DNA of 53,403 nucleotides from positions 1 through 53,403 of the forward strand of contig JAFTSM010000022.1 in assembly GCA_017467305.1 (NCBI GenBank). The letters run 5' to 3'. The notes beneath the pieces were generated by a model. It saw nothing but the letters and a program-made list of their open reading frames with translations. It was not told where the DNA came from and did no database searches. The translations under genes were made by a program, and so were the position numbers. Source of the DNA: Candidatus Gastranaerophilales bacterium (GTDB taxonomy: Bacteria; Cyanobacteriota; Vampirovibrionia; Gastranaerophilales; Gastranaerophilaceae). Of the stretch, positions 1-53,403 are shown one piece after another; the first letter of the stretch is position 1; each line of letters opens with the position of its first letter.

Positions 1-113
1 ATACGAGGATTCAATTAAGTTTTAATTAAGATACAAATTTTACATTTTATATTCATACTTACCTTACTTACTTAACCTTTACTAACACACGAGGAAATTG
101 AAAAAGATTTCAG

Positions 114-141
114 AGGAACCCAAAAAGTTCCTTTTTTTTTG
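114..141 (+). terminator. Rho-independent terminator
   Basis: A 6-bp stem (AGGAAC at 114-119 with GTTCCT at 127-132) and a 7-base loop are followed directly by a run of T on the plus strand. It would end a transcript entering from left of the window; bases 1-113 show no convincing coding sequence. Confidence 0.75.
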
Positions 142-144
142 TGG

Positions 145-265
145 ATTTTTCGGTAGGGTGTAGTTGAGCGAAGCGAACGAACCCGTGAGAGTAATAGGCA
201 TACGACACACAAAAAGACTATTGTCTTTTGACGTGGAGTAGACTGCCTATGATAACCCGAAAAAT
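145..265. repeat. Nested palindrome, about 121 bp
   Basis: Three nested inverted repeats share roughly one centre: ATTTTTCGG (145-153) with CCGAAAAAT (257-265), ATAGGCA (194-200) with TGCCTAT (244-250), and AAAAGAC (212-218) with GTCTTTT (223-229) around a TATT loop. The arms are perfect. No protein is evident inside. It looks like a miniature palindromic repeat element or an RNA-fold unit; only one copy was recognised in this window. Confidence 0.6.
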
Positions 266-629
266 TCAAACCAACTTTGAAATGCACAAAATTGTTTAAC
301 GCGAGCAACGGTAATGCGAAGCATTACGTTTGGTTAAGGAATTTTCAAGACGCGAAATTACGAGCAGAGCAAAATAAATTAGTCAAAATTTCAAAAAAAT
401 CATACATTATTTTTCTGGTTTGCCACGTCGTTTCACTCCTCGCAAAGACTCTATATACTATAATTGTCATTACGAGCGAAGCGAAGTAATCCAAACTGTA
501 GGTTGGGTTAGCAAAGCGTAACCCAATAGAAACTTGTTGAGTTTCATTCCTTTTCACCAAACTTATAATCTGGATAGCCACGCAAATCAAGATTTTTTCG
601 CTATGACTTATCAAAAATATTACACATAC
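266..629. repeat. Non-coding mosaic of dispersed repeats
   Basis: No supported gene lies here. There is a perfect short hairpin, GTAATGC-GAA-GCATTAC (311-327). At about 413-450 there is a GCAAA/TGGCAAACC-type unit, at 466-492 a GTCATTACGAGCG...AAGTAATCC palindromic unit, just after it a GGTTGGGTTAGC...AACCCA unit, and at 570-612 a CTGGATAGCC...ATGACTTATC unit. The last two kinds of motif have relatives at 3655-3681, 8568-8595, 29801-29826, 36975-37003 and 37134-37180. Several repeat families appear to have been inserted next to or into one another. Confidence 0.6.
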
Positions 630-664
630 AAAAAGAGGACTATATTAAACTTAGTCCTCTTTTT
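630..664 (-). terminator. Strong Rho-independent terminator
   Basis: A 13-bp stem (630-642 with 652-664, core AGAGGACTA/TAGTCCTCT) has a 9-base loop and flanking A/T tracts. It lies 17 bases beyond the stop codon of the minus-strand gene at 681-1166 and is well placed to end its transcript. The symmetric A and T tracts mean it could also work on the plus strand. Confidence 0.85.
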
Positions 665-680
665 TATAATTTTGATTTAA

Positions 681-1166
681 TTAAATACCCTCAACATCAC
701 CACAAGGAATTAATGTATTAGGTGCTTTTATAGTATCTTTTGTATAGTAATCAGCAGCTTCTCTATGATGCAAACGACCCATTACATCTTCATCATGATT
801 TTTATTCGCTTCAACATTAGCAACTTCTTGAACATGTTCAGCTTGTTGAAGATGTTGAACTTCATCTGGATAATCCCAAGTTGTGCCAATTAACTCTGTA
901 CGAAAATCTTGTTTTAACAGTGGCAAATTATGATTTTGATAACTTTCTAATCTATAACCACCATTCTTATGAGTTGAATTTGAGCCATAATACGTTGTTT
1001 CGACGTAATCATCACCAACTTCATAATATTGAACAAATGCTTCTGGCCCACTACTTCTTGACGGAACTCTTCTATCATTTGTATCATTCACAATAACTTT
1101 AGCCGCAAAAGCTGGTATTACTGAAATATAAGAAAATAATAAAAGTATTAAACAAAGTTTTTTCAT
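681..1166 (-). CDS. Small secreted protein of unknown function
   Basis: I do not recognise a family. The 161-residue product begins with a clear Sec signal peptide: Lys-Lys, a hydrophobic stretch, and an AFA-type cleavage site near residue 21. The mature part is polar, with Tyr, Asn and His scattered through it, and a Glu/His-rich segment around residues 103-140 that could bind metal, although no fixed motif is visible. The start is supported by GAGGAT a few bases before the ATG. It is a single-gene unit with its own promoter region and a strong terminator. Export to the periplasm or outside the cell is likely; the function is unknown. Confidence 0.75.
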   Translation of the reverse strand: MKKLCLILLLFSYISVIPAFAAKVIVNDTNDRRVPSRSSGPEAFVQYYEVGDDYVETTYYGSNSTHKNGGYRLESYQNHNLPLLKQDFRTELIGTTWDYPDEVQHLQQAEHVQEVANVEANKNHDEDVMGRLHHREAADYYTKDTIKAPNTLIPCGDVEGI

Positions 1167-1219
1167 ATATCCTCGCTAACATTCTCTACTAAGACTCTCA
1201 ATAATCTTATAGTTGCCAC

Positions 1220-1248
1220 ATTATAGATTATCTTAAACGTACTTTACA
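1220..1248 (-). promoter_or_regulatory. Putative promoter of the secreted-protein gene
   Basis: A consensus -10 box TATAAT lies on the minus strand (1220-1225). The -35 candidate 17 bases upstream (1243-1248, TGTAAA) is poor. Position about 55 bases before the start codon at 1166 leaves room for the GAGGAT ribosome-binding site. Confidence 0.4.
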
Positions 1249-1333
1249 GAAAATACAATACTCTATTCTGCGTATATCAATGCCTTTTCTAGCTTTCTTA
1301 ACATTTTTAACATATGTGTTACACAAAAGTAAA

Positions 1334-1362
1334 TTTACAAAAGAAAAAACACTTTATATATA
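1334..1362 (+). promoter_or_regulatory. Promoter of the glycine-zipper gene
   Basis: TTTACA (1334-1339) and TATATA (1357-1362) are separated by exactly 17 bases. The predicted transcript would begin near 1369, leaving a leader of about 24 bases before the ATG at 1393. AAGGA at 1372-1376 is 16 bases from the ATG, farther than usual for a ribosome-binding site. Confidence 0.6.
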
Positions 1363-1392
1363 TGTGTAGAAAAGGATTGGTATTTTTTTATA

Positions 1393-2589
1393 ATGGTAAG
1401 TTCTATTAAGTCGACAAACGTATTAAACAACACAATATTAACTTCAAAGCAAGATGATATTAAAACTCTTGTAAAATATTCAAACAATGAAGTATTAAAA
1501 GAAGTTCCGGATACATTCTCAAGCACAGTTAAAAGCGGTTTGGGTTCTGCAGCAATTTTTGAAGGTATTCCTTTATTAGGCTTTTTAAGAAAAGGTAAAA
1601 AAGTAAAATCAATAAAACCATCAACTGGTAAAGAGACTCTAGTCAAAGATGCAATGAAAGCATTAGATGAAAAAACATCTAAAGCATTTAAAAATATTTT
1701 TACTGGTAAAGAAGGTAAACTAAGCGAAAGAATTTCAAACTTCATTAGCACACAAAACCAAGTTAAAAAAGATTTTATAAATTTAAAAGATGCAACAAAA
1801 GCAGCAAATAAGGCGGCAGATGCTGTAAAAAAAGGCAAAAACTATGAAGCAATAATGAGCAGAATAGACGATGCAACAAAAGCAGCAGACTATTTTGTTG
1901 ACCCTAAAAAAATTGATTTACAAAGAGCTCAACAAGCAGCAAGTGATGCAGCAGAAGCATTAGCAAAAAAACCAAACTCAAAATTATTACAAATCAAAAA
2001 TTCTATTGCAACAAAAAAAGTTAATAAACTTGCTAAAGCTGGCACAAAACTTGGTAAATTAGGTAACTTTATGAAATCATCTGGTGCCGGAATAATGCTT
2101 GTATTTAGCGGTATTACAGAAGCTGCAACAGAAGTAGTTCCAACTTTTAAAGAATTAGGAGCAAAGAAAGGCTTAAAACAACTTGCAAAATCAACATTTA
2201 AAGTTGTTTCTGATACAGTTGGGTTTATCGCAGGTGAACAATTAGGTATGGCTGTTGGTAGTGCAATTGGTACAGCAATCATGCCAGGTATTGGTACAGC
2301 CGTTGGTTCTGTAGTTGGTTTCTTAGGCGGTATGGTTGGTTCATTTGTTGCCGGTAAACTTACAAAAGCAGTAGTTGGTCAATCAGAAAGAGAAATAGCA
2401 AAAGAACAACAACAAAATGAACTAGCAAAACAATTAGAAAACGACCCAACTTCATTAGAAGAATTGAAAAAAGTAGTTAACGCAAAAATCGAAGAAGAAC
2501 AAGCTACTACTGGGCAATTAAGCGAAGACTCTCAAATAGCGCTTCAAACATTAAAAAATTTAGAAACAACAAACCCATTCACAGTATAG
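1393..2589 (+). CDS. Glycine-zipper membrane-associated protein
   Basis: The 398-residue protein is of unknown function. Residues 1-240 are Lys/Ala-rich and mostly helical, with Ala-rich heptad-like stretches around 130-190. Residues about 271-331 form a glycine-zipper region with many GxxxG spacings (AGEQLG, GSAIG, GIGTAVG, GFLGGMVG), which usually means packed membrane helices. The C-terminal 65 residues are charged and Gln/Glu-rich. No signal peptide is visible. Glycine-zipper proteins include channel-forming toxins, phage and secretion proteins and surface proteins, so membrane insertion is a reasonable inference but the role is open. It is monocistronic with its own promoter and terminator. 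The spacing from the weak AAGGA to the ATG is long. Confidence 0.75.
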   Translation: MVSSIKSTNVLNNTILTSKQDDIKTLVKYSNNEVLKEVPDTFSSTVKSGLGSAAIFEGIPLLGFLRKGKKVKSIKPSTGKETLVKDAMKALDEKTSKAFKNIFTGKEGKLSERISNFISTQNQVKKDFINLKDATKAANKAADAVKKGKNYEAIMSRIDDATKAADYFVDPKKIDLQRAQQAASDAAEALAKKPNSKLLQIKNSIATKKVNKLAKAGTKLGKLGNFMKSSGAGIMLVFSGITEAATEVVPTFKELGAKKGLKQLAKSTFKVVSDTVGFIAGEQLGMAVGSAIGTAIMPGIGTAVGSVVGFLGGMVGSFVAGKLTKAVVGQSEREIAKEQQQNELAKQLENDPTSLEELKKVVNAKIEEEQATTGQLSEDSQIALQTLKNLETTNPFTV

Positions 2590-2612
2590 AAAACACAAAT
2601 CAACCATCACAG

Positions 2613-2642
2613 CGGAGCATCAAACAAATGCTCCGTCTTCGT
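2613..2642 (+). terminator. Probable terminator of the glycine-zipper gene
   Basis: A perfect 8-bp stem (CGGAGCAT 2613-2620, ATGCTCCG 2628-2635) with a 7-base loop lies 23 bases after the stop codon. The following tract (TCTTCGTGTTT) is only moderately T-rich. A second small hairpin (ATGCG...CGCAT, about 2671-2688), with a T-rich side on the minus strand, follows. Confidence 0.6.
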
Positions 2643-2796
2643 GTTTGAACCTAAAAAAGAGCAAAATAAAATGCGACCAAGGCCGCATAAGTCAAGAAAG
2701 GAATGGTTAGACTATTAATTTATTTGTATTATTACATACATATGATTACTATGCAAATTTATGAATATTTGTTAATATTTCTTAACATTTGTTTTG

Positions 2797-2805
2797 TGAT
2801 ATAAT
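2797..2805 (+). promoter_or_regulatory. Extended -10 promoter of tyrA
   Basis: TG-A-TATAAT at 2797-2805 is an extended -10 box; no good -35 box is seen. Transcription would begin near 2812, which rules out any longer reading frame starting upstream and supports the ATG at 2825 with GAGGTG as ribosome-binding site. Confidence 0.65.
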
Positions 2806-2824
2806 CTTGTTCAATGAGGTGAAA

Positions 2825-3634
2825 ATGAAAATAGGCATTGTAAGTTTAGGGTTAATTGGTGGTTCGCTATTTAAAAAACTTTCTCAAAGTGAACATGAAA
2901 TATTTGCTGTAACTAGAAATACAGAAACAATAAAAAAAGCTTTAAAATATTGTAAAAATGTTTCTACTGAATATGAGATTTTAAAAGCTTGTGATGTTGT
3001 TTTTGTAGCTTCACCTATAAACAAAACCCTTGAAGTATTAGATAAACTTGAAACAATTGTTTCACAAGATTGTATTGTACTAGACTGTGCAAGCGTTAAG
3101 GAATTTGTTATGCAAAAAGCAAGGCCATACAAGTTTATCGGTTCTCACCCTATGGCTGGTACAGAAAAAAATGGATTTGATGCATCTTTTGAGGAATTGT
3201 TTGTTGGCGCAAAATGGGTATTAACACCACATAAAGACACAAAAGAAGAAGATATAGAATTAATAGAAGATATTATCTCTTTAACCGGAGCAGAAGTAAT
3301 AATAGCAGATGAAAAAGAGCACGATGAAGCGGTTGCTTTAATTAGCCACATGCCATTATTATTAGCTCAATCATTATTTAATAGTGTAAAAGACAACAAA
3401 TTAGCATCAAAATTAGCTTCTAGTGGATTTAGAGACATGACAAGATTAGCAATGTCTAACCTTGAAATGGCAAAAGATATGAGAGAATATAACGCTGAAA
3501 ACATAGATATAGCTTTAAATAAGTTATATTCCTCAATAGATTTTTTAAAAAACACTAAAGATTTAGAAATTTTTACCGACATTAAAAATACAAGGAAAAA
3601 CATGTATTCGATTGAAGGGAAAAACATTTTCTAG
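2825..3634 (+). CDS. tyrA: Prephenate/arogenate dehydrogenase
   Basis: This is the NAD(P)-dependent oxidative decarboxylase of tyrosine synthesis, converting prephenate (or arogenate) to hydroxyphenylpyruvate (or tyrosine) in the cytosol. The 269-residue protein opens with a Rossmann beta-strand and dinucleotide-binding loop of the form GxxLIGGSL (residues 6-15). Further on are SHPMAGTE around residues 105-112, with the conserved His, and a SHMPLL segment near 175-180, both typical of the family. There is no ACT or chorismate mutase domain, so it is the short monofunctional form. The ATG at 2825 is preceded by GAGGTGAA and lies 20 bases after an extended -10 box. Substrate preference (prephenate or arogenate) cannot be read from the sequence. 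Confidence 0.93.
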   Translation: MKIGIVSLGLIGGSLFKKLSQSEHEIFAVTRNTETIKKALKYCKNVSTEYEILKACDVVFVASPINKTLEVLDKLETIVSQDCIVLDCASVKEFVMQKARPYKFIGSHPMAGTEKNGFDASFEELFVGAKWVLTPHKDTKEEDIELIEDIISLTGAEVIIADEKEHDEAVALISHMPLLLAQSLFNSVKDNKLASKLASSGFRDMTRLAMSNLEMAKDMREYNAENIDIALNKLYSSIDFLKNTKDLEIFTDIKNTRKNMYSIEGKNIF

Positions 3635-3654
3635 ATAATAACAAAACTTTAATT

Positions 3655-3790
3655 GTCATTACGAGCAAAGCGAAGTAATCCAGTCAATATATTCTGGACT
3701 GCCACGGGTTCCACCCACGCAGTGACAAGCATGGCGTTAGATACATAATTTCGCTATCTTGAAATTCTTTTCACTCGTACAGAATTTCGC
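3655..3790. repeat. GTCATTACGAGC-type dispersed repeat
   Basis: The 27-base unit at 3655-3681 matches the unit at 466-492 except for one base (AGCAAAGCG against AGCGAAGCG). It is followed by a CCAG...CTGG hairpin and a GCCACGGG segment. This is the start of a non-coding spacer of 487 bases before 4122. The rest of the spacer holds the small-RNA candidate and the thymidylate-kinase promoter. Confidence 0.6.
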
Positions 3791-3901
3791 ATAAAAAAAC
3801 CGACTGTCATCGGTTAATAAGTTCACTATATATCAGAGAGAGGAATCAGAGAGAGAGAAAACACTTATTTATCACCTTTTGGTAAGTTATACTTTTAATA
3901 T
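3791..3901 (-). ncRNA. Candidate small RNA with CU-rich loop
   Basis: A Rho-independent terminator on the minus strand (stem 3798-3803/3810-3815, AACCGA/TCGGTT, U tract 3793-3799) has no minus-strand gene upstream, so the transcript should begin inside this spacer. Just before the terminator, a perfect 7-bp stem (AATAAGT/ACTTATT; 3863-3869 with 3816-3822) closes a loop of about 40 bases. In RNA sense the loop carries CTCTCTCTGAT twice, giving exposed UC-rich stretches that resemble anti-Shine-Dalgarno seed regions of known regulatory RNAs. A TATAGT box lies at 3908-3913 on the same strand. Transcription is inferred, not shown. Confidence 0.5.
3793..3815 (-). terminator. Terminator of the candidate small RNA
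   Basis: The stem AACCGA/TCGGTT has a 6-base loop, and a seven-base A tract on the plus strand reads as a U tract on the minus strand. On the plus strand no T run follows the stem, so the orientation is clear. Confidence 0.7.
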
Positions 3902-3907
3902 CCTCAT

Positions 3908-3957
3908 ACTATACAAATGCCACATGTTCATATTTTAATATCGTGTACAATGTACAC
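3908..3957 (-). promoter_or_regulatory. Putative -10 box and GTGTACA palindrome
   Basis: A perfect 7-1-7 palindrome GTGTACA-A-TGTACAC (3943-3957) lies 29 bases upstream of a minus-strand TATAGT box (3908-3913). That is about where an activator site or a -35-overlapping operator would sit for the small-RNA candidate. No consensus -35 is visible. A partial relative (TGTATAGTGTACAC) occurs at 30277-30290 beside the second small-RNA candidate. Confidence 0.4.
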
Positions 3958-4070
3958 TTTTAACAATTTGTTACATTTATTATATTTTTATTTTCCACGT
4001 GATTTCAAAAAACATTATCATATAAGGGTTTTAGCGACTTAATACTCGTGTAAATTATTTGTTAAATTTA

Positions 4071-4098
4071 TTAACTAATCAAATAAAAATGATATGAT
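4071..4098 (+). promoter_or_regulatory. Promoter of the thymidylate-kinase pair
   Basis: TTAACT (4071-4076) and TATGAT (4093-4098) are spaced by 16 bases, and TG at 4090-4091 makes an extended -10 box. The ribosome-binding site AGGGA (4107-4111) and ATG at 4122 follow. Confidence 0.6.
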
Positions 4099-4121
4099 TA
4101 TCTGATAGGGAAATTTATTTT

Positions 4122-4805
4122 ATGAAATACAAATCAAGATTAAACAAAGCACACAATCTACCAGGCACTCTTATCTGTGTTGAAGGTATTGACGGTAGCG
4201 GAAAATCAACACAACTTGTAATTTTACGTGATTGGCTAAAATCACTAAAACAAGATGTTATTTTTACAGAATGGAACTCTTCAGACTTAATTTCGCAAAC
4301 AACAAAGTTAGCTAAAAAAAAGAATTTATTAAGTCCAAGAACTTTTTCATTGCTTCACGCTGTAGATTTTGCTGATAGATTAGAACAGGTTATTATCCCA
4401 GCACTCAAAGCAGGGTTTATTGTTTTAGCTGATAGATACGTTTACACAGCATTTGCAAGGGATGTAGCTAGAGGCGTTGATAGAGATTGGGTAAGAAAAG
4501 TATATGGTTTTGCTGTAAAACCAGATTTAACAATGTATTTCAGAGTATCAGAAGATGTTTCACTAGAGAGAATTTGTTCAAATCGTTCACCTAAATTTTA
4601 TGAAGCCGGTATGGATTTGAAAATTAGTACCGACCCATATGAAAGCTACAAAATATTCCAAAAACGAGTTAACGATGAATACAAAGATATGATTAAAGAA
4701 TATGGACTTGTAGAAATTGACGCAAACGATACAATCCATAAGAAACAAGTATTTTTTAGAGATGAAGTTAAAAAAGTCTTGGCTAAAAAAGGAATTATAT
4801 TATAA
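4122..4805 (+). CDS. Thymidylate kinase-like P-loop kinase 1
   Basis: This 227-residue cytosolic nucleoside-monophosphate kinase belongs to the thymidylate kinase family, which phosphorylates dTMP to dTDP. The P-loop EGIDGSGKST lies near residues 21-30. A DRY motif with following helix (DRYVYTAFARD, about 106-116) and a FADRLEQ segment (about 84-90) complete the nucleotide-binding core. The LID-like region around residues 150-165 differs from the usual Tmk pattern. The product is clearly paralogous to that of the next gene, which starts directly after its stop codon. A canonical Tmk has DRYxxSxxAYQ; here Thr-Ala-x-Ala-Arg-Asp replaces it, as in the divergent second Tmk class, so the true substrate is uncertain. 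Confidence 0.8.
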   Translation: MKYKSRLNKAHNLPGTLICVEGIDGSGKSTQLVILRDWLKSLKQDVIFTEWNSSDLISQTTKLAKKKNLLSPRTFSLLHAVDFADRLEQVIIPALKAGFIVLADRYVYTAFARDVARGVDRDWVRKVYGFAVKPDLTMYFRVSEDVSLERICSNRSPKFYEAGMDLKISTDPYESYKIFQKRVNDEYKDMIKEYGLVEIDANDTIHKKQVFFRDEVKKVLAKKGIIL

Positions 4806-5471
4806 ATGGCAAACAAAAAAACAAAACACGGCTATGACGGTCTATTAATAGTTATTGAAGGTACTGATGGAAGCGGTAAATCCACTCAAATTGAAAAACT
4901 AAAGCGTTGGATTGAAGACCAATCTTATGGAGTTATGGTCAGCGAATGGAAAACATCAAAGTTCATTGCTGATGCAATTAACGATGCAAAAGACAGAAAC
5001 CTTTTAAACGCAACAACTTTTAGCTTGTTATATGCTGCTGATTTTGCTGATAGATTAGAACAAGTTATTATTCCTGCATTAAAAGCTGGTTTTGTAGTCA
5101 TCTTAGATAGGTACGTTTACACAGCATACGCACGTGACGTTGTTAGAGGTCACAATATCGAGTGGCTAAAAAACTTATATGACTACGCACCAGAGCCAGA
5201 TATGGTATTCTATTTAGATGTTCCAGTAGAAATTTTGTTAAAAAGAATTATCGGAACAACCGGTTTGGATTATTGGGAGTCTGGTAGAGACATTGGTTTA
5301 AGTACAGACTTCTATAAAAGCTTCCAAATATATCAAGGAAAGTGTTTAGAAGCTTATCAAAAAATGATTGATGAATATGGATTTATCTCTATTGACGGAA
5401 CAAAATCACCTAAAGAAATCCATAAAAAAATAACAGCTCACGTTGGAGATTTACTTGAGATTTTGAACTAA
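4806..5471 (+). CDS. Thymidylate kinase-like P-loop kinase 2
   Basis: A second thymidylate-kinase-family protein (221 residues) follows the first with no intergenic base. The P-loop EGTDGSGKST (about residues 18-27) and DRYVYTAYARD are both kept, and the FADRLEQVIIPALKAGF stretch is shared almost unchanged with kinase 1. The LID region (TTGLDYWESGRD) and much of the N-terminal third differ. Co-transcription and a duplicated yet diverged pair suggest either an obligate heterodimer or two different nucleotide substrates. Neither can be identified as the essential dTMP kinase from sequence alone. No clear terminator follows; a new promoter begins 20 bases after the stop. Confidence 0.8.
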   Translation: MANKKTKHGYDGLLIVIEGTDGSGKSTQIEKLKRWIEDQSYGVMVSEWKTSKFIADAINDAKDRNLLNATTFSLLYAADFADRLEQVIIPALKAGFVVILDRYVYTAYARDVVRGHNIEWLKNLYDYAPEPDMVFYLDVPVEILLKRIIGTTGLDYWESGRDIGLSTDFYKSFQIYQGKCLEAYQKMIDEYGFISIDGTKSPKEIHKKITAHVGDLLEILN

Positions 5472-5490
5472 TCAAAATGTATTAAAATCT

Positions 5491-5518
5491 TTGTATAAAA
5501 TAAAAAAAAGATTATAAT
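5491..5518 (+). promoter_or_regulatory. Promoter giving a probable leaderless mRNA
   Basis: TTGTAT (5491-5496), a 16-base spacer and a perfect TATAAT (5513-5518) are followed by only six bases before the ATG at 5525. Transcription would start at or within a base or two of the start codon, and no ribosome-binding site is visible. Confidence 0.65.
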
Positions 5519-5524
5519 AAGAAT

Positions 5525-5872
5525 ATGAAAAAGCTAAATAATTCTAATTTTGAATTACTTGAAGACATAATTAAAAATTTAGATTTTAATTATGACCCAA
5601 GTCATAATCAAACATTAGAAAAACTTGAATGTTACTGGAATGAAACAATCGGTAACAAAATTTCAAAATTTTCTAAAGTTTTAGAAATTTCTGACGATAA
5701 TGTTCTGACAGTAATATGTGCTGACTCATTTATTGCAAATGAATTATACTTTGAAAAAACAAGATTAATAGGCAACATGAATGAAAAAGCAAAAGAACTG
5801 GGTATTAAAATAGTAGATATTAGATTTGATTATAAAAAATGGAAAGAAAGAAACAATGAGCAAAAAATTTAA
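5525..5872 (+). CDS. DUF721/DciA-like protein
   Basis: The 115-residue protein fits the DUF721/DciA family by overall pattern: an N-terminal helix, then W-N-E-T-I-G-N-K-I near residues 38-46, a strand-rich part with DNVLTVICADSFIANEL, and a C-terminal segment ending in a strand with IVDIRFDYK. DciA proteins load or activate the replicative helicase DnaB in bacteria without DnaC or DnaI. The assignment rests on this conserved W..xxG...L.V....S.....L layout. The promoter box ends six bases before the ATG, so the message is probably leaderless. The 3' end overlaps the next gene by 17 bases, which suggests translational coupling. Confidence 0.7.
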   Translation: MKKLNNSNFELLEDIIKNLDFNYDPSHNQTLEKLECYWNETIGNKISKFSKVLEISDDNVLTVICADSFIANELYFEKTRLIGNMNEKAKELGIKIVDIRFDYKKWKERNNEQKI

Positions 5873-8372
5873 AGGTTTTTCTCTTGCCGAATTATTAATT
5901 GCATTACTTGTAATTAGTATCGTTTTATCAGCGGCAATTCCAACACTAACAAGAAAATCAGCACAAGATAGAGAACAAATTTGGAAATGGAGCCAAGACA
6001 ATAATAGTACGTACTTTGGTTTAGGCGCAAACCAATCAGTTCTTATTGGTACGGCAAATACACCAATGGATACTTCTGACGATGCAGAAAATCCTGTTTC
6101 ATTAGCAGTTATGATGACCGACGACAAAGGTAGTGACTCATATGAAATTGACTATAATGGACCCCGTTTCACAACAGACGGTGATAAATTAGTAATTTTG
6201 AAAAAATCATTACTAGGAAATACAACCAATATGGCCAACTCCCATATATCTTTTTATAACATCAACAATGGTGCATCAACAGTTACTGACAACATAACAT
6301 ATGGTGGTAGAATTGCTGTGGATAAACACAACCTTGCTTTTGGTAGAGCAACTCTACTTCATATGGCTAATCCAGAAGCAATTACAGAAACAAATAATTT
6401 AAATTCATCAAACCCTCCATTTGTAGGTGAAAATACTGCTGTTGGTCACTTTGCGCTTATGAACACAACATTTGGTGAAAAAAATGTTGCCGTGGGTGAA
6501 AAAACTCTTACTTTAAACAAACAAGGCTCAGAAAATACGGCAATCGGTTATATTGCTGGTAACCAAATTGGATACGTTGAAAGAGAAAACCAAAGAACAG
6601 TTGGTACATCCCAAGCACAACAGCTTGTGTTAGAAAAAATAAATGATTATTCAGAAACTTCATCTTATAATTCTATTTTAGGCTCATATGCATTAAGCCA
6701 AAATAGATATGGATTTGGAAACACGTCATTAGGTGCACAATCTTTATTCGTAAATCAATATGGTGATGAGAATACAGCATTGGGGTACTATTCTATAGGT
6801 GGATTAAGAAATGGCTATGGTAATACAGCCATTGGTGCCAATGCTTGTAACTATTTAACAGAAGGTAATTACAACATTTGTATCGGTAATTCTGTTGTTC
6901 CAGATATGCTTGGTTCTAACTTAAGGGATTATAATTTTGGCTTAGCGATAGGTGCGACAAGAACACCTCAAGGTGGAGTTACTAGCCTATTACAAAATAG
7001 TGCACCACTTATTACTGGCCACGTACAAAGAGTAGGACACGATACAAGTATTGCCGGTGGTGTAGTAACTACAACATACAAAAATAATCCAACTATTACA
7101 GATAATCAAAATGGATATTTTGATAAGGAATTAATTGTAAACGCAAAAGATGTTGAATTTAAACCATTTCACGGTGGTAATTTCCCAACCTTCGTATTCA
7201 CATCAGTTCCTGGTGATATTAATAACCAAAATAACTATGGTTATGGAGAGAACAACAATCTTGGTGGCGGTGTAAGTGGTTCTGCCTTCTTCAATTTAAG
7301 ATATTTCAATAATGTTCAAGATAGTGGTTCTGTCACAATGCAATTTAAAGCACTTCAAAATAAACCAATAATTGCTGCTTTTGACCCTAATAAAATAAAA
7401 AGTGAATCTGGTCACAAAATAGCAAAATTACACAGTATCTCATTTAACGAATTGATTAAATTTGATATGCCAGATAACTATACAAGTTACCCTACTTGGA
7501 TACCAGCGTGGAGAGCTACCGATAGTGATTTAACAGACAAATTACGTTCAACAAATCAAAATGTTGTAGGCATCGTTGCTGACAATTATACAAACAGCCC
7601 TGGTATTGGTGAAGCAGATATTTTTATTAATAATAGATTAAATGTCACAAGACGTGCTAATCACTTAATAAATATTGATGACAAAGGTACTCAAATTATT
7701 GATATGGGTCTAAAAATGCCATTTGAGGTCAATATAAATGGCAACGAAGAGAAACCTAGTTTAAAAGTAACTAGTGATAATATATCTATGAATTCTGATA
7801 CAAATATAGAATTTGACATAGCAGGTTCACAGCTTATACATATAAACAATAATGGTGTAACTGTTGGAAATGGCAAAGACTTATTTATTGAAGGACTTAG
7901 TATCAATAGTAGTAGCGGTGTAAAAGCAGCCCTTAATTATTTAAACCAAGAAATAAATAGAATCAGCCAAATAGCAGGAACATATTCCGATGCTCGTTTA
8001 AAAAATATATCTGGTGACAGCAAAGCTGGTTTAGCAGAAATCAACAAAATTGAAGTTAAAAACTACACATACAAAAATGATGAAAAGAAAACTCCACACG
8101 TTGGTGTTATCGCACAACAATTGCAAAAGATATTCCCTAACTCTGTAATTAAAGGTGAAGACGGTTACCTAAGAATTAAAACAGAAGAAATCTTCTATGC
8201 AATGGTTAATTCAATAAAAGAATTATGTGCAAAACTTCAAGATTTAACCGCAAAAGTTGTTGGTTTAGATAAACGTATAACAGAGCTTGAAGCACAAAAC
8301 AAAATGCTTCTTGAACAAAATAAAGCTTTTGAAAAACGTTTAGAAAAACTAGAAAAACAAGCAGCTAAATAA
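5856..8372 (+). CDS. Prepilin-like protein with S74 chaperone tail
   Basis: The 838-residue chimera begins with a type IV prepilin or type II pseudopilin leader: a short basic stretch, then G-F-S-L-A-E-L-L and a hydrophobic helix (about 5-28), so prepilin peptidase should cut between Gly and Phe. The middle (about 185-360) has repeated segments of the form GxxNTAxGxxxL/A (ENTAVGHFAL, ENTAIGYIAG, ENTALGYYS, GNTAIGANA), like the trimeric YadA-type head. The C-terminus has SDARLK at residues 711-716, the Ser/Lys dyad of the peptidase S74 (endosialidase chaperone) family, then the typical VGVIAQQL and a coiled coil (about 790-836). S74 domains trimerise beta-helical fibres and then cut themselves off. 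A trimeric fibre anchored by a pilin-like helix is inferred. The ATG at 5856 is chosen because it places the leader at the N-terminus. Confidence 0.85.
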   Translation: MSKKFKGFSLAELLIALLVISIVLSAAIPTLTRKSAQDREQIWKWSQDNNSTYFGLGANQSVLIGTANTPMDTSDDAENPVSLAVMMTDDKGSDSYEIDYNGPRFTTDGDKLVILKKSLLGNTTNMANSHISFYNINNGASTVTDNITYGGRIAVDKHNLAFGRATLLHMANPEAITETNNLNSSNPPFVGENTAVGHFALMNTTFGEKNVAVGEKTLTLNKQGSENTAIGYIAGNQIGYVERENQRTVGTSQAQQLVLEKINDYSETSSYNSILGSYALSQNRYGFGNTSLGAQSLFVNQYGDENTALGYYSIGGLRNGYGNTAIGANACNYLTEGNYNICIGNSVVPDMLGSNLRDYNFGLAIGATRTPQGGVTSLLQNSAPLITGHVQRVGHDTSIAGGVVTTTYKNNPTITDNQNGYFDKELIVNAKDVEFKPFHGGNFPTFVFTSVPGDINNQNNYGYGENNNLGGGVSGSAFFNLRYFNNVQDSGSVTMQFKALQNKPIIAAFDPNKIKSESGHKIAKLHSISFNELIKFDMPDNYTSYPTWIPAWRATDSDLTDKLRSTNQNVVGIVADNYTNSPGIGEADIFINNRLNVTRRANHLINIDDKGTQIIDMGLKMPFEVNINGNEEKPSLKVTSDNISMNSDTNIEFDIAGSQLIHINNNGVTVGNGKDLFIEGLSINSSSGVKAALNYLNQEINRISQIAGTYSDARLKNISGDSKAGLAEINKIEVKNYTYKNDEKKTPHVGVIAQQLQKIFPNSVIKGEDGYLRIKTEEIFYAMVNSIKELCAKLQDLTAKVVGLDKRITELEAQNKMLLEQNKAFEKRLEKLEKQAAK

Positions 8373-8384
8373 AATCAATCAAAT

Positions 8385-8414
8385 AAAAAACCTCCTTTAA
8401 TAAGGAGGTTTTTT
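8385..8414 (+). terminator. Strong Rho-independent terminator
   Basis: The stem AAAAAACCTCCTT (8385-8397) pairs with AAGGAGGTTTTTT (8402-8414) around a 4-base TAAT loop, 12 bases after the prepilin/S74 stop codon. Poly-T follows on the plus strand. Confidence 0.9.
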
Positions 8415-8466
8415 ATTGCCATAAATAACTATTGACTACTTTCACAAAAAAAACAAACCTCTCCTC

Positions 8467-8640
8467 TGTCATCTTGAAAGATTAGAGAAACAAGCTTTAA
8501 AGCATAGTTTTTCAATCTATTCAAGATCTTACCAGATTTTATATTTTATCTTAAAATTAGTTAGATACTGAGCTCGCTTCGCTCCTCAGCATGACATAAA
8601 AAACAGTAATACTAAAACCGGTTCAGAATGACATAATTAC
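8467..8640. repeat. Dispersed palindromic repeat spacer
   Basis: No gene is supported. A GTCATCTTGAA segment near 8467 and a palindromic CTGAGCTCGCTTCGCTCCTCAG unit (in two arms, about 8568-8589) followed by CATGACA resemble common bacterial dispersed repeats. A second TTCAGAATGACA occurs near 8620. The AGCG/CGCT core is shared in style with the repeats at 466-492 and 3655-3681. Confidence 0.5.
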
Positions 8641-8661
8641 TAAATTATATAATTACTTTTA

Positions 8662-9210
8662 TTAATAATTCTCTTTCAAAAAATCCAATAAGCAATCTAG
8701 CGCCTTAGAAGAAAAAGCATATTTCATTATTCTTCTATACAACAATGGGTTAACCTCATATCTATACGATTTAAATTTTTCTCTATCTGCAACACCTATA
8801 TAAATCAACCCAACCGGTTTTTGTTCTGTACCACCAGTTGGTCCAGCAATGCCAGTTGTTGAAAGTGCTATTGTACAATTATATTTTTCTAATGCGCCTT
8901 TTACCATTTCAAGAGAAACTTCTTCACTAACAACGCCGACTCTTTCTATTGTTCCTCTTTTTACGCCTAGAATATTTATCTTTGCTTCATTTGCATAGGT
9001 AATAAAATTTTGCCAAATATACATACTAGAACCAGATAAATCAGTCATTCTTGAACTAACCAATCCTCCAGTACAAGATTCAACAGTTGCAAGAATTAGT
9101 GCATTACGTTTTAGTAGATTAGCAATCTCTTTTTCTCGCTTTAAAGTTACTATTCCATAAAAATTTCTTACAACAAAATCAATATTAACTAATAATTGTT
9201 TTATATTCAT
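8662..9210 (-). CDS. pncC: CinA C-terminal domain amidohydrolase PncC
   Basis: This 182-residue stand-alone CinA C-terminal domain is the family of nicotinamide-nucleotide amidases, which deamidate nicotinamide mononucleotide to nicotinic acid mononucleotide for NAD recycling in the cytosol. The hallmark TVESCTGG (about residues 42-49) and the later STTGIAGPTGG (about 117-127) are intact. The N-terminal MoCF-like domain of full-length CinA is absent. It is the last gene of a minus-strand group; its ATG starts one base after the stop codon of the secreted-protein gene upstream, so translational coupling is likely. No clear ribosome-binding site is seen. Confidence 0.9.
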   Translation of the reverse strand: MNIKQLLVNIDFVVRNFYGIVTLKREKEIANLLKRNALILATVESCTGGLVSSRMTDLSGSSMYIWQNFITYANEAKINILGVKRGTIERVGVVSEEVSLEMVKGALEKYNCTIALSTTGIAGPTGGTEQKPVGLIYIGVADREKFKSYRYEVNPLLYRRIMKYAFSSKALDCLLDFLKENY

Positions 9211-9211
9211 A

Positions 9212-9922
9212 TTAGTACACTGGCATATCTATAGGTTTTATTAACTGAACTTGGATTGTTTCACCTTGATTCATATTAAAATCTTTACCTTTTTTGAATA
9301 TATCAGCAATAGCGTCACCAACAAAATAAATACCAGCAACCGGAGTTGAAACAATAGCAGTTATAGGCGCAAAAACGTATTTTGGATATCCCTTCATAAC
9401 AGTAATATCCTCACCTTTTTCCCACGCCCATTTTGTAGGTGTTGTTATAATATTTTTTGATGTATTTGCTGTTTTGCTAAGCGCGTCTTTATAAGAAGTA
9501 TTTGTGCTCAAAGCACCATCATAAGTTACATTTTGATTATTACAGATACCAGCTGTAACAGGAACTTGTCTACCAGTTGAGCTAACAATATGGTCAAAAT
9601 ATAATCTTACCATACCACCTTTATATAGCATCTTTGCAGCTTGTACATCCTCTAACGAACCACGAATTACGCTACCTTGAGGAATAACAATAGAATTATC
9701 TACTTTAACGTTTTCTACAACCATTAAATCAAACTGGTCGCCTAGTTGAGAAGTTGCAGAGTTCACTGGGTTTAACAGCTTTAAGGTTAAAACAGTACCA
9801 GCTGGAACTTTTTTAGTTTTAATATTTGCATTTATTTTTTTTGTTATTGCTGCAGAAGCATCTAATCCAACTAATGAAAATACGAACAAAGTTGCAACTA
9901 ATAAAGTAAATAATTTTTTCAT
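9212..9922 (-). CDS. Conserved-type secreted protein, unknown function
   Basis: The 236-residue product starts with a Sec signal peptide (MKKLFTLLVATLFVFSL, ASA cleavage near residue 24). The mature part reads like an all-beta domain: PAGTVLTLKLLNPVNSATSQ, GDQFDLMV, IPQGSVIRGSLEDVQ, then GMVRLYFDHIVSSTG, a layout reminiscent of the beta-barrel segment of VirB10/TrbI-like proteins. There is no transmembrane anchor after the signal peptide, and the C-terminal part (about 150-236) is unassigned. AGGGGT precedes the start. It lies between a YhaM-like nuclease and PncC with gaps of 9 and 1 bases, so the three are one transcript, but the neighbours do not reveal its role. Confidence 0.7.
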   Translation of the reverse strand: MKKLFTLLVATLFVFSLVGLDASAAITKKINANIKTKKVPAGTVLTLKLLNPVNSATSQLGDQFDLMVVENVKVDNSIVIPQGSVIRGSLEDVQAAKMLYKGGMVRLYFDHIVSSTGRQVPVTAGICNNQNVTYDGALSTNTSYKDALSKTANTSKNIITTPTKWAWEKGEDITVMKGYPKYVFAPITAIVSTPVAGIYFVGDAIADIFKKGKDFNMNQGETIQVQLIKPIDMPVY

Positions 9923-9931
9923 CTTATACCC

Positions 9932-10762
9932 CTAGCCAATATCTGATATTGATATTTTACCAAATTTTGCAGATAAGTCATCAATGTGGTGAATAATGTA
10001 CATATATGGCTCTGCATCTTTTTCATTTAAGTCAATCAATGCGCCCCAATCTGTTCTACCATGATGAGCTGCAATCATTTTTGCAATATCTTTAAAACCA
10101 TTACTCATACAAACAGTAAAGCCCCATTGAGAGTGTGTTCTCCAGTCTTTTCTGAACTCTTCATTATATTCAATAAGACCAGTTTCCATATCAACATTGT
10201 ATTCAAAAATCTTACCAAAATCGTGCAAAATACAAGCTGCATACACAATATCTGGATTGATTTTATTATTGCATTTTGTAAGAACAGTATTAGCAATATC
10301 CAAACATTCATATGTATGCTCTAATAAACCACCAATATAATTATGGTGCATAAGTTTAGCAGCTGGTGTAATTTTAAATGCGCCTTCGTGTTCAAATAAC
10401 AATGTAGAAACAAATTCAGATAATTTCTTATCTTCTATTTTATTTACATAGCTCATTATATTACTAAACAATTCTTCTCGTTGTTCTTCAGAAAGACCCA
10501 ATTTAGACTCTTTTACAAGTGCAATATCTGAAACTAAACAGTTGTTGTATTTTTCATTATAAGTACCAGATACTATTCTAATTTGATTGTTACTTCTAAA
10601 TAGTTTAGAATCCAATCTATTCAAAGTTTCTTCCCATAAAATACAGTTAAGAATAGTGCCATCTTCCATATTTTTAACTTGTAATTTACCCATTTTAGAG
10701 CCAGCTTTAGTATCGCCGATAGCAAAAGTTACAACCTCATATATTGCGTGTAAGTCTAACAT
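9932..10762 (-). CDS. YhaM-like 3'-5' exoribonuclease (OB-HD)
   Basis: The 276-residue protein has an N-terminal OB-like nucleic-acid-binding part (about 1-95) and a C-terminal HD phosphohydrolase domain. The metal-binding residues are visible: HHNYIGGLLEHT (about 140-151), ILHDFGK (about 178-184), AAHHGR (about 235-240) and a final HHIDD (about 258-262). This matches the YhaM/CBF1 family, which degrades RNA and single-stranded DNA 3' to 5' in the cytosol. A TATAAT box on the minus strand (10793-10798) lies inside the end of the upstream fmt-like gene, giving this gene its own promoter besides read-through. Its start has AGGGA as ribosome-binding site. Confidence 0.85.
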   Translation of the reverse strand: MLDLHAIYEVVTFAIGDTKAGSKMGKLQVKNMEDGTILNCILWEETLNRLDSKLFRSNNQIRIVSGTYNEKYNNCLVSDIALVKESKLGLSEEQREELFSNIMSYVNKIEDKKLSEFVSTLLFEHEGAFKITPAAKLMHHNYIGGLLEHTYECLDIANTVLTKCNNKINPDIVYAACILHDFGKIFEYNVDMETGLIEYNEEFRKDWRTHSQWGFTVCMSNGFKDIAKMIAAHHGRTDWGALIDLNEKDAEPYMYIIHHIDDLSAKFGKISISDIG

Positions 10763-10792
10763 AATTAATCCCTATCTATTTTTATTTTCTTT

Positions 10793-10798
10793 ATTATA
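10793..10798 (-). promoter_or_regulatory. -10 box for yhaM-like gene
   Basis: TATAAT on the minus strand lies 31 bases upstream of the ATG at 10762, with AGGGA between. It overlaps the stop codon of the upstream fmt-like gene. No clear -35 is seen. Confidence 0.45.
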
Positions 10799-11747
10799 CA
10801 ACAATTCGTTCATTTATATTCACAAATTTTTCCAAATATAACTTTGTAAGAAACCCAGCAAAAGGACGTTTTAGCCTTAAAGAAGAAAATTCAATAACTC
10901 CACCATTTTTACACACAACAAACAATGATTTATTTTCCTTCTTTACTATTGTGCCAGCTTGTTTTTTTGAAGACTTTGGACAAATTTTATGGTTTGCAAA
11001 AGTAAAAAATTCACTCTTGTGCATAATATGGCAATTAAGCCAAGGGCTCATTGCTCTTATTCTTCTATCTATTTCTTCTGCTGTTTCTTTTTCAAAATTA
11101 ATTATTGAATCATTTAATGTGATTTGATGTTGATACGTTGCTTCTTTCTCATTTTGACTGATTGGATTTTTCATTTTTTTAGTAAATTCATTCAAGAAAA
11201 CAGCAACTTCATTCCTAGCCAAATCACAACAACGCAATTTTAAACTTAAACCAGTATCATTATCTCTAATATCTGTTTCAGCTTGATGAACAATTGCACC
11301 AGTATCATAATTAACATCCATTTGATGAAATGTAATACCAGTTTTTTCTTCATTGTGAAGTATTACTTGCAAATATGGATTTGGACCTCTATATTTTGGT
11401 AAAAGGGAAGGATGTACATTAATGCAACCTTTTTTAGGCACATTAATTGTCTGAACTGAGAACTTTTCACTCCAAGAACCAACCAAAATCAAATCAACTT
11501 TAAGTTCTTCTAGTGCTTGAATAAATTCTTTTGAATTAACACTCTTTGCTTTAATCTCTTTTAATTGATGAGTTTTTATAAAGTTATAATCATTAGAGGG
11601 AGATAAAATATCTTTAATTGCACGTTCAAGAGGAGATTTCCTAAGATTATCTTCTCTAAAGACAGCAACAAGCTCATGTTGTGTCTTTAACACACCACTA
11701 ACAAGTGCTTGAAACATTTCTCCGTAACCAACTATGACTATTCGCAT
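10794..11747 (-). CDS. Methionyl-tRNA formyltransferase-like protein
   Basis: This 317-residue formyltransferase transfers a formyl group from 10-formyl-tetrahydrofolate. The catalytic Asn/His pair lies in CINVHPSLLPKYRG (about residues 108-121), and the Asp in FHQMDVNYDTGAIV (about 140-153). The C-terminal OB-like half includes the AEEIDRRIRAMSPW segment typical of Fmt (about 225-238). Length matches Fmt. The N-terminus (MRIVIVGYGEMFQALVSG) lacks the usual GTPxFA start, which leaves open a sugar-nucleotide or other formyltransferase related to ArnA. The start codon lies 7 bases after a TATTAT -10 box, so the message is probably leaderless. The rest of the operon (YhaM-like, secreted protein, PncC) gives no hint of substrate. 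Confidence 0.75.
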   Translation of the reverse strand: MRIVIVGYGEMFQALVSGVLKTQHELVAVFREDNLRKSPLERAIKDILSPSNDYNFIKTHQLKEIKAKSVNSKEFIQALEELKVDLILVGSWSEKFSVQTINVPKKGCINVHPSLLPKYRGPNPYLQVILHNEEKTGITFHQMDVNYDTGAIVHQAETDIRDNDTGLSLKLRCCDLARNEVAVFLNEFTKKMKNPISQNEKEATYQHQITLNDSIINFEKETAEEIDRRIRAMSPWLNCHIMHKSEFFTFANHKICPKSSKKQAGTIVKKENKSLFVVCKNGGVIEFSSLRLKRPFAGFLTKLYLEKFVNINERIVV

Positions 11748-11754
11748 AATTTAT

Positions 11755-11783
11755 ATAATATTTGATATGTGAATAAAAAGCAA
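11755..11783 (-). promoter_or_regulatory. Promoter giving a probable leaderless mRNA
   Basis: On the minus strand, TTGCTT (11778-11783), a 17-base spacer and TATTAT (11755-11760) are followed by seven bases and the ATG at 11747. Transcription should start at or next to the ATG, and no ribosome-binding site is present. Confidence 0.65.
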
Positions 11784-11894
11784 AATTTAAATAAATAATG
11801 TAAATTAAGTATTCGATTTTGTAATAAAAATGTTTAAAATAGTTTTATATTGATTGATTTTTTTATACAATGAAATCAGAAAGAGAAGGATTTT

Positions 11895-12524
11895 TTGAAC
11901 GGAAATTTTGACTATTTAGAAACGACTGCAAGAAAGTCATCTGTAATACAAGAAAGAATGAGCCTTGTATCTAGCCATATGTACAAGCAATTTCTTGAGT
12001 ATCAACAATCTAACGCAAATACTGTTGTTTTGTTCGAAAAAATGGTTGAAAATATGGCTCTTACCGTTGAATATTTAAAACAATCCTTTAAAGCTAGAGG
12101 TATCCCTTCTGAAAATATTTATTATGAATATGACAAACAAAGACATATTGCTGTAATGAATATTTTATGGCACTCAATTACTTTATACGTTAATTTAAAA
12201 GATAAACCTAAAGCACTACATAGAGAAAAAGATACACCTTTATTCACTGGTAGAATAATTGCAATAAAAGGAACTTTGCCAGAACTTTATCAAGGCTACA
12301 ATGATGAAGTTGAACAAAAATTATTAGATATGGAAGTTTCTTCATTATATGTTCCAGCCGATAAAAGCGGAAAAGCTATTATAAAAATCCGCCATTTAGG
12401 AAATCAAGAGTTTTACATCAACCAAATGGAAGCACCAAGAGAATTTCTTTTAAAAGTTATTGAAACAATTTGTGGTGGTGGTAACTACCATAAAGAAGGT
12501 TCTAGGGTTACTATTAGTATTTAA
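11895..12524 (+). CDS. Unknown cytosolic protein, TTG start
   Basis: The 209-residue protein has no recognised family. The N-terminal 75 residues look helical (MSLVSSHMYKQFLEYQQ, then VVLFEKMVENMALTVEYLKQ), followed by a beta-rich part with GRIIAIKGTLPELYQG (about 115-130) and a Gly-rich turn near the C-terminus. No signal peptide or membrane helix is seen. The start is a TTG at 11895, chosen because GAAGGA lies four bases before it and the next Met is 21 residues further in. The stop overlaps the stop of the convergent radical SAM gene in the shared TTAA. Confidence 0.6.
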   Translation: MNGNFDYLETTARKSSVIQERMSLVSSHMYKQFLEYQQSNANTVVLFEKMVENMALTVEYLKQSFKARGIPSENIYYEYDKQRHIAVMNILWHSITLYVNLKDKPKALHREKDTPLFTGRIIAIKGTLPELYQGYNDEVEQKLLDMEVSSLYVPADKSGKAIIKIRHLGNQEFYINQMEAPREFLLKVIETICGGGNYHKEGSRVTISI

Positions 12525-13516
12525 GCCTCTTCTATTTGTTTTCTGTGTTCATCCTTCCATTGGTAGGATACTTCGTATTTTATATTATTTTCTATCGCAA
12601 GTTTTTTCATTAAAATTGCAAGGTCAACTATTTCTTGTGTTATTGGTCCAAAAGGTTTTCTAACAGCTGTCACACTACTTGATTCACAATCTATAACTAT
12701 ATTTTTAACGCCACATTCAACACATTTTTCTATAAATTTTCTTATATCATTTTCATTTGCGCTATATGAGAAAAATATGTATTTAACAAAAAGCATATCT
12801 GGATATTGGGCATATTTTTTAATATTTTCCCAAACTTTATCAAAATTGTTTTGCCTTTTGATTTTAAAGTAGGTTTCTTCTGTTCCTGCATCTGGGCTAA
12901 TTTGAATACTCATAGAATTATCTTTTAAACCCTCAAAAATAACATTTGAAAAAATAATTCCAGATGAATTTACAGCTTGTCTAATATTATTCTTATGGAA
13001 AAAATCAGCAATATCTTCAAATTCAGAACACATTGTAGGTTCACCGCCACCCCAATTAATAAGGCAATTTTCAGCGAACATTTTATCTTTTACCATTTGT
13101 TTTATAACTGGTAATAGATGATATTTTATATCTTCCGTTTTTCTACCAATACCGCAATAGATACAATTAGAATTGCACTTTGTAAAATGGTTTATTGTAA
13201 AAAATGTTAGGAATTTTTCGTGCTTAAACTCTGGCACAATTTGCTTCTTCAAAAAACGACAAGTTCCACACTCTGGAGCCCTTGTTTGATTTCTTTTCAT
13301 TATTTCATCAAGCGCACTAATATATTTATAAAAGGATATTTTTTTACTTGGCTCTTGTGAAACTATTGGTGGCATTTTGTTTAACACTTGATGATGACAA
13401 CACTTTACTGCCACTTTTGAATAAAAAGTAATATCTTCATAAATACGTGGGCAGAAATATAGTTCTTTTCCCGCATATTTTTCATTAAACTTTTTTGCCA
13501 AAAATTTCTTTATCAT
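12521..13516 (-). CDS. Radical SAM enzyme with extra cysteines
   Basis: This 331-residue radical S-adenosylmethionine protein binds a 4Fe-4S cluster through CNSNCIYC (Cys114, Cys118, Cys121), followed by the SAM-binding GGGEP (about residues 155-159). The N-terminal 90 residues hold further Cys and His (Cys22, Cys39-Cys40-His41-His42, Cys83, Cys86) that could bind an auxiliary cluster, as in SPASM-type proteins, although here they precede the core. The reaction is unknown; modification of a peptide, sugar or lipid are all possible. It is the only gene on this strand between a convergent unknown gene and the divergently controlled XRE regulator/glycosyltransferase pair; it lies downstream of the XRE gene by 53 bases and may share its transcript. 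Confidence 0.8.
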   Translation of the reverse strand: MIKKFLAKKFNEKYAGKELYFCPRIYEDITFYSKVAVKCCHHQVLNKMPPIVSQEPSKKISFYKYISALDEIMKRNQTRAPECGTCRFLKKQIVPEFKHEKFLTFFTINHFTKCNSNCIYCGIGRKTEDIKYHLLPVIKQMVKDKMFAENCLINWGGGEPTMCSEFEDIADFFHKNNIRQAVNSSGIIFSNVIFEGLKDNSMSIQISPDAGTEETYFKIKRQNNFDKVWENIKKYAQYPDMLFVKYIFFSYSANENDIRKFIEKCVECGVKNIVIDCESSSVTAVRKPFGPITQEIVDLAILMKKLAIENNIKYEVSYQWKDEHRKQIEEA

Positions 13517-13569
13517 ATGAAAAGTTTAATAGGTCTTGAATATTAATGCAAGATGATTTTGACAAATGA

Positions 13570-13887
13570 TTAATGTATGAAATAATAAACAGCTTTATAA
13601 AAATTTTTTAGTTCATCTGTGTTCATCATTAATAAACACTTATTAATATCTTCAATTATTTCATCTTTGTTTTTTGTTGTTTGAGTTTCAAAAAAATCCG
13701 AAATACTGACATTAAGTGCTTTTGCAATTTTATCTAGAGTTTCAATTGTTGGAATATTTTGAGCATTTTCCAATCGTAGAATACTTCTTGTATTCATTGA
13801 AACCATTTCAGCAAGTTTTTCTTGTGAAATCTTTTTACGTTTTCTTATTTCTTTTATTTTTAATCCAGTAGATTCTAAGTTGTACAT
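13570..13887 (-). CDS. XRE-family transcriptional regulator
   Basis: The 105-residue protein has an N-terminal Cro/CI-type helix-turn-helix at about residues 10-65 (KIKEIRKRKKISQEKLAEM, then RSILRLENAQNIPTIETLDKIAKALNV) and a short helical C-terminus that may support dimerisation. The ATG at 13887 is chosen over an upstream one at 13974 because it has AGAGGTG immediately before it and the HTH begins close to it; the upstream extension is hydrophobic and unlike the family. A 7-bp inverted repeat lies in the promoter region just upstream, which would fit autoregulation and control of the divergent glycosyltransferase gene. Confidence 0.85.
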   Translation of the reverse strand: MYNLESTGLKIKEIRKRKKISQEKLAEMVSMNTRSILRLENAQNIPTIETLDKIAKALNVSISDFFETQTTKNKDEIIEDINKCLLMMNTDELKNFYKAVYYFIH

Positions 13888-13903
13888 AACACCTCTATAG
13901 AAA

Positions 13904-13934
13904 GCATAGTCTTCTTTTAAAAATAAAACTATGC
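13904..13934. promoter_or_regulatory. Inverted repeat, candidate XRE operator
   Basis: GCATAGT (13904-13910) and ACTATGC (13928-13934) form perfect 7-bp arms separated by 17 bases, 17 bases upstream of the regulator start. The arm nearest the gene overlaps a possible minus-strand -10 (TATGCT). The position between divergent genes suits an operator for the XRE protein; this is inference. Confidence 0.45.
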
Positions 13935-13954
13935 AGATAAGAGTGCATATGTGG

Positions 13955-13984
13955 TTGATTTTATGTATAAGCATGTCATATAAT
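13955..13984 (+). promoter_or_regulatory. Promoter of the glycosyltransferase gene
   Basis: TTGATT (13955-13960), an 18-base spacer and a perfect TATAAT (13979-13984) predict a transcript start near 13991 and a leader of about 56 bases before the ATG at 14047. Confidence 0.7.
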
Positions 13985-14046
13985 CGTGACTGTAATGTCT
14001 GTTTTTAGAATGAAACATGAATATCAATGTCATAAGAGGGGCAGTT

Positions 14047-15147
14047 ATGAAAAAGAAGATAGCAATATTAGAATCTGGTTTTATGAGATATTATCTTAAA
14101 GATTTTTTATTTTTATGTGAAATCAATGGAATTGATGTTGACTTATTTTGTTTAAATTGTACAAAGAGTTTTTCTCCTTGTGTAAAAAAGATATATTTTT
14201 TAGCAACAAAGTACAATCCTAAAAATATTAAATCTATATATGAGCTAGAAAATGAGATAAAATCAGTTGTTGATATTGACAATTATGATTATTTTTTAAG
14301 TGATTGTATAAAATTATCTTTTGCTTGCAATATACTGCATAATCTATCTTTGGCAGGGAAATTGTATGCTGCAGAAAATCCATTAATAAGGTTTTTGGTT
14401 CTTTTAACACATAAAAATAGATTGAGGATGCAAACTAAACATTTTAAAAAATGTCCTAAAATATTTGCTGCATCTAATGTTGTAAAAAATGATTATATAA
14501 AACATTGTGAAATCTCGCCTAATAAAATTGTAGTTGTTTATCCCGGAACAAATAATTCTAATGAGGAAATAATAGAAAAATCTTCTACAGAAAAATTTGT
14601 AATTGGTTCTGTTACTTGCGGTTTTATTACAAAAGGAGGATTTAATGTTTTAAGAGCTTTGAGAGTTTTGGTGAAAAGAAGAAAATACATTATTGTAAAA
14701 ATGATTAACCCTAAATATAAAAAACAAATTATTTTAAAATTGTATTTAAAAATATTTGGACTCGAAAAATATGTTACATTTTTACCTTTTCAAAAAAATA
14801 TAAATGATTTTTATAAAGAGATAGATTGTCTTGTTTGTGCTAGCAAATATGAGGCTTTTGGTAGAATTGTTACTGAAGCGATGACAAGAAGGGTTCCAGT
14901 TGTAGTAGGTTCTAATATGGGAGCTAGTGAAATTTTAGAAGATGGAAATAATGCTTTTATTTTTAATGCTTATGAAAATGCCACAGAAAATTTAGCAAAC
15001 AAGATTGAAGAGGTTATGCTTGTTGATAAAGAAAAATTATCTTTATTAAAAAACAATGCTGTAAAAGTTGCTAATTCATATACTTGGGGAAATTTTGCAA
15101 AAGAAATTTTTAATGAACTATATCTGAAAAATTTTTCTTATAAATAA
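14047..15147 (+). CDS. Family-4-like glycosyltransferase
   Basis: This is a 366-residue GT-B fold enzyme of the GT4 type. The C-terminal domain shows the start KFVIGSVTCGFITKGGF (about 189-205), then VTFLPFQKNINDFY and the E-x7-E donor-binding motif in EAFGRIVTEAM (about 276-286), followed by PVVVGSNMGASEIL. The N-terminal acceptor domain is divergent and Lys/Phe-rich. Such enzymes add a sugar from a nucleotide-sugar donor to lipid or polysaccharide acceptors at the inner face of the membrane; donor and acceptor are not predictable here. The ATG at 14047 has AGAGGGG five bases ahead and is preferred over one at 14017. It is unlinked to other cell-wall sugar genes. Confidence 0.85.
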   Translation: MKKKIAILESGFMRYYLKDFLFLCEINGIDVDLFCLNCTKSFSPCVKKIYFLATKYNPKNIKSIYELENEIKSVVDIDNYDYFLSDCIKLSFACNILHNLSLAGKLYAAENPLIRFLVLLTHKNRLRMQTKHFKKCPKIFAASNVVKNDYIKHCEISPNKIVVVYPGTNNSNEEIIEKSSTEKFVIGSVTCGFITKGGFNVLRALRVLVKRRKYIIVKMINPKYKKQIILKLYLKIFGLEKYVTFLPFQKNINDFYKEIDCLVCASKYEAFGRIVTEAMTRRVPVVVGSNMGASEILEDGNNAFIFNAYENATENLANKIEEVMLVDKEKLSLLKNNAVKVANSYTWGNFAKEIFNELYLKNFSYK

Positions 15148-15274
15148 TATAGTTACCTTTGATTTTTTACCTAAAAACATTAATACATTAAATAGTGTAT
15201 TCAAAATCTAAGCTAAAAAGTACATACTAGTTATGTAGAATTAACGGATTAAGTGTAATGTGAGGCGGTAAAAC

Positions 15275-16681
15275 TTGTATAATTCTATCTATCCTAATTA
15301 CGCAAACGCATATTATGGGATAAATAACAGACAAATTACAAGAAGAAAAGATGAGGATAAAAGTTCTCAATCTTCTAATGCTACCGAAAATAACCCACAA
15401 GAAGAAAGAAAATCTTCATCTAACAATAATCAGAATACTCATTTCCCAAATGGCGAAAAAGTAGCTATTGATTATACGAAAAAGAGAATTGGTATAGACC
15501 AAGTTTTGTCAGATTTTAGAAATACCGCTAATGCAATTGGTGCTCCAGATAACATCAAATCTGAAGTCGCTTCATATTTAACACTAATAGAGAACCAAGC
15601 ACAAAAAGAAAACCCAAATCCACAAATTGTTCAATCTAATTTAAAAAATGCCTCACAAATATTAGATGAATATATTACTAAAACACTAAAAAAACCTTCA
15701 AAGGTTGTTGAAAATTGGGTTGATGCACTTTTCTTACAACAAATTGACTATAAGTCAGAAGTATTAGCTGGTGCTGCTGCACAAGTTGAAGCACAACCTA
15801 TAGAGGAACCAGCAGAAGAAATTGTTGAAGAACCAGAAGCTATTCAAGCTGAAGCTGTTGAAGAAGTTATTGTAGAAGAACAAGAACCACCAAAACCACA
15901 AGTAAAAAGTGGGGTGTATGTTCCAGAAGACCCACAATTAAAAAGAATGTTTATCCAAGCAAAGAAATATGCTGCTATCGACAACAAAGAACAAGCTTTA
16001 TATTCTTTCCAAAATACAATGGAATATGCTGAGGATATTGGTGACATTCAAACTTGTGCAATGATTAATTATGAAGAAGGTCGTTTATATGATGACTTTA
16101 ATCAAGTTGAAGATGCTTTGTATTGTTATCATCAAGCAACTCAACAAAGCTCTGATAACAACTTAAAAGCTAGAGCTCACTTATCAATGGGCAAAATCTA
16201 CGATGATTTTGTAAATTTTGCACCAGCTGTAGACCACTTCTGTTCTGCTGTATCTTTTGCTGGTGAAGCTGATAATCAAATTTTACAAACTCAAGCCTTA
16301 ACTGATTTAGCACAAGTTCATACTGATAGATACGATAAAGAAAATGCCATTAAATTTATGGATATGTCAACAATAGTTGCAAATGAAACCAACAATGGAA
16401 AGGTAAAAGGGATTACGTATTCAAGAAATGCTAAAATGAGCGAAAAACTTGGTGAAAAAATTAGAGCTTTAAATATGTATAGTAATTCTGCTCAATCCTT
16501 CCACACAATAGAAGATAATGAAAATCTAGCAAAGAATTATAGAAGTGCAGCTGAAATAATGCTTCAATATGGCAATACCGCTAAAGCAAAAAGACTACTA
16601 TCAAAAGCATATATTGCAGCTCAACAAACTGGTAATTCAGAGCTTAAAGAGCTCATTTCACAAGATTTAGCTACTGTATAA
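15275..16681 (+). CDS. TPR-repeat protein, TTG start
   Basis: The 468-residue cytosolic protein has a polar, Ser/Asn/Gln-rich N-terminus (about 1-65), a helical part (about 70-160), a Glu/Pro/Val/Ala-rich linker (about 172-210) and about six tetratricopeptide-like repeats (about 218-465), recognisable by residues such as AKKYAAIDNKEQALYSFQ, EEGRLYDDFNQVEDALYCY and MGKIYDDFVNFAPAVDHF. TPR arrays act as protein-binding scaffolds. The start is TTG at 15275 with GAGGCGG six bases before it. The partner is unknown; the gene stands alone between a glycosyltransferase and trkA. Confidence 0.75.
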   Translation: MYNSIYPNYANAYYGINNRQITRRKDEDKSSQSSNATENNPQEERKSSSNNNQNTHFPNGEKVAIDYTKKRIGIDQVLSDFRNTANAIGAPDNIKSEVASYLTLIENQAQKENPNPQIVQSNLKNASQILDEYITKTLKKPSKVVENWVDALFLQQIDYKSEVLAGAAAQVEAQPIEEPAEEIVEEPEAIQAEAVEEVIVEEQEPPKPQVKSGVYVPEDPQLKRMFIQAKKYAAIDNKEQALYSFQNTMEYAEDIGDIQTCAMINYEEGRLYDDFNQVEDALYCYHQATQQSSDNNLKARAHLSMGKIYDDFVNFAPAVDHFCSAVSFAGEADNQILQTQALTDLAQVHTDRYDKENAIKFMDMSTIVANETNNGKVKGITYSRNAKMSEKLGEKIRALNMYSNSAQSFHTIEDNENLAKNYRSAAEIMLQYGNTAKAKRLLSKAYIAAQQTGNSELKELISQDLATV

Positions 16682-16696
16682 CAAAATATTGCATAA

Positions 16697-16725
16697 TAGA
16701 CAAAACCCCCTTTTTAGTTTATAAA
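16697..16725 (+). promoter_or_regulatory. Promoter of trkA
   Basis: TAGACA (16697-16702) and TATAAA (16720-16725) are separated by exactly 17 bases; both boxes match the consensus in five of six positions. AAAGGG (16736-16741) and ATG (16748) follow. Confidence 0.75.
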
Positions 16726-16747
16726 ATGGTTAAGTAAAGGGATTATT

Positions 16748-18085
16748 ATGAAAATTGTTATATATGGCGCAAATGAAACCGCTTCATTAATTGCAGCTAA
16801 ATTATACGAAGACCACGATATTATTGTTATTGATGATGAAACATCTATTAATGATGATATTCAAAAGCTTGATATAGAATATATTCAAGGCTCTGGTGCT
16901 AACATTGCACTTTTAGAATCAATTGGAATTAAAGATGCTGATATATTTATAGCTTGTACAGATAATGATGAAGCGAATATTGTTGCGTGTTTAACAGTTA
17001 CTAATATGACAAAACTTAAAACTGCTTGTTTTGTAAGTAAAAAAGATAATGTAGAATCCCTATCATTAGTACGTGGTTCAAAATACCAAAAAGAACTTAT
17101 GATTGATTATGTTCTTTGGCCAGAAGAACTTATGACTCAAGAAATTTTTAGAATAATCACAGTTCCAAATGCTATTGATGCTGAAGATTTTGCTAATGGC
17201 AAAGCTCGTTTATTTGAATATAGAGTAGTTGAAGGTACTAAATTTTTAAATAAAAAAATTAAAGATTGTAGTTTCCCAGAAGAAACACTTATTGTTGGAA
17301 TTACTCGTGATGATACATTGTTTATTCCAAACGGTGATACTGAATTATTATTGAACGATAAAGTAATATTTATGGGCTCGTCGTACTCTTTAGATATTTT
17401 GGCAAACAAATTTTTCCAAGATAACAACGATGTTAAACAAGTAACAATCATCGGTGGTGGAAATGTCGGCTTAATGCTTGCTCAAAACCTTGAAAAAGCA
17501 AATATGAAAATTAAAATTTTAGAGTTTGACTATGATAGATGTGTTGAGTTAACAGAAAATCTAAAAAATACTCTAGTTATTAATGGTGACGGTGCTAACT
17601 TTGGACTTTTAGAAGAAGAACGTGTTGGAGAGTCTGACGTTGTTGTTAGCGTCACAAATAACGATGAAAAAAACCTATTATGTTCTCTTCTTGCAAAGCA
17701 AATGGGTGTTCCAAAAGTAATAACAAGAGTTTCTAAAAATTCAAACGCTAAAATTTTTGAAAAAGTAGGTATAGATGTTGCTATATCACAGAATGCTGCA
17801 GCTATTGAAGATATAGAAAATCATTTAATCAAAACCGAAGTTGAAATTCTTGCAACAGTTGAAAGAGGTCAAGGTAAAGTTCTTGAAATCTGTGTTCCTT
17901 TTGACTTCAAAACAGAAAGTTTAATGAACTTAAAATTACCTTGTAAAGCAATCATCGCAATTATTCAAAGACGTAATAGAATAATAATCCCACGTGGTAC
18001 AACTCAAGTTATGCCATTTGATAACTTAATTGTATTTACAACTCAAGAAAATGCAGATGCAATTTTAAACTATTTTAAAAGGTAA
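16748..18085 (+). CDS. trkA: Trk potassium-uptake regulatory subunit TrkA
   Basis: TrkA is the cytosolic NAD(H)/ATP-binding gating ring of the TrkH potassium transporter. The 445-residue protein has the full-length double arrangement: RCK_N/RCK_C (about 1-215) and a second RCK_N/RCK_C (about 228-445). The second Rossmann loop is canonical (GGGNVG near 231), while the first reads GANETA and lacks the usual third glycine, so NAD binding by the first half may be weakened. AAAGGG precedes the ATG. trkH starts seven bases downstream, so both are made from one message. Confidence 0.93.
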   Translation: MKIVIYGANETASLIAAKLYEDHDIIVIDDETSINDDIQKLDIEYIQGSGANIALLESIGIKDADIFIACTDNDEANIVACLTVTNMTKLKTACFVSKKDNVESLSLVRGSKYQKELMIDYVLWPEELMTQEIFRIITVPNAIDAEDFANGKARLFEYRVVEGTKFLNKKIKDCSFPEETLIVGITRDDTLFIPNGDTELLLNDKVIFMGSSYSLDILANKFFQDNNDVKQVTIIGGGNVGLMLAQNLEKANMKIKILEFDYDRCVELTENLKNTLVINGDGANFGLLEEERVGESDVVVSVTNNDEKNLLCSLLAKQMGVPKVITRVSKNSNAKIFEKVGIDVAISQNAAAIEDIENHLIKTEVEILATVERGQGKVLEICVPFDFKTESLMNLKLPCKAIIAIIQRRNRIIIPRGTTQVMPFDNLIVFTTQENADAILNYFKR

Positions 18086-18092
18086 TTAATAA

Positions 18093-19586
18093 ATGAATTT
18101 TAATTATGTATTTAATACAGTTAGTTTAATATTAAAATATATAGCAGTTGTAATGCTTGTACCTTGCATTTGCGGATTAATTTATCAAGAATATACACAT
18201 TGCCAACCATTTATTTATGCTTCATCATTAGCTTATTTATTGGGGATTTTACTAAAAGGTAACCAAAAAAGTGGCGAAGAAGTTAATAATATCAACAAAA
18301 GTGAAACCTTAGCTATAACATTGTTAGTATGGATTTTATTTGCAATTTTAGCTTCAATCCCATTTTTATTTTTTGGATTAAATCCGGTAGACGCACTATT
18401 TGAGGCAGTATCTGGAGTAACAACAACTGGGGCAACCATATTAACTAATTTTTCAGAATATCCTAAAGCTATGTTCTTTTGGCGTTCTTTTAGCCAATGG
18501 CTTGGCGGTATGGGGATTTTGGTATTATTTATTGCAATTCTTCCTAAATTTGCAATCGCTGGACGACAAATGTTCTATGCAGAGTCTCCTGGAGCTAGCT
18601 CAACTGAGAGCAAACTAACACCAAGAATAAGACAAACTGCTGGTGCATTATGGGGTATATATTTCGTATTAACTATTATCGAAATCTTCACGTTAAAATG
18701 TATGGGTATGCCAACATTTGATGCTATTTGCAACTCATTATCATCACTATCTGGTGGTGGATTTTCTCCAGCTCAAAACAGCATTATGGATTATGGTCAA
18801 GCTAAATTCTTTTGGGTGATTGCAATATTTATGTTTTTATCTGGAATGAACTTTGCACTTCAATATAAACTGTATATTAAAAGGAATTTTCAAGTTCTAA
18901 TAAAAGATGATGAATTTAAGTTATATTTTTTAGTTGTTCTATTTTTCACACTTTCAATAGCAATTACACTCACAACACACAATGTATATGAATTTAAAAA
19001 AGCAATTGAAGCTGCATTTTTCCAAGTAATATCAATAGTAACAACAACTGGTTTTGCTTCTGTTGATTATAATGAATGGAATTTAAGAGCAAAATTACTA
19101 TTGTTCTTATTAATGTTCTGTGGTGCGTCAATTGGTTCAGCATCTGGTGGCTTAAAACTTTTGAGAATAGTATTTATATTCAAATACTTAAAAAGACAAA
19201 TATCTAAAATATTTCATCCAAACGGTGTATATCCAATAAAAATAAATAAGGTAATTGTAAATGAAGATATCGTAAAACAAATGATATCATTCGTAATATT
19301 TTATTATACAATTTTTGCAATTTCTGCTGTTCTATTAGTATTTATTGAACAAAATGTAGTTATTGGTTTAACAAGTGCAATAGCCACTTTAGGCAATGTT
19401 GGTCCAGCTTTTGGACAACTTGGTCCAATGGGCAGTTATGCAGATTTGAATATTTTATCTAAATTCATCTGTATGTTTAATATGTTAATAGGACGTTTAG
19501 AATTAATTCCATTTTTAGCATTATTACACCCAGATTTCTGGAGTTTTAGGAAGATAAAGAACTTGCACAAAAACAAAAAGATATGA
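18093..19586 (+). CDS. trkH: Trk potassium transporter TrkH
   Basis: This 497-residue inner-membrane channel-like transporter moves K+ into the cell under TrkA control. It contains about ten membrane helices and the four pore-loop repeats of the Trk/Ktr superfamily: TTTGATIL (about 108), LSGGGFS (about 219), TTTGFASVD (about 316) and TLGNVGPAFG (about 432). Length matches TrkH rather than the shorter KtrB. AAAGGT at the end of trkA serves as its ribosome-binding site. The vWA-FHA-TonB gene set follows after 36 bases and could be read through. Confidence 0.93.
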   Translation: MNFNYVFNTVSLILKYIAVVMLVPCICGLIYQEYTHCQPFIYASSLAYLLGILLKGNQKSGEEVNNINKSETLAITLLVWILFAILASIPFLFFGLNPVDALFEAVSGVTTTGATILTNFSEYPKAMFFWRSFSQWLGGMGILVLFIAILPKFAIAGRQMFYAESPGASSTESKLTPRIRQTAGALWGIYFVLTIIEIFTLKCMGMPTFDAICNSLSSLSGGGFSPAQNSIMDYGQAKFFWVIAIFMFLSGMNFALQYKLYIKRNFQVLIKDDEFKLYFLVVLFFTLSIAITLTTHNVYEFKKAIEAAFFQVISIVTTTGFASVDYNEWNLRAKLLLFLLMFCGASIGSASGGLKLLRIVFIFKYLKRQISKIFHPNGVYPIKINKVIVNEDIVKQMISFVIFYYTIFAISAVLLVFIEQNVVIGLTSAIATLGNVGPAFGQLGPMGSYADLNILSKFICMFNMLIGRLELIPFLALLHPDFWSFRKIKNLHKNKKI

Positions 19587-19622
19587 TACAATTTTGGTGG
19601 TAGATAATAGTTTGAGAGTAAT

Positions 19623-20291
19623 ATGTTTAGAAGAACTTTAACATTGGGTTTTATACTACTAGCATTTATATATGTTGCTAAATGCTTGTATGTAGGTTGG
19701 AACAATATGGAATTTGGTGAATTTAAACCAGTTGCAACCATATTTTTGTTAGATACATCTGCATCTAATAGAGGTTTGTTTGACAAACAAGTTCAAACAA
19801 TTTTAAAAATTTCAAAAAGATTAGACTCAGAAGACCAAGCATTAATTTATGTTGTTACAGAGGATACTTATAACGTATATAACGGTGTACCACATAAATT
19901 AGTTGCAATGCGTGAAGCAATGAAAAAACGTAGTGCAATAGACGAAAAATCTTTTGGTACAGCATATGGTTTAGCACTTAAAAAAGCTGTTGGTGATGCT
20001 CTAAGATACAAACAAGACGGCTATAAGCCAGCAATTATTATTTTAGGTGACCTTGAAAATGAAGGTGATATCACAAAACAAATTAACTGGAATACATTAC
20101 CTAAAAACATCAAGAAAACTATGCAATATATTCCAGATTTAACATTGGCATTCTTATATGCACACCCTCAAAAATTGGATGAAGTTAGACAAACTTTATT
20201 ACCAATTATGAGCGATAAACAAATGATTATTGCATCAGAAGAGAATGTTGACCAAGCAGTTAGAAGTTTTTTAGAAGCAGTAGGAAGATAG
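19623..20291 (+). CDS. Membrane-anchored vWA-like protein
   Basis: The 222-residue protein starts with an uncleaved-looking membrane anchor (about residues 5-24) and then a von Willebrand A-like domain facing the periplasm. The MIDAS start DTSAS (Asp-x-Ser-x-Ser, about 44-48) and a later GDLENEGD (about 143-150) support a metal-dependent adhesion site; the conserved Thr of the classical MIDAS is less clear. vWA proteins bind protein partners or help assemble complexes. GAGAGT lies just before the ATG. It is the first of three closely spaced genes with an FHA-like membrane protein and a TonB-like protein; I know no named system with this set. Confidence 0.75.
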   Translation: MFRRTLTLGFILLAFIYVAKCLYVGWNNMEFGEFKPVATIFLLDTSASNRGLFDKQVQTILKISKRLDSEDQALIYVVTEDTYNVYNGVPHKLVAMREAMKKRSAIDEKSFGTAYGLALKKAVGDALRYKQDGYKPAIIILGDLENEGDITKQINWNTLPKNIKKTMQYIPDLTLAFLYAHPQKLDEVRQTLLPIMSDKQMIIASEENVDQAVRSFLEAVGR

Positions 20292-20300
20292 AGGATAATA

Positions 20301-21971
20301 ATGAAAGTTACTATAACATCTAAAAACAGTGAAAAAGTATTTAACGATTCTAGTGTTATTAACATTGGTACTGCTCCAAATTGTAATTACAAATTAAATT
20401 TGGATTTTGACCTAATTATCTCACTTCAAAAGATGGATAACGGAAAATGGCAAGTCGTTAATAATTTCAAAAGCGATAAAGTATTATTTAGAGGACAACC
20501 AATCGGTAGTTCAATCGAAATCGCTTCATTATGCAAATTAATGATTGCTGATACAGATGAATTTATTGCAATTAAAATAACAGCTGCTGGTACAAATCCA
20601 AAAGTTGTTCCAGGCTCTTTAGAATTAGCAAACAGAAAAAATGCTGAAAGAATTAAAAGAGTTGAAAATAGAAGAACAATCTCTATGATTGAAGACGAAG
20701 ACTTGAACGAACAAGATATCGAAGCATTATATGGTACAGGTATCGGTGCTCAAGCAAAAATTAAAATTGACAGAAGAAAAGCTGATATCGAAAGAAGAAG
20801 AGCTTTAATTACAAAAGAAATAGCATATAAAGCAAACTATTTAAGAGGCAAACTAGGACAAAATGAATTAATTCTTGCTTTCTTGAATTTCTTTATCGTG
20901 TTTGTTCCTTTTGCAATGGCATTTATATTAAAAGATATTATTAGATTAGAGTCTTTAGGTGGTCAATTACAAAATAGAATTTTATTCTTGGCTGCAGTTT
21001 CATTTATCGTAGTAACATTAATATTAAAGTTAGGACAATTCTTAACTCTTCAAAATAAATCAAAAAGAAATGTAAGCCAATCATCAAAAACAATCCAAGG
21101 TCTTTGTATGTTATCAGGTTTTGGTATTTTTGGTTTAATTATTACATTTTCTATAGTTGAATTAATGGCACACATTTATCAACTACCATTATTGATACCA
21201 CAAATGTTATTATCAACTTCATTCCTATGTATTTTCTTAGGAATATTTGCAGCTATTACACAGAATACTATTGCTGAGGCTGGTGAAGAACTTGATAGCT
21301 ATGAAAGCAGAGAAGACTTCCAAGCGGTTGTTAAAGATTATCAACAATGGATTACATTATTCGTAAATAACGTTTCTAAAAAGAAATTAAAAGATATCGG
21401 AAACAAAATATTCAACCTAGAAGTAAAATCTGGTATTGAATACGTTGTTGGGGTAATTACAGCACCATTCTTGGCTTATGGTGTATCTCAAACATTAGCA
21501 GAATGTTTCCCAGAAGCAGCTGGTTGGATAAGATTAGCAGAAGGTTTTAAATTCTCACCAATCTTCCTTGCGTTAGCGGTATTTATGATTGTATTCGCAT
21601 TCCACTGTTTTGCAACATCTTTTGCTACAACAAAACGTTTATATGCATCTAATGTTATTAAACAAGACGGTTTTAGTGATTACAACATTCACGGTGTAGT
21701 TCTTCACGGTGTAGAATCTAGTAAAAACTTGAAAAAAGAAGCTAAAAAATTCTTCTTAATCGCATTATGCGTAGTATTCATCGAAATTACAATGAACGTT
21801 TCATACTTTATCGGTGTAATGGGCGGTGACGTAATGGGTATGATTCTTTCATTCGTAGGTGCTTTATTACCAACAGCAATTCTTATTATGGAAACTACAA
21901 TGCTTGGTAACACAAAATTTGAAATCATAATAAGAGAAGAATTATTAGAAAAAGTAGATAAAGATTATTAA
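20301..21971 (+). CDS. FHA-like polytopic membrane protein
   Basis: The 556-residue protein has an N-terminal part of about 95 residues resembling a degenerate FHA domain (strands VTITSKNSEKVF, NIGTAPNCNYKLN, then a run ending in FIAIKI). FHA domains bind phospho-threonine peptides, but the usual Arg/Ser pair is not clear here. Residues about 110-175 are very basic and charged. About eight membrane helices follow in three blocks (about 188-250, 268-325, 375-555). No known transporter motif is seen. It begins nine bases after the vWA stop, with AGAGGA as ribosome-binding site. A cytosolic sensing part joined to a membrane bundle, beside a vWA and a TonB-like protein, suggests an envelope-spanning assembly. 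Confidence 0.65.
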   Translation: MKVTITSKNSEKVFNDSSVINIGTAPNCNYKLNLDFDLIISLQKMDNGKWQVVNNFKSDKVLFRGQPIGSSIEIASLCKLMIADTDEFIAIKITAAGTNPKVVPGSLELANRKNAERIKRVENRRTISMIEDEDLNEQDIEALYGTGIGAQAKIKIDRRKADIERRRALITKEIAYKANYLRGKLGQNELILAFLNFFIVFVPFAMAFILKDIIRLESLGGQLQNRILFLAAVSFIVVTLILKLGQFLTLQNKSKRNVSQSSKTIQGLCMLSGFGIFGLIITFSIVELMAHIYQLPLLIPQMLLSTSFLCIFLGIFAAITQNTIAEAGEELDSYESREDFQAVVKDYQQWITLFVNNVSKKKLKDIGNKIFNLEVKSGIEYVVGVITAPFLAYGVSQTLAECFPEAAGWIRLAEGFKFSPIFLALAVFMIVFAFHCFATSFATTKRLYASNVIKQDGFSDYNIHGVVLHGVESSKNLKKEAKKFFLIALCVVFIEITMNVSYFIGVMGGDVMGMILSFVGALLPTAILIMETTMLGNTKFEIIIREELLEKVDKDY

Positions 21972-21991
21972 TATTTAAAGGAAAATATATA

Positions 21992-22729
21992 ATGTACAGA
22001 TGTACCGAGTGTAATACAGAATTTACAGACTTACCAGATTATTGTGATTGTGGTAACGACACATTTGAGGAAGTTGTAGAACAAGAAGTATACGAAGAAG
22101 AATATTATGAACCTGCACCACGTCCAAAACCACGTCCAAAGAGAAAACCTTCTCCAGAAGAATTGGAAGAGATGCGTAAGGAAGAAGCAGAAAAGAAAAA
22201 ATCACTTATAGCTATAGGTGTAATCGCAGTCTTATGTATTGTTGTTCTTTTCTTACCTCCACACAAAAAGAAAAAAATGGAAGTTGTAAAAGAAAAGGTT
22301 GCAAAAGAACAAGTAGTTCTTCCTTCAGTTAATTCATACTGGGATAATACTGTTCCTTCTGCACACAAGAAAAAAGACCCATTGGCAAATTTACCACTAT
22401 TAAATACATACTTCAGAAGTATATCTCCAAATTTAAGGGAGTACTTAGTTGATATCGGTAGTGAATTTGACAGAAACTGGGATAGAAAAATTATTACTGG
22501 TTCTGGTGAATGTAAAGTACAATTCACAATTGATAAAGAAGGTAACTTAGCTTCTAAGAGGATTGTAGCAAGCTCTCACAACGAAACTATAGATAATTCA
22601 GTGTTATTAGCTTTATCAAAAGTTCAAGGCTTTAATATGCCACCAGATGACTATAAAGGAGAAAGAGTTTATATTACATTTAAGGTTAAACCTAATAAAG
22701 ACTCACAAGTTGTATATCCTATGAAATAG
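21992..22729 (+). CDS. Zinc-ribbon TonB-like protein
   Basis: The 245-residue protein has three parts. An N-terminal cytosolic zinc ribbon has CxxC (Cys4, Cys7) and a second Cys pair (CDC, about 17-19). A Pro/Arg/Lys-rich stretch is followed by one membrane helix (about 70-88). The periplasmic part ends in a TonB C-terminal-type domain (about 145-245) with GSGECKVQFTIDKEGNL and ITFKVKP. Unlike normal TonB, the long Pro-rich rod is short and a metal-binding cytosolic head is present. TonB couples inner-membrane energy to outer-membrane proteins; here no ExbB/ExbD gene is nearby. AAAGGA precedes the ATG. The 3' end overlaps the convergent aroA by 11 bases. Confidence 0.8.
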   Translation: MYRCTECNTEFTDLPDYCDCGNDTFEEVVEQEVYEEEYYEPAPRPKPRPKRKPSPEELEEMRKEEAEKKKSLIAIGVIAVLCIVVLFLPPHKKKKMEVVKEKVAKEQVVLPSVNSYWDNTVPSAHKKKDPLANLPLLNTYFRSISPNLREYLVDIGSEFDRNWDRKIITGSGECKVQFTIDKEGNLASKRIVASSHNETIDNSVLLALSKVQGFNMPPDDYKGERVYITFKVKPNKDSQVVYPMK

Positions 22730-23996
22730 TCAATTTAGACATTAAATCTAAAAATTCTGGAAAAGAAATATCAACCCATTGAAATTCATTAATTTTAATG
22801 GGTTTTTTGCATATTAAACCAGCAACGTATAAGCTCATAGCTATTCTGTGGTCATGATAACATTCTATTTCAGCATCACCAGTTAGCTCTGTTTTTCCTT
22901 TTATTATAAATCCATCTGGTGTTTCTTCTATATCAGCACCTAGCTTTTGAACTTCTGTTTTAACTGCGGTTATTCTATCAGCTTCTTTATTTCTTAAATC
23001 TTGAGCATCTTTAATTATAGTTGTTCCTTCTGCTTGAGTTGCAGCAATAGCTATAATAGGAATTTCATCAATTAATCTAGGAATTATTTCACCTTCAATT
23101 GTAGTAGCTTTTAGATTTGAATATCTGACTCTAATGTCAGCAACTTTTTCATTTGAAATAACTCTTTCATTCAATAATTGGATATCACCATTCATTGCTT
23201 TTAAAACATCAATTATTCCACTTCTAGTCTCATTAATACCAACATTTCTGATAATTATATCTGAATTAGGAACGATTAATGCAGCAACCATAAAGAAAGC
23301 AGCAGATGAAATATCACCACATACTGTTATATCAACTGGTTTTAATTGAGATTTTTTTATAGTAACTTTTGTACCCTCAACCTTTATATCAGCACCCATA
23401 TATTCAAACATAAGCTCTGTATGATTGCGTGATTTATATGGTTCAGTGAAAGAGGTTTCACCTTCAGCATTTAAACCAGCCAACAGAATACAAGATTTTA
23501 CTTGTGCTGAAGCAAGAGGTGAATTATAATCAATAGCTTTTAAATTTGTTCCTTTTATTTCTAAAGGTAATTTATAATCTTGGTGAACAAAATTAGCTCC
23601 CATTTGTTCTAAAGGTGCAATAACTCGCTTCATTGGACGTTTTGAAAGGCTTTGGTCTCCAAACATTTTTGAATTAATTCTTTGCCCAGCAAGTAGCCCC
23701 ATCATCAATCTTGTTGTTGTACCAGAGTTACCGCAATCTAAAGCTTCAGCTGGCTCCTTTAACGCCTCAGTTGCATCAATAATAACTTCTTTTTCATTTA
23801 TGAATTCAACTTTACAACCTAATTGTTGAATAATTTTTAGAGTAGACATACAGTCTGCCCCTTTAGAAAAATTACTCACTTTCAGCTTGCCTTTTGTCAA
23901 AGAAGAAAACATAAAGGCACGATGAGTAATAGATTTATCTGCTGGGATTTCAATCTCACCATTTAATGATTTAATTTTATTAACTGTAATATCCAT
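22719..23996 (-). CDS. aroA: 3-phosphoshikimate 1-carboxyvinyltransferase
   Basis: EPSP synthase joins shikimate-3-phosphate and phosphoenolpyruvate in the shikimate pathway. The 425-residue protein carries PADKSITHRA (about 18-27), LDCGNSGTTTR (about 85-95), GDQSLSKRPM (about 112-121) and a late EADRI/HDHR region (about 336-390), all active-site segments of the family. It is full length. It is the last gene of the malQ-queD-uppP-punA group, starting 12 bases after punA. Its 3' end overlaps the TonB-like gene on the other strand. Confidence 0.95.
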   Translation of the reverse strand: MDITVNKIKSLNGEIEIPADKSITHRAFMFSSLTKGKLKVSNFSKGADCMSTLKIIQQLGCKVEFINEKEVIIDATEALKEPAEALDCGNSGTTTRLMMGLLAGQRINSKMFGDQSLSKRPMKRVIAPLEQMGANFVHQDYKLPLEIKGTNLKAIDYNSPLASAQVKSCILLAGLNAEGETSFTEPYKSRNHTELMFEYMGADIKVEGTKVTIKKSQLKPVDITVCGDISSAAFFMVAALIVPNSDIIIRNVGINETRSGIIDVLKAMNGDIQLLNERVISNEKVADIRVRYSNLKATTIEGEIIPRLIDEIPIIAIAATQAEGTTIIKDAQDLRNKEADRITAVKTEVQKLGADIEETPDGFIIKGKTELTGDAEIECYHDHRIAMSLYVAGLICKKPIKINEFQWVDISFPEFLDLMSKLTIS

Positions 23997-24008
23997 AATT
24001 CTTTTCGA

Positions 24009-24809
24009 CTATATCTGTTTAATAAATTCTGATAATAATTCTTTAAAGCTTTCTTTTACACGATTAGCTGTATCTATAACTTCTTGGTGATTTAATGGAT
24101 AATCAGAAACACCAGCTGCATAATTTGTTAAACAGCTTATACCCATAACCTTTAAACCACAATAATTAGCAACAATTGCCTCTGGAACTGTAGACATACC
24201 AACAGCGTTTCCACCAAGCTTTCTAAACATATTTACTTCTGCTGGAGTTTCATAGCTTGGGCCAGTTGTTGCAACATAAACACCTTTTTGATATGAAATT
24301 CCTAATTTTTCGGCAATATCTTCTGCTAATTCTATTAATTCTTCTTTATAAACTTCACTCATATCTGGGAAACGAGTACCTAATGAATCATCATTTGCAC
24401 CAATTAACGGATTTGTTCCCATAAAGTTGATATGGTCAGTAATAAACATTAATTCACCAGGAGCAAATTCACCACTCACAGCTCCAGCAGCATTTGTAAT
24501 AATTAAAGTTTGAACACCTAATTTTTTCATAACTTTTACTGGATATGTAACAGTCTGCATAGAATACCCTTCATAAAAGTGGTATCTACCTTGCATCATA
24601 ACAACTTTTTTACCATTAACTTCTGCAAAAACTAATTGACCTTTGTGTCCCGCAACATTTGATTTTTGAAACCCAGGTATTTCATTATAAGGTACAACTA
24701 TTGATTCAAAACTATCGGCAAAATCGCCTAAGCCACTTCCTAAAATGATACCAATTTCTGGCTTAAAATCCCCAATTTTTTCTTTTATGTAATCAACAGT
24801 TAATTGCAT
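24009..24809 (-). CDS. punA: Purine nucleoside phosphorylase I
   Basis: This 266-residue trimeric-type phosphorylase cleaves inosine and guanosine (and deoxy forms) with phosphate, for purine salvage. Visible signatures are ILGSGLGDF (about 22-30, phosphate loop), AGHKGQL, MQGRYHFYEGY (about 74-84), ITNAAGAV and the purine-binding GPSYETPAE followed by GMSTVPE. The late SCLTNYAAGV segment also fits this family. It belongs to the low-molecular-mass class, not the hexameric DeoD class. It starts three bases after uppP ends, inside the same minus-strand operon. Confidence 0.93.
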   Translation of the reverse strand: MQLTVDYIKEKIGDFKPEIGIILGSGLGDFADSFESIVVPYNEIPGFQKSNVAGHKGQLVFAEVNGKKVVMMQGRYHFYEGYSMQTVTYPVKVMKKLGVQTLIITNAAGAVSGEFAPGELMFITDHINFMGTNPLIGANDDSLGTRFPDMSEVYKEELIELAEDIAEKLGISYQKGVYVATTGPSYETPAEVNMFRKLGGNAVGMSTVPEAIVANYCGLKVMGISCLTNYAAGVSDYPLNHQEVIDTANRVKESFKELLSEFIKQI

Positions 24810-24812
24810 AAT

Positions 24813-25667
24813 TTATACCCCATTTACAAAATAATTAAAAAACACAAAAGTAGATACTCCTACTATTATGCAATAATATCCAAAAAATGCAAGTGAATAT
24901 TTACCTACAAACTTTAGAAAATACTTAACACACAAGTAACCAACAACGGCTGAAACTATTGTTCCTATTATAATAGCACTCCAGTTATAACCAGCAAACT
25001 CAGCCATATCAATTTTAATCAATGGATAAACCATTGAAGCACCTAATATAATTGGAATACTCAATAAAAACGAATACTTTGCAGCAGTTACTCTGTCTTT
25101 TTTACTAAATAGACCAGTTGCAATGGTTAAACCGGAACGAGAAAATCCTGGTAGTGCAGCAATACCTTGAGATATTGCCATTAATATAGATGATTTAAAA
25201 TCCATTTCATTAGATTTATTTTCTAACTTTTTAGAAAAAGCTTCTGCTGAAAATAGTAAAATACCAGTAATAATCATCAATAATCCAACAGTTGCCGGTG
25301 CATATACTAAACCTTCTGCTACATCGTGTAATGGAAACGCAATAACTATTGTGATTGCAGTACCAAGTAAAATATACAAAGCCAATTTTGCATTAGTTGA
25401 AGAAAAATCTTTTGTTTTAACTGCTTCAATAAATGCTTTTATAATTTCTAAAATATCTTTTCTAAAATAAATTAATACAGCAACTAAAGTACCTAAGTGT
25501 AGCATAATATCAAGAAAAACTTCTTGAGAAGATTCTTGTTGAATAGGCATATCCTTAAATACTTTGTATAGGTTTGATGTAATAACTAAATGTGCTGAAC
25601 TTGAAATAGGCAAGAACTCACTGAATCCTTGCACTATTCCCATAATAACTGATTGCAAAATATGCAT
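24813..25667 (-). CDS. uppP: Undecaprenyl-diphosphatase UppP (BacA)
   Basis: UppP removes a phosphate from undecaprenyl diphosphate to regenerate the lipid carrier for cell-wall building. The 284-residue inner-membrane protein has about eight helices and both family motifs: QGFSEFLPISSSAH (about 13-26) and PGFSRSGLTIA (about 175-185, with the catalytic Arg/Ser). Loss of this activity sensitises cells to bacitracin in other bacteria; no resistance context is seen here. It follows queD by three bases. Confidence 0.95.
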   Translation of the reverse strand: MHILQSVIMGIVQGFSEFLPISSSAHLVITSNLYKVFKDMPIQQESSQEVFLDIMLHLGTLVAVLIYFRKDILEIIKAFIEAVKTKDFSSTNAKLALYILLGTAITIVIAFPLHDVAEGLVYAPATVGLLMIITGILLFSAEAFSKKLENKSNEMDFKSSILMAISQGIAALPGFSRSGLTIATGLFSKKDRVTAAKYSFLLSIPIILGASMVYPLIKIDMAEFAGYNWSAIIIGTIVSAVVGYLCVKYFLKFVGKYSLAFFGYYCIIVGVSTFVFFNYFVNGV

Positions 25668-25670
25668 TAA

Positions 25671-26030
25671 TTACTCCTCGTAATAACTTGCACAAGCCCT
25701 TTCTGTTTCCCATACAGATACTTTTGAAATACAAGGAATATTTGCCTTTAATTTTTCATATATGAATTTTGAAAGAATTTCACTACTTGGACTAACACTT
25801 TCAAATTCTGGCAAAGTATTAATATCTTTATGGTCTAACATATCAAGTACTTTATTAAGTTCTTTCTTTAGCACCTTAAAATCAATCAACAAGTTAGATT
25901 TATCAAGTTGAGTTCCTTTTGCATAAACTTCAACCTTCCAATTGTGTCCGTGTTGATTTTCACATTCACCATTATAGTTTAGTAAATGGTGTGCCGCTGA
26001 AAATGAACTTTCTACTTTTAACTCATGCAT
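25671..26030 (-). CDS. queD: 6-carboxytetrahydropterin synthase QueD
   Basis: QueD makes 6-carboxy-5,6,7,8-tetrahydropterin from dihydroneopterin triphosphate in queuosine synthesis. The 119-residue protein has the zinc-binding His15, His27 and His29, catalytic Cys23 in the CENQHGHN segment, and the C-terminal WETERACASYYE with the pterin-binding Glu. Size matches QueD rather than the longer animal PTPS. Its start codon shares one base with the malQ stop (TAATG), showing translational coupling. No queC, queE or queF lies in this window. Confidence 0.9.
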   Translation of the reverse strand: MHELKVESSFSAAHHLLNYNGECENQHGHNWKVEVYAKGTQLDKSNLLIDFKVLKKELNKVLDMLDHKDINTLPEFESVSPSSEILSKFIYEKLKANIPCISKVSVWETERACASYYEE

Positions 26031-27946
26031 TAGATTAATCCTTCTAATTTTTGAATTAGTTCTTGGTGTTGTGAAGCAAATTCATTACCTCTAGCTTGGA
26101 TAGCAAGCTTTAAGATTAAAGGCAAATTCAATGCTTTACCAGCTTTTAAGTTTTCACAATAAACTTCTTCATAATTATCTGGAACTCTTAATGACCAGTT
26201 AGCATCACCTGATGTACCAGGACGGTTGTAAACATCATACAAACCTAAGAAGTCTGTGAAGAATACTTGGATATTTGCAGATTTACAAGCAAACAATTCA
26301 ATTAACTTCATTTGATTTAAGAAGTCAGCTTCGTTTGAACATCTAACAGCAACTTGTTCTTTTTCCTCTGCAGAAGCATCTGGACACAAGTCTTCTGCTA
26401 AGTTTTTACCGTTTAGATAGCCTTCTTCTGTGTGAACTGTTTTATCTGCCCACATTTTAATAGGTTCGTTATCGTGAGTACCAACCATTGCCCAGCTTCT
26501 TTCATTGATATTTTTACAACGATATGGGTGCATTGGTTTATCTGGAACTACGAATTGAATTAATTTCATACCCTGTAAGTCATATTCTTTCATTACACTT
26601 ACAACTGGCATTGTTAATGTACCTAAGTCTTCACATACGATAGAATCTTTATCTAAGCCAACTTCTTCAGCTGCACCGATAACGATTTTTTCAACTAATC
26701 TACCATATTTTCTAACTTGTTCTGGAGTTAAGCTTAAAATTCTTTCTTCTTTATCAGCTTCAACTTCATGATTTAAGTCTTCCATTTTTGCAACAGCATA
26801 TCTTGAAAGAACTGGATGTTCTGGAGATGAATATAATCTACCAGCACCTTCTTCGATTTTTGGTTTTTTGCCAGCAACATATACCCAAGGGTCGATTAAA
26901 CCAACCATGTGGTCAATTCTTACACCACCTGGGTTTTCTGTGAACATTTTTTTGTATAATTCTTTCATTAAAAGACCACCCTCACCAAGTGAGCCGTCTT
27001 CATTGAATAATTTTTCTGGATCCATAACTGGGAAGCCCCAAGCTTGACCATCATCAGAGAATAGGTCTGGAGGACAACCTAAGCACCAACCTTTTAAGAA
27101 GTATGCTTGATAAGCCCAGTTATCACGGTCTGAGAATGCAACTTGACGGTCTGCAATCATTTTTAAACCTTTTGATTGCGCATATTCTCTTGTTTTTTCA
27201 TTTTGGATTGAAATAACAAACTGGCAGAATGAATAGTATTCAATAATATCAGAATATTTTTCTTTTAATTCATTAATTCTGTTAGCGTATTGAGCTTTTT
27301 CTTCATCATTTTGTGGATTGAATAATGATTTATCCATTTCAGATTTCCACATTGGCCAGTAGTCATTACCGTGTTCTTCTATTAGTGCTTCATATAAAGA
27401 GTCTTTTTCTAACCAGAATTTATTTGCTTCTTTATATGCTTCATATTTTGCTTTTAAATCAGCATTATCTAACTTCTTGAAGTTTTCAAATGCTTCTTTT
27501 AATGCTTCTTCTTGAGCGTTGAAGATATATGAATAAGCTGTTTTGTTTGTATGTTTGTTTGGATTGTTTTCTGTAATTCTGTTGTATGTTTCTACAGAAA
27601 GAAGATTAAACCATTCATCAGTTGTTAATTGTTCTAAGTCTATGAATAATGGGTTGTTTGAAAAAATTGTACCAGTATATGGTGATGCATCAATTGATTT
27701 TGTTTTACCAGCTGGTCCAAGTTGAACATCTGTAAATACACCAGATAAAAAATCCATTAATTTTTTAGCAGCATTTGAGTTACTTGTACCAAAACCTGTA
27801 TTTTTACCATATTCAGCAGGGAAACTATTAGCGTGTGAAATAAATGCTAAGTGTTTTTTACCTAAAGCATTTAATGCTTCTTTAATAACGGCTTTTGCTT
27901 CTACACTAGCGAAATGTGTTGTGTTTTTTTCTTCGCAATAAGTCAT
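26030..27946 (-). CDS. malQ: 4-alpha-glucanotransferase (GH77)
   Basis: Amylomaltase/disproportionating enzyme, which moves alpha-1,4-glucan segments between maltodextrins in the cytosol. The 638-residue protein has the GH77 active-site residues: nucleophile Asp in GGVRIDHMVG (about 344), acid/base Glu in CEDLGT (about 438) and the third carboxylate in GTHDNEP (about 492). A helical, Glu/Lys-rich stretch around residues 140-255 is longer than in short bacterial enzymes. The GAGGATAT ribosome-binding site lies about ten bases ahead of the ATG. It heads the malQ-queD-uppP-punA-aroA group. The GH57 enzyme at 30468 and this gene together point to glycogen or maltodextrin use. Confidence 0.95.
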   Translation of the reverse strand: MTYCEEKNTTHFASVEAKAVIKEALNALGKKHLAFISHANSFPAEYGKNTGFGTSNSNAAKKLMDFLSGVFTDVQLGPAGKTKSIDASPYTGTIFSNNPLFIDLEQLTTDEWFNLLSVETYNRITENNPNKHTNKTAYSYIFNAQEEALKEAFENFKKLDNADLKAKYEAYKEANKFWLEKDSLYEALIEEHGNDYWPMWKSEMDKSLFNPQNDEEKAQYANRINELKEKYSDIIEYYSFCQFVISIQNEKTREYAQSKGLKMIADRQVAFSDRDNWAYQAYFLKGWCLGCPPDLFSDDGQAWGFPVMDPEKLFNEDGSLGEGGLLMKELYKKMFTENPGGVRIDHMVGLIDPWVYVAGKKPKIEEGAGRLYSSPEHPVLSRYAVAKMEDLNHEVEADKEERILSLTPEQVRKYGRLVEKIVIGAAEEVGLDKDSIVCEDLGTLTMPVVSVMKEYDLQGMKLIQFVVPDKPMHPYRCKNINERSWAMVGTHDNEPIKMWADKTVHTEEGYLNGKNLAEDLCPDASAEEKEQVAVRCSNEADFLNQMKLIELFACKSANIQVFFTDFLGLYDVYNRPGTSGDANWSLRVPDNYEEVYCENLKAGKALNLPLILKLAIQARGNEFASQHQELIQKLEGLI

Positions 27947-27986
27947 AATTCACATATCCTCAATAAATAACTATCTACCCCTCTAT

Positions 27987-28013
27987 TTTATAATCATAAA
28001 GGATTTTTTACAA
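27987..28013 (-). promoter_or_regulatory. Possible promoter upstream of malQ
   Basis: On the minus strand TTGTAA (28008-28013) and TATAAA (27987-27992) are 15 bases apart, a short spacer. It lies in the 72-base gap between the phosphodiester glycosidase-like gene and malQ, so malQ could be transcribed alone or with the upstream gene. Confidence 0.35.
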
Positions 28014-28018
28014 GTAAG

Positions 28019-29236
28019 TTAAGCTTTAACTCTAACAGCTAATGCATTACTTATTGAGGTTGAATTTTTTAGATTGCTACCAGTATAAACATTCCCATTA
28101 ACATACATAACTGTAGAACTGCCACCGTCAAGATTTATAGCTTCATAACATCCCAAGTCTTTCATAATATTAGCAAGTTCTTTAAGTGTTACGCCAGTTG
28201 AGCCTTCTTTTCTGCCGTCAACTGTAACCATTATCATTACATTATCTTTTGTGTAGCCAATAGCAGTTCTCGGATTTTTCCCTGCTATTGAGGTTAGTTT
28301 TTGACTTATTGGGTCAACAAAAATACTTCCCTCTTTTATCAAGTACGGTCCACCACTTATTATATGGTCTGTATCTTCCCAGTTTGGATTTAAATTATAA
28401 TTAATTGTTACTTTATCACCTAGTTTGAATCCTTTTAACGTAGTTTTAGGTGCAGAAAGAACAAAACCATTATCTGGTATGTATAATGGGTAATCTGATT
28501 TAGCTATAATTTTATTATTCAATATTACAATATGAGTTGAGTCTTTTTTTGTTTCAGCAGATTTTAAACCCCAATTCTGATTGTACAAAAGCACCTCAGA
28601 ATACATCATTCTTGGCTGATTAATATTATCTATTTTAATTGTTGTCGTTTCATTTTTTAGTTCGCCAGTAAATGCAATTCTAGAAGTTTTAAATCCAACG
28701 TCACTTATGCCCATTCCAACACGTTCATATATCGGGCCAGAAATGATTTTATCGTTAATTACTAAAGTCCCTAACGGTTTACCAGTATCTTGTTTAAAAT
28801 ATGTACCATTTACAGCAACCAAAACATTATTTTGAGTTGCTATATTATTTATTTTAGATTTTTTATTTACGCTCATTAATGGAGAAATCTCAATATTTTC
28901 ATTTATATTTCTATTAATTTCTGCAACATTAATCTTTATCCTACGAGAGTTTATATATTTGATAAGAGAAACATAAACAACACCATCATCAAGCTTTTGA
29001 ACTTTATTCTTTCCATATTTTTCAACTAGCGAATTTTCCCACAAAAAAAGAGCATTATTTTCTTGCTCTTTGTACATAGTATTTTCTTGTATATATTGTT
29101 GTAAAATACTTTCCGCTTCAAATGTATTCATGGTCATACTCTGCCCAGAGAAAACGGCTAACACCATTAACACAAAACCCAGTTTTAAGACCATTTTCTC
29201 GGAACAAACTATTCTTCGTTCAGCGAGTGCATACAT
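28019..29236 (-). CDS. Phosphodiester glycosidase-family protein
   Basis: The 405-residue exported protein has an N-terminal hydrophobic segment (about 15-32) and a C-terminal NAGPA/DUF2233 phosphodiester glycosidase domain (about 130-400). Family segments are NPRTAIGYTKDN, VTVDGRKEGSTGVTL and the Gly/Ser-rich INLDGGSSTVMYV near residue 375. Homologues act on phosphodiester-linked sugars and are often found with exopolysaccharide or cell-wall genes. The start at 29236 is chosen because AAGGA precedes it; a later ATG at 29194 would give a more standard signal peptide but has no ribosome-binding site. It is transcribed divergently from the C_GCAxxG_C_C gene, with an inverted repeat between them. 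Confidence 0.85.
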   Translation of the reverse strand: MYALAERRIVCSEKMVLKLGFVLMVLAVFSGQSMTMNTFEAESILQQYIQENTMYKEQENNALFLWENSLVEKYGKNKVQKLDDGVVYVSLIKYINSRRIKINVAEINRNINENIEISPLMSVNKKSKINNIATQNNVLVAVNGTYFKQDTGKPLGTLVINDKIISGPIYERVGMGISDVGFKTSRIAFTGELKNETTTIKIDNINQPRMMYSEVLLYNQNWGLKSAETKKDSTHIVILNNKIIAKSDYPLYIPDNGFVLSAPKTTLKGFKLGDKVTINYNLNPNWEDTDHIISGGPYLIKEGSIFVDPISQKLTSIAGKNPRTAIGYTKDNVMIMVTVDGRKEGSTGVTLKELANIMKDLGCYEAINLDGGSSTVMYVNGNVYTGSNLKNSTSISNALAVRVKA

Positions 29237-29251
29237 ATTAATGTTCCTTAT

Positions 29252-29275
29252 ACTACAATTGTAACATATTGTAGT
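29252..29275. promoter_or_regulatory. Inverted repeat between divergent genes
   Basis: ACTACAAT (29252-29259) and ATTGTAGT (29268-29275) are perfect 8-bp arms around an 8-base spacer, about 16 bases upstream of the minus-strand gene at 29236 and 76 bases from the plus-strand start. The size and place suit a dimeric repressor site. Confidence 0.45.
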
Positions 29276-29316
29276 AGGTTTTTCAATTGAAAATGCTCAA
29301 ATATTAAGAAAGATTG

Positions 29317-29322
29317 TATAAT
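29317..29322 (+). promoter_or_regulatory. -10 box for the C_GCAxxG_C_C gene
   Basis: A consensus TATAAT lies 29 bases before the ATG at 29351, with GAGGAG (from about 29337) as ribosome-binding site. No clear -35 is visible. Confidence 0.5.
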
Positions 29323-29350
29323 ATAGCTAGGAAACAGAGGAGTTAATTTA

Positions 29351-29758
29351 ATGAAAAATAATGCAGTAAAATATTTTAAAAGTGGATATTCTTGTTCAGA
29401 ATCAGTAGTACAAGCAGCGATTGATAAAGGGTATGCACCAAAGGAATTATTATCAGTAGCAACATCATTTTCTGGTGGTATGGGGGTTAGATGTTTGTGT
29501 GGTGCGGTCGCAGGTGCGCAACTAGTTATAGGTACTATGTTTGGAAAAAATGAAGAACGTGACGGAATGAAAGCTAGAGCATTAGCAAAACAATTCAATG
29601 AGAAGTTTGCCGAGAAGCATAAAGTTAATTGTTGCAAAGTTTTATCAGCTGGTTATGACTTTCATTCACCAGAACGCAAAAATCATTGTTGCTCAATGGT
29701 AGAAGAATGCTGTGATATTTTAGAAAATCTTCTAAAAGAAAATATGGTTGAAGTATAG
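29351..29758 (+). CDS. C_GCAxxG_C_C family redox-type protein
   Basis: The 135-residue cytosolic protein belongs to the C_GCAxxG_C_C family, thought to be redox-active or metal-binding. The pattern is visible: Cys15 in SGYSCSE, then RCLCGAVAG (about 47-55) with the family core, and a Cys-rich C-terminal half (NCCKVL, NHCCSMVEECC). Members often sit near oxidoreductases or transporters, but here the neighbours are a divergent phosphodiester glycosidase-like gene and a repeat. No biochemical function is established for the family. Confidence 0.88.
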   Translation: MKNNAVKYFKSGYSCSESVVQAAIDKGYAPKELLSVATSFSGGMGVRCLCGAVAGAQLVIGTMFGKNEERDGMKARALAKQFNEKFAEKHKVNCCKVLSAGYDFHSPERKNHCCSMVEECCDILENLLKENMVEV

Positions 29759-29771
29759 AAACAAATTCATA

Positions 29772-30087
29772 TTTTACATAAGAAACATTATAGATACGTT
29801 TTTGCGAGCGTAAGCGTGGCAAACCAGAGATAACATAATAAAAAATAAAATATTCTGCTAGATATTTTTTATTACTCTATTTGAATAAAATAAAAATAAA
29901 GAGTCATTGTGGAGTATAGTTAAACACCTTAGCGAGGGAACGTCAAGGCGAGGACTGTTTGAGCAAACTTGTTTGCGAGTTCCGCAGCTCTGCCGAGCTT
30001 AGATGTTATCTATACGGAACAGTTGCACTCTGTTTTTTATTTTATTTAATACCTTAGATATATTTACATAATATTCCTTATGTAAAA
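29772..30087. mobile_element. MITE-like element A, 316 bp
   Basis: The ends form a terminal inverted repeat: left 29772-29790 against right 30069-30087, 17 of 19 bases matching (TTTTACATAAG then A/G, AA, C/T, ATTA). Inside, a TTTGCGAGCG...GGCAAACC unit (29801-29826), a TATTCTGCTAGATAT unit (about 29850-29865) and a GC-richer core of about 190 bases (about 29885-30050) are seen. The core recurs almost base for base, in opposite orientation, at 53041-53243. No protein is encoded. It is a non-autonomous element; a target-site duplication is not evident. Confidence 0.75.
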
Positions 30088-30132
30088 CAACAAATATTCT
30101 CCATTAGAAAGCAAATCTAAGTTTTAAAAAGC

Positions 30133-30276
30133 AATAAAAAAGCCGCCTACTGCGCTGCGGCTAGTTTGGATTTTATTCCAAATCTCCTCTCCCTAATAGT
30201 CTTTCGACTAAAACTTTTTTACAAGAACGAGAACAAAACTAATCTCCTTAACTATTAAAACATTATTTCTATTTCT
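30133..30276 (-). ncRNA. Candidate structured small RNA
   Basis: On the minus strand three hairpins follow in order: TAGTC-GAAA-GACTA (30210-30197, GNRA tetraloop), TTTGGA...TCCAAA (30182-30165) and an AGCCGC...GCGGCT stem (30162-30141) followed by a U tract, a good terminator. Between the first two hairpins is the unpaired purine stretch AGGGAGAGGAGA (30194-30183). No minus-strand gene lies upstream, since GH57 is on the plus strand, so the transcript should start in this spacer. A second purine-rich GGAGATT lies nearer the 5' end. The family is unknown to me; transcription is inferred. Confidence 0.5.
30136..30162 (-). terminator. Terminator of the candidate small RNA
   Basis: The 6-bp GC-rich stem AGCCGC/GCGGCT (30141-30146 with 30157-30162) and six A bases on the plus strand, U on the minus strand, make a standard minus-strand terminator. 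Confidence 0.7.
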
Positions 30277-30334
30277 TGTATAGTGTACACTCATAAATTT
30301 TTTTTAAAATTTTTGTTCAAACATGTCAACATGT
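30277..30334. promoter_or_regulatory. Palindromic sites upstream of the small RNA
   Basis: TGTATAGTGTACAC (30277-30290) is an imperfect palindrome resembling the GTGTACAATGTACAC site at 3943-3957. ACATGT-CA-ACATGT (30321-30334) is a perfect 6-2-6 palindrome containing a minus-strand TTGACA. They lie between the candidate small RNA and the GH57 promoter and may control either. Confidence 0.35.
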
Positions 30335-30413
30335 AGTAATACTAACGCATTTGTTGTTTACAAGCATTTGTTAAATATCTTAACATTTGTAAAAAACAGC
30401 TGTATCATCCATG

Positions 30414-30442
30414 TTGTCTAATTCCAAATAAAATGTTATTAT
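30414..30442 (+). promoter_or_regulatory. Promoter of the GH57 gene
   Basis: TTGTCT (30414-30419) and TATTAT (30437-30442) are separated by exactly 17 bases. Transcription would begin near 30449; GGGAAG before the ATG at 30468 serves as ribosome-binding site. Confidence 0.7.
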
Positions 30443-30467
30443 TCATGAAAAGTCGGGAAGTTTTAAT

Positions 30468-32717
30468 ATGTTAAAAGAATTATCACTAGCATTTGTATGG
30501 CACTTTCACCAACCAAACTATCAAACACAACCAAACGGCATTAGGCTTATGCCTTGGGCAAGATTGCACGCTATAAAAGATTATCTTGATATGCTTTTTA
30601 TTTTAGATAAATATCCTAAAATAAAACTTAATTTTAGTTTGGTTCCTACTTTATTAGATACAATTGAAGATTATGCACATAATGACGGTCACGATATTCA
30701 TTCAAAACTTACAGTTACTCCGACTTATGAATTAACTGATGATGATAAATTGTATATTCTAAACTACTTTTTTGATGCTAACTATGAAAATATCATCTCA
30801 AAAAATCCAAGATACAATGAACTATACATAAAAAGATATAGCAATGCAGAAATTGGCATAAACGATTTTACAGAGCAAGAATATGCCGATATTATGATGC
30901 TTTTTAACCTTGTTTGGTTTGATAATATTTGGAAAGACGTATATCCAGAGTTAAGAGCTTTTGAAGAAAAAGGCAGAAATTACGACCTTAAAGATAGACA
31001 AGCTTTAATTGAATTGAACAGACAAATCATTAGACAAATTATTCCAACCTTCAAGAAGTATCAAGATGACGGACGAATTGAAATTTTAACAAGTCCATAT
31101 AATCACCCTATTTTGCCTATTCTTATTAATCCAAATGATTTAAAGACACCTTCTTTCAAGCATGAATTACCAGATTGCAAGATTGCACTTATGGTAGACG
31201 TAAAAGAACAAATAAGAATGGCATTTGAAAAAATCACAGATACATTTGGTAGAGCCCCTAAAGGTATTTGGCCCAGCGAACACTGTGTAAGCCAAAAAAC
31301 TCTTGATGTTCTTGCTAATATGGGGGCTGAGTGGGTTATTACTGATGAAAGTGTTCTTTCTAACTCTATAAAGAAAGAATTTGTTAGAGATTTTAGAGGT
31401 TGTTATGAAGACCCTTATGATGTTTGTTCTTTGTATTTGTACAAAACAAAAAGAGAAAAAGAAATAAATATTGTATTCCGTGACGGTGTTATCCCTCACA
31501 TGATTACATTTGAATATCCTCATCACGACAGTGTTCTTTGTGCGAATGATTTATTTGATAGGATCAAAACTGTTTATGATAAATTAAAAAACTCACCAGA
31601 TAAAAAACATATTCTAACTATTGCAATGGACGGTGAAAACAGCTGGGATAACTATCCACAAGACGGTGCCATTTTCTTGAACAGATTATATGAACTAATC
31701 AATGATGATAAAAATATCAAAACAGTATTAATTAGCGATTATGTTGAACAAAATAAAAAAACAGAGAAAAAGCTAAAAAAAGTAGCAGCTGGTTCTTGGG
31801 TAAATCAAGAATTCCAATTATGGATTGCAGAACCAACTAAAAATTTAGCTTGGAAATACCTTGTTCAAGCAAGAAATGATTTAAAAGAAGCAGAAAAATC
31901 TGGCAGATTATCAAAAGAACAAATCAAATCAGCAAAATCTGAAATTTATATTGCCGAAGGTTCTGACTGGTTTTGGTGGTTTGGTGAACCCAATAATTCT
32001 GGGCAAGACCATATTTTCGACTTTATGTTTAGAGAACATCTCAAAAACGTTTATATGATTCTAGAAAAGCCAATCCCTACTTATTTAGATGCTCCTTTGA
32101 TGTCTTTTATGGGTAAACCTTTGAAAAATCCCAAAAGAGAAATTACACCAAATATTAATGGTTTGGCAAAAAATAATGATGAATGGTTACAAGCTGGTTG
32201 TATTGATATTCCAGACGGTCCTATTTTGCAAGAGAACAAGCTATTTAATAGAATCTATTTTGGTAATGATAAAGATAATTTGTACTTGCGTTTTGATATC
32301 AACAAATATATGCAAGATAGCAAGGATAGCTTTAAAGAATATTTTTCGATTTATGTATATATAAAAGCGTATAATGATTTACTTCAACAAACATCAGCAA
32401 CCAGAACAACAAACAAAAAGGATTTTATACATCCAATTTTGCTTGATGGATATACTCATGAAGTAAAATTTGCATTAACTCCAAGCAGAAAATATCCTTT
32501 ACAATTTTCAAAAGCTGTAAAAGACGGTTTATGGGAGTTGCAATGGGGACATAATGTAAGATATGCTCATAAGGATATTTTTGAAATAGCTATTCCGTTC
32601 GATGATTTGGGTATAAAATCTGGAGAAAGTTTTGATTTCTTCTTTATAACAGGTTGTAGCGGTGTTACAGAGGATATCTTCCCGAAAGATGTTCCATTAT
32701 CAATAGTACGCCCTTAA
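30468..32717 (+). CDS. GH57 alpha-glucan-acting enzyme
   Basis: This 749-residue glycoside hydrolase family 57 protein works by retention on alpha-1,4-glucans, as an amylase, glucanotransferase or amylopullulanase-type enzyme. The conserved regions are HFHQPN (residues 12-17), GIWPSEHC (about 265-272), WVITDES (about 287-293, nucleophile Glu), MDGENSWDNY (about 386-395, catalytic Asp) and GSDWFWWFGEPNNSGQD (about 497-513). The C-terminal 200 residues look like a beta-sandwich, of the kind found in glucodextranase- or DOMON-like domains. No signal peptide is present, so it should act on intracellular glycogen or maltodextrins with MalQ. The exact reaction cannot be fixed. Confidence 0.9.
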   Translation: MLKELSLAFVWHFHQPNYQTQPNGIRLMPWARLHAIKDYLDMLFILDKYPKIKLNFSLVPTLLDTIEDYAHNDGHDIHSKLTVTPTYELTDDDKLYILNYFFDANYENIISKNPRYNELYIKRYSNAEIGINDFTEQEYADIMMLFNLVWFDNIWKDVYPELRAFEEKGRNYDLKDRQALIELNRQIIRQIIPTFKKYQDDGRIEILTSPYNHPILPILINPNDLKTPSFKHELPDCKIALMVDVKEQIRMAFEKITDTFGRAPKGIWPSEHCVSQKTLDVLANMGAEWVITDESVLSNSIKKEFVRDFRGCYEDPYDVCSLYLYKTKREKEINIVFRDGVIPHMITFEYPHHDSVLCANDLFDRIKTVYDKLKNSPDKKHILTIAMDGENSWDNYPQDGAIFLNRLYELINDDKNIKTVLISDYVEQNKKTEKKLKKVAAGSWVNQEFQLWIAEPTKNLAWKYLVQARNDLKEAEKSGRLSKEQIKSAKSEIYIAEGSDWFWWFGEPNNSGQDHIFDFMFREHLKNVYMILEKPIPTYLDAPLMSFMGKPLKNPKREITPNINGLAKNNDEWLQAGCIDIPDGPILQENKLFNRIYFGNDKDNLYLRFDINKYMQDSKDSFKEYFSIYVYIKAYNDLLQQTSATRTTNKKDFIHPILLDGYTHEVKFALTPSRKYPLQFSKAVKDGLWELQWGHNVRYAHKDIFEIAIPFDDLGIKSGESFDFFFITGCSGVTEDIFPKDVPLSIVRP

Positions 32718-32724
32718 CCTACAT

Positions 32725-33369
32725 TTAAAATTGTTCAGCAAGATATTCAAACACAGGTTTATTTACTAACCAAAGTTCTTCATTTGATATGTTTTCTGGT
32801 AATTCTAATGTAATTGTAGGGATTTGTCTTTCAACACCTGCATAATTTCCAAAGCTACCTGGGGTAGGATAACCAATATCTCCTTGTGTTGGATAACCAG
32901 TAATTTCTGATATTTTTTCTGCTAATTCTTTTGCTGGTCCATCATAATTTACTATTTCGAATGGTGCATGGATAGATAAAATTGCATCAAATTTATAATT
33001 TTCTAAAACTTCAATCATAAATTTAGTTTCAATTTCGCTAGCTGGTTCATTACCACCAAAGTATTCTTTTCTAGTCGTTGTTCGCCAATTTTTTGTTGGA
33101 AAACTTCTATTCAAATCAATTCCATTTGAATTTTGGCGTTGATTTTTTGCCATTCCATCAGGATTTAAACAAGGAATTATAACCAATTTGTTTTTTATTT
33201 TTGATAAATCAGTTTTTATATATTCATTTATCAAATAATTTCCTTGCGGTTCTTCACCATGAAAAACTCCGACAAGAAGAATTGTCTTGTCGAAGTTTTC
33301 ATTAGTTGTTTCATATAAAGTTATTGTATTATTCTCTTTTGTTTGGGCTGTTTTAACTACTTTTAACAT
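32725..33369 (-). CDS. M14-family zinc peptidase (MpaA-like)
   Basis: The 214-residue cytosolic protein has the zinc carboxypeptidase core: HGEE (His37, Glu40), NGIDLNRSFP (about 82-91, substrate-binding Asn-Arg), SIHAP (about 130, third zinc ligand) and TLELPE (about 187-192, catalytic Glu). It is shorter than classical carboxypeptidases and nearest in pattern to murein-peptide amidase MpaA and succinylglutamate desuccinylase-like members. A role in peptidoglycan peptide recycling is a reasonable inference. It starts two bases after pepA, so both peptidases share a transcript with the two-component pair upstream. Confidence 0.8.
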   Translation of the reverse strand: MLKVVKTAQTKENNTITLYETTNENFDKTILLVGVFHGEEPQGNYLINEYIKTDLSKIKNKLVIIPCLNPDGMAKNQRQNSNGIDLNRSFPTKNWRTTTRKEYFGGNEPASEIETKFMIEVLENYKFDAILSIHAPFEIVNYDGPAKELAEKISEITGYPTQGDIGYPTPGSFGNYAGVERQIPTITLELPENISNEELWLVNKPVFEYLAEQF

Positions 33370-33371
33370 AA

Positions 33372-34823
33372 CTACCCAACAATATATTTAACAAAGCTTT
33401 TTACACCAACACCAGTTGCCATATCGTCAACGTAAGCAGTACCTGCAATATCGATATGAACCCAAGTTGTATCTTTTATGAATTTTGATAGGAAGATACC
33501 AGCTGCTGAAGCACCACCATTTCTTCCACCAGTATTTTTCATATCGGCGATATTACTTTTTAGCTTTTCACCGTATTCTTCATACATTGGTAGTTGCCAG
33601 AATCTTTCGCCAATTTCATCACCAACTTTAATAAATTCTTTTACTTTATCTTCATCATTGCCCAAGATACCACTAACTACACTACCAAATGCAACAGCAC
33701 AAGCACCAGTTAGTGTTGCAATATCGAAGATTTCATCAACTTCAAGTTCTTCTGCATATGCTAATGCGTCAGCTAAAGTTACTCTGCCTTCTGCATCTGT
33801 ATTATCTATTTCAATACTTTTACCAATTTTTGACATAATAACGTCACCTGGTTTATATGAACTACCAGACGGCATATTTTCGCAAGCTGCAATAATACCG
33901 TGAACTTCTACATTTGGTTTTAATTCAGAAATTGCTTTCATTGTAGCAATAACAGCAGCAGCTCCAGACATATCATCCTTCATTGTTAGCATTGAAGCTG
34001 GTGGTTTTAGGTCTAATCCACCAGAGTCAAATGTAATACCTTTACCAACTAAAGCTATTTTCTTTTTAGCTTTTCTTGTTGGTTTATATTCCATATGAAT
34101 AAATTTAGGTTCGTGAACGCTACCTTGACCAACAGCCAAGAATGCTGTCATTCCCATTTCTTTAATTTGTTCTTTATTATAAACAGTTGTTTTTACTCCA
34201 GAATTTTCAACAGCAAAGTTTGCTAAAGTTTCTGGGTATATATATTGAGCAGAATCATTAATTAAATCTTTTGCCATAGTTACTGAACGAGCAACAATAC
34301 AACCCTTTTCTTCACCTTTTTCAGCTTTTTTGAATTTAGTTGCATCTATCTCTGCAATAATAAATTCTTCGACTTTATCTTCTTTTTTGTCAGAAATATA
34401 TCTATCAAACTTATAAGCACCAGCACTTGCTCCTTCTGCTATCATTTGAGCACAAATTTCAGCATCTAGCCCAGCAACACCAGCACCATGAAGAATCGAA
34501 ACGACTTTTTTAACACTTTTTCCACAAGCTTTAACAACTTTTTCTGTTAATGTTCTTATTTTTGCTGGAGTAAAGTCAGCTTGTTTACCTAAGCCAACAA
34601 CAAAAATCTTTTTGCCTTCTTTTACAAGTGGTAATTGGTAAATAGCACCAAATTTACCCTCAAATTTTTCTTTTTTTATTACATAATTTGAAATTACATT
34701 ATCAAAAGCATTATCAACTATTCCAGTAACTCCTCCTGGGTGTTTTACACCTTCGAACAAGTTAACAACAATAACGTCTGCTTTTACATCTAAAATTGAT
34801 TTTTTTACAACTTTAATTAGCAT
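33372..34823 (-). CDS. pepA: Leucyl aminopeptidase (M17)
   Basis: This 483-residue cytosolic hexameric-type aminopeptidase releases N-terminal residues from peptides using two metal ions. The catalytic domain carries GKGITFDSGGLDLKP (about 252-266), the NTDAEGRVTLADAL signature (about 335-348) and further metal ligands between them. The N-terminal macro-like domain is also complete. It lies nine bases after the response-regulator gene and two before the M14 peptidase gene on the minus strand. In some bacteria PepA also binds DNA; nothing here shows that. Confidence 0.95.
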   Translation of the reverse strand: MLIKVVKKSILDVKADVIVVNLFEGVKHPGGVTGIVDNAFDNVISNYVIKKEKFEGKFGAIYQLPLVKEGKKIFVVGLGKQADFTPAKIRTLTEKVVKACGKSVKKVVSILHGAGVAGLDAEICAQMIAEGASAGAYKFDRYISDKKEDKVEEFIIAEIDATKFKKAEKGEEKGCIVARSVTMAKDLINDSAQYIYPETLANFAVENSGVKTTVYNKEQIKEMGMTAFLAVGQGSVHEPKFIHMEYKPTRKAKKKIALVGKGITFDSGGLDLKPPASMLTMKDDMSGAAAVIATMKAISELKPNVEVHGIIAACENMPSGSSYKPGDVIMSKIGKSIEIDNTDAEGRVTLADALAYAEELEVDEIFDIATLTGACAVAFGSVVSGILGNDEDKVKEFIKVGDEIGERFWQLPMYEEYGEKLKSNIADMKNTGGRNGGASAAGIFLSKFIKDTTWVHIDIAGTAYVDDMATGVGVKSFVKYIVG

Positions 34824-34832
34824 ACTATCTCC

Positions 34833-36146
34833 TTAACTATTATAGTTTTCATTAAACTTTTTTATCCAACCAAACATCACTGATAATTCATAAGGTTTTG
34901 GTAAATATAAATCAGCACCAGCATTTAAAACCAATTCTTTATCATGAATTGTTGTAGTAAATATAATATTTGATTTTAAATTTTGAGTTTCAAATTTTAG
35001 CTTCCTACAAACTTCTAAACCTTTTAACGTTTCAGAATTGCCAGCATCAAGAATGATAATTGATGGTTCATAGTCTTCAATCGCACAGAAAATATCATCA
35101 AACTCATTAACAACTTTAACGTTATAACCTTGAAGTCTAGCCGTTGCTTCAAGGAGGATTGATAGGGCTTCATCTGGTTCAGCAATTAGAATATTATTAT
35201 TTTCTATTTTTTCTTCAACACCATTATCAGCGCTTATTTTAGGGCGTTCAATTACATACATTGATTCTGTTTTATATTTTGCTAACTTGTGGGTTGAAAT
35301 TAATGAACTTACCACTTGTTTTAAATCAGTATATTTTTTGTATTTATTCGTAATTACACCAATACTTGTTGCAACAAGATTTACTTTGTCTTCTGCCTCA
35401 TCATCTCCGTGCATAAATACAAAACCACGTTTTGCATCAGTTTCAGAATAAAATTTAGAAACAACTGTATCAAAAGCATAAACAAGATAATTAGCGATTT
35501 TTTCTGCTTTTTCTGGCTCGGTAATTACAACAAAATCGTCTTCTGCAAGTTGACCTAAATAATCATTATTATCAATAGTGGATTGTATTATGGCTGAATA
35601 TGTTTGAAGTAATTTATCTTTTGCTAATTCACCATAAATTTCCTTATAAAACTCTAAGTTATCAACGTCAATTAGCATAATTGCCCATTCTGAATTATTG
35701 TTAATTGCTCGTTTCATCATTTTATAAGAAATTTTGGAGTTGAATAACATAGTTTTTTCCGAAAAACTATTTTCAAAATTACGTCTTATGTGTGCTGTAA
35801 TTCTAGCTTTGAATTCTTCATTGTTAATAGGTTCACTTAAAAAGTCATCAGCACCAGCATCTAAAATTTCAATTTTATCTTGAATATGGTTAGACTTTGA
35901 CAATGCAACTATGGTTGGTCTTGTGTTGTAGGTTAGAACTCTAATTTGTTCTATTGCTTTTTTAATGTCAAAATCTAGGCTATCAGAAAGTAAAATCAAA
36001 TCTGGCTCAAAAGAATTCATATAATTTAAGCCTTGCGCAAAGTCAGACGCAACAAAAACTGAAATATCGTTGTTTTCCAATATTTTTTTGTACTTTGTTG
36101 ATTGTTCTTTTCTTTTATCTATTATTAAAACAACTTTTACTAACAT
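34833..36146 (-). CDS. REC-degenerate GGDEF-REC response regulator
   Basis: The 437-residue cytosolic regulator has three parts. The first receiver domain (about 1-120) reads PDLILLSDS where the phospho-acceptor Asp should be, so Ser takes that place and the following Asp is shifted by one. The middle (about 150-300) is a GGDEF-like domain whose active motif is LAEDDF instead of GGDEF, so cyclic-di-GMP synthesis is unlikely. The third part (about 315-437) is a receiver domain with a normal acceptor in PSIIILDAG and the Lys in LPKPY. It sits two bases after the histidine kinase gene, which should phosphorylate the second receiver. No DNA-binding domain is present; output is probably through protein contacts. 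Confidence 0.85.
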   Translation of the reverse strand: MLVKVVLIIDKRKEQSTKYKKILENNDISVFVASDFAQGLNYMNSFEPDLILLSDSLDFDIKKAIEQIRVLTYNTRPTIVALSKSNHIQDKIEILDAGADDFLSEPINNEEFKARITAHIRRNFENSFSEKTMLFNSKISYKMMKRAINNNSEWAIMLIDVDNLEFYKEIYGELAKDKLLQTYSAIIQSTIDNNDYLGQLAEDDFVVITEPEKAEKIANYLVYAFDTVVSKFYSETDAKRGFVFMHGDDEAEDKVNLVATSIGVITNKYKKYTDLKQVVSSLISTHKLAKYKTESMYVIERPKISADNGVEEKIENNNILIAEPDEALSILLEATARLQGYNVKVVNEFDDIFCAIEDYEPSIIILDAGNSETLKGLEVCRKLKFETQNLKSNIIFTTTIHDKELVLNAGADLYLPKPYELSVMFGWIKKFNENYNS

Positions 36147-36148
36147 TG

Positions 36149-36904
36149 TTATTCTTTTATCTTCTTTATTGCATTATCTTCTGGAGTTGCTATTTTAAAC
36201 TCTATTTCGAATTCACTACCTTTGGGAGAGCTTTCAACCGATATTTTTCCATTCATTTTTTCTACAAGTGTTTTAGTTATATATAAACCAAGTCCGTTAC
36301 CTTGAATTTTCCTTGTTAAAGGTGAATCTATTCTTGAAAATTTATTGAAGATTTTATTAATATCTTCTGGACTAATACCAATACCTTCATCTTTAATTGC
36401 AATTATAACGGTGTTTTTTGCGTAATTTTGAGATACTTTAATTTCTACAGTGGAACTCTCATTTGAATACTTTGAAGCATTATCAATTAAGTTTAGTAAA
36501 ATTTGTTGAAATTTATCTGTATCAACCAAAATTTTAGGAAGATTTTTTTCATAATTACAAATATATTTATGAGTTTTATATTGGTTCTTAATCATTTGAA
36601 TTGCAGAGTCAATAAAAGGTAGAACATCAACTGATTTATAGATTAATAATTCCTTTTCTGATTGCATTTTAGAAACCGTTAAAAGATTTTCAACTAAATT
36701 AATTAAACGGTTAGATTGATCTTTTATTATGTGCAAAAACTTTTCACGTTGCTCAGGGGTAAGCCTATCGTAGGAAGATAATAAAGTATCTGCAAACCCT
36801 CTAATACTTGTTAAAGGCGTACGCAACTCATGGCTTACTGTAGATATAAAATCTAAATGAGCTTGTTCTAAATTATTAATTTTTTCTTCTTTAATTTCTG
36901 CCAT
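36149..36904 (-). CDS. Soluble sensor histidine kinase
   Basis: The 251-residue protein is only the catalytic core of a histidine kinase. The H-box STVSHELRTPL gives His25 as the phosphorylation site; the ATP-binding domain follows with an N box (NLIDNASKYS, about 136-145), DEGIGIS (about 170-176) and GNGLGLY (about 201-207). There is no membrane helix, PAS or other sensor part, only about 20 residues before the H-box. It may receive its signal from a partner protein. A TATAAT box ends six bases before the ATG, so the message is probably leaderless. The response-regulator gene begins two bases downstream. Confidence 0.9.
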   Translation of the reverse strand: MAEIKEEKINNLEQAHLDFISTVSHELRTPLTSIRGFADTLLSSYDRLTPEQREKFLHIIKDQSNRLINLVENLLTVSKMQSEKELLIYKSVDVLPFIDSAIQMIKNQYKTHKYICNYEKNLPKILVDTDKFQQILLNLIDNASKYSNESSTVEIKVSQNYAKNTVIIAIKDEGIGISPEDINKIFNKFSRIDSPLTRKIQGNGLGLYITKTLVEKMNGKISVESSPKGSEFEIEFKIATPEDNAIKKIKE

Positions 36905-36910
36905 AGCTCT

Positions 36911-36916
36911 ATTATA
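36911..36916 (-). promoter_or_regulatory. -10 box next to the histidine-kinase start
   Basis: TATAAT on the minus strand is six bases from the ATG at 36904, implying a leaderless transcript. A -35 box is not clear. Confidence 0.45.
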
Positions 36917-36950
36917 TAACTGTTTTAGCTTTTTATCTAGAGATAAACGA

Positions 36951-37194
36951 TTACATAAGAAATATTATGGATATGTCTTTGCGAGCGTTAGCGTTGCAAA
37001 CCGGAATTATAAATCAAAGGAAATAGAAATAGCGTTCTGATGCTACGGATGATAATTTTATTTTATTCAAATATAATAACAAACAATATCTAGCAGAATA
37101 TTTTATTTTTTATTATTTCATTGTTTTAATCTTCTGGATTGCCACAAAAATCAAAGATTTTTTCGCAATGACTTATCCCCATAACATTATTTAT
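36951..37194. mobile_element. MITE-like element C, 244 bp
   Basis: Left end TTACATAAGAAATATTATGG and the inverted right end (37162-37194) match imperfectly over about 30 bases. The left 50 bases closely resemble the left end of element A (29772-29826), including GCGAGCGTTAGCG. Positions 37086-37116 hold the ATATCTAGCAGAAT...TATTAT unit shared with elements A and B. The right part (37134-37180) matches the unit at 570-612. The GC-rich core of A and B is missing. No protein is encoded. It fills the 297-base gap between the histidine kinase and comF. Confidence 0.65.
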
Positions 37195-37201
37195 ATAAAC
37201 T

Positions 37202-37858
37202 TTAATTCCATATATCTGGCGTAGAAAGAGCTAACGCAGTTATATTTTTATAGCCGTTTTTATTTAGTAATTTTATTATTTCTTCTAATGTAATTCCAGT
37301 TGAAGTAATATCATCAATAATAAGCAAGGGAGTTTCTTTTGAAATTTGTTCTTCTATACTAATATCAAAAGCACCTTTTATATTCTTTATACGTTCTTGT
37401 TTGCTTAGTTTAAACTGTTTTTGAGTATCTTTTGTTCTAATTAGCAAATTTTTGTTTGTTTTATAGCCAGTTAATTGTGAAAACTCATCGGCAACTAAAT
37501 CCATATGGTTGTATTTGCGTTCTTTTTTGCGTTCAATATGTATTGGTACTGGTAGAATTAAATAATCATCTTTTTTGTTTAATTCTTGCCAATACTCAAA
37601 CATTATTTTTGCGTGCAAAGGTGCCAATTGTTTTTTATTGTGATACTTTAAATCTCTAATTAATCTTTTTGTAATTTCATCATAAAGAGTACAAGCATAT
37701 ATTTTGCAACCATTCTTTTCACGAAAAGAAGATGGTGGCATAAAGTGGATTTTGCCATAACAACGCTTACAAATAATGTTGTCTTCTTTTTTTGAATGAC
37801 AGAAGTAGCAAGGTTGTATATATATTAAGTTTAGTAGTTTTTCGAGTAACTTTATCAT
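37202..37858 (-). CDS. comF: ComF-family phosphoribosyltransferase-like protein
   Basis: This 218-residue ComF-type protein, needed in many bacteria for DNA uptake in natural transformation, has an N-terminal four-cysteine zinc finger (CYFC at about 17-20, CKRC at about 30-33) and a phosphoribosyltransferase fold with the PRPP-binding LLIIDDITSTGIT (about 178-190). The QFKLSKQERIKNIKGAF segment is also typical. The minus-strand TATAAT box ends nine bases before the ATG and no ribosome-binding site is seen, so the message is probably leaderless. No other competence gene is in the window; the prepilin-like gene at 5856 is not evidence of a competence pilus by itself. Confidence 0.88.
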   Translation of the reverse strand: MIKLLEKLLNLIYIQPCYFCHSKKEDNIICKRCYGKIHFMPPSSFREKNGCKIYACTLYDEITKRLIRDLKYHNKKQLAPLHAKIMFEYWQELNKKDDYLILPVPIHIERKKERKYNHMDLVADEFSQLTGYKTNKNLLIRTKDTQKQFKLSKQERIKNIKGAFDISIEEQISKETPLLIIDDITSTGITLEEIIKLLNKNGYKNITALALSTPDIWN

Positions 37859-37873
37859 ATAATACTAATTATA
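37858..37873. promoter_or_regulatory. Divergent -10 boxes of comF and rseP
   Basis: TATAAT on the plus strand (37858-37863) serves rseP (ATG 37896), and TATAAT on the minus strand (37868-37873) serves comF (ATG 37858). The two boxes are only four bases apart, so the two polymerases would compete. -35 boxes are weak on both strands. Confidence 0.45.
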
Positions 37874-37895
37874 TTAGATAAAAGAGAAGATTGAA

Positions 37896-39284
37896 ATGGG
37901 ATTTTTAAATATGTTTTCTAGTGCAATCATTATGCTGTTATTAATAAGCTTATTGATTTTAGTGCACGAATTAGGTCACTTTTTCGCAGCAAAATTAGTT
38001 GGTATAAGAGTCGATAAATTTGGTTTTGGACTTCCATTTGGTCCAACATTATTTTCTAAAAAGTTTGGTGAAACAGAAATTCTAATCCACGCTTTCTTAC
38101 TTGGTGGCTATGTTTCATTCCCAGATGATGAAGAAGATTGTGACCTGCCAAAAGATTCACCTCAAAGATTTTCTAATAAAACAGTAGGGCAAAGAGCATT
38201 AGTCATATCTGCTGGCGTGATTTGTAATGTTATTCTTGCTTATGTTTTAATTTTTGCTACTGGATTACTTTGGAAACATCTTCCAGAAAATAAATTTACT
38301 TTGATTTTTGAAAGATATTCTCCAAGTGCTGTTCAATCAGTTATCGATGCCAAAATGCAAAAGGGAGATATTATCCATACTGTTAATGGTTTGGATGTTG
38401 ATTATCCTACAGTTTTAACTAAACAATTACTACTGTCTCGTGAATTTGACGGTAGTGCTTCACAAGAGCTAATTGAAAAGAAATTAGAAGAATTAAAACA
38501 ACTAAATCCACAGTTAGTAAATGAAGAAACAATTAAAGCTGGTACTGTTGTTAAACTTCCAACTTTTACTGATGAAGAACCAATTAAAATGACTATGGAT
38601 AATATTTTAGGTTTAGAAAAATATAAATCTAATGAAACTAAATTATCAGATACACAAAAAGATTTAAGAGATAAAATTAATTATTCAAAAGAATATAAAT
38701 TAGAAAACGATGTTTTACTGATTGATATTGCAGCTGCAATTTCAGATACTAAAAAACCAGTTTCTATTGTGGTTTTAAGAAACAATGAACAAATAGCACT
38801 AACACCAGTATATGTTGCAAAAGACGGCAAATTAGGAATTGAACAAAGCTATGTTGAAAGATATATTGAAACCAAAACTTTAAAAGAATTAATCCCCGCA
38901 ACAATTAATTATGTTAACTATAATGTTGGTTTTATGATTTATTCATTGGGTAAATTATTTACCGGTAAAATACCAATGAGTGAGATGAATGGTATTATTG
39001 CAATTACTAAAATCGGTACAGAAATAATTGCATATAAAGGTATTTTTCAAGGTTTATTATTAACAGCAATGATTTCATTAAACCTTGCATTGATTAATAT
39101 TTTGCCAATTCCAGCATTAGATGGTGGTCACTTGTTGTTCTTAATTATTGAAAAAATGACCGGTCGTCCAGTTAGCAAAAAATTTGTAGAAGGTTTGAGT
39201 AATTTCTTCTTCTACTTACTGATAGCACTAATGGTAATTATTTTGTACAACGATATCCACGCTTGGATAATAGGAAAGATATAG
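37896..39284 (+). CDS. rseP: Site-2 protease RseP
   Basis: This intramembrane zinc metalloprotease cuts membrane-bound regulators such as anti-sigma factors and clears signal peptides. The zinc motif HELGH (His24, Glu25, His28) lies in the first helix, and the third ligand is in LPIPALDGGH near residue 408 before the last helices. A PDZ-like region lies between. The PDZ part is interrupted by about 95 residues (about 170-265) rich in Glu/Lys, including LNPQLVNEETIKAGTVVKLP, which resembles the end of a LysM repeat. At 462 residues it is slightly longer than usual. GAGAAG precedes the ATG. It is followed by a strong terminator. Confidence 0.93.
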   Translation: MGFLNMFSSAIIMLLLISLLILVHELGHFFAAKLVGIRVDKFGFGLPFGPTLFSKKFGETEILIHAFLLGGYVSFPDDEEDCDLPKDSPQRFSNKTVGQRALVISAGVICNVILAYVLIFATGLLWKHLPENKFTLIFERYSPSAVQSVIDAKMQKGDIIHTVNGLDVDYPTVLTKQLLLSREFDGSASQELIEKKLEELKQLNPQLVNEETIKAGTVVKLPTFTDEEPIKMTMDNILGLEKYKSNETKLSDTQKDLRDKINYSKEYKLENDVLLIDIAAAISDTKKPVSIVVLRNNEQIALTPVYVAKDGKLGIEQSYVERYIETKTLKELIPATINYVNYNVGFMIYSLGKLFTGKIPMSEMNGIIAITKIGTEIIAYKGIFQGLLLTAMISLNLALINILPIPALDGGHLLFLIIEKMTGRPVSKKFVEGLSNFFFYLLIALMVIILYNDIHAWIIGKI

Positions 39285-39288
39285 AACG

Positions 39289-39318
39289 CAAAAGCCCCAT
39301 TAAATTGGGGCTTTTGTT
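39289..39318. terminator. Bidirectional Rho-independent terminator
   Basis: A 10-bp stem (AAAAGCCCCA 39290-39299, TGGGGCTTTT 39306-39315) with a 6-base loop lies between convergent rseP and the gene at 39336-39824. A tracts on one side and T tracts on the other let it serve both. Confidence 0.88.
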
Positions 39319-39335
39319 TGTCATTAAGTTGAAAC

Positions 39336-39824
39336 TTATATGATACCAGCATCTTTTTGAATTGAAGGTGGAACTTTATAGCTGATTTGACCTTTTTTAT
39401 AGTTTGTCTCTTGAAGAACACTAGTTTCTGTTCTAAGTGCAGCTATAGAACCTTCTGGATATTCATATTTGATTAATTTCTTTTCAATACGGTCTCCGTT
39501 CGATATACTTTTTACGATTGTTACGGGTTTACCGTCCTTGTATTCTACTAAAGCACCGTCTTTATTTTGAAGTACGCCAGTATATGGTAATCCACATGTA
39601 GTAAACAAACCATCGCCATTTACTTTTGGTCTGTATTTTCCTTCTTCAAGCTCTTTTATTGTTGTAACTGGTCTTTTTTCTAGTTTTGCTATTTCATCAT
39701 GAATTTTATTTTCTGCATTTGTAATGCTTGGAGCACTACTTTGAGGTCCTGCATTTAACATGTTGCCATATGCTCGAGCATACATATTTCCATTAAATGA
39801 AATATTATTATTCCCTAATCCCAT
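39336..39824 (-). CDS. Hypothetical protein of 162 residues
   Basis: I do not recognise the family. The N-terminus is Asn/Gly/Ser-rich and has no signal peptide; a central stretch (KVNGDGLFTTCGLPYTGVLQNKDGALVEYKDGKPV, about 67-101, given here only by its ends KVNGDG and KDGKPV) has the Y-x-G-x-L/V-x-x-x-G-x-x-x-x-Y layout of MORN-like or toxin-antitoxin-type beta repeats, so a small beta-structure is likely. AGGAG precedes the ATG by a good distance. It is transcribed alone, convergent with rseP and divergent from gmk. Function unknown. Confidence 0.65.
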   Translation of the reverse strand: MGLGNNNISFNGNMYARAYGNMLNAGPQSSAPSITNAENKIHDEIAKLEKRPVTTIKELEEGKYRPKVNGDGLFTTCGLPYTGVLQNKDGALVEYKDGKPVTIVKSISNGDRIEKKLIKYEYPEGSIAALRTETSVLQETNYKKGQISYKVPPSIQKDAGII

Positions 39825-39920
39825 TTAAAATCTCCTATTCTTATTTTTAATATAAAGTATTTTTGTTTAAAAAAATTGTCTAATTTTTATAAAAATGTGG
39901 CATATTAATATCAATTCGGT

Positions 39921-39926
39921 TATAAT
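39921..39926 (+). promoter_or_regulatory. -10 box for gmk
   Basis: TATAAT lies 31 bases before the gmk ATG; GTGGCA at 39897-39902 is a possible -35 with an 18-base spacer. AAGGAA precedes the ATG. Confidence 0.5.
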
Positions 39927-39956
39927 TTTAAAAATAATTTTAAATTAAGGAATATT

Positions 39957-40517
39957 ATGGCTGGTCATTTATATATAGTTGCAGGATGCTCTGGTGTAGG
40001 AAAAGGTACTTTATTAAAACTTTTTATGGAACGTAATCCAGAATTAAAATTATCTATTTCTGCGACGACAAGAAATCCTCGTCAAGGTGAAGAAGACGGT
40101 GTAAGCTACTTTTTTATTACTAAAGAAGAATTTAAAACAGCTATTGAAAATAATGAGTTTTTAGAATGGGCTGAATTTAGTGGTAATTTCTATGGAACAA
40201 AGAAAAGTTTTGTAGAAAAAACTTTAGCTAAAGGAATTGATTTAATTCTCGAAATTGAAGTTCAAGGTGCAAAACAAATAAAAGAAAAAATGCCGGAAGC
40301 AACTTCAATATTTGTTATGCCACCATCATTAGAAGATTTAGAAGCACGTTTGCGTGGTCGTCATACAGAAAGTGAAGAAGCTATTCAAAAGCGTTTAGGT
40401 GCTGCTGCTAGAGAAATAGAAGCTGGTAAGAGCTTTGATTATAGAATTATTAATGATAACATTGAAGAAGCATTAGCTAATATGCAAAAAATCTTTGATG
40501 GTGAAGGAAAATGCTAA
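39957..40517 (+). CDS. gmk: Guanylate kinase
   Basis: Gmk phosphorylates GMP to GDP with ATP. The 186-residue protein has P-loop AGCSGVGKGT (residues 9-18), the GMP-binding SATTRNPRQGE (about 35-45) with YFF and the FLEWAEFSGNFYGT segment (about 70-83). It is a little shorter than E. coli Gmk. It overlaps coaBC by seven bases, so the two are translated together. The rpoZ gene often found between gmk and coaBC is missing here. Confidence 0.95.
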   Translation: MAGHLYIVAGCSGVGKGTLLKLFMERNPELKLSISATTRNPRQGEEDGVSYFFITKEEFKTAIENNEFLEWAEFSGNFYGTKKSFVEKTLAKGIDLILEIEVQGAKQIKEKMPEATSIFVMPPSLEDLEARLRGRHTESEEAIQKRLGAAAREIEAGKSFDYRIINDNIEEALANMQKIFDGEGKC

Positions 40518-41695
40518 CTGGAAAGAATATTTTAGTAGGTATAACTGGTGCAATTGCTGCTTATAAAGTATGTGAGTTAATTCGTTTGTTTAAAAAGAAT
40601 AACGCAAATGTAAAAGTGGTTGTGACTCCAAATGCTTTGAATTTTGTAACTAAAACTACACTTGAGTCCTTAAGTCAAAATCCTATTAATATTGAACAAT
40701 TTGATATCAAAGAATATAAGCCAGAACATATTGCTTTAACTGATGAAACAGATATTTTTGTTATTGCTCCAGCTAGTGCAAATACAATTGCAAAAATGAC
40801 GTTTGGTATTTGTGATAATCTTTTAACTTCAACTTTTTGCGCATATAAAAAACAAGTTGTAATTGCTCCTTGTATGAATACAAATATGTGGGAAAATCCT
40901 GCAGTTCAAGAAAATATTGAAATATTGAAAAAACGTGGCATAAAAGTTGTTGAGCCAGAAACTGGTTTTTTAGCTTGTGGTATTAATGGCAAAGGTAGAC
41001 TTGCTGAAGTTGAAACTATTTATAATAAGGTTAAAGACTGTTTAGTTCCAGAACAAATTTTAAAAGGTAAAAAAGTAGTAATTACTGCTGGTGGTACAAA
41101 AGAAAATATTGATGCAGTTCGTTATATTGGTAATTATTCTTCTGGCAAAATGGGTATAGCTTTGGCAGATAACGCTTATAAACTTGGTGCTGAAGTTATT
41201 CTTATATCTACTGTTGATGCTGACAAAAAGTATAAAGTTATTAATGTACAAACAGCCCAAGAAATGTATGAAGCAGTAAAACAAGAATTTGAAAATGCTT
41301 ATACTTTAATTATGGCTGCAGCAGTTAGTGATTATAGAGTTAAAAATAAATCTGAACAAAAAATTAAAAAAGACGGTAATTCATTAATTATTGAACTTAT
41401 AGAAAACCCAGATATTCTACAAGAAATGTCAAAAATCAAACGTGATAATCAAGTGGTTGTTGGTTTTTGTGCGGAAAGTCAAAACTTATTAGAATTTGCA
41501 AAACAAAAAATAGCAAAAAAAGGTTGTGATTTTATCTGTGCAAATGATATTTCCAAAAAGGATATTGGCTTCTCGTCAAATGATAATGAATTGTATATAA
41601 TAAATAAAGAGCTTGATGTTTATCATATTGAAAAGACAGACAAGCAAAGTGCAGCACTTAAAATCTTGGAAAATATTTATGGAAAATGTAAATAA
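40511..41695 (+). CDS. coaBC: Bifunctional coenzyme A synthesis protein CoaBC
   Basis: CoaBC carries two steps of coenzyme A synthesis: joining 4'-phosphopantothenate to cysteine (CoaB) and decarboxylating the product (CoaC). The 394-residue protein is full length. The FMN-binding CoaC half (about 1-180) has APASANTIAKM, the NTNMWENPAV loop and CGINGKGRLAE with the active Cys. The CoaB half (about 185-394) begins with KVVITAGGTKENIDAVRYIGN and carries the NKSEQKIKK and GFCAES segments. It lies between gmk and the Nif3-like gene, overlapping both. Confidence 0.95.
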   Translation: MLTGKNILVGITGAIAAYKVCELIRLFKKNNANVKVVVTPNALNFVTKTTLESLSQNPINIEQFDIKEYKPEHIALTDETDIFVIAPASANTIAKMTFGICDNLLTSTFCAYKKQVVIAPCMNTNMWENPAVQENIEILKKRGIKVVEPETGFLACGINGKGRLAEVETIYNKVKDCLVPEQILKGKKVVITAGGTKENIDAVRYIGNYSSGKMGIALADNAYKLGAEVILISTVDADKKYKVINVQTAQEMYEAVKQEFENAYTLIMAAAVSDYRVKNKSEQKIKKDGNSLIIELIENPDILQEMSKIKRDNQVVVGFCAESQNLLEFAKQKIAKKGCDFICANDISKKDIGFSSNDNELYIINKELDVYHIEKTDKQSAALKILENIYGKCK

Positions 41696-42413
41696 AATAA
41701 TAAAGAAAATAGAGGAATTTGCACCATTATCAACAATGCAAAAATGGGATAATTCTGGTTGGCAAATTAATTTGGGGATTGAAGAAACACATAAAATTCT
41801 TTTAGCACTTGATGTTACCTCATCAACTGTTGATGAGGCTATTCAAAAAAAATGTGATTTGATTTTATCTCATCACCCAGTTTTTTTTAATTCAATAAAA
41901 ACAATTGATTCGCCATTTATTATCAAAGCTATTCAAAATAATATCCAAGTATATTCTGCACATACAAACCTTGATATTGCAAAAGGTGGAGTTAGCGAAT
42001 ATTTGGCTGAAAAGTGCGGATTTAAAGATTTAGATACTGCTTTTGAATTTATTAAATATAAGCAATTTGATAAAGAAAAGAATTTTTCAAAACTTATTTC
42101 AACACTTAAAACAATGTTTAGTTTGCCTAGTGTAAGAGTTGTAAATAGTAATAGAAAAACATATTCTTCAATTGCATTTTGTTCTGGTAGTGGCGCAGAG
42201 TTTATACACGATTTAGAAAAAATTGGTATTGATGTATTTATAACTGGTGACTTGAAACATCATCAAGCATTGAATGCTAGTAAAATGACAATAATAGATT
42301 TAGGACATTTCCATAGCGAAAGATTTGTTGTTGAAATTTTCGAAAACATTCTAAAAGGTGAAGATGTTGAAGTAGTTGCTGCTGTTGAAAGACCAGCTTG
42401 GGAGATGATTTAA
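41679..42413 (+). CDS. Nif3-like dinuclear metal-centre protein
   Basis: This 244-residue protein of the Nif3/YbgI family is annotated in databases as GTP cyclohydrolase I type 2 homologue but has no settled function. Metal ligands are visible in LSHHPVFF (about 64-71), SAHTNLD (about 98-104) and the late GHFHSE (about 210-215). The ATG at 41679 is chosen because the conserved KIIKKIEEFAP and WDNSGWQ begin right after it; an earlier in-frame ATG would add 22 residues lying inside coaBC. It overlaps coaBC by 17 bases and the next gene by one base. Confidence 0.9.
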   Translation: MENVNKIIKKIEEFAPLSTMQKWDNSGWQINLGIEETHKILLALDVTSSTVDEAIQKKCDLILSHHPVFFNSIKTIDSPFIIKAIQNNIQVYSAHTNLDIAKGGVSEYLAEKCGFKDLDTAFEFIKYKQFDKEKNFSKLISTLKTMFSLPSVRVVNSNRKTYSSIAFCSGSGAEFIHDLEKIGIDVFITGDLKHHQALNASKMTIIDLGHFHSERFVVEIFENILKGEDVEVVAAVERPAWEMI

Positions 42414-42943
42414 TGAAAAAAATATTTTTATCTTTAGTTTGTTTATTGTTAATACATACAACCTGTTTAGCAAAAGATATTTTACAGTTTGATTTTCCAA
42501 ACGAAGGTTGGCATCAAGTTGCTAGTATCGATAAGAAGTCTACAAAGAAATGTTATGTTCCACATGGTCAAACAGCAGAAAATTATACTGAAATGTTAGT
42601 TTTTTCTGAACGTGTTCTTAAAACACAAGGTTTAACAGCTCTTACACTTCTGCATAAACAGTTAGGAAAAGATAAAAATAATTACCTGGATATTGTACCA
42701 GAATATGTTTTTGCTGATATGGATAATTCAATGGCAGCTTGGTGTAGCCAATTAAGAAATACTTGTGCAGTTACAAGAGCTTTTAAAGGGAAAGAAGGCG
42801 TTGTATTTGCAACGTATTTAAATAAAGCGCCACATTATTCACAAAATATGTTTGGACAATGGTCTAATATCTTGAGTCACGTCAAAATATATGAGCCACA
42901 GCAAGGGCAAGCACAACCAACTAATTTGATAGATTTAAACTAA
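42413..42943 (+). CDS. Small secreted protein, unknown function
   Basis: The 176-residue product begins with a Sec signal peptide (KKIFLSLVCLLLIHTTCLA, cleavage near residue 20). The mature part holds a Trp-rich start (FDFPNEGWHQV), several Cys residues that could form disulfides in the periplasm (CYVPHG, AAWCSQLRNTCAV) and an amphipathic middle; no family is recognised. The ATG at 42413 shares one base with the preceding stop codon and has GGAGATG ahead; a longer frame five residues upstream has no advantage. It ends one base into rsmD, so it is translated as part of the gmk-to-rsmD operon. Confidence 0.72.
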   Translation: MKKIFLSLVCLLLIHTTCLAKDILQFDFPNEGWHQVASIDKKSTKKCYVPHGQTAENYTEMLVFSERVLKTQGLTALTLLHKQLGKDKNNYLDIVPEYVFADMDNSMAAWCSQLRNTCAVTRAFKGKEGVVFATYLNKAPHYSQNMFGQWSNILSHVKIYEPQQGQAQPTNLIDLN

Positions 42944-43470
42944 TGAATATAACTGGTGGGAAATATAATTCTAGAAAAGTTAAAACAGCAGAGTTTGAGA
43001 ATATAAGACCAACTCTTTCAAAGACTCGCCAAGGTATTTTTAATGCACTATCAAGTTTGATTGATTTTGAAGATAAATTGTTTATTGATATGTTTTCTGG
43101 AAGTGGCATTATGGGCTTAGAAGCACTATCACGTGGTTTTAAGGTTGTTGCTTTTGAAAAGGATAAACGAACATCTTTTGCAATAAAAGAAGCATATAAG
43201 AGTTTAGGCTTAACTCCAGAACTATATATAGGCGACTCAACAAAAAATATATTAAAGCAAAAAACTAAGGCGGATGTCATTTTTATAGACCCACCATATG
43301 AATCTGATTTATACGAAAAATCACTAGAAGTCATAAAAAATAATAATATTTTAAATGAAGATGGTATTATTATTCTTGAACATCCTATTGATAAGGAAAT
43401 TGATTTAAAAGGTTTTGAATTAATCAAAGCTAAAACCTATGGTAATAAACAAGTAAGTTATTTGAGATAA
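42943..43470 (+). CDS. rsmD: 16S rRNA m2G966 methyltransferase RsmD
   Basis: RsmD methylates guanine 966 (N2) of 16S rRNA using S-adenosylmethionine. The 175-residue protein shows RPTLSKTRQGIFNAL (about 27-41), the SAM-binding DMFSGSGIMGLEALSRG (about 50-66) and the catalytic DPPY (about 115-118). Its ATG overlaps the previous stop codon by one base. It is the last gene of this plus-strand operon and convergent with dnaA. Confidence 0.93.
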   Translation: MNITGGKYNSRKVKTAEFENIRPTLSKTRQGIFNALSSLIDFEDKLFIDMFSGSGIMGLEALSRGFKVVAFEKDKRTSFAIKEAYKSLGLTPELYIGDSTKNILKQKTKADVIFIDPPYESDLYEKSLEVIKNNNILNEDGIIILEHPIDKEIDLKGFELIKAKTYGNKQVSYLR

Positions 43471-43477
43471 TTTATTC

Positions 43478-43518
43478 TTACATAAGAAATATATCTATAA
43501 CATGCTATATGTAAAACA
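43478..43518. repeat. MITE-end remnant between rsmD and dnaA
   Basis: TTACATAAGAAATATATC at the left and TATATGTAAAAC at the right match the ends of elements A and C (TTACATAAG and CTTATGTAAAAC). Only about 40 bases remain, without any core. It lies between the two convergent genes, and no hairpin terminator is seen. Confidence 0.5.
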
Positions 43519-43524
43519 ACATTC

Positions 43525-44937
43525 TTACTCATTAATTTTTTCTGTTAATTCTGTTATATCTTGAGCCAAATGTCTATCTATTGCAATATCAGTCTTAACT
43601 GTCTTATGCGCATACATAATCGTTGTATGTTTTCTATTAAACGCAGCACCCACTGATGGGAAGCTCTCACCAGTTAATTCTTTTGCTAAATATATTGCAA
43701 CTTGACGTGGGTTAGCATATCTTGATGTTCTACAATCACCTTTTATATCATCAACTGTTACATTATAAAATTCTGCTACTGTTTTTATAATTCCATCTAT
43801 AGTAATTTCTTTACGCTTTTCGTTATAACCAGTAATTTTTTTAACTGTTTCTATTGTTATAGGAATTTCATTGATAGAAGTATATGCAGTTACAGTATTA
43901 AATGCCCCCTCTAATTCTCTTACATTTTTGTTATAGACAGTTGCCATAAATTCAACTACATCAGCAGGAATTCTAACACCATTATTATCTGCAAGTTTTA
44001 ATAATATAGCCATTCTTGTTTCAATATCAGGCACTTGAACATCAGCAAGCAAGCCCATTTGAAATCTTGTTTTTAGTCTATCTGGAATATCTTCAAATTT
44101 ATCTGGAGAACGGTCAGATGTAAATACAATTTGTTTACCCTCTTGATGAAGTGTTTCAAAAGTATTAAATAACTCTAACTGAGTTCTTTCTTTTCCCTCA
44201 ATTAATTGAATATCATCAATCAAAAGAACATCTATATTTCTATACTTATTTTTAAAGTCATTGAATTTTTTATTGTTATTTGCTTTATCCATACCCTTTG
44301 CTACTGCTTGGACAACATCATTAACAAATTCATCTGCTTTAATATATTTAACTTTCATTTTAGATTTATGAAACAAAATATAGTGACCAATTGCTTGAAG
44401 TAAGTGAGTCTTACCTAAACCAGAACCACCATAAATAAATAATGGATTATATTGTTTACCAGGCGCTTTAGCAACAGCCATAGCTACTGCATGAGCAAAC
44501 TTATTATTCGCACCAACTACAAAGTTTTCAAACTTATATTTCAAGTTTAACTTACAGTCAGATTGCATTTGCTTTAAGCCGTCGTACTTGGAATTATTAA
44601 AAATTCTATTTTCTAAACTTTCAATTAAAGCTTTATCTTCTTCTTTTTTTGCTTTTTGACGTTCTTTATCTAATTGTTTTTTCAAATTTTCATCATAAAC
44701 AACTTTAAAATTAACCTCTTTTCCACAAACTTGAGAAAGTGCAGCAGAAATATCCTTTTGATTTTTTTGCAAAATTTGAACAGATAAATTTTGCCCAGTT
44801 AGAGCACAAAAACAATTATCTTCTAATGAATGTGGAACTAAAGGAACAATCCAAGTTCCATATGTAGGTTCACCAATAGTATCTTTAAGTATAGTTAGGA
44901 CCTCGTCCCAAACCTCTTTTATTAATATGTCTTCCAT
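43525..44937 (-). CDS. dnaA: Replication initiator DnaA
   Basis: DnaA is the ATP-dependent initiator that binds DnaA boxes and melts the origin. The 470-residue protein has domain I (about 1-85), a charged helical linker (about 95-130), the AAA+ domain with Walker A GGSGLGKTH (about 170-178), Walker B VLLIDDIQ and sensor segments, and the C-terminal DNA-binding domain with the SRYANPRQVAIYLAKE and GAAFNRKHTTIMYAH signatures (about 410-450). GGGGAA precedes the ATG. The flanks have no DnaA-box cluster and neither dnaN nor rpmH lies nearby, so the origin is probably elsewhere. Confidence 0.96.
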   Translation of the reverse strand: MEDILIKEVWDEVLTILKDTIGEPTYGTWIVPLVPHSLEDNCFCALTGQNLSVQILQKNQKDISAALSQVCGKEVNFKVVYDENLKKQLDKERQKAKKEEDKALIESLENRIFNNSKYDGLKQMQSDCKLNLKYKFENFVVGANNKFAHAVAMAVAKAPGKQYNPLFIYGGSGLGKTHLLQAIGHYILFHKSKMKVKYIKADEFVNDVVQAVAKGMDKANNNKKFNDFKNKYRNIDVLLIDDIQLIEGKERTQLELFNTFETLHQEGKQIVFTSDRSPDKFEDIPDRLKTRFQMGLLADVQVPDIETRMAILLKLADNNGVRIPADVVEFMATVYNKNVRELEGAFNTVTAYTSINEIPITIETVKKITGYNEKRKEITIDGIIKTVAEFYNVTVDDIKGDCRTSRYANPRQVAIYLAKELTGESFPSVGAAFNRKHTTIMYAHKTVKTDIAIDRHLAQDITELTEKINE

Positions 44938-44965
44938 TTCCCCGTAACCTGATTTTTAAAATCTT

Positions 44966-45003
44966 AAAAGGCTAATCATATGATAACACATGACTAGCCT
45001 TTT
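44966..45003 (-). terminator. Terminator after aspS
   Basis: A 9-bp stem (AAAAGGCTA 44966-44974, TAGCCTTTT 44995-45003) with a 20-base loop begins 11 bases after the aspS stop and lies between aspS and dnaA. The U tract on the minus strand is interrupted (CTTTTAAGATTTT), so some read-through into dnaA is possible. The loop contains AATCATATGATA, a small palindrome that includes the only -10-like box (TATGAT) seen for dnaA. Confidence 0.6.
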
Positions 45004-45013
45004 ATAAAACTAA

Positions 45014-46792
45014 CTAATTAACTTTTGTTGTTAATCTTAAATGTAATTCTCTTAATTGATCTTCTGATGCCATAGCCGGAGCCTCAGTCATTAAACATTT
45101 AGCAGCAGAGTTTTTAGGGAATGCAATAACGTCACGAATTGAATTTGTTTTCGCTAATAACGCAACAACTCTATCTAAACCTAATGCTAAACCAGCGTGT
45201 GGAGGTGTACCATATTTAAATGCGTTAATCATAAAGCCGAATTTTTCTTGAGTTTCTTCTTCAGACAATCCTAACGCTTTAAATACTCGTTTTTGAATTT
45301 CACTATCGTGGATTCTTACACTACCACCACCTAATTCATTACCGTTATAAACGATATCATAAGCAATTGAACGACAATTAGCTGGGTCTGTTTCCATTTT
45401 ATCAATGTCTTCTAAGTTTGGCATTGTGAATGGGTGATGAACAGATACATATCTATCATCTTCTTCAGAATATTCAAACATTGGGAAGTCAACAACCCAC
45501 AATAATGCATGTGCATTAGGGTCAATTAAGCCTAATTTTTCACCAAAGTATAATCTGAATCTACCCATTACATCATAAGTAACTTTTGGTTTATCAGCTA
45601 CGAAGAACACAACATCACCAGCTTGTGCATTTGCTCTTTGCTTAATTTGTTCTGCTTGTTCTTCTGTTAAGAATTTAAGAACAGGTGATTTAGCTGTTCC
45701 GTCTTCTAAGTACATAATATTAGCTAAAGCTTTAGCACCAAATGAAACAGCTAATTTTGTTAAATCATCCATTTCTTTTCTTGAATATGATGCAATACCA
45801 GGAATTTTAATAGCTCTAACAATTCCACCTTTTTTCAAAGTATCTTTGATAATTTCAAAGTTAGATTCCATTATGATATCGCCAATATCAAATAATTCTA
45901 ACCCAAATCTTAAGTCAGGTCTATCAGAGCCATATTTATCCATAGCTTCTTTATAAGTAATTACTGGAAGCTTTTCTGGTGTTTCATAATCAACTAATTT
46001 GAATACTTCACGTATCAAGCCTTCAACCATAGCCATAATATCTTGTTGTTCAACAAAAGACATTTCCATATCAACTTGAGTAAACTCAGGTTGACGGTCT
46101 GCTCTTAAGTCTTCATCACGGAAACACTTTGCAATTTGATAATATCTTTCGATACCACCAACCATCAATAATTGTTTGAAGATTTGTGGTGATTGTGGAA
46201 GAGCAAAGAATTTACCTGGATGTACGCGGCTTGGTACTAAGTAATCTCTTGCACCTTCTGGAGTTGTTTTAATTAAGATTGGAGTTTCAACTTCCATAAA
46301 GTTCATATTATCTAAGTAATTACGAATTGTTTTTACAATAGAATGTCTTAGTTTTAAACAGTTTAGAACTTTTTCTTGTCTTAAATCTAAATAACGATAT
46401 TTCAATCTAATATCTTCATTAACATCATCAGCATTTAATGGGAATGGTACAACTTGAGCAGTTGATAAAATTTCCAATGCTGTAGGATATACTTCAATTT
46501 CACCAGTAGGAAGTTTTGGATTGTATGTTTCTTCTGGACGAACAGTAACTGTACCAGTAGCTTTAATTACAAATTCATCTCTCAATTTTTGGAATGTTTC
46601 ATAAACTTCTGGATTTTTTTGTGGGTCAGAAACCAATTGAAATAAGCCAGATTTATCTCTTACTTCAACAAAAATAATACCACCTAAGTCACGAACTGCA
46701 GATACCCAACCCGCAATAGTAACTTCTTTACCTACTTCATTTTTTGTTATTTCACCGCAACCATGCGTTTTCATTGATGTTGATGTTAACAT
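45014..46792 (-). CDS. aspS: Aspartyl-tRNA synthetase
   Basis: Class IIb aspartyl-tRNA synthetase, charging tRNA(Asp). The 592-residue protein has the N-terminal anticodon-binding OB fold (about 15-110), the class II core with motif 2 around FRDEDLRADRQPEFTQVDME (about 215-234), a bacterial GAD insertion domain (about 290-410) and motif 3 with GLALGLDRVV (about 530-540). Size and GAD domain show the bacterial type. The AGGA ribosome-binding site lies before the ATG at 46792. Whether it also charges tRNA(Asn) cannot be told; no gatCAB gene is present here. Confidence 0.96.
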   Translation of the reverse strand: MLTSTSMKTHGCGEITKNEVGKEVTIAGWVSAVRDLGGIIFVEVRDKSGLFQLVSDPQKNPEVYETFQKLRDEFVIKATGTVTVRPEETYNPKLPTGEIEVYPTALEILSTAQVVPFPLNADDVNEDIRLKYRYLDLRQEKVLNCLKLRHSIVKTIRNYLDNMNFMEVETPILIKTTPEGARDYLVPSRVHPGKFFALPQSPQIFKQLLMVGGIERYYQIAKCFRDEDLRADRQPEFTQVDMEMSFVEQQDIMAMVEGLIREVFKLVDYETPEKLPVITYKEAMDKYGSDRPDLRFGLELFDIGDIIMESNFEIIKDTLKKGGIVRAIKIPGIASYSRKEMDDLTKLAVSFGAKALANIMYLEDGTAKSPVLKFLTEEQAEQIKQRANAQAGDVVFFVADKPKVTYDVMGRFRLYFGEKLGLIDPNAHALLWVVDFPMFEYSEEDDRYVSVHHPFTMPNLEDIDKMETDPANCRSIAYDIVYNGNELGGGSVRIHDSEIQKRVFKALGLSEEETQEKFGFMINAFKYGTPPHAGLALGLDRVVALLAKTNSIRDVIAFPKNSAAKCLMTEAPAMASEDQLRELHLRLTTKVN

Positions 46793-46864
46793 ATCATATT
46801 CCTATTATTACTAATTTTTCATAACTATAAATTTAACTCAAAAATACTTATTTTTCAAAGGTTT

Positions 46865-47716
46865 TTAAATTTTTCTTTTCTTAACTCTTACGCCCTCAAC
46901 CTCATAAACATTTTCAATTGCTATAAATGCTCTAGGGTCAATTGCTTTAGCTATTTCTTTTAATTTTTGTACTTGTAAACGAGAAATTACACAATAAACA
47001 ATTCTCTTTTTAACACCAGAATAACCACCCTCTGCGTCGATATAAGTAACACTTACATCCATTTTGCTCATTATATCTTTGCCTATTTCGGTAGAATAAT
47101 CAGTTATTACAAATACAGATTTAGATTCATTTAAACCTTCAATAACTATATCCATTGTTTTATAAGCAACAAAGTATGTAACTATTGAATATAAAGCGTG
47201 TTGCCAATCATAAACAAAACCTGCAACTGTAAAAATAAATATATTAATAAACATAATTATTTCACCAACAGAAAATGGTATCTTTTTTGTCGCATAGATT
47301 GCTAAAATTTCAGTACCATCAACTGAAGCGCCATTTCTTATAATTAAACCAACACCACCACCAAGAATCAAACCACCAAATACTGCAACTAGAAATAATT
47401 CAAGATTCTCTATAATACAGTGTCCGTGAAACATCTTACCAAAGTACGTTACACCTAAAGCAAAAATCCATATTGAATAAAATGTCGCTAAAACAAATCT
47501 TCTACCTAATTTTTGAAGTGCCAATATTATAAATGGCAAGTTAATACCAACGATAAAATAACCTAGTGGCTGACTTGTCAATTTGCTCAAAATCATTGAA
47601 ATACCGGTAACTCCACCGTCTATTATTTGACTAGGTATTAAAATCCCTTCAATCGCAAATGCGTATATTAATGCACCTAGTGTAAGAAAAAAATAATCTT
47701 TTATATATGTTTTCAT
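46865..47716 (-). CDS. YitT-family membrane protein
   Basis: This 283-residue inner-membrane protein belongs to the YitT/DUF161 family, with five or six membrane helices in the first 200 residues (signatures IPSQIIDGGVTGISMI and GASVDGTEILAIY) and a C-terminal DUF2179 domain (about 200-280: KSVFVITDYSTEIGKDI and GGYSGVKKRIVYCVI). The function of the family is unsettled; transport has been suggested. TATAAT on the minus strand (47737-47742) and GAGGT support the start. It lies upstream of aspS by about 70 bases. Confidence 0.88.
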   Translation of the reverse strand: MKTYIKDYFFLTLGALIYAFAIEGILIPSQIIDGGVTGISMILSKLTSQPLGYFIVGINLPFIILALQKLGRRFVLATFYSIWIFALGVTYFGKMFHGHCIIENLELFLVAVFGGLILGGGVGLIIRNGASVDGTEILAIYATKKIPFSVGEIIMFINIFIFTVAGFVYDWQHALYSIVTYFVAYKTMDIVIEGLNESKSVFVITDYSTEIGKDIMSKMDVSVTYIDAEGGYSGVKKRIVYCVISRLQVQKLKEIAKAIDPRAFIAIENVYEVEGVRVKKRKI

Positions 47717-47736
47717 TTCAAAACCTCTACCTAAAA

Positions 47737-47746
47737 ATTATACAAT
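47737..47746. promoter_or_regulatory. Overlapping divergent -10 boxes
   Basis: TATAAT on the minus strand (47737-47742, for the YitT-like gene) overlaps TACAAT on the plus strand (47741-47746, for the DUF1796-like gene). -35 boxes are weak on both sides. Confidence 0.45.
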
Positions 47747-47786
47747 AAAATTGATTTCAGATAAAAATTTTAATATCATTAAAAAT

Positions 47787-48407
47787 ATGAAAAAGACAAA
47801 AACCAGAATTATTCCTTTGGGACAAAATTGTATTCCAAGAACAATTTTAACAAGGTGGAAAATAAAACCACGAAAAATAATGGGTGAAAAAACATACCCA
47901 TTTGACCTTGCTGTTTTTGGCATGCCAGAAATTACAAAATGTTTAAGAACAGATTTTAACGAATTTTTTGATAATCTCGAATACAATGGCGAATTTTGGC
48001 TAAAAGCACCCAATTGTATCTATTTCTCGCACGATAAAAGATTTAAAATAAAAGATAAAAACAAGTTAATTAGCCTTTATAAAAAAAGAATAGATAATTT
48101 TAGAGAAGCTATTGATAAAGAAGAACATATTCTATTTGTTCAAGTTTTAGGTGAAGATGAAGATATTATAAACCAATACAATGAACTTAAACGTATAAGA
48201 GAAAATAAACCCTTTAAAATGGCAATTATTGACACTCAAAATATCATAGGCGAATTAAATTTAGACAATGTTTATATTTTAAAACTACCTTTCCCAAGTG
48301 AAAAATACAAGAATAATTGGTGGAAAAAAGAATTTTATAATTCTAAAGTCGGTAAACAATTTGAAAAGCAAATATCTGATTTTTGCTCTCAAGTATTAGA
48401 AGCTTAA
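47787..48407 (+). CDS. DUF1796-like putative cysteine peptidase
   Basis: The 206-residue cytosolic protein resembles DUF1796, a family proposed to have a papain-like fold. The N-terminal IPLGQNCIPRT gives the candidate catalytic Cys (about residue 14) and TYPFDLAVFG is the second family segment; a later FLKAPNCIYFSHDKRF gives the candidate His. The C-terminal part (VYILKLPFPSEKYKNNWW) is also family-like. The ATG at 47787 is used because the promoter box ends at 47746 and a TTG at 47751 would lie at or before the transcript start; no ribosome-binding site is clear. Activity is not established. Confidence 0.7.
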   Translation: MKKTKTRIIPLGQNCIPRTILTRWKIKPRKIMGEKTYPFDLAVFGMPEITKCLRTDFNEFFDNLEYNGEFWLKAPNCIYFSHDKRFKIKDKNKLISLYKKRIDNFREAIDKEEHILFVQVLGEDEDIINQYNELKRIRENKPFKMAIIDTQNIIGELNLDNVYILKLPFPSEKYKNNWWKKEFYNSKVGKQFEKQISDFCSQVLEA

Positions 48408-48414
48408 CTATAAG

Positions 48415-49644
48415 CTACTCATATCTCAATGCGTCAATTGGGTTTAATAATGAAGCCTTATGTGCTGGATAATAGCCAAATGCCACACCTACTAAGCCAG
48501 AAAATCCTAATGATAAGAATATTGAGAATAATGAGATAGAAACACTCATCCCTTCAGAGAAAAATTCAACTGATTTAGCACCTAATACTCCGACAACAAC
48601 ACCAACTAGACCACCTATCATTGAAAGCATGAATGATTCTATTAAGAATTGCCAACGGATGTCAGATGCTCTTGCACCTATTGCCATTCTAATACCAATT
48701 TCTTTTGTTCTTTCTGTTACCGATACAAGCATAATATTCATAATACCTATACCACCAACAAGTAAAGAAACAGAAGCAATCGAAGCTAATAAAATAGCAA
48801 AGGTTTGAACTGTTGATTTCATCTTTTCTTGAAACTCTGCAGAATTTCTAATTTCAAAGTCATTAACTTGATTTTTACCAATATTATGTCTTTGTTTTAA
48901 AAGTTCTTCTATATCTTTTTGAACATCATTTAAAGTATCAGCGTTATCACCTTTAACAACAATCATTTTAACTGTTCCCGGGAAGGCAACACCAAATAAT
49001 TTCTTTTGAGCAGTTGTTATAGGAATAAATATCAAATCATCTTGGTCAAAAGGTCCAGATGAACCTTTTGCTTTTAAAGTACCTAAAACTTTAAATGGAA
49101 CATTACCTATTCTTATAACTTTATTTATTGGCGAAACATCACCAAATAATTCTGTAGCAACAGTAGAACCTATAACACATACTTTTGCACTGTTTTTAAC
49201 ATCTTCAAAAGTAAAACCTCTACCTAAATCTATCTCATAATTTTTTACATACAAGTATCTTGGTGTAGTACCATAAACTGTAGTTTGCCAGTTTTGGTTA
49301 CCATACATTACTTGTTTACCTTCATTAGAAACTGGAGCTAGTGCGTCAACTCCTGCTATCATTTTTTGAATAGCATCAGCATCTTTTAGAGTTAATGAAG
49401 GACGAGTACCAACACCTAAACTTACACCACCAGTCCTTGCAGAAGATGAACGGATAGTTAAAAGGTTACTTCCCATTGATTCCATATTTGCTTGTACTTG
49501 TTCGCTAGCACCAGTACCAATAGCAAGCATTATAATAACTGCACTTACACCAATGATAATACCCAAACTTGTTAAAGCAGAACGAAGTTTATTCACTTTT
49601 AGTGAATTAATAGCCATTTTCATTGTTGATTTAAAATCTATCAT
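48415..49644 (-). CDS. MacB-type ABC transporter permease
   Basis: This 409-residue inner-membrane subunit of a tripartite efflux pump has one N-terminal helix (about 20-40), a large periplasmic MacB-PCD domain (about 45-270) and three C-terminal helices (about 280-400) ending in the FtsX-like signature GVAFGYYPAHKASLLNP. In E. coli MacB this part is fused to the ATPase; here the ATPase is a separate gene two bases upstream. It is the last gene of tolC-macA-ATPase-permease. Such pumps export macrolides, lipids or peptides; the substrate here is unknown. Confidence 0.92.
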   Translation of the reverse strand: MIDFKSTMKMAINSLKVNKLRSALTSLGIIIGVSAVIIMLAIGTGASEQVQANMESMGSNLLTIRSSSARTGGVSLGVGTRPSLTLKDADAIQKMIAGVDALAPVSNEGKQVMYGNQNWQTTVYGTTPRYLYVKNYEIDLGRGFTFEDVKNSAKVCVIGSTVATELFGDVSPINKVIRIGNVPFKVLGTLKAKGSSGPFDQDDLIFIPITTAQKKLFGVAFPGTVKMIVVKGDNADTLNDVQKDIEELLKQRHNIGKNQVNDFEIRNSAEFQEKMKSTVQTFAILLASIASVSLLVGGIGIMNIMLVSVTERTKEIGIRMAIGARASDIRWQFLIESFMLSMIGGLVGVVVGVLGAKSVEFFSEGMSVSISLFSIFLSLGFSGLVGVAFGYYPAHKASLLNPIDALRYE

Positions 49645-49645
49645 A

Positions 49646-50362
49646 TTATGTCTGCCTATTTCTTGTTTTTTGCCATTCTTCTTTTGATTGGTCAGCTACT
49701 ATTTTTCCGTCTTTAAAGCGAATAATTCTATTACAATACTCTGCAATATCGGGTTCATGTGTAACAATTATAATTGTTTTACCAGTTTCTTTGTTTAAAC
49801 GTACAAAGAACTCCATAACCTCAATACTTGTTTTTGTATCTAAGTTACCAGTAGGTTCATCTGCTAGAATTAAAGGTGCATCATTTACAATAGCCCTAGC
49901 AATAGCAACCCTTTGTTGTTGACCACCAGACATTTGGTTTGGCATGTGGTCTTCACGATTTTCTAAACCGACTATTTTAAGTGCCTCTCTTGCTCTTTTG
50001 TGGCGTTCTTCTTCTGGAATACCTTTATAAATCATAGGTAATTCAACATTATCTAAAGCTGATGTTCTTGAAATTAAATTAAACCCTTGAAAAACAAAAC
50101 CTAATTTTAAGTTTCTAATATCAGATAACTCATCAGCTGAAAGTGAAAAAACATCAACACCGTCTAAATAGTAACTACCAGAGTTTGGTTTATCTAAAGT
50201 ACCTAACATATTCATACAAGTAGATTTACCACTACCTGATGTTCCCATAATCGCAACAAGTTCACCTTTTTCAATGCTCAAAGAAACACCGTCTAAAGCA
50301 TTAAAACTTTCATCACCAGTTTGATATGTTTTTATAGCGTTTTTTACTTCAATTAGTGCCAT
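49646..50362 (-). CDS. MacB/LolD-type ABC ATPase
   Basis: The 238-residue cytosolic ATPase powers the MacB-like permease. Walker A GTSGSGKST (about 40-48), the signature MSGGQQQRVAIARAI (about 143-157), Walker B LILADEPTGNLD (about 162-173) and the switch His in VTHEPDI (about 202) are complete. The PTGNLD form is typical of the MacB/LolD group. It starts one base after the macA stop codon, so translation is probably coupled. Confidence 0.95.
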   Translation of the reverse strand: MALIEVKNAIKTYQTGDESFNALDGVSLSIEKGELVAIMGTSGSGKSTCMNMLGTLDKPNSGSYYLDGVDVFSLSADELSDIRNLKLGFVFQGFNLISRTSALDNVELPMIYKGIPEEERHKRAREALKIVGLENREDHMPNQMSGGQQQRVAIARAIVNDAPLILADEPTGNLDTKTSIEVMEFFVRLNKETGKTIIIVTHEPDIAEYCNRIIRFKDGKIVADQSKEEWQKTRNRQT

Positions 50363-50363
50363 A

Positions 50364-51503
50364 TTATAATCTTGGTACTCTCATTTGTTGTGCTTTTTTA
50401 CCACTTTTTAGGTTGCGAGTATAAACTACATCACCCTCTTTTATTTCATCAGAAATAATTTCAGAGTATGTATCATCACTAACACCAGTTTCTATGTTAA
50501 CTCTGAACGGTTTACCTTTTTTATCAATCCAGATACCTTTTTTATCATATCTTTTTGTATTATCAGCAGTTGTAAATTTCAATGCAACATTTGGAACTGT
50601 AAGTATATTTTCTTTTTTGCCTGTAATTATTGAAACATTAGCAGTCATACCTGGGAGTAATTTACCCTCATTATTTTCAACTTCTATAACTACAGTATAA
50701 GTTACAACATTTGATTCTGTTGTAGGTGATAATCTAACTTGAGTAACAACACCTTTAAATATGCTATCTGGATAACCGTCAAGAGTATATTCAACTTCTT
50801 GACCTTCTTTAACTTTACCAATATCAGCTTCAGAAACACTTGTTTCTATACGCATTTTGGTTAAATCTTCTGCCACCATAAATAAAGTAGGTGTTTGGAA
50901 GCTTGCAGCAACAGTTTGACCAACTTCAACTTCTTTTGAAATTACAGTACCTTTAACTGGTGAAACTATTTTTGTATAACCCATATTCGCTGAAGCTGTT
51001 GCGTAATTTGCTTCTGCTTGCATAATTTGAGCTTTAGCAGCTGCAACTTGTGCTAGGTCAGATTTATAAGCTGATTCTGCTGAATCTAAGTCATTTTTAG
51101 AAACTAAATTTCTTTCATATAGATTTTTATATCTATGATATGTTTTTGTATCGTAATCTAATAATGCTTGATTTCTTGCTAGAGTAGCTTTTGCATTATT
51201 TATATTTGCTTTTGATTGTTGTAATTGTGCTTCAAATAAAGAAGTATCTATTTGTGCTAATTGCTGACCTTTTTCAACCTCAGAATTGAAATCTACAAAT
51301 ATTTGCTCAATTCTACCAGATACTTGTGAACCAATGGAAACGGTGTTTATAGGTTCAATAGTACCAGTAGCCTCAACTATTTGAGTAATAGTTCTTTTTT
51401 GTATTGGTTCAGACAAATATTCGGCTTTTCCATTTTGTTTTTTAAATATAAATGGAGTTGAAATTGCTGCTATTATTACTAGTGCTATTATAATTTTTTT
51501 CAT
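50364..51503 (-). CDS. MacA-like periplasmic adaptor
   Basis: This 379-residue membrane-fusion protein bridges the inner-membrane pump and TolC. An N-terminal membrane anchor (about 3-18) is followed by a lipoyl-like half (TGTIEPINTVSIGSQVSG), a long coiled coil (about 95-165: NNAKATLARNQALL to AEANYATASAN), the second lipoyl half, and beta-barrel and membrane-proximal domains that end with NLKSGKKAQQ. There is no lipobox. Its ATG shares one base with the tolC stop (TAATG). It is nearest to MacA/HlyD-type adaptors. Confidence 0.93.
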   Translation of the reverse strand: MKKIIIALVIIAAISTPFIFKKQNGKAEYLSEPIQKRTITQIVEATGTIEPINTVSIGSQVSGRIEQIFVDFNSEVEKGQQLAQIDTSLFEAQLQQSKANINNAKATLARNQALLDYDTKTYHRYKNLYERNLVSKNDLDSAESAYKSDLAQVAAAKAQIMQAEANYATASANMGYTKIVSPVKGTVISKEVEVGQTVAASFQTPTLFMVAEDLTKMRIETSVSEADIGKVKEGQEVEYTLDGYPDSIFKGVVTQVRLSPTTESNVVTYTVVIEVENNEGKLLPGMTANVSIITGKKENILTVPNVALKFTTADNTKRYDKKGIWIDKKGKPFRVNIETGVSDDTYSEIISDEIKEGDVVYTRNLKSGKKAQQMRVPRL

Positions 51504-52915
51504 TATTTTTCTCCCATTGCGGTTTGAAGATCAGTTAGTGCAACGTTGTAATCATATATTGTCTGAACATAATCTCTTTGAGCATTGTTATAGTTTTCTT
51601 TTGCGTCTTGAAGTTCAATAAAGTTACCTAAACCAACTTCATATCTTGCGTCAGCCAGTTCATAGTTCTCTAAAGTTTGTCTTACTTTTGTTTGAAGTAA
51701 TGGTATATTTTTTTCTAATTGAATCATATTAATATATTTATTTTGAACTTCAAAGAATATATTTTGTTTTACTAAAGAAACGTTTTGTTCTGCAACTTCT
51801 AATTGAGCTTTGCTTTCTTTAATTTTTAAATTAGTATCCATAATATTTAGGTTGCTCATTGATAAATATGCACCTAAAGTTAAACCATTAGAAGAATAAT
51901 CTGTGTTGTTGTTCCAGTTATAACCAACAGAACCAGTTAAATTAGGCAAATATGATTTTTTAGTATATTTTAAAGCTTCATTTACCGCATCACGAGTTGC
52001 TTGCATAGAAAGTAAATCTGGACGGTTTTTATAAGCTCTCTCAACAGATTCTTCTAATGTATATGGATATTTTGTGAATTTATAATTTTCTAAGATATTA
52101 GCCTTTTCAACTTGCATTGTTAAAACTGCATTTTGAGGTTCAATTTTGCCATCATCTTTAGTAGTAGTATTTGCAATATTTAAAAGATTAACCTCTGCAT
52201 AATTATCTTTGAAGTTGAAGGTTTCAGTATTTTCAATACTATATTCTGGAGCGTTTGTAATATACATAGCATTGTTTAATTTAACTATTGAATTTTGATA
52301 TAAATTTTCAGCATTAATTAAACCGATTTTAGAATCACTTAAATAAACCTCTTGGTTAACTAAATCAATTTTAGAAACCAAACCCTCATCAAAGAATGCT
52401 TTTGTTCTATTATATTGGCGTTCATTTACAAGAACATTTGCCTTTTGTATATCTAAATTAGCTTTAGCACCTAAAACAGCATAATATGCTGATTTTACAT
52501 TATTAGTTGTATCTAAAATTGCATTTTGCAAATCATATTCAGCAGCAATTTTATAGAATTTTTGCATTTTTACTTGAGAAAAAACTTTACCAAAACTATA
52601 TATTAATTGGTTTAGAGAAACTCTTGCACTAGAATTTCTGCTTTGAGTTGAACGATATCCAACATCAGTATTACCATAGTCTTGCCCAAGACTAGCGCCT
52701 ATTGTTGGAAAATAACTAGCTTTACTTTGACCAACCTTAGAATCTTGCATAGTAACATATTGTTCATAAATTTTAATTTGAGGGCTATTTTTTATAGCTA
52801 ATTCAATACAATCGTTAACTGATAAGGTTGCACCTTTAGTAATTTCCTCAATAGCTTCGGCTCTATATTGAGTTGAAAGCAATAATATACAAGTTATTAA
52901 TAAAATTTTTCTCAT
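51503..52915 (-). CDS. TolC-like outer-membrane efflux protein
   Basis: This 470-residue outer-membrane channel of the TolC family has a signal peptide (MRKILLITCILLLSTQYRAEA, cut near residue 21) and two OEP repeats with long alpha-helical hairpins, each with the L...A...N...L pattern (SVNDCIELAIKNSPQIKIYE near 34-53 and ESVERAYKNRPDLLSMQATRD near 285-305). It is the first gene of the pump operon. Its TATAAT box ends ten bases before the ATG and follows a good -35, so the leader is only a few bases long. The presence of this gene shows an outer membrane. Confidence 0.93.
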   Translation of the reverse strand: MRKILLITCILLLSTQYRAEAIEEITKGATLSVNDCIELAIKNSPQIKIYEQYVTMQDSKVGQSKASYFPTIGASLGQDYGNTDVGYRSTQSRNSSARVSLNQLIYSFGKVFSQVKMQKFYKIAAEYDLQNAILDTTNNVKSAYYAVLGAKANLDIQKANVLVNERQYNRTKAFFDEGLVSKIDLVNQEVYLSDSKIGLINAENLYQNSIVKLNNAMYITNAPEYSIENTETFNFKDNYAEVNLLNIANTTTKDDGKIEPQNAVLTMQVEKANILENYKFTKYPYTLEESVERAYKNRPDLLSMQATRDAVNEALKYTKKSYLPNLTGSVGYNWNNNTDYSSNGLTLGAYLSMSNLNIMDTNLKIKESKAQLEVAEQNVSLVKQNIFFEVQNKYINMIQLEKNIPLLQTKVRQTLENYELADARYEVGLGNFIELQDAKENYNNAQRDYVQTIYDYNVALTDLQTAMGEK

Positions 52916-52925
52916 GATAATTCCG

Positions 52926-52953
52926 ATTATAAAATAATTGCAACAGTTTTCAA
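52926..52953 (-). promoter_or_regulatory. Promoter of the efflux operon
   Basis: On the minus strand TTGAAA (52948-52953), a 16-base spacer and a perfect TATAAT (52926-52931) are followed by ten bases and the ATG at 52915. Transcription would start about four bases before the ATG, placing any ribosome-binding site upstream of the transcript. Confidence 0.7.
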
Positions 52954-53016
52954 TCCGTCAACAACATTATATTCTTTTATAACGAAAGAAAAATTTTAAA
53001 GTTCAGATTAAATTAA

Positions 53017-53403
53017 TAATTTACATAAATAATATTATGTAAATATATTTAAGGTATTAAATAAAATAAAAAACAGAGTGCAACTGTTCCGTATAGATAA
53101 CATCTAAGCTCGGCAGAGCTGCGGAACTCGCAAACAAGTTTGCTCAAACAAGTCCTCGCCTTGACGTTCCCTCGCTAAGGTGTTTAACTATACTCCACAA
53201 TGACTCTTTATTTTTATTTTATTCAAAAAGAGTAATAAAAAATGAAATATGATAACATATATTTTTTTCTGTAAGAATACTTAGTGAAACAACAACACAG
53301 TGTAGCGGTTGCGTAGCAACTTTAGCGAAACTTTTGGTTGAACTTAGTATTGTAAGAAAAAAATATCTAGCAGAATATTTTATTTTTTATTATTTTAATA
53401 CTC
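53017..53403. mobile_element. MITE-like element B, interrupted copy of A
   Basis: From about 53017 the sequence reads as the reverse complement of element A: the TTTACATAA end, an ATTATGTAAATAT run, then the GC-richer core (about 53066-53215) almost unchanged, with one extra A (CTCAAACAAGTCC against CTCAAACAGTCC). At 53243 the match to A stops, resuming at 53365 with ATCTAGCAGAATAT. The stretch 53244-53364 is extra. The far end of the element lies beyond the window. No protein is encoded; the core folds locally (AGCTC-GGCA-GAGCT and GCAAAC-AA-GTTTGC hairpins). Confidence 0.75.
53260..53365. mobile_element. Small inverted-repeat insertion within element B
   Basis: This 106-base insert has ends TATTTTTTTCTGTAAGAATA (53260-53279) and, read in reverse complement from 53365, TATTTTTTTCTTACAATACT, which match over most positions. 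Its interior holds a GTTGC-GTA-GCAAC hairpin (53308-53320) and repeat-style AGCG/GCGA steps. It splits element B at the point where element A is continuous, so it looks like a nested non-autonomous insertion. Confidence 0.55.

Follow-up and report, generated by a model that had tools for sequence, protein, structure and literature searches.

Positions 5856-8372 of the window (the whole stretch of DNA that was analysed, 53,403 nucleotides) carry a gene for what we read as a modular minor pilin, which likely assembles as a homotrimer into a phage-tail-like fibre tipping a type IV pilus; we put the probability of this reading at roughly 0.6. The gene is an intact open reading frame on the plus strand encoding 838 amino acids, with an N_methyl leader (PF07963) at residues 3-28 and a Peptidase_S74 domain at residues 711-764, both above the curated Pfam cut-offs. 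A sequence-only reading of the same DNA had pointed out the leader, the NTAxG repeats, the S74 dyad and the limits of the gene, and in all of these it was right.

The fibre gene and its surroundings

The features of the gene and its flanks are collected in Table 1. The start codon of the fibre gene lies inside the end of dciA, the two genes overlapping by 17 bases. It is flanked by kinase genes and dciA, and no pilus genes lie next to it. Upstream of dciA are two tandem thymidylate-kinase-like genes (4122-5471), which are kept in most related loci and are about 46-48% identical to each other's relatives.

Table 1. Positions of the fibre gene, its parts and its flanking features in the window.
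Feature	Position	Strand	Basis
dciA	5525..5872	+	PF05258 2.9e-10; conserved upstream neighbour
Prepilin-S74 fibre gene	5856..8372	+	Intact ORF; N_methyl and Peptidase_S74 above cut-offs
Leader peptide MSKKFKG, predicted cut after Gly7	5856..5876	+	PF07963/TIGR02532; G7, F8, E12 invariant in 74 sequences
Hydrophobic prepilin helix, residues 8-36	5877..5963	+	Model helix 10-35; conservation
Post-helix motif W43, W45, G57, Q60, residues 37-66	5964..6053	+	Four residues invariant in 74 sequences
NTAxG repeats, first block, residues 189-231	6420..6548	+	Motifs at 193, 210, 227
NTAxG repeats, second block, residues 285-346, predicted beta-helix or roll	6708..6893	+	
Variable part, residues 347-710, predicted mature tip	6894..7985	+	Low conservation
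S74 intramolecular chaperone/protease domain, residues 711-780	7986..8195	+	PF13884; invariant S711/D712/K716; fold; solved relatives
Ser711 and Lys716 codons, predicted cut before Ser711	7986-7988; 8001-8003		
C-terminal coiled coil, residues 781-838, two RhxxhE trimer motifs (RITELE, RLEKLE)	8196..8369	+	Long helix; motif conservation
Terminator-like hairpin, 16 pairs, 3' of fibre gene	8382..8417	+	-20 kcal/mol, z -7.7

The hairpin that follows the gene was assigned to the minus strand by a pattern scan, and folding gives the energy and z score listed in Table 1 on the plus strand. A promoter scan did no better than shuffles (22 found against 24.6 expected). In the gap 3' of the fibre gene, a palindromic stretch (8571-8596) resembled a dispersed repeat, with no second copy within the window at up to three mismatches. 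Elsewhere in the window, positions 1393-2589 encode a 398-amino-acid protein of no clear family, which resembles a glycine zipper weakly and below the cut-off (PF13488, E 0.0031).

The leader and the probable type IV pilus machine

The N-terminus has the makings of a class III leader, being short and basic, ending in glycine and followed by an aromatic residue at +1, a glutamate at +5 and a hydrophobic helix; TIGR02532 supports it as well. In an alignment of 74 sequences picked from the 120 listed homologues, G7, F8 and E12 are invariant, and we take these to be the residues expected for cutting by the peptidase and for pilin packing. The commonest residue has a mean frequency of 0.88 across residues 7-36, the pilin helix. 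The structure model places a helix at residues 10-35, while residues 27-113 are mostly below pLDDT 50; a canonical pilin head was not seen in the model, in which the region behind the helix is of low confidence.

The source genome (1.85 Mb, 89% complete) contains 14 prepilin leaders, that of the fibre protein included. The sequence-only reading depended on a prepilin peptidase being encoded in the genome, and one Peptidase_A24 candidate is indeed present (39.3 bits against a cut-off of 26.5), although no NCBIfam model names it. A PilB-like ATPase scores 526 bits with TIGR02538, below the cut-off of 676, and carries a cyclic di-GMP-binding domain. Near it on contig C56 are a secretin and a PilC-like gene, a second PilC-like gene being found on contig C29; the secretin scores 142.8 bits as GspD and 131.9 bits as PilQ, both below the NCBIfam cut-off, and its type is not decided by these scores. 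Two PilT-family ATPases are above the NCBIfam cut-off, which points to a retractable type IV pilus and not to a pseudopilus. For this reason we set aside the pseudopilus machine (type II secretion) through which the sequence-only reading had the fibre moved or displayed. A termite-gut relative has been reported with pilA, pilB, pilC, pilT and pilD (PMC5877343, available part of the text). The thirteen further prepilin genes of the source genome are scattered, unclustered, over 12 contigs (C8, C12, C19, C25, C34, C37, C42, C43, C46, C52, C73 and C75).

The S74 domain and the coiled coil

The 74-sequence alignment also has S711, D712 and K716 invariant. The SDxxxK dyad is present in all 120 listed homologues, and S[DS]xxxK in each of 142 S74 open reading frames drawn from a wider set of loci. 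The predicted fold of the S74 part, on which the sequence-only reading had staked its case, was found: it matches the ICA domain of MYRF (7dc3) with a Foldseek E of 8.9e-5, the sequence match being 2.7e-13. The solved relatives that were matched also include the intramolecular chaperones 3gw6 and 3gud. Chaperone function alone would not need a conserved Ser/Lys pair.

Behind the S74 domain the structure model predicts a long C-terminal helix. RhxxhE is a coiled-coil trimer motif, and it occurs within the last 58 residues of all 120 listed homologues, with at least two copies in 111, when 2.4 would be expected from shuffles of the same residues; as the homologues share descent, this is to be read as conservation and not as 120 independent trials. 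The invariant Ser/Lys pair and the conserved trimer motif together support the predicted trimerisation and the predicted loss of the last 128 residues.

In several genomes the S74 matches appeared to contain one or two internal stops (TAA or TAG), and their reading as silent cassettes or pseudogenes was considered and rejected. In the two flagged loci that were inspected (L077 and L085), the S74 match is free of stops by local tblastn, as are the listed Pfam S74 matches, and the apparent stops seem to arise where a longer alignment overruns the true end of the gene. In the C-terminal coil of locus L086, one stretch resembles an intergenic repeat element that was presumably inserted in frame and is translated with the gene.

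The repeats and the variable middle

Between the leader and the S74 domain are seven NTAxG-type motifs, spaced exactly 17 residues apart inside each of two blocks. Similarity to tail-fibre and tail-spike families of PHROG is seen in the repeats and at the C-terminus, and among the 14 Pfam families that match the protein at E up to 1 there is none of YadA. A Foldseek search with the whole model returned nothing at E 0.001 or better, and part of the repeat region (residues 186-409) returned nothing at E up to 10 when compared with solved structures by phmmer.

The part between the repeats and the S74 domain is by far less conserved than the two ends. The frequency of the commonest residue is 0.25-0.30 in residues 347-710, against 0.88 in the helix, 0.84 in the S74 domain and 0.80 in the coil. 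The same pattern was obtained with 32 syntenic sequences, all having tmk2 and dciA upstream. In the 496 pairs that they form, helices are on average 0.83 identical and S74 domains 0.74, and mean identity falls to 0.20 in residues 347-560 and 0.13 in residues 561-710, values in which gaps are scored as differences, so that changes in length inflate the divergence of the tip. For the neighbouring genes of these pairs, mean identity is 0.90 for tmk and 0.53 for dciA; dciA is itself fast-evolving. Among the 21 pairs with a kinase identity of at least 0.97, three have an identity of 0.35 or less in residues 561-710 (L032/L056, 0.35; L054/L057, 0.22; L038/L050, 0.21), while the other 18, many of them among the same few genomes, have tip identities of 0.52-0.87. 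Conserved ends with the most variable stretch placed just before the predicted cut would be the arrangement expected of a receptor-binding tip.

Distribution of the leader-S74 fusion

A protein search scored 7991 candidates and yielded 653 homologues, the counts given here being those of the 120 that were listed. A strict prepilin leader is found in 119 of these, the exception (P0013) having an unrelated N-terminus. With the leader in 119 and the SDxxxK dyad in all 120, the fusion is not a chance one. Scanning the genomes of named species turned up 45 loci, some of them pieces of one genome, whose titles name Gastranaerophilales in 40 cases, Avigastranaerophilus in one, 'bacterium' in two, 'Cyanobacteria bacterium' in one and Udaeobacter in one, the last being a weak match to the repeats only. 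dciA is upstream in 36 of the 43 loci L021-L063. Five of the others (L034, L046, L051, L058 and L059) begin in or just before the gene, and in L049 and L063, where upstream DNA is present, dciA was not found. Judging from these sequences, homologue conservation and the shared upstream dciA indicate that this is a mostly fixed chromosomal gene of an uncultured gut lineage and not an accident of assembly.

The leader was further checked in loci L021-L159, a non-random sample made of the species-scan hits, automatic loci and 60 stretches chosen to span genera; it was called when the motif was followed by a hydrophobic stretch. These loci hold the 142 S74 open reading frames, 39 of which are cut at the 5' end. 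A prepilin leader is present in 98 of the 103 uncut frames, so that in this order S74 is almost confined to proteins with prepilin leaders. The five leaderless frames are those of L051, near a contig end, L064, from Udaeobacter, L146, from a genome of another family of the phylum, L072 and L078. Many of the 142 frames repeat one gene; when the last 300 residues are compared, 107 are distinct (85 with a leader, 17 cut and leaderless, and the five exceptions). L072 and L078 each have a leader upstream, in another frame than the S74 part of the same locus, which may reflect an assembly error, a pseudogene or phase variation.

S74 was found in 99 of 192 genomes sampled from the order, and a PilT-family match in 189; all 99 S74 bearers have a PilT-family match, the three genomes without one being outside this group. 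Up to 12 S74 matches occur per genome. In the window's genus a single S74 match is usual, being found in nine of ten sampled genomes, and the tenth has four.

Tandem leader-S74 genes in sister families

Six of the seven sampled genomes of the sister families f6 and f7 carry S74. In five of the six (L188-L192), three different leader-S74 genes follow each other in tandem on one strand, and the sixth genome, 66% complete, shows two. All six junctions in the three f6 genomes are overlaps of 1-14 bases, and the two f7 genomes have intergenic gaps of 4 and 30-33 bases. Four of the five trios are directly followed by a prepilin gene without S74, whose start codon is ambiguous in f7. The layout of the trios resembles that of minor-pilin operons in other type IV filaments, and it is possible that these operons are a minor-pilin tip cluster. 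In genus g7, three S74 matches are likewise the rule, being the exact count in 16 of 20 genomes; of the remainder, three genomes have four matches and one lacks S74. Two g7 genomes (G129 and G142) carry three leader-S74 genes inside a stretch of about 7.5 kb, a neighbouring pair sharing one strand and the third lying on the opposite one.

The trimer motif is present in 38 of 38 cases of the single-gene form and in 43 of 63 other loci of the family, compared with 0 of 9, 2 of 6 and 2 of 11 in the trios, a rarity that is suggestive only because coil lengths differ. We read the trios as a possible heterotrimeric version of a fibre that would be a homotrimer in the window's genus. A tree of 52 S74 domains was built on 85 columns, and 26 of its 48 inner branches stay open; it recovers all three subunit types of f7 and of g7 as supported groups, and in f6 one type. 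The trios of f6, f7 and g7 may be one old set or may have separate origins, the 85-column tree fitting either. Since the fourth gene of the sister-family operons matches the other prepilins of the window's source genome chiefly in the leader, no adaptor could be named in that genome.

Proposed mechanism and alternatives

What was observed is a conserved architecture with an invariant catalytic pair, a trimer motif and a variable middle, in a genome that has the machine genes. On this footing the protein could act as follows. The N-terminal helices would anchor three chains in the inner membrane, with the remainder outside. As the S74 family and the trimer motif suggest, the C-terminal coils and the S74 domains would then gather the chains and template a trimeric beta fibre. 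Ser711 and Lys716 would next cut the chain before Ser711, a step with precedent in other S74 proteins such as Bd3182 (PMC10769870, in the part of the text available), and the last 128 residues would depart, leaving the tip (about residues 347-710) exposed. The prepilin peptidase would trim MSKKFKG, and the helices would join the pilus as its first subunits. Finally, PilB would extend and PilT retract the pilus through the secretin, the tip binding and pulling.

The leader might instead be an inner-membrane anchor only, the S74-made trimer working on the outer face of the inner membrane or crossing the envelope free of any pilus. The position of the gene beside kinases and dciA, away from pilus genes, would fit such an anchor, as would a model in which helix 10-35 leads into a low-confidence region and no canonical pilin head. 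We nevertheless think it unlikely, given that G7, F8 and E12 are invariant in 74 sequences and that four of the five sister-family operons have, behind their leader-S74 genes, a further prepilin gene that lacks S74. It is also conceivable, though quite improbable in our opinion, that the fibre is displayed on a pilus with its S74 domain retained, uncut, as a trimer clamp: cleavage is predicted here, and high conservation extends over the entire S74 domain (0.84) and the entire coil (0.80), but none of the 120 listed homologues has lost the Ser or the Lys, and S[DS]xxxK is present in 142 of 142 S74 frames.

The suggestion in print that S74 is a pilin-borne peptidase acting on other proteins, made from the name of the family (Raynaud et al. 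2021, PMC8179133, in the part available), appears very improbable for this protein: among the solved relatives that it matches, 3gw6 and 3gud are intramolecular chaperones and the ICA domain of MYRF cleaves itself, and the adjoining beta region and coil fit a trimeric fibre. The matches to PHROG tail-fibre and tail-spike families could also lead one to think of a prophage tail-fibre gene, or of a chimeric assembly, with an accidental prepilin-like start. This we find scarcely credible: the same architecture recurs at the tmk-tmk-dciA locus in many species, a synteny that contradicts it, and a viral scan gave two weak loci, whose matches are limited to residues 711-814 and 192-354.

Beyond the minor pilin itself, we tentatively consider a wider picture that may well need revision. 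The principle of the phage tail fibre might have been turned into a pilus-tip system in the Gastranaerophilales, in which a retractable type IV pilus carries a trimeric fibre that binds receptors and trims itself. This fibre would be an obligate heterotrimer in some lineages (three tandem genes, usually with a fourth pilin as adaptor) and a one-gene homotrimer in the window's genus, its tip being exposed only after the chaperone leaves, and the expansion to as many as 12 S74 genes per sampled genome would be a repertoire of host or prey specificities. If true, this would link phage tail fibres to the adhesins of type IV pili in evolution, and provide one answer to the anchor question of the comparable Bdellovibrio MAT fibres. 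Uncultured gut relatives of cyanobacteria would gain an organelle for attachment, with a specificity-determining part that metagenomes would reveal, and the loading of a three-fold trimer onto a helical pilus would become testable.

Comparison with known systems

MYRF is a eukaryotic membrane-bound transcription factor, and its intramolecular chaperone auto-processing domain (7dc3) is the best match of the S74 part in both sequence and fold. YadA-like trimeric autotransporters such as AtaA (3wp8) differ from the fibre protein, whose C-terminus is an S74 domain and coil and not a membrane anchor.

The joining of the two modules in one protein, pointed out by the sequence-only reading, is real, but it is already in print: IPR012902-IPR030392 is among the 15 commonest architectures of modular pilins given by Raynaud et al. 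(2021), who suggested peptidase activity for it (PMC8179133, available part). Those modular pilins, like the protein described here, have a prepilin motif and S74 in one chain and were argued to be exposed at the tip. Raynaud et al. read S74 as a peptidase, and the available text does not describe a fibre that is trimeric or trims itself, a tip that varies or an operon of several such genes, nor do the representatives it lists for the 15 architectures include any Gastranaerophilales (PMC8179133). In the open-licence literature we found no description of prepilin-S74 proteins in the Gastranaerophilales, or of their reading as trimeric fibres.

The S74 subgroup of the Bdellovibrio MAT fibres shares with this protein a bacterial, chromosomal origin, an S74 end with SDxxxK and a trimeric beta fibre, the trimer being predicted here (PMC10769870, accessible portion). 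In the bacterial fibre Bd3182, S74 cleaves itself at Ser782, and the cleavage is blocked by S782A (same source). From their description, MATs are set apart by a signal peptide and a beta domain of about 130 amino acids, with an unknown surface anchor, where the present protein has a prepilin leader (PMC10769870). TcpB and CofB, the homotrimeric initiating minor pilins of type IVb pili (PMC9565799), are also large and modular, and their beta-rich C-terminal domains trimerise at the pilus tip (PMC9565799, PMC8179133); no S74 domain is mentioned for them in the available parts of these two texts. Neither was among the sequence or fold matches of the fibre protein, an absence that excludes nothing. 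The shufflon PilV is likewise a minor pilin with a conserved N-terminus and a variable adhesive C-terminal part that sets partner specificity, but it varies by DNA inversion at its 3' end, whereas the variable part here sits between two conserved ends (PMC9045228, available text). The prepilin-S74 architecture itself being already in print, what is new is a variant of the modular, trimeric minor pilins.
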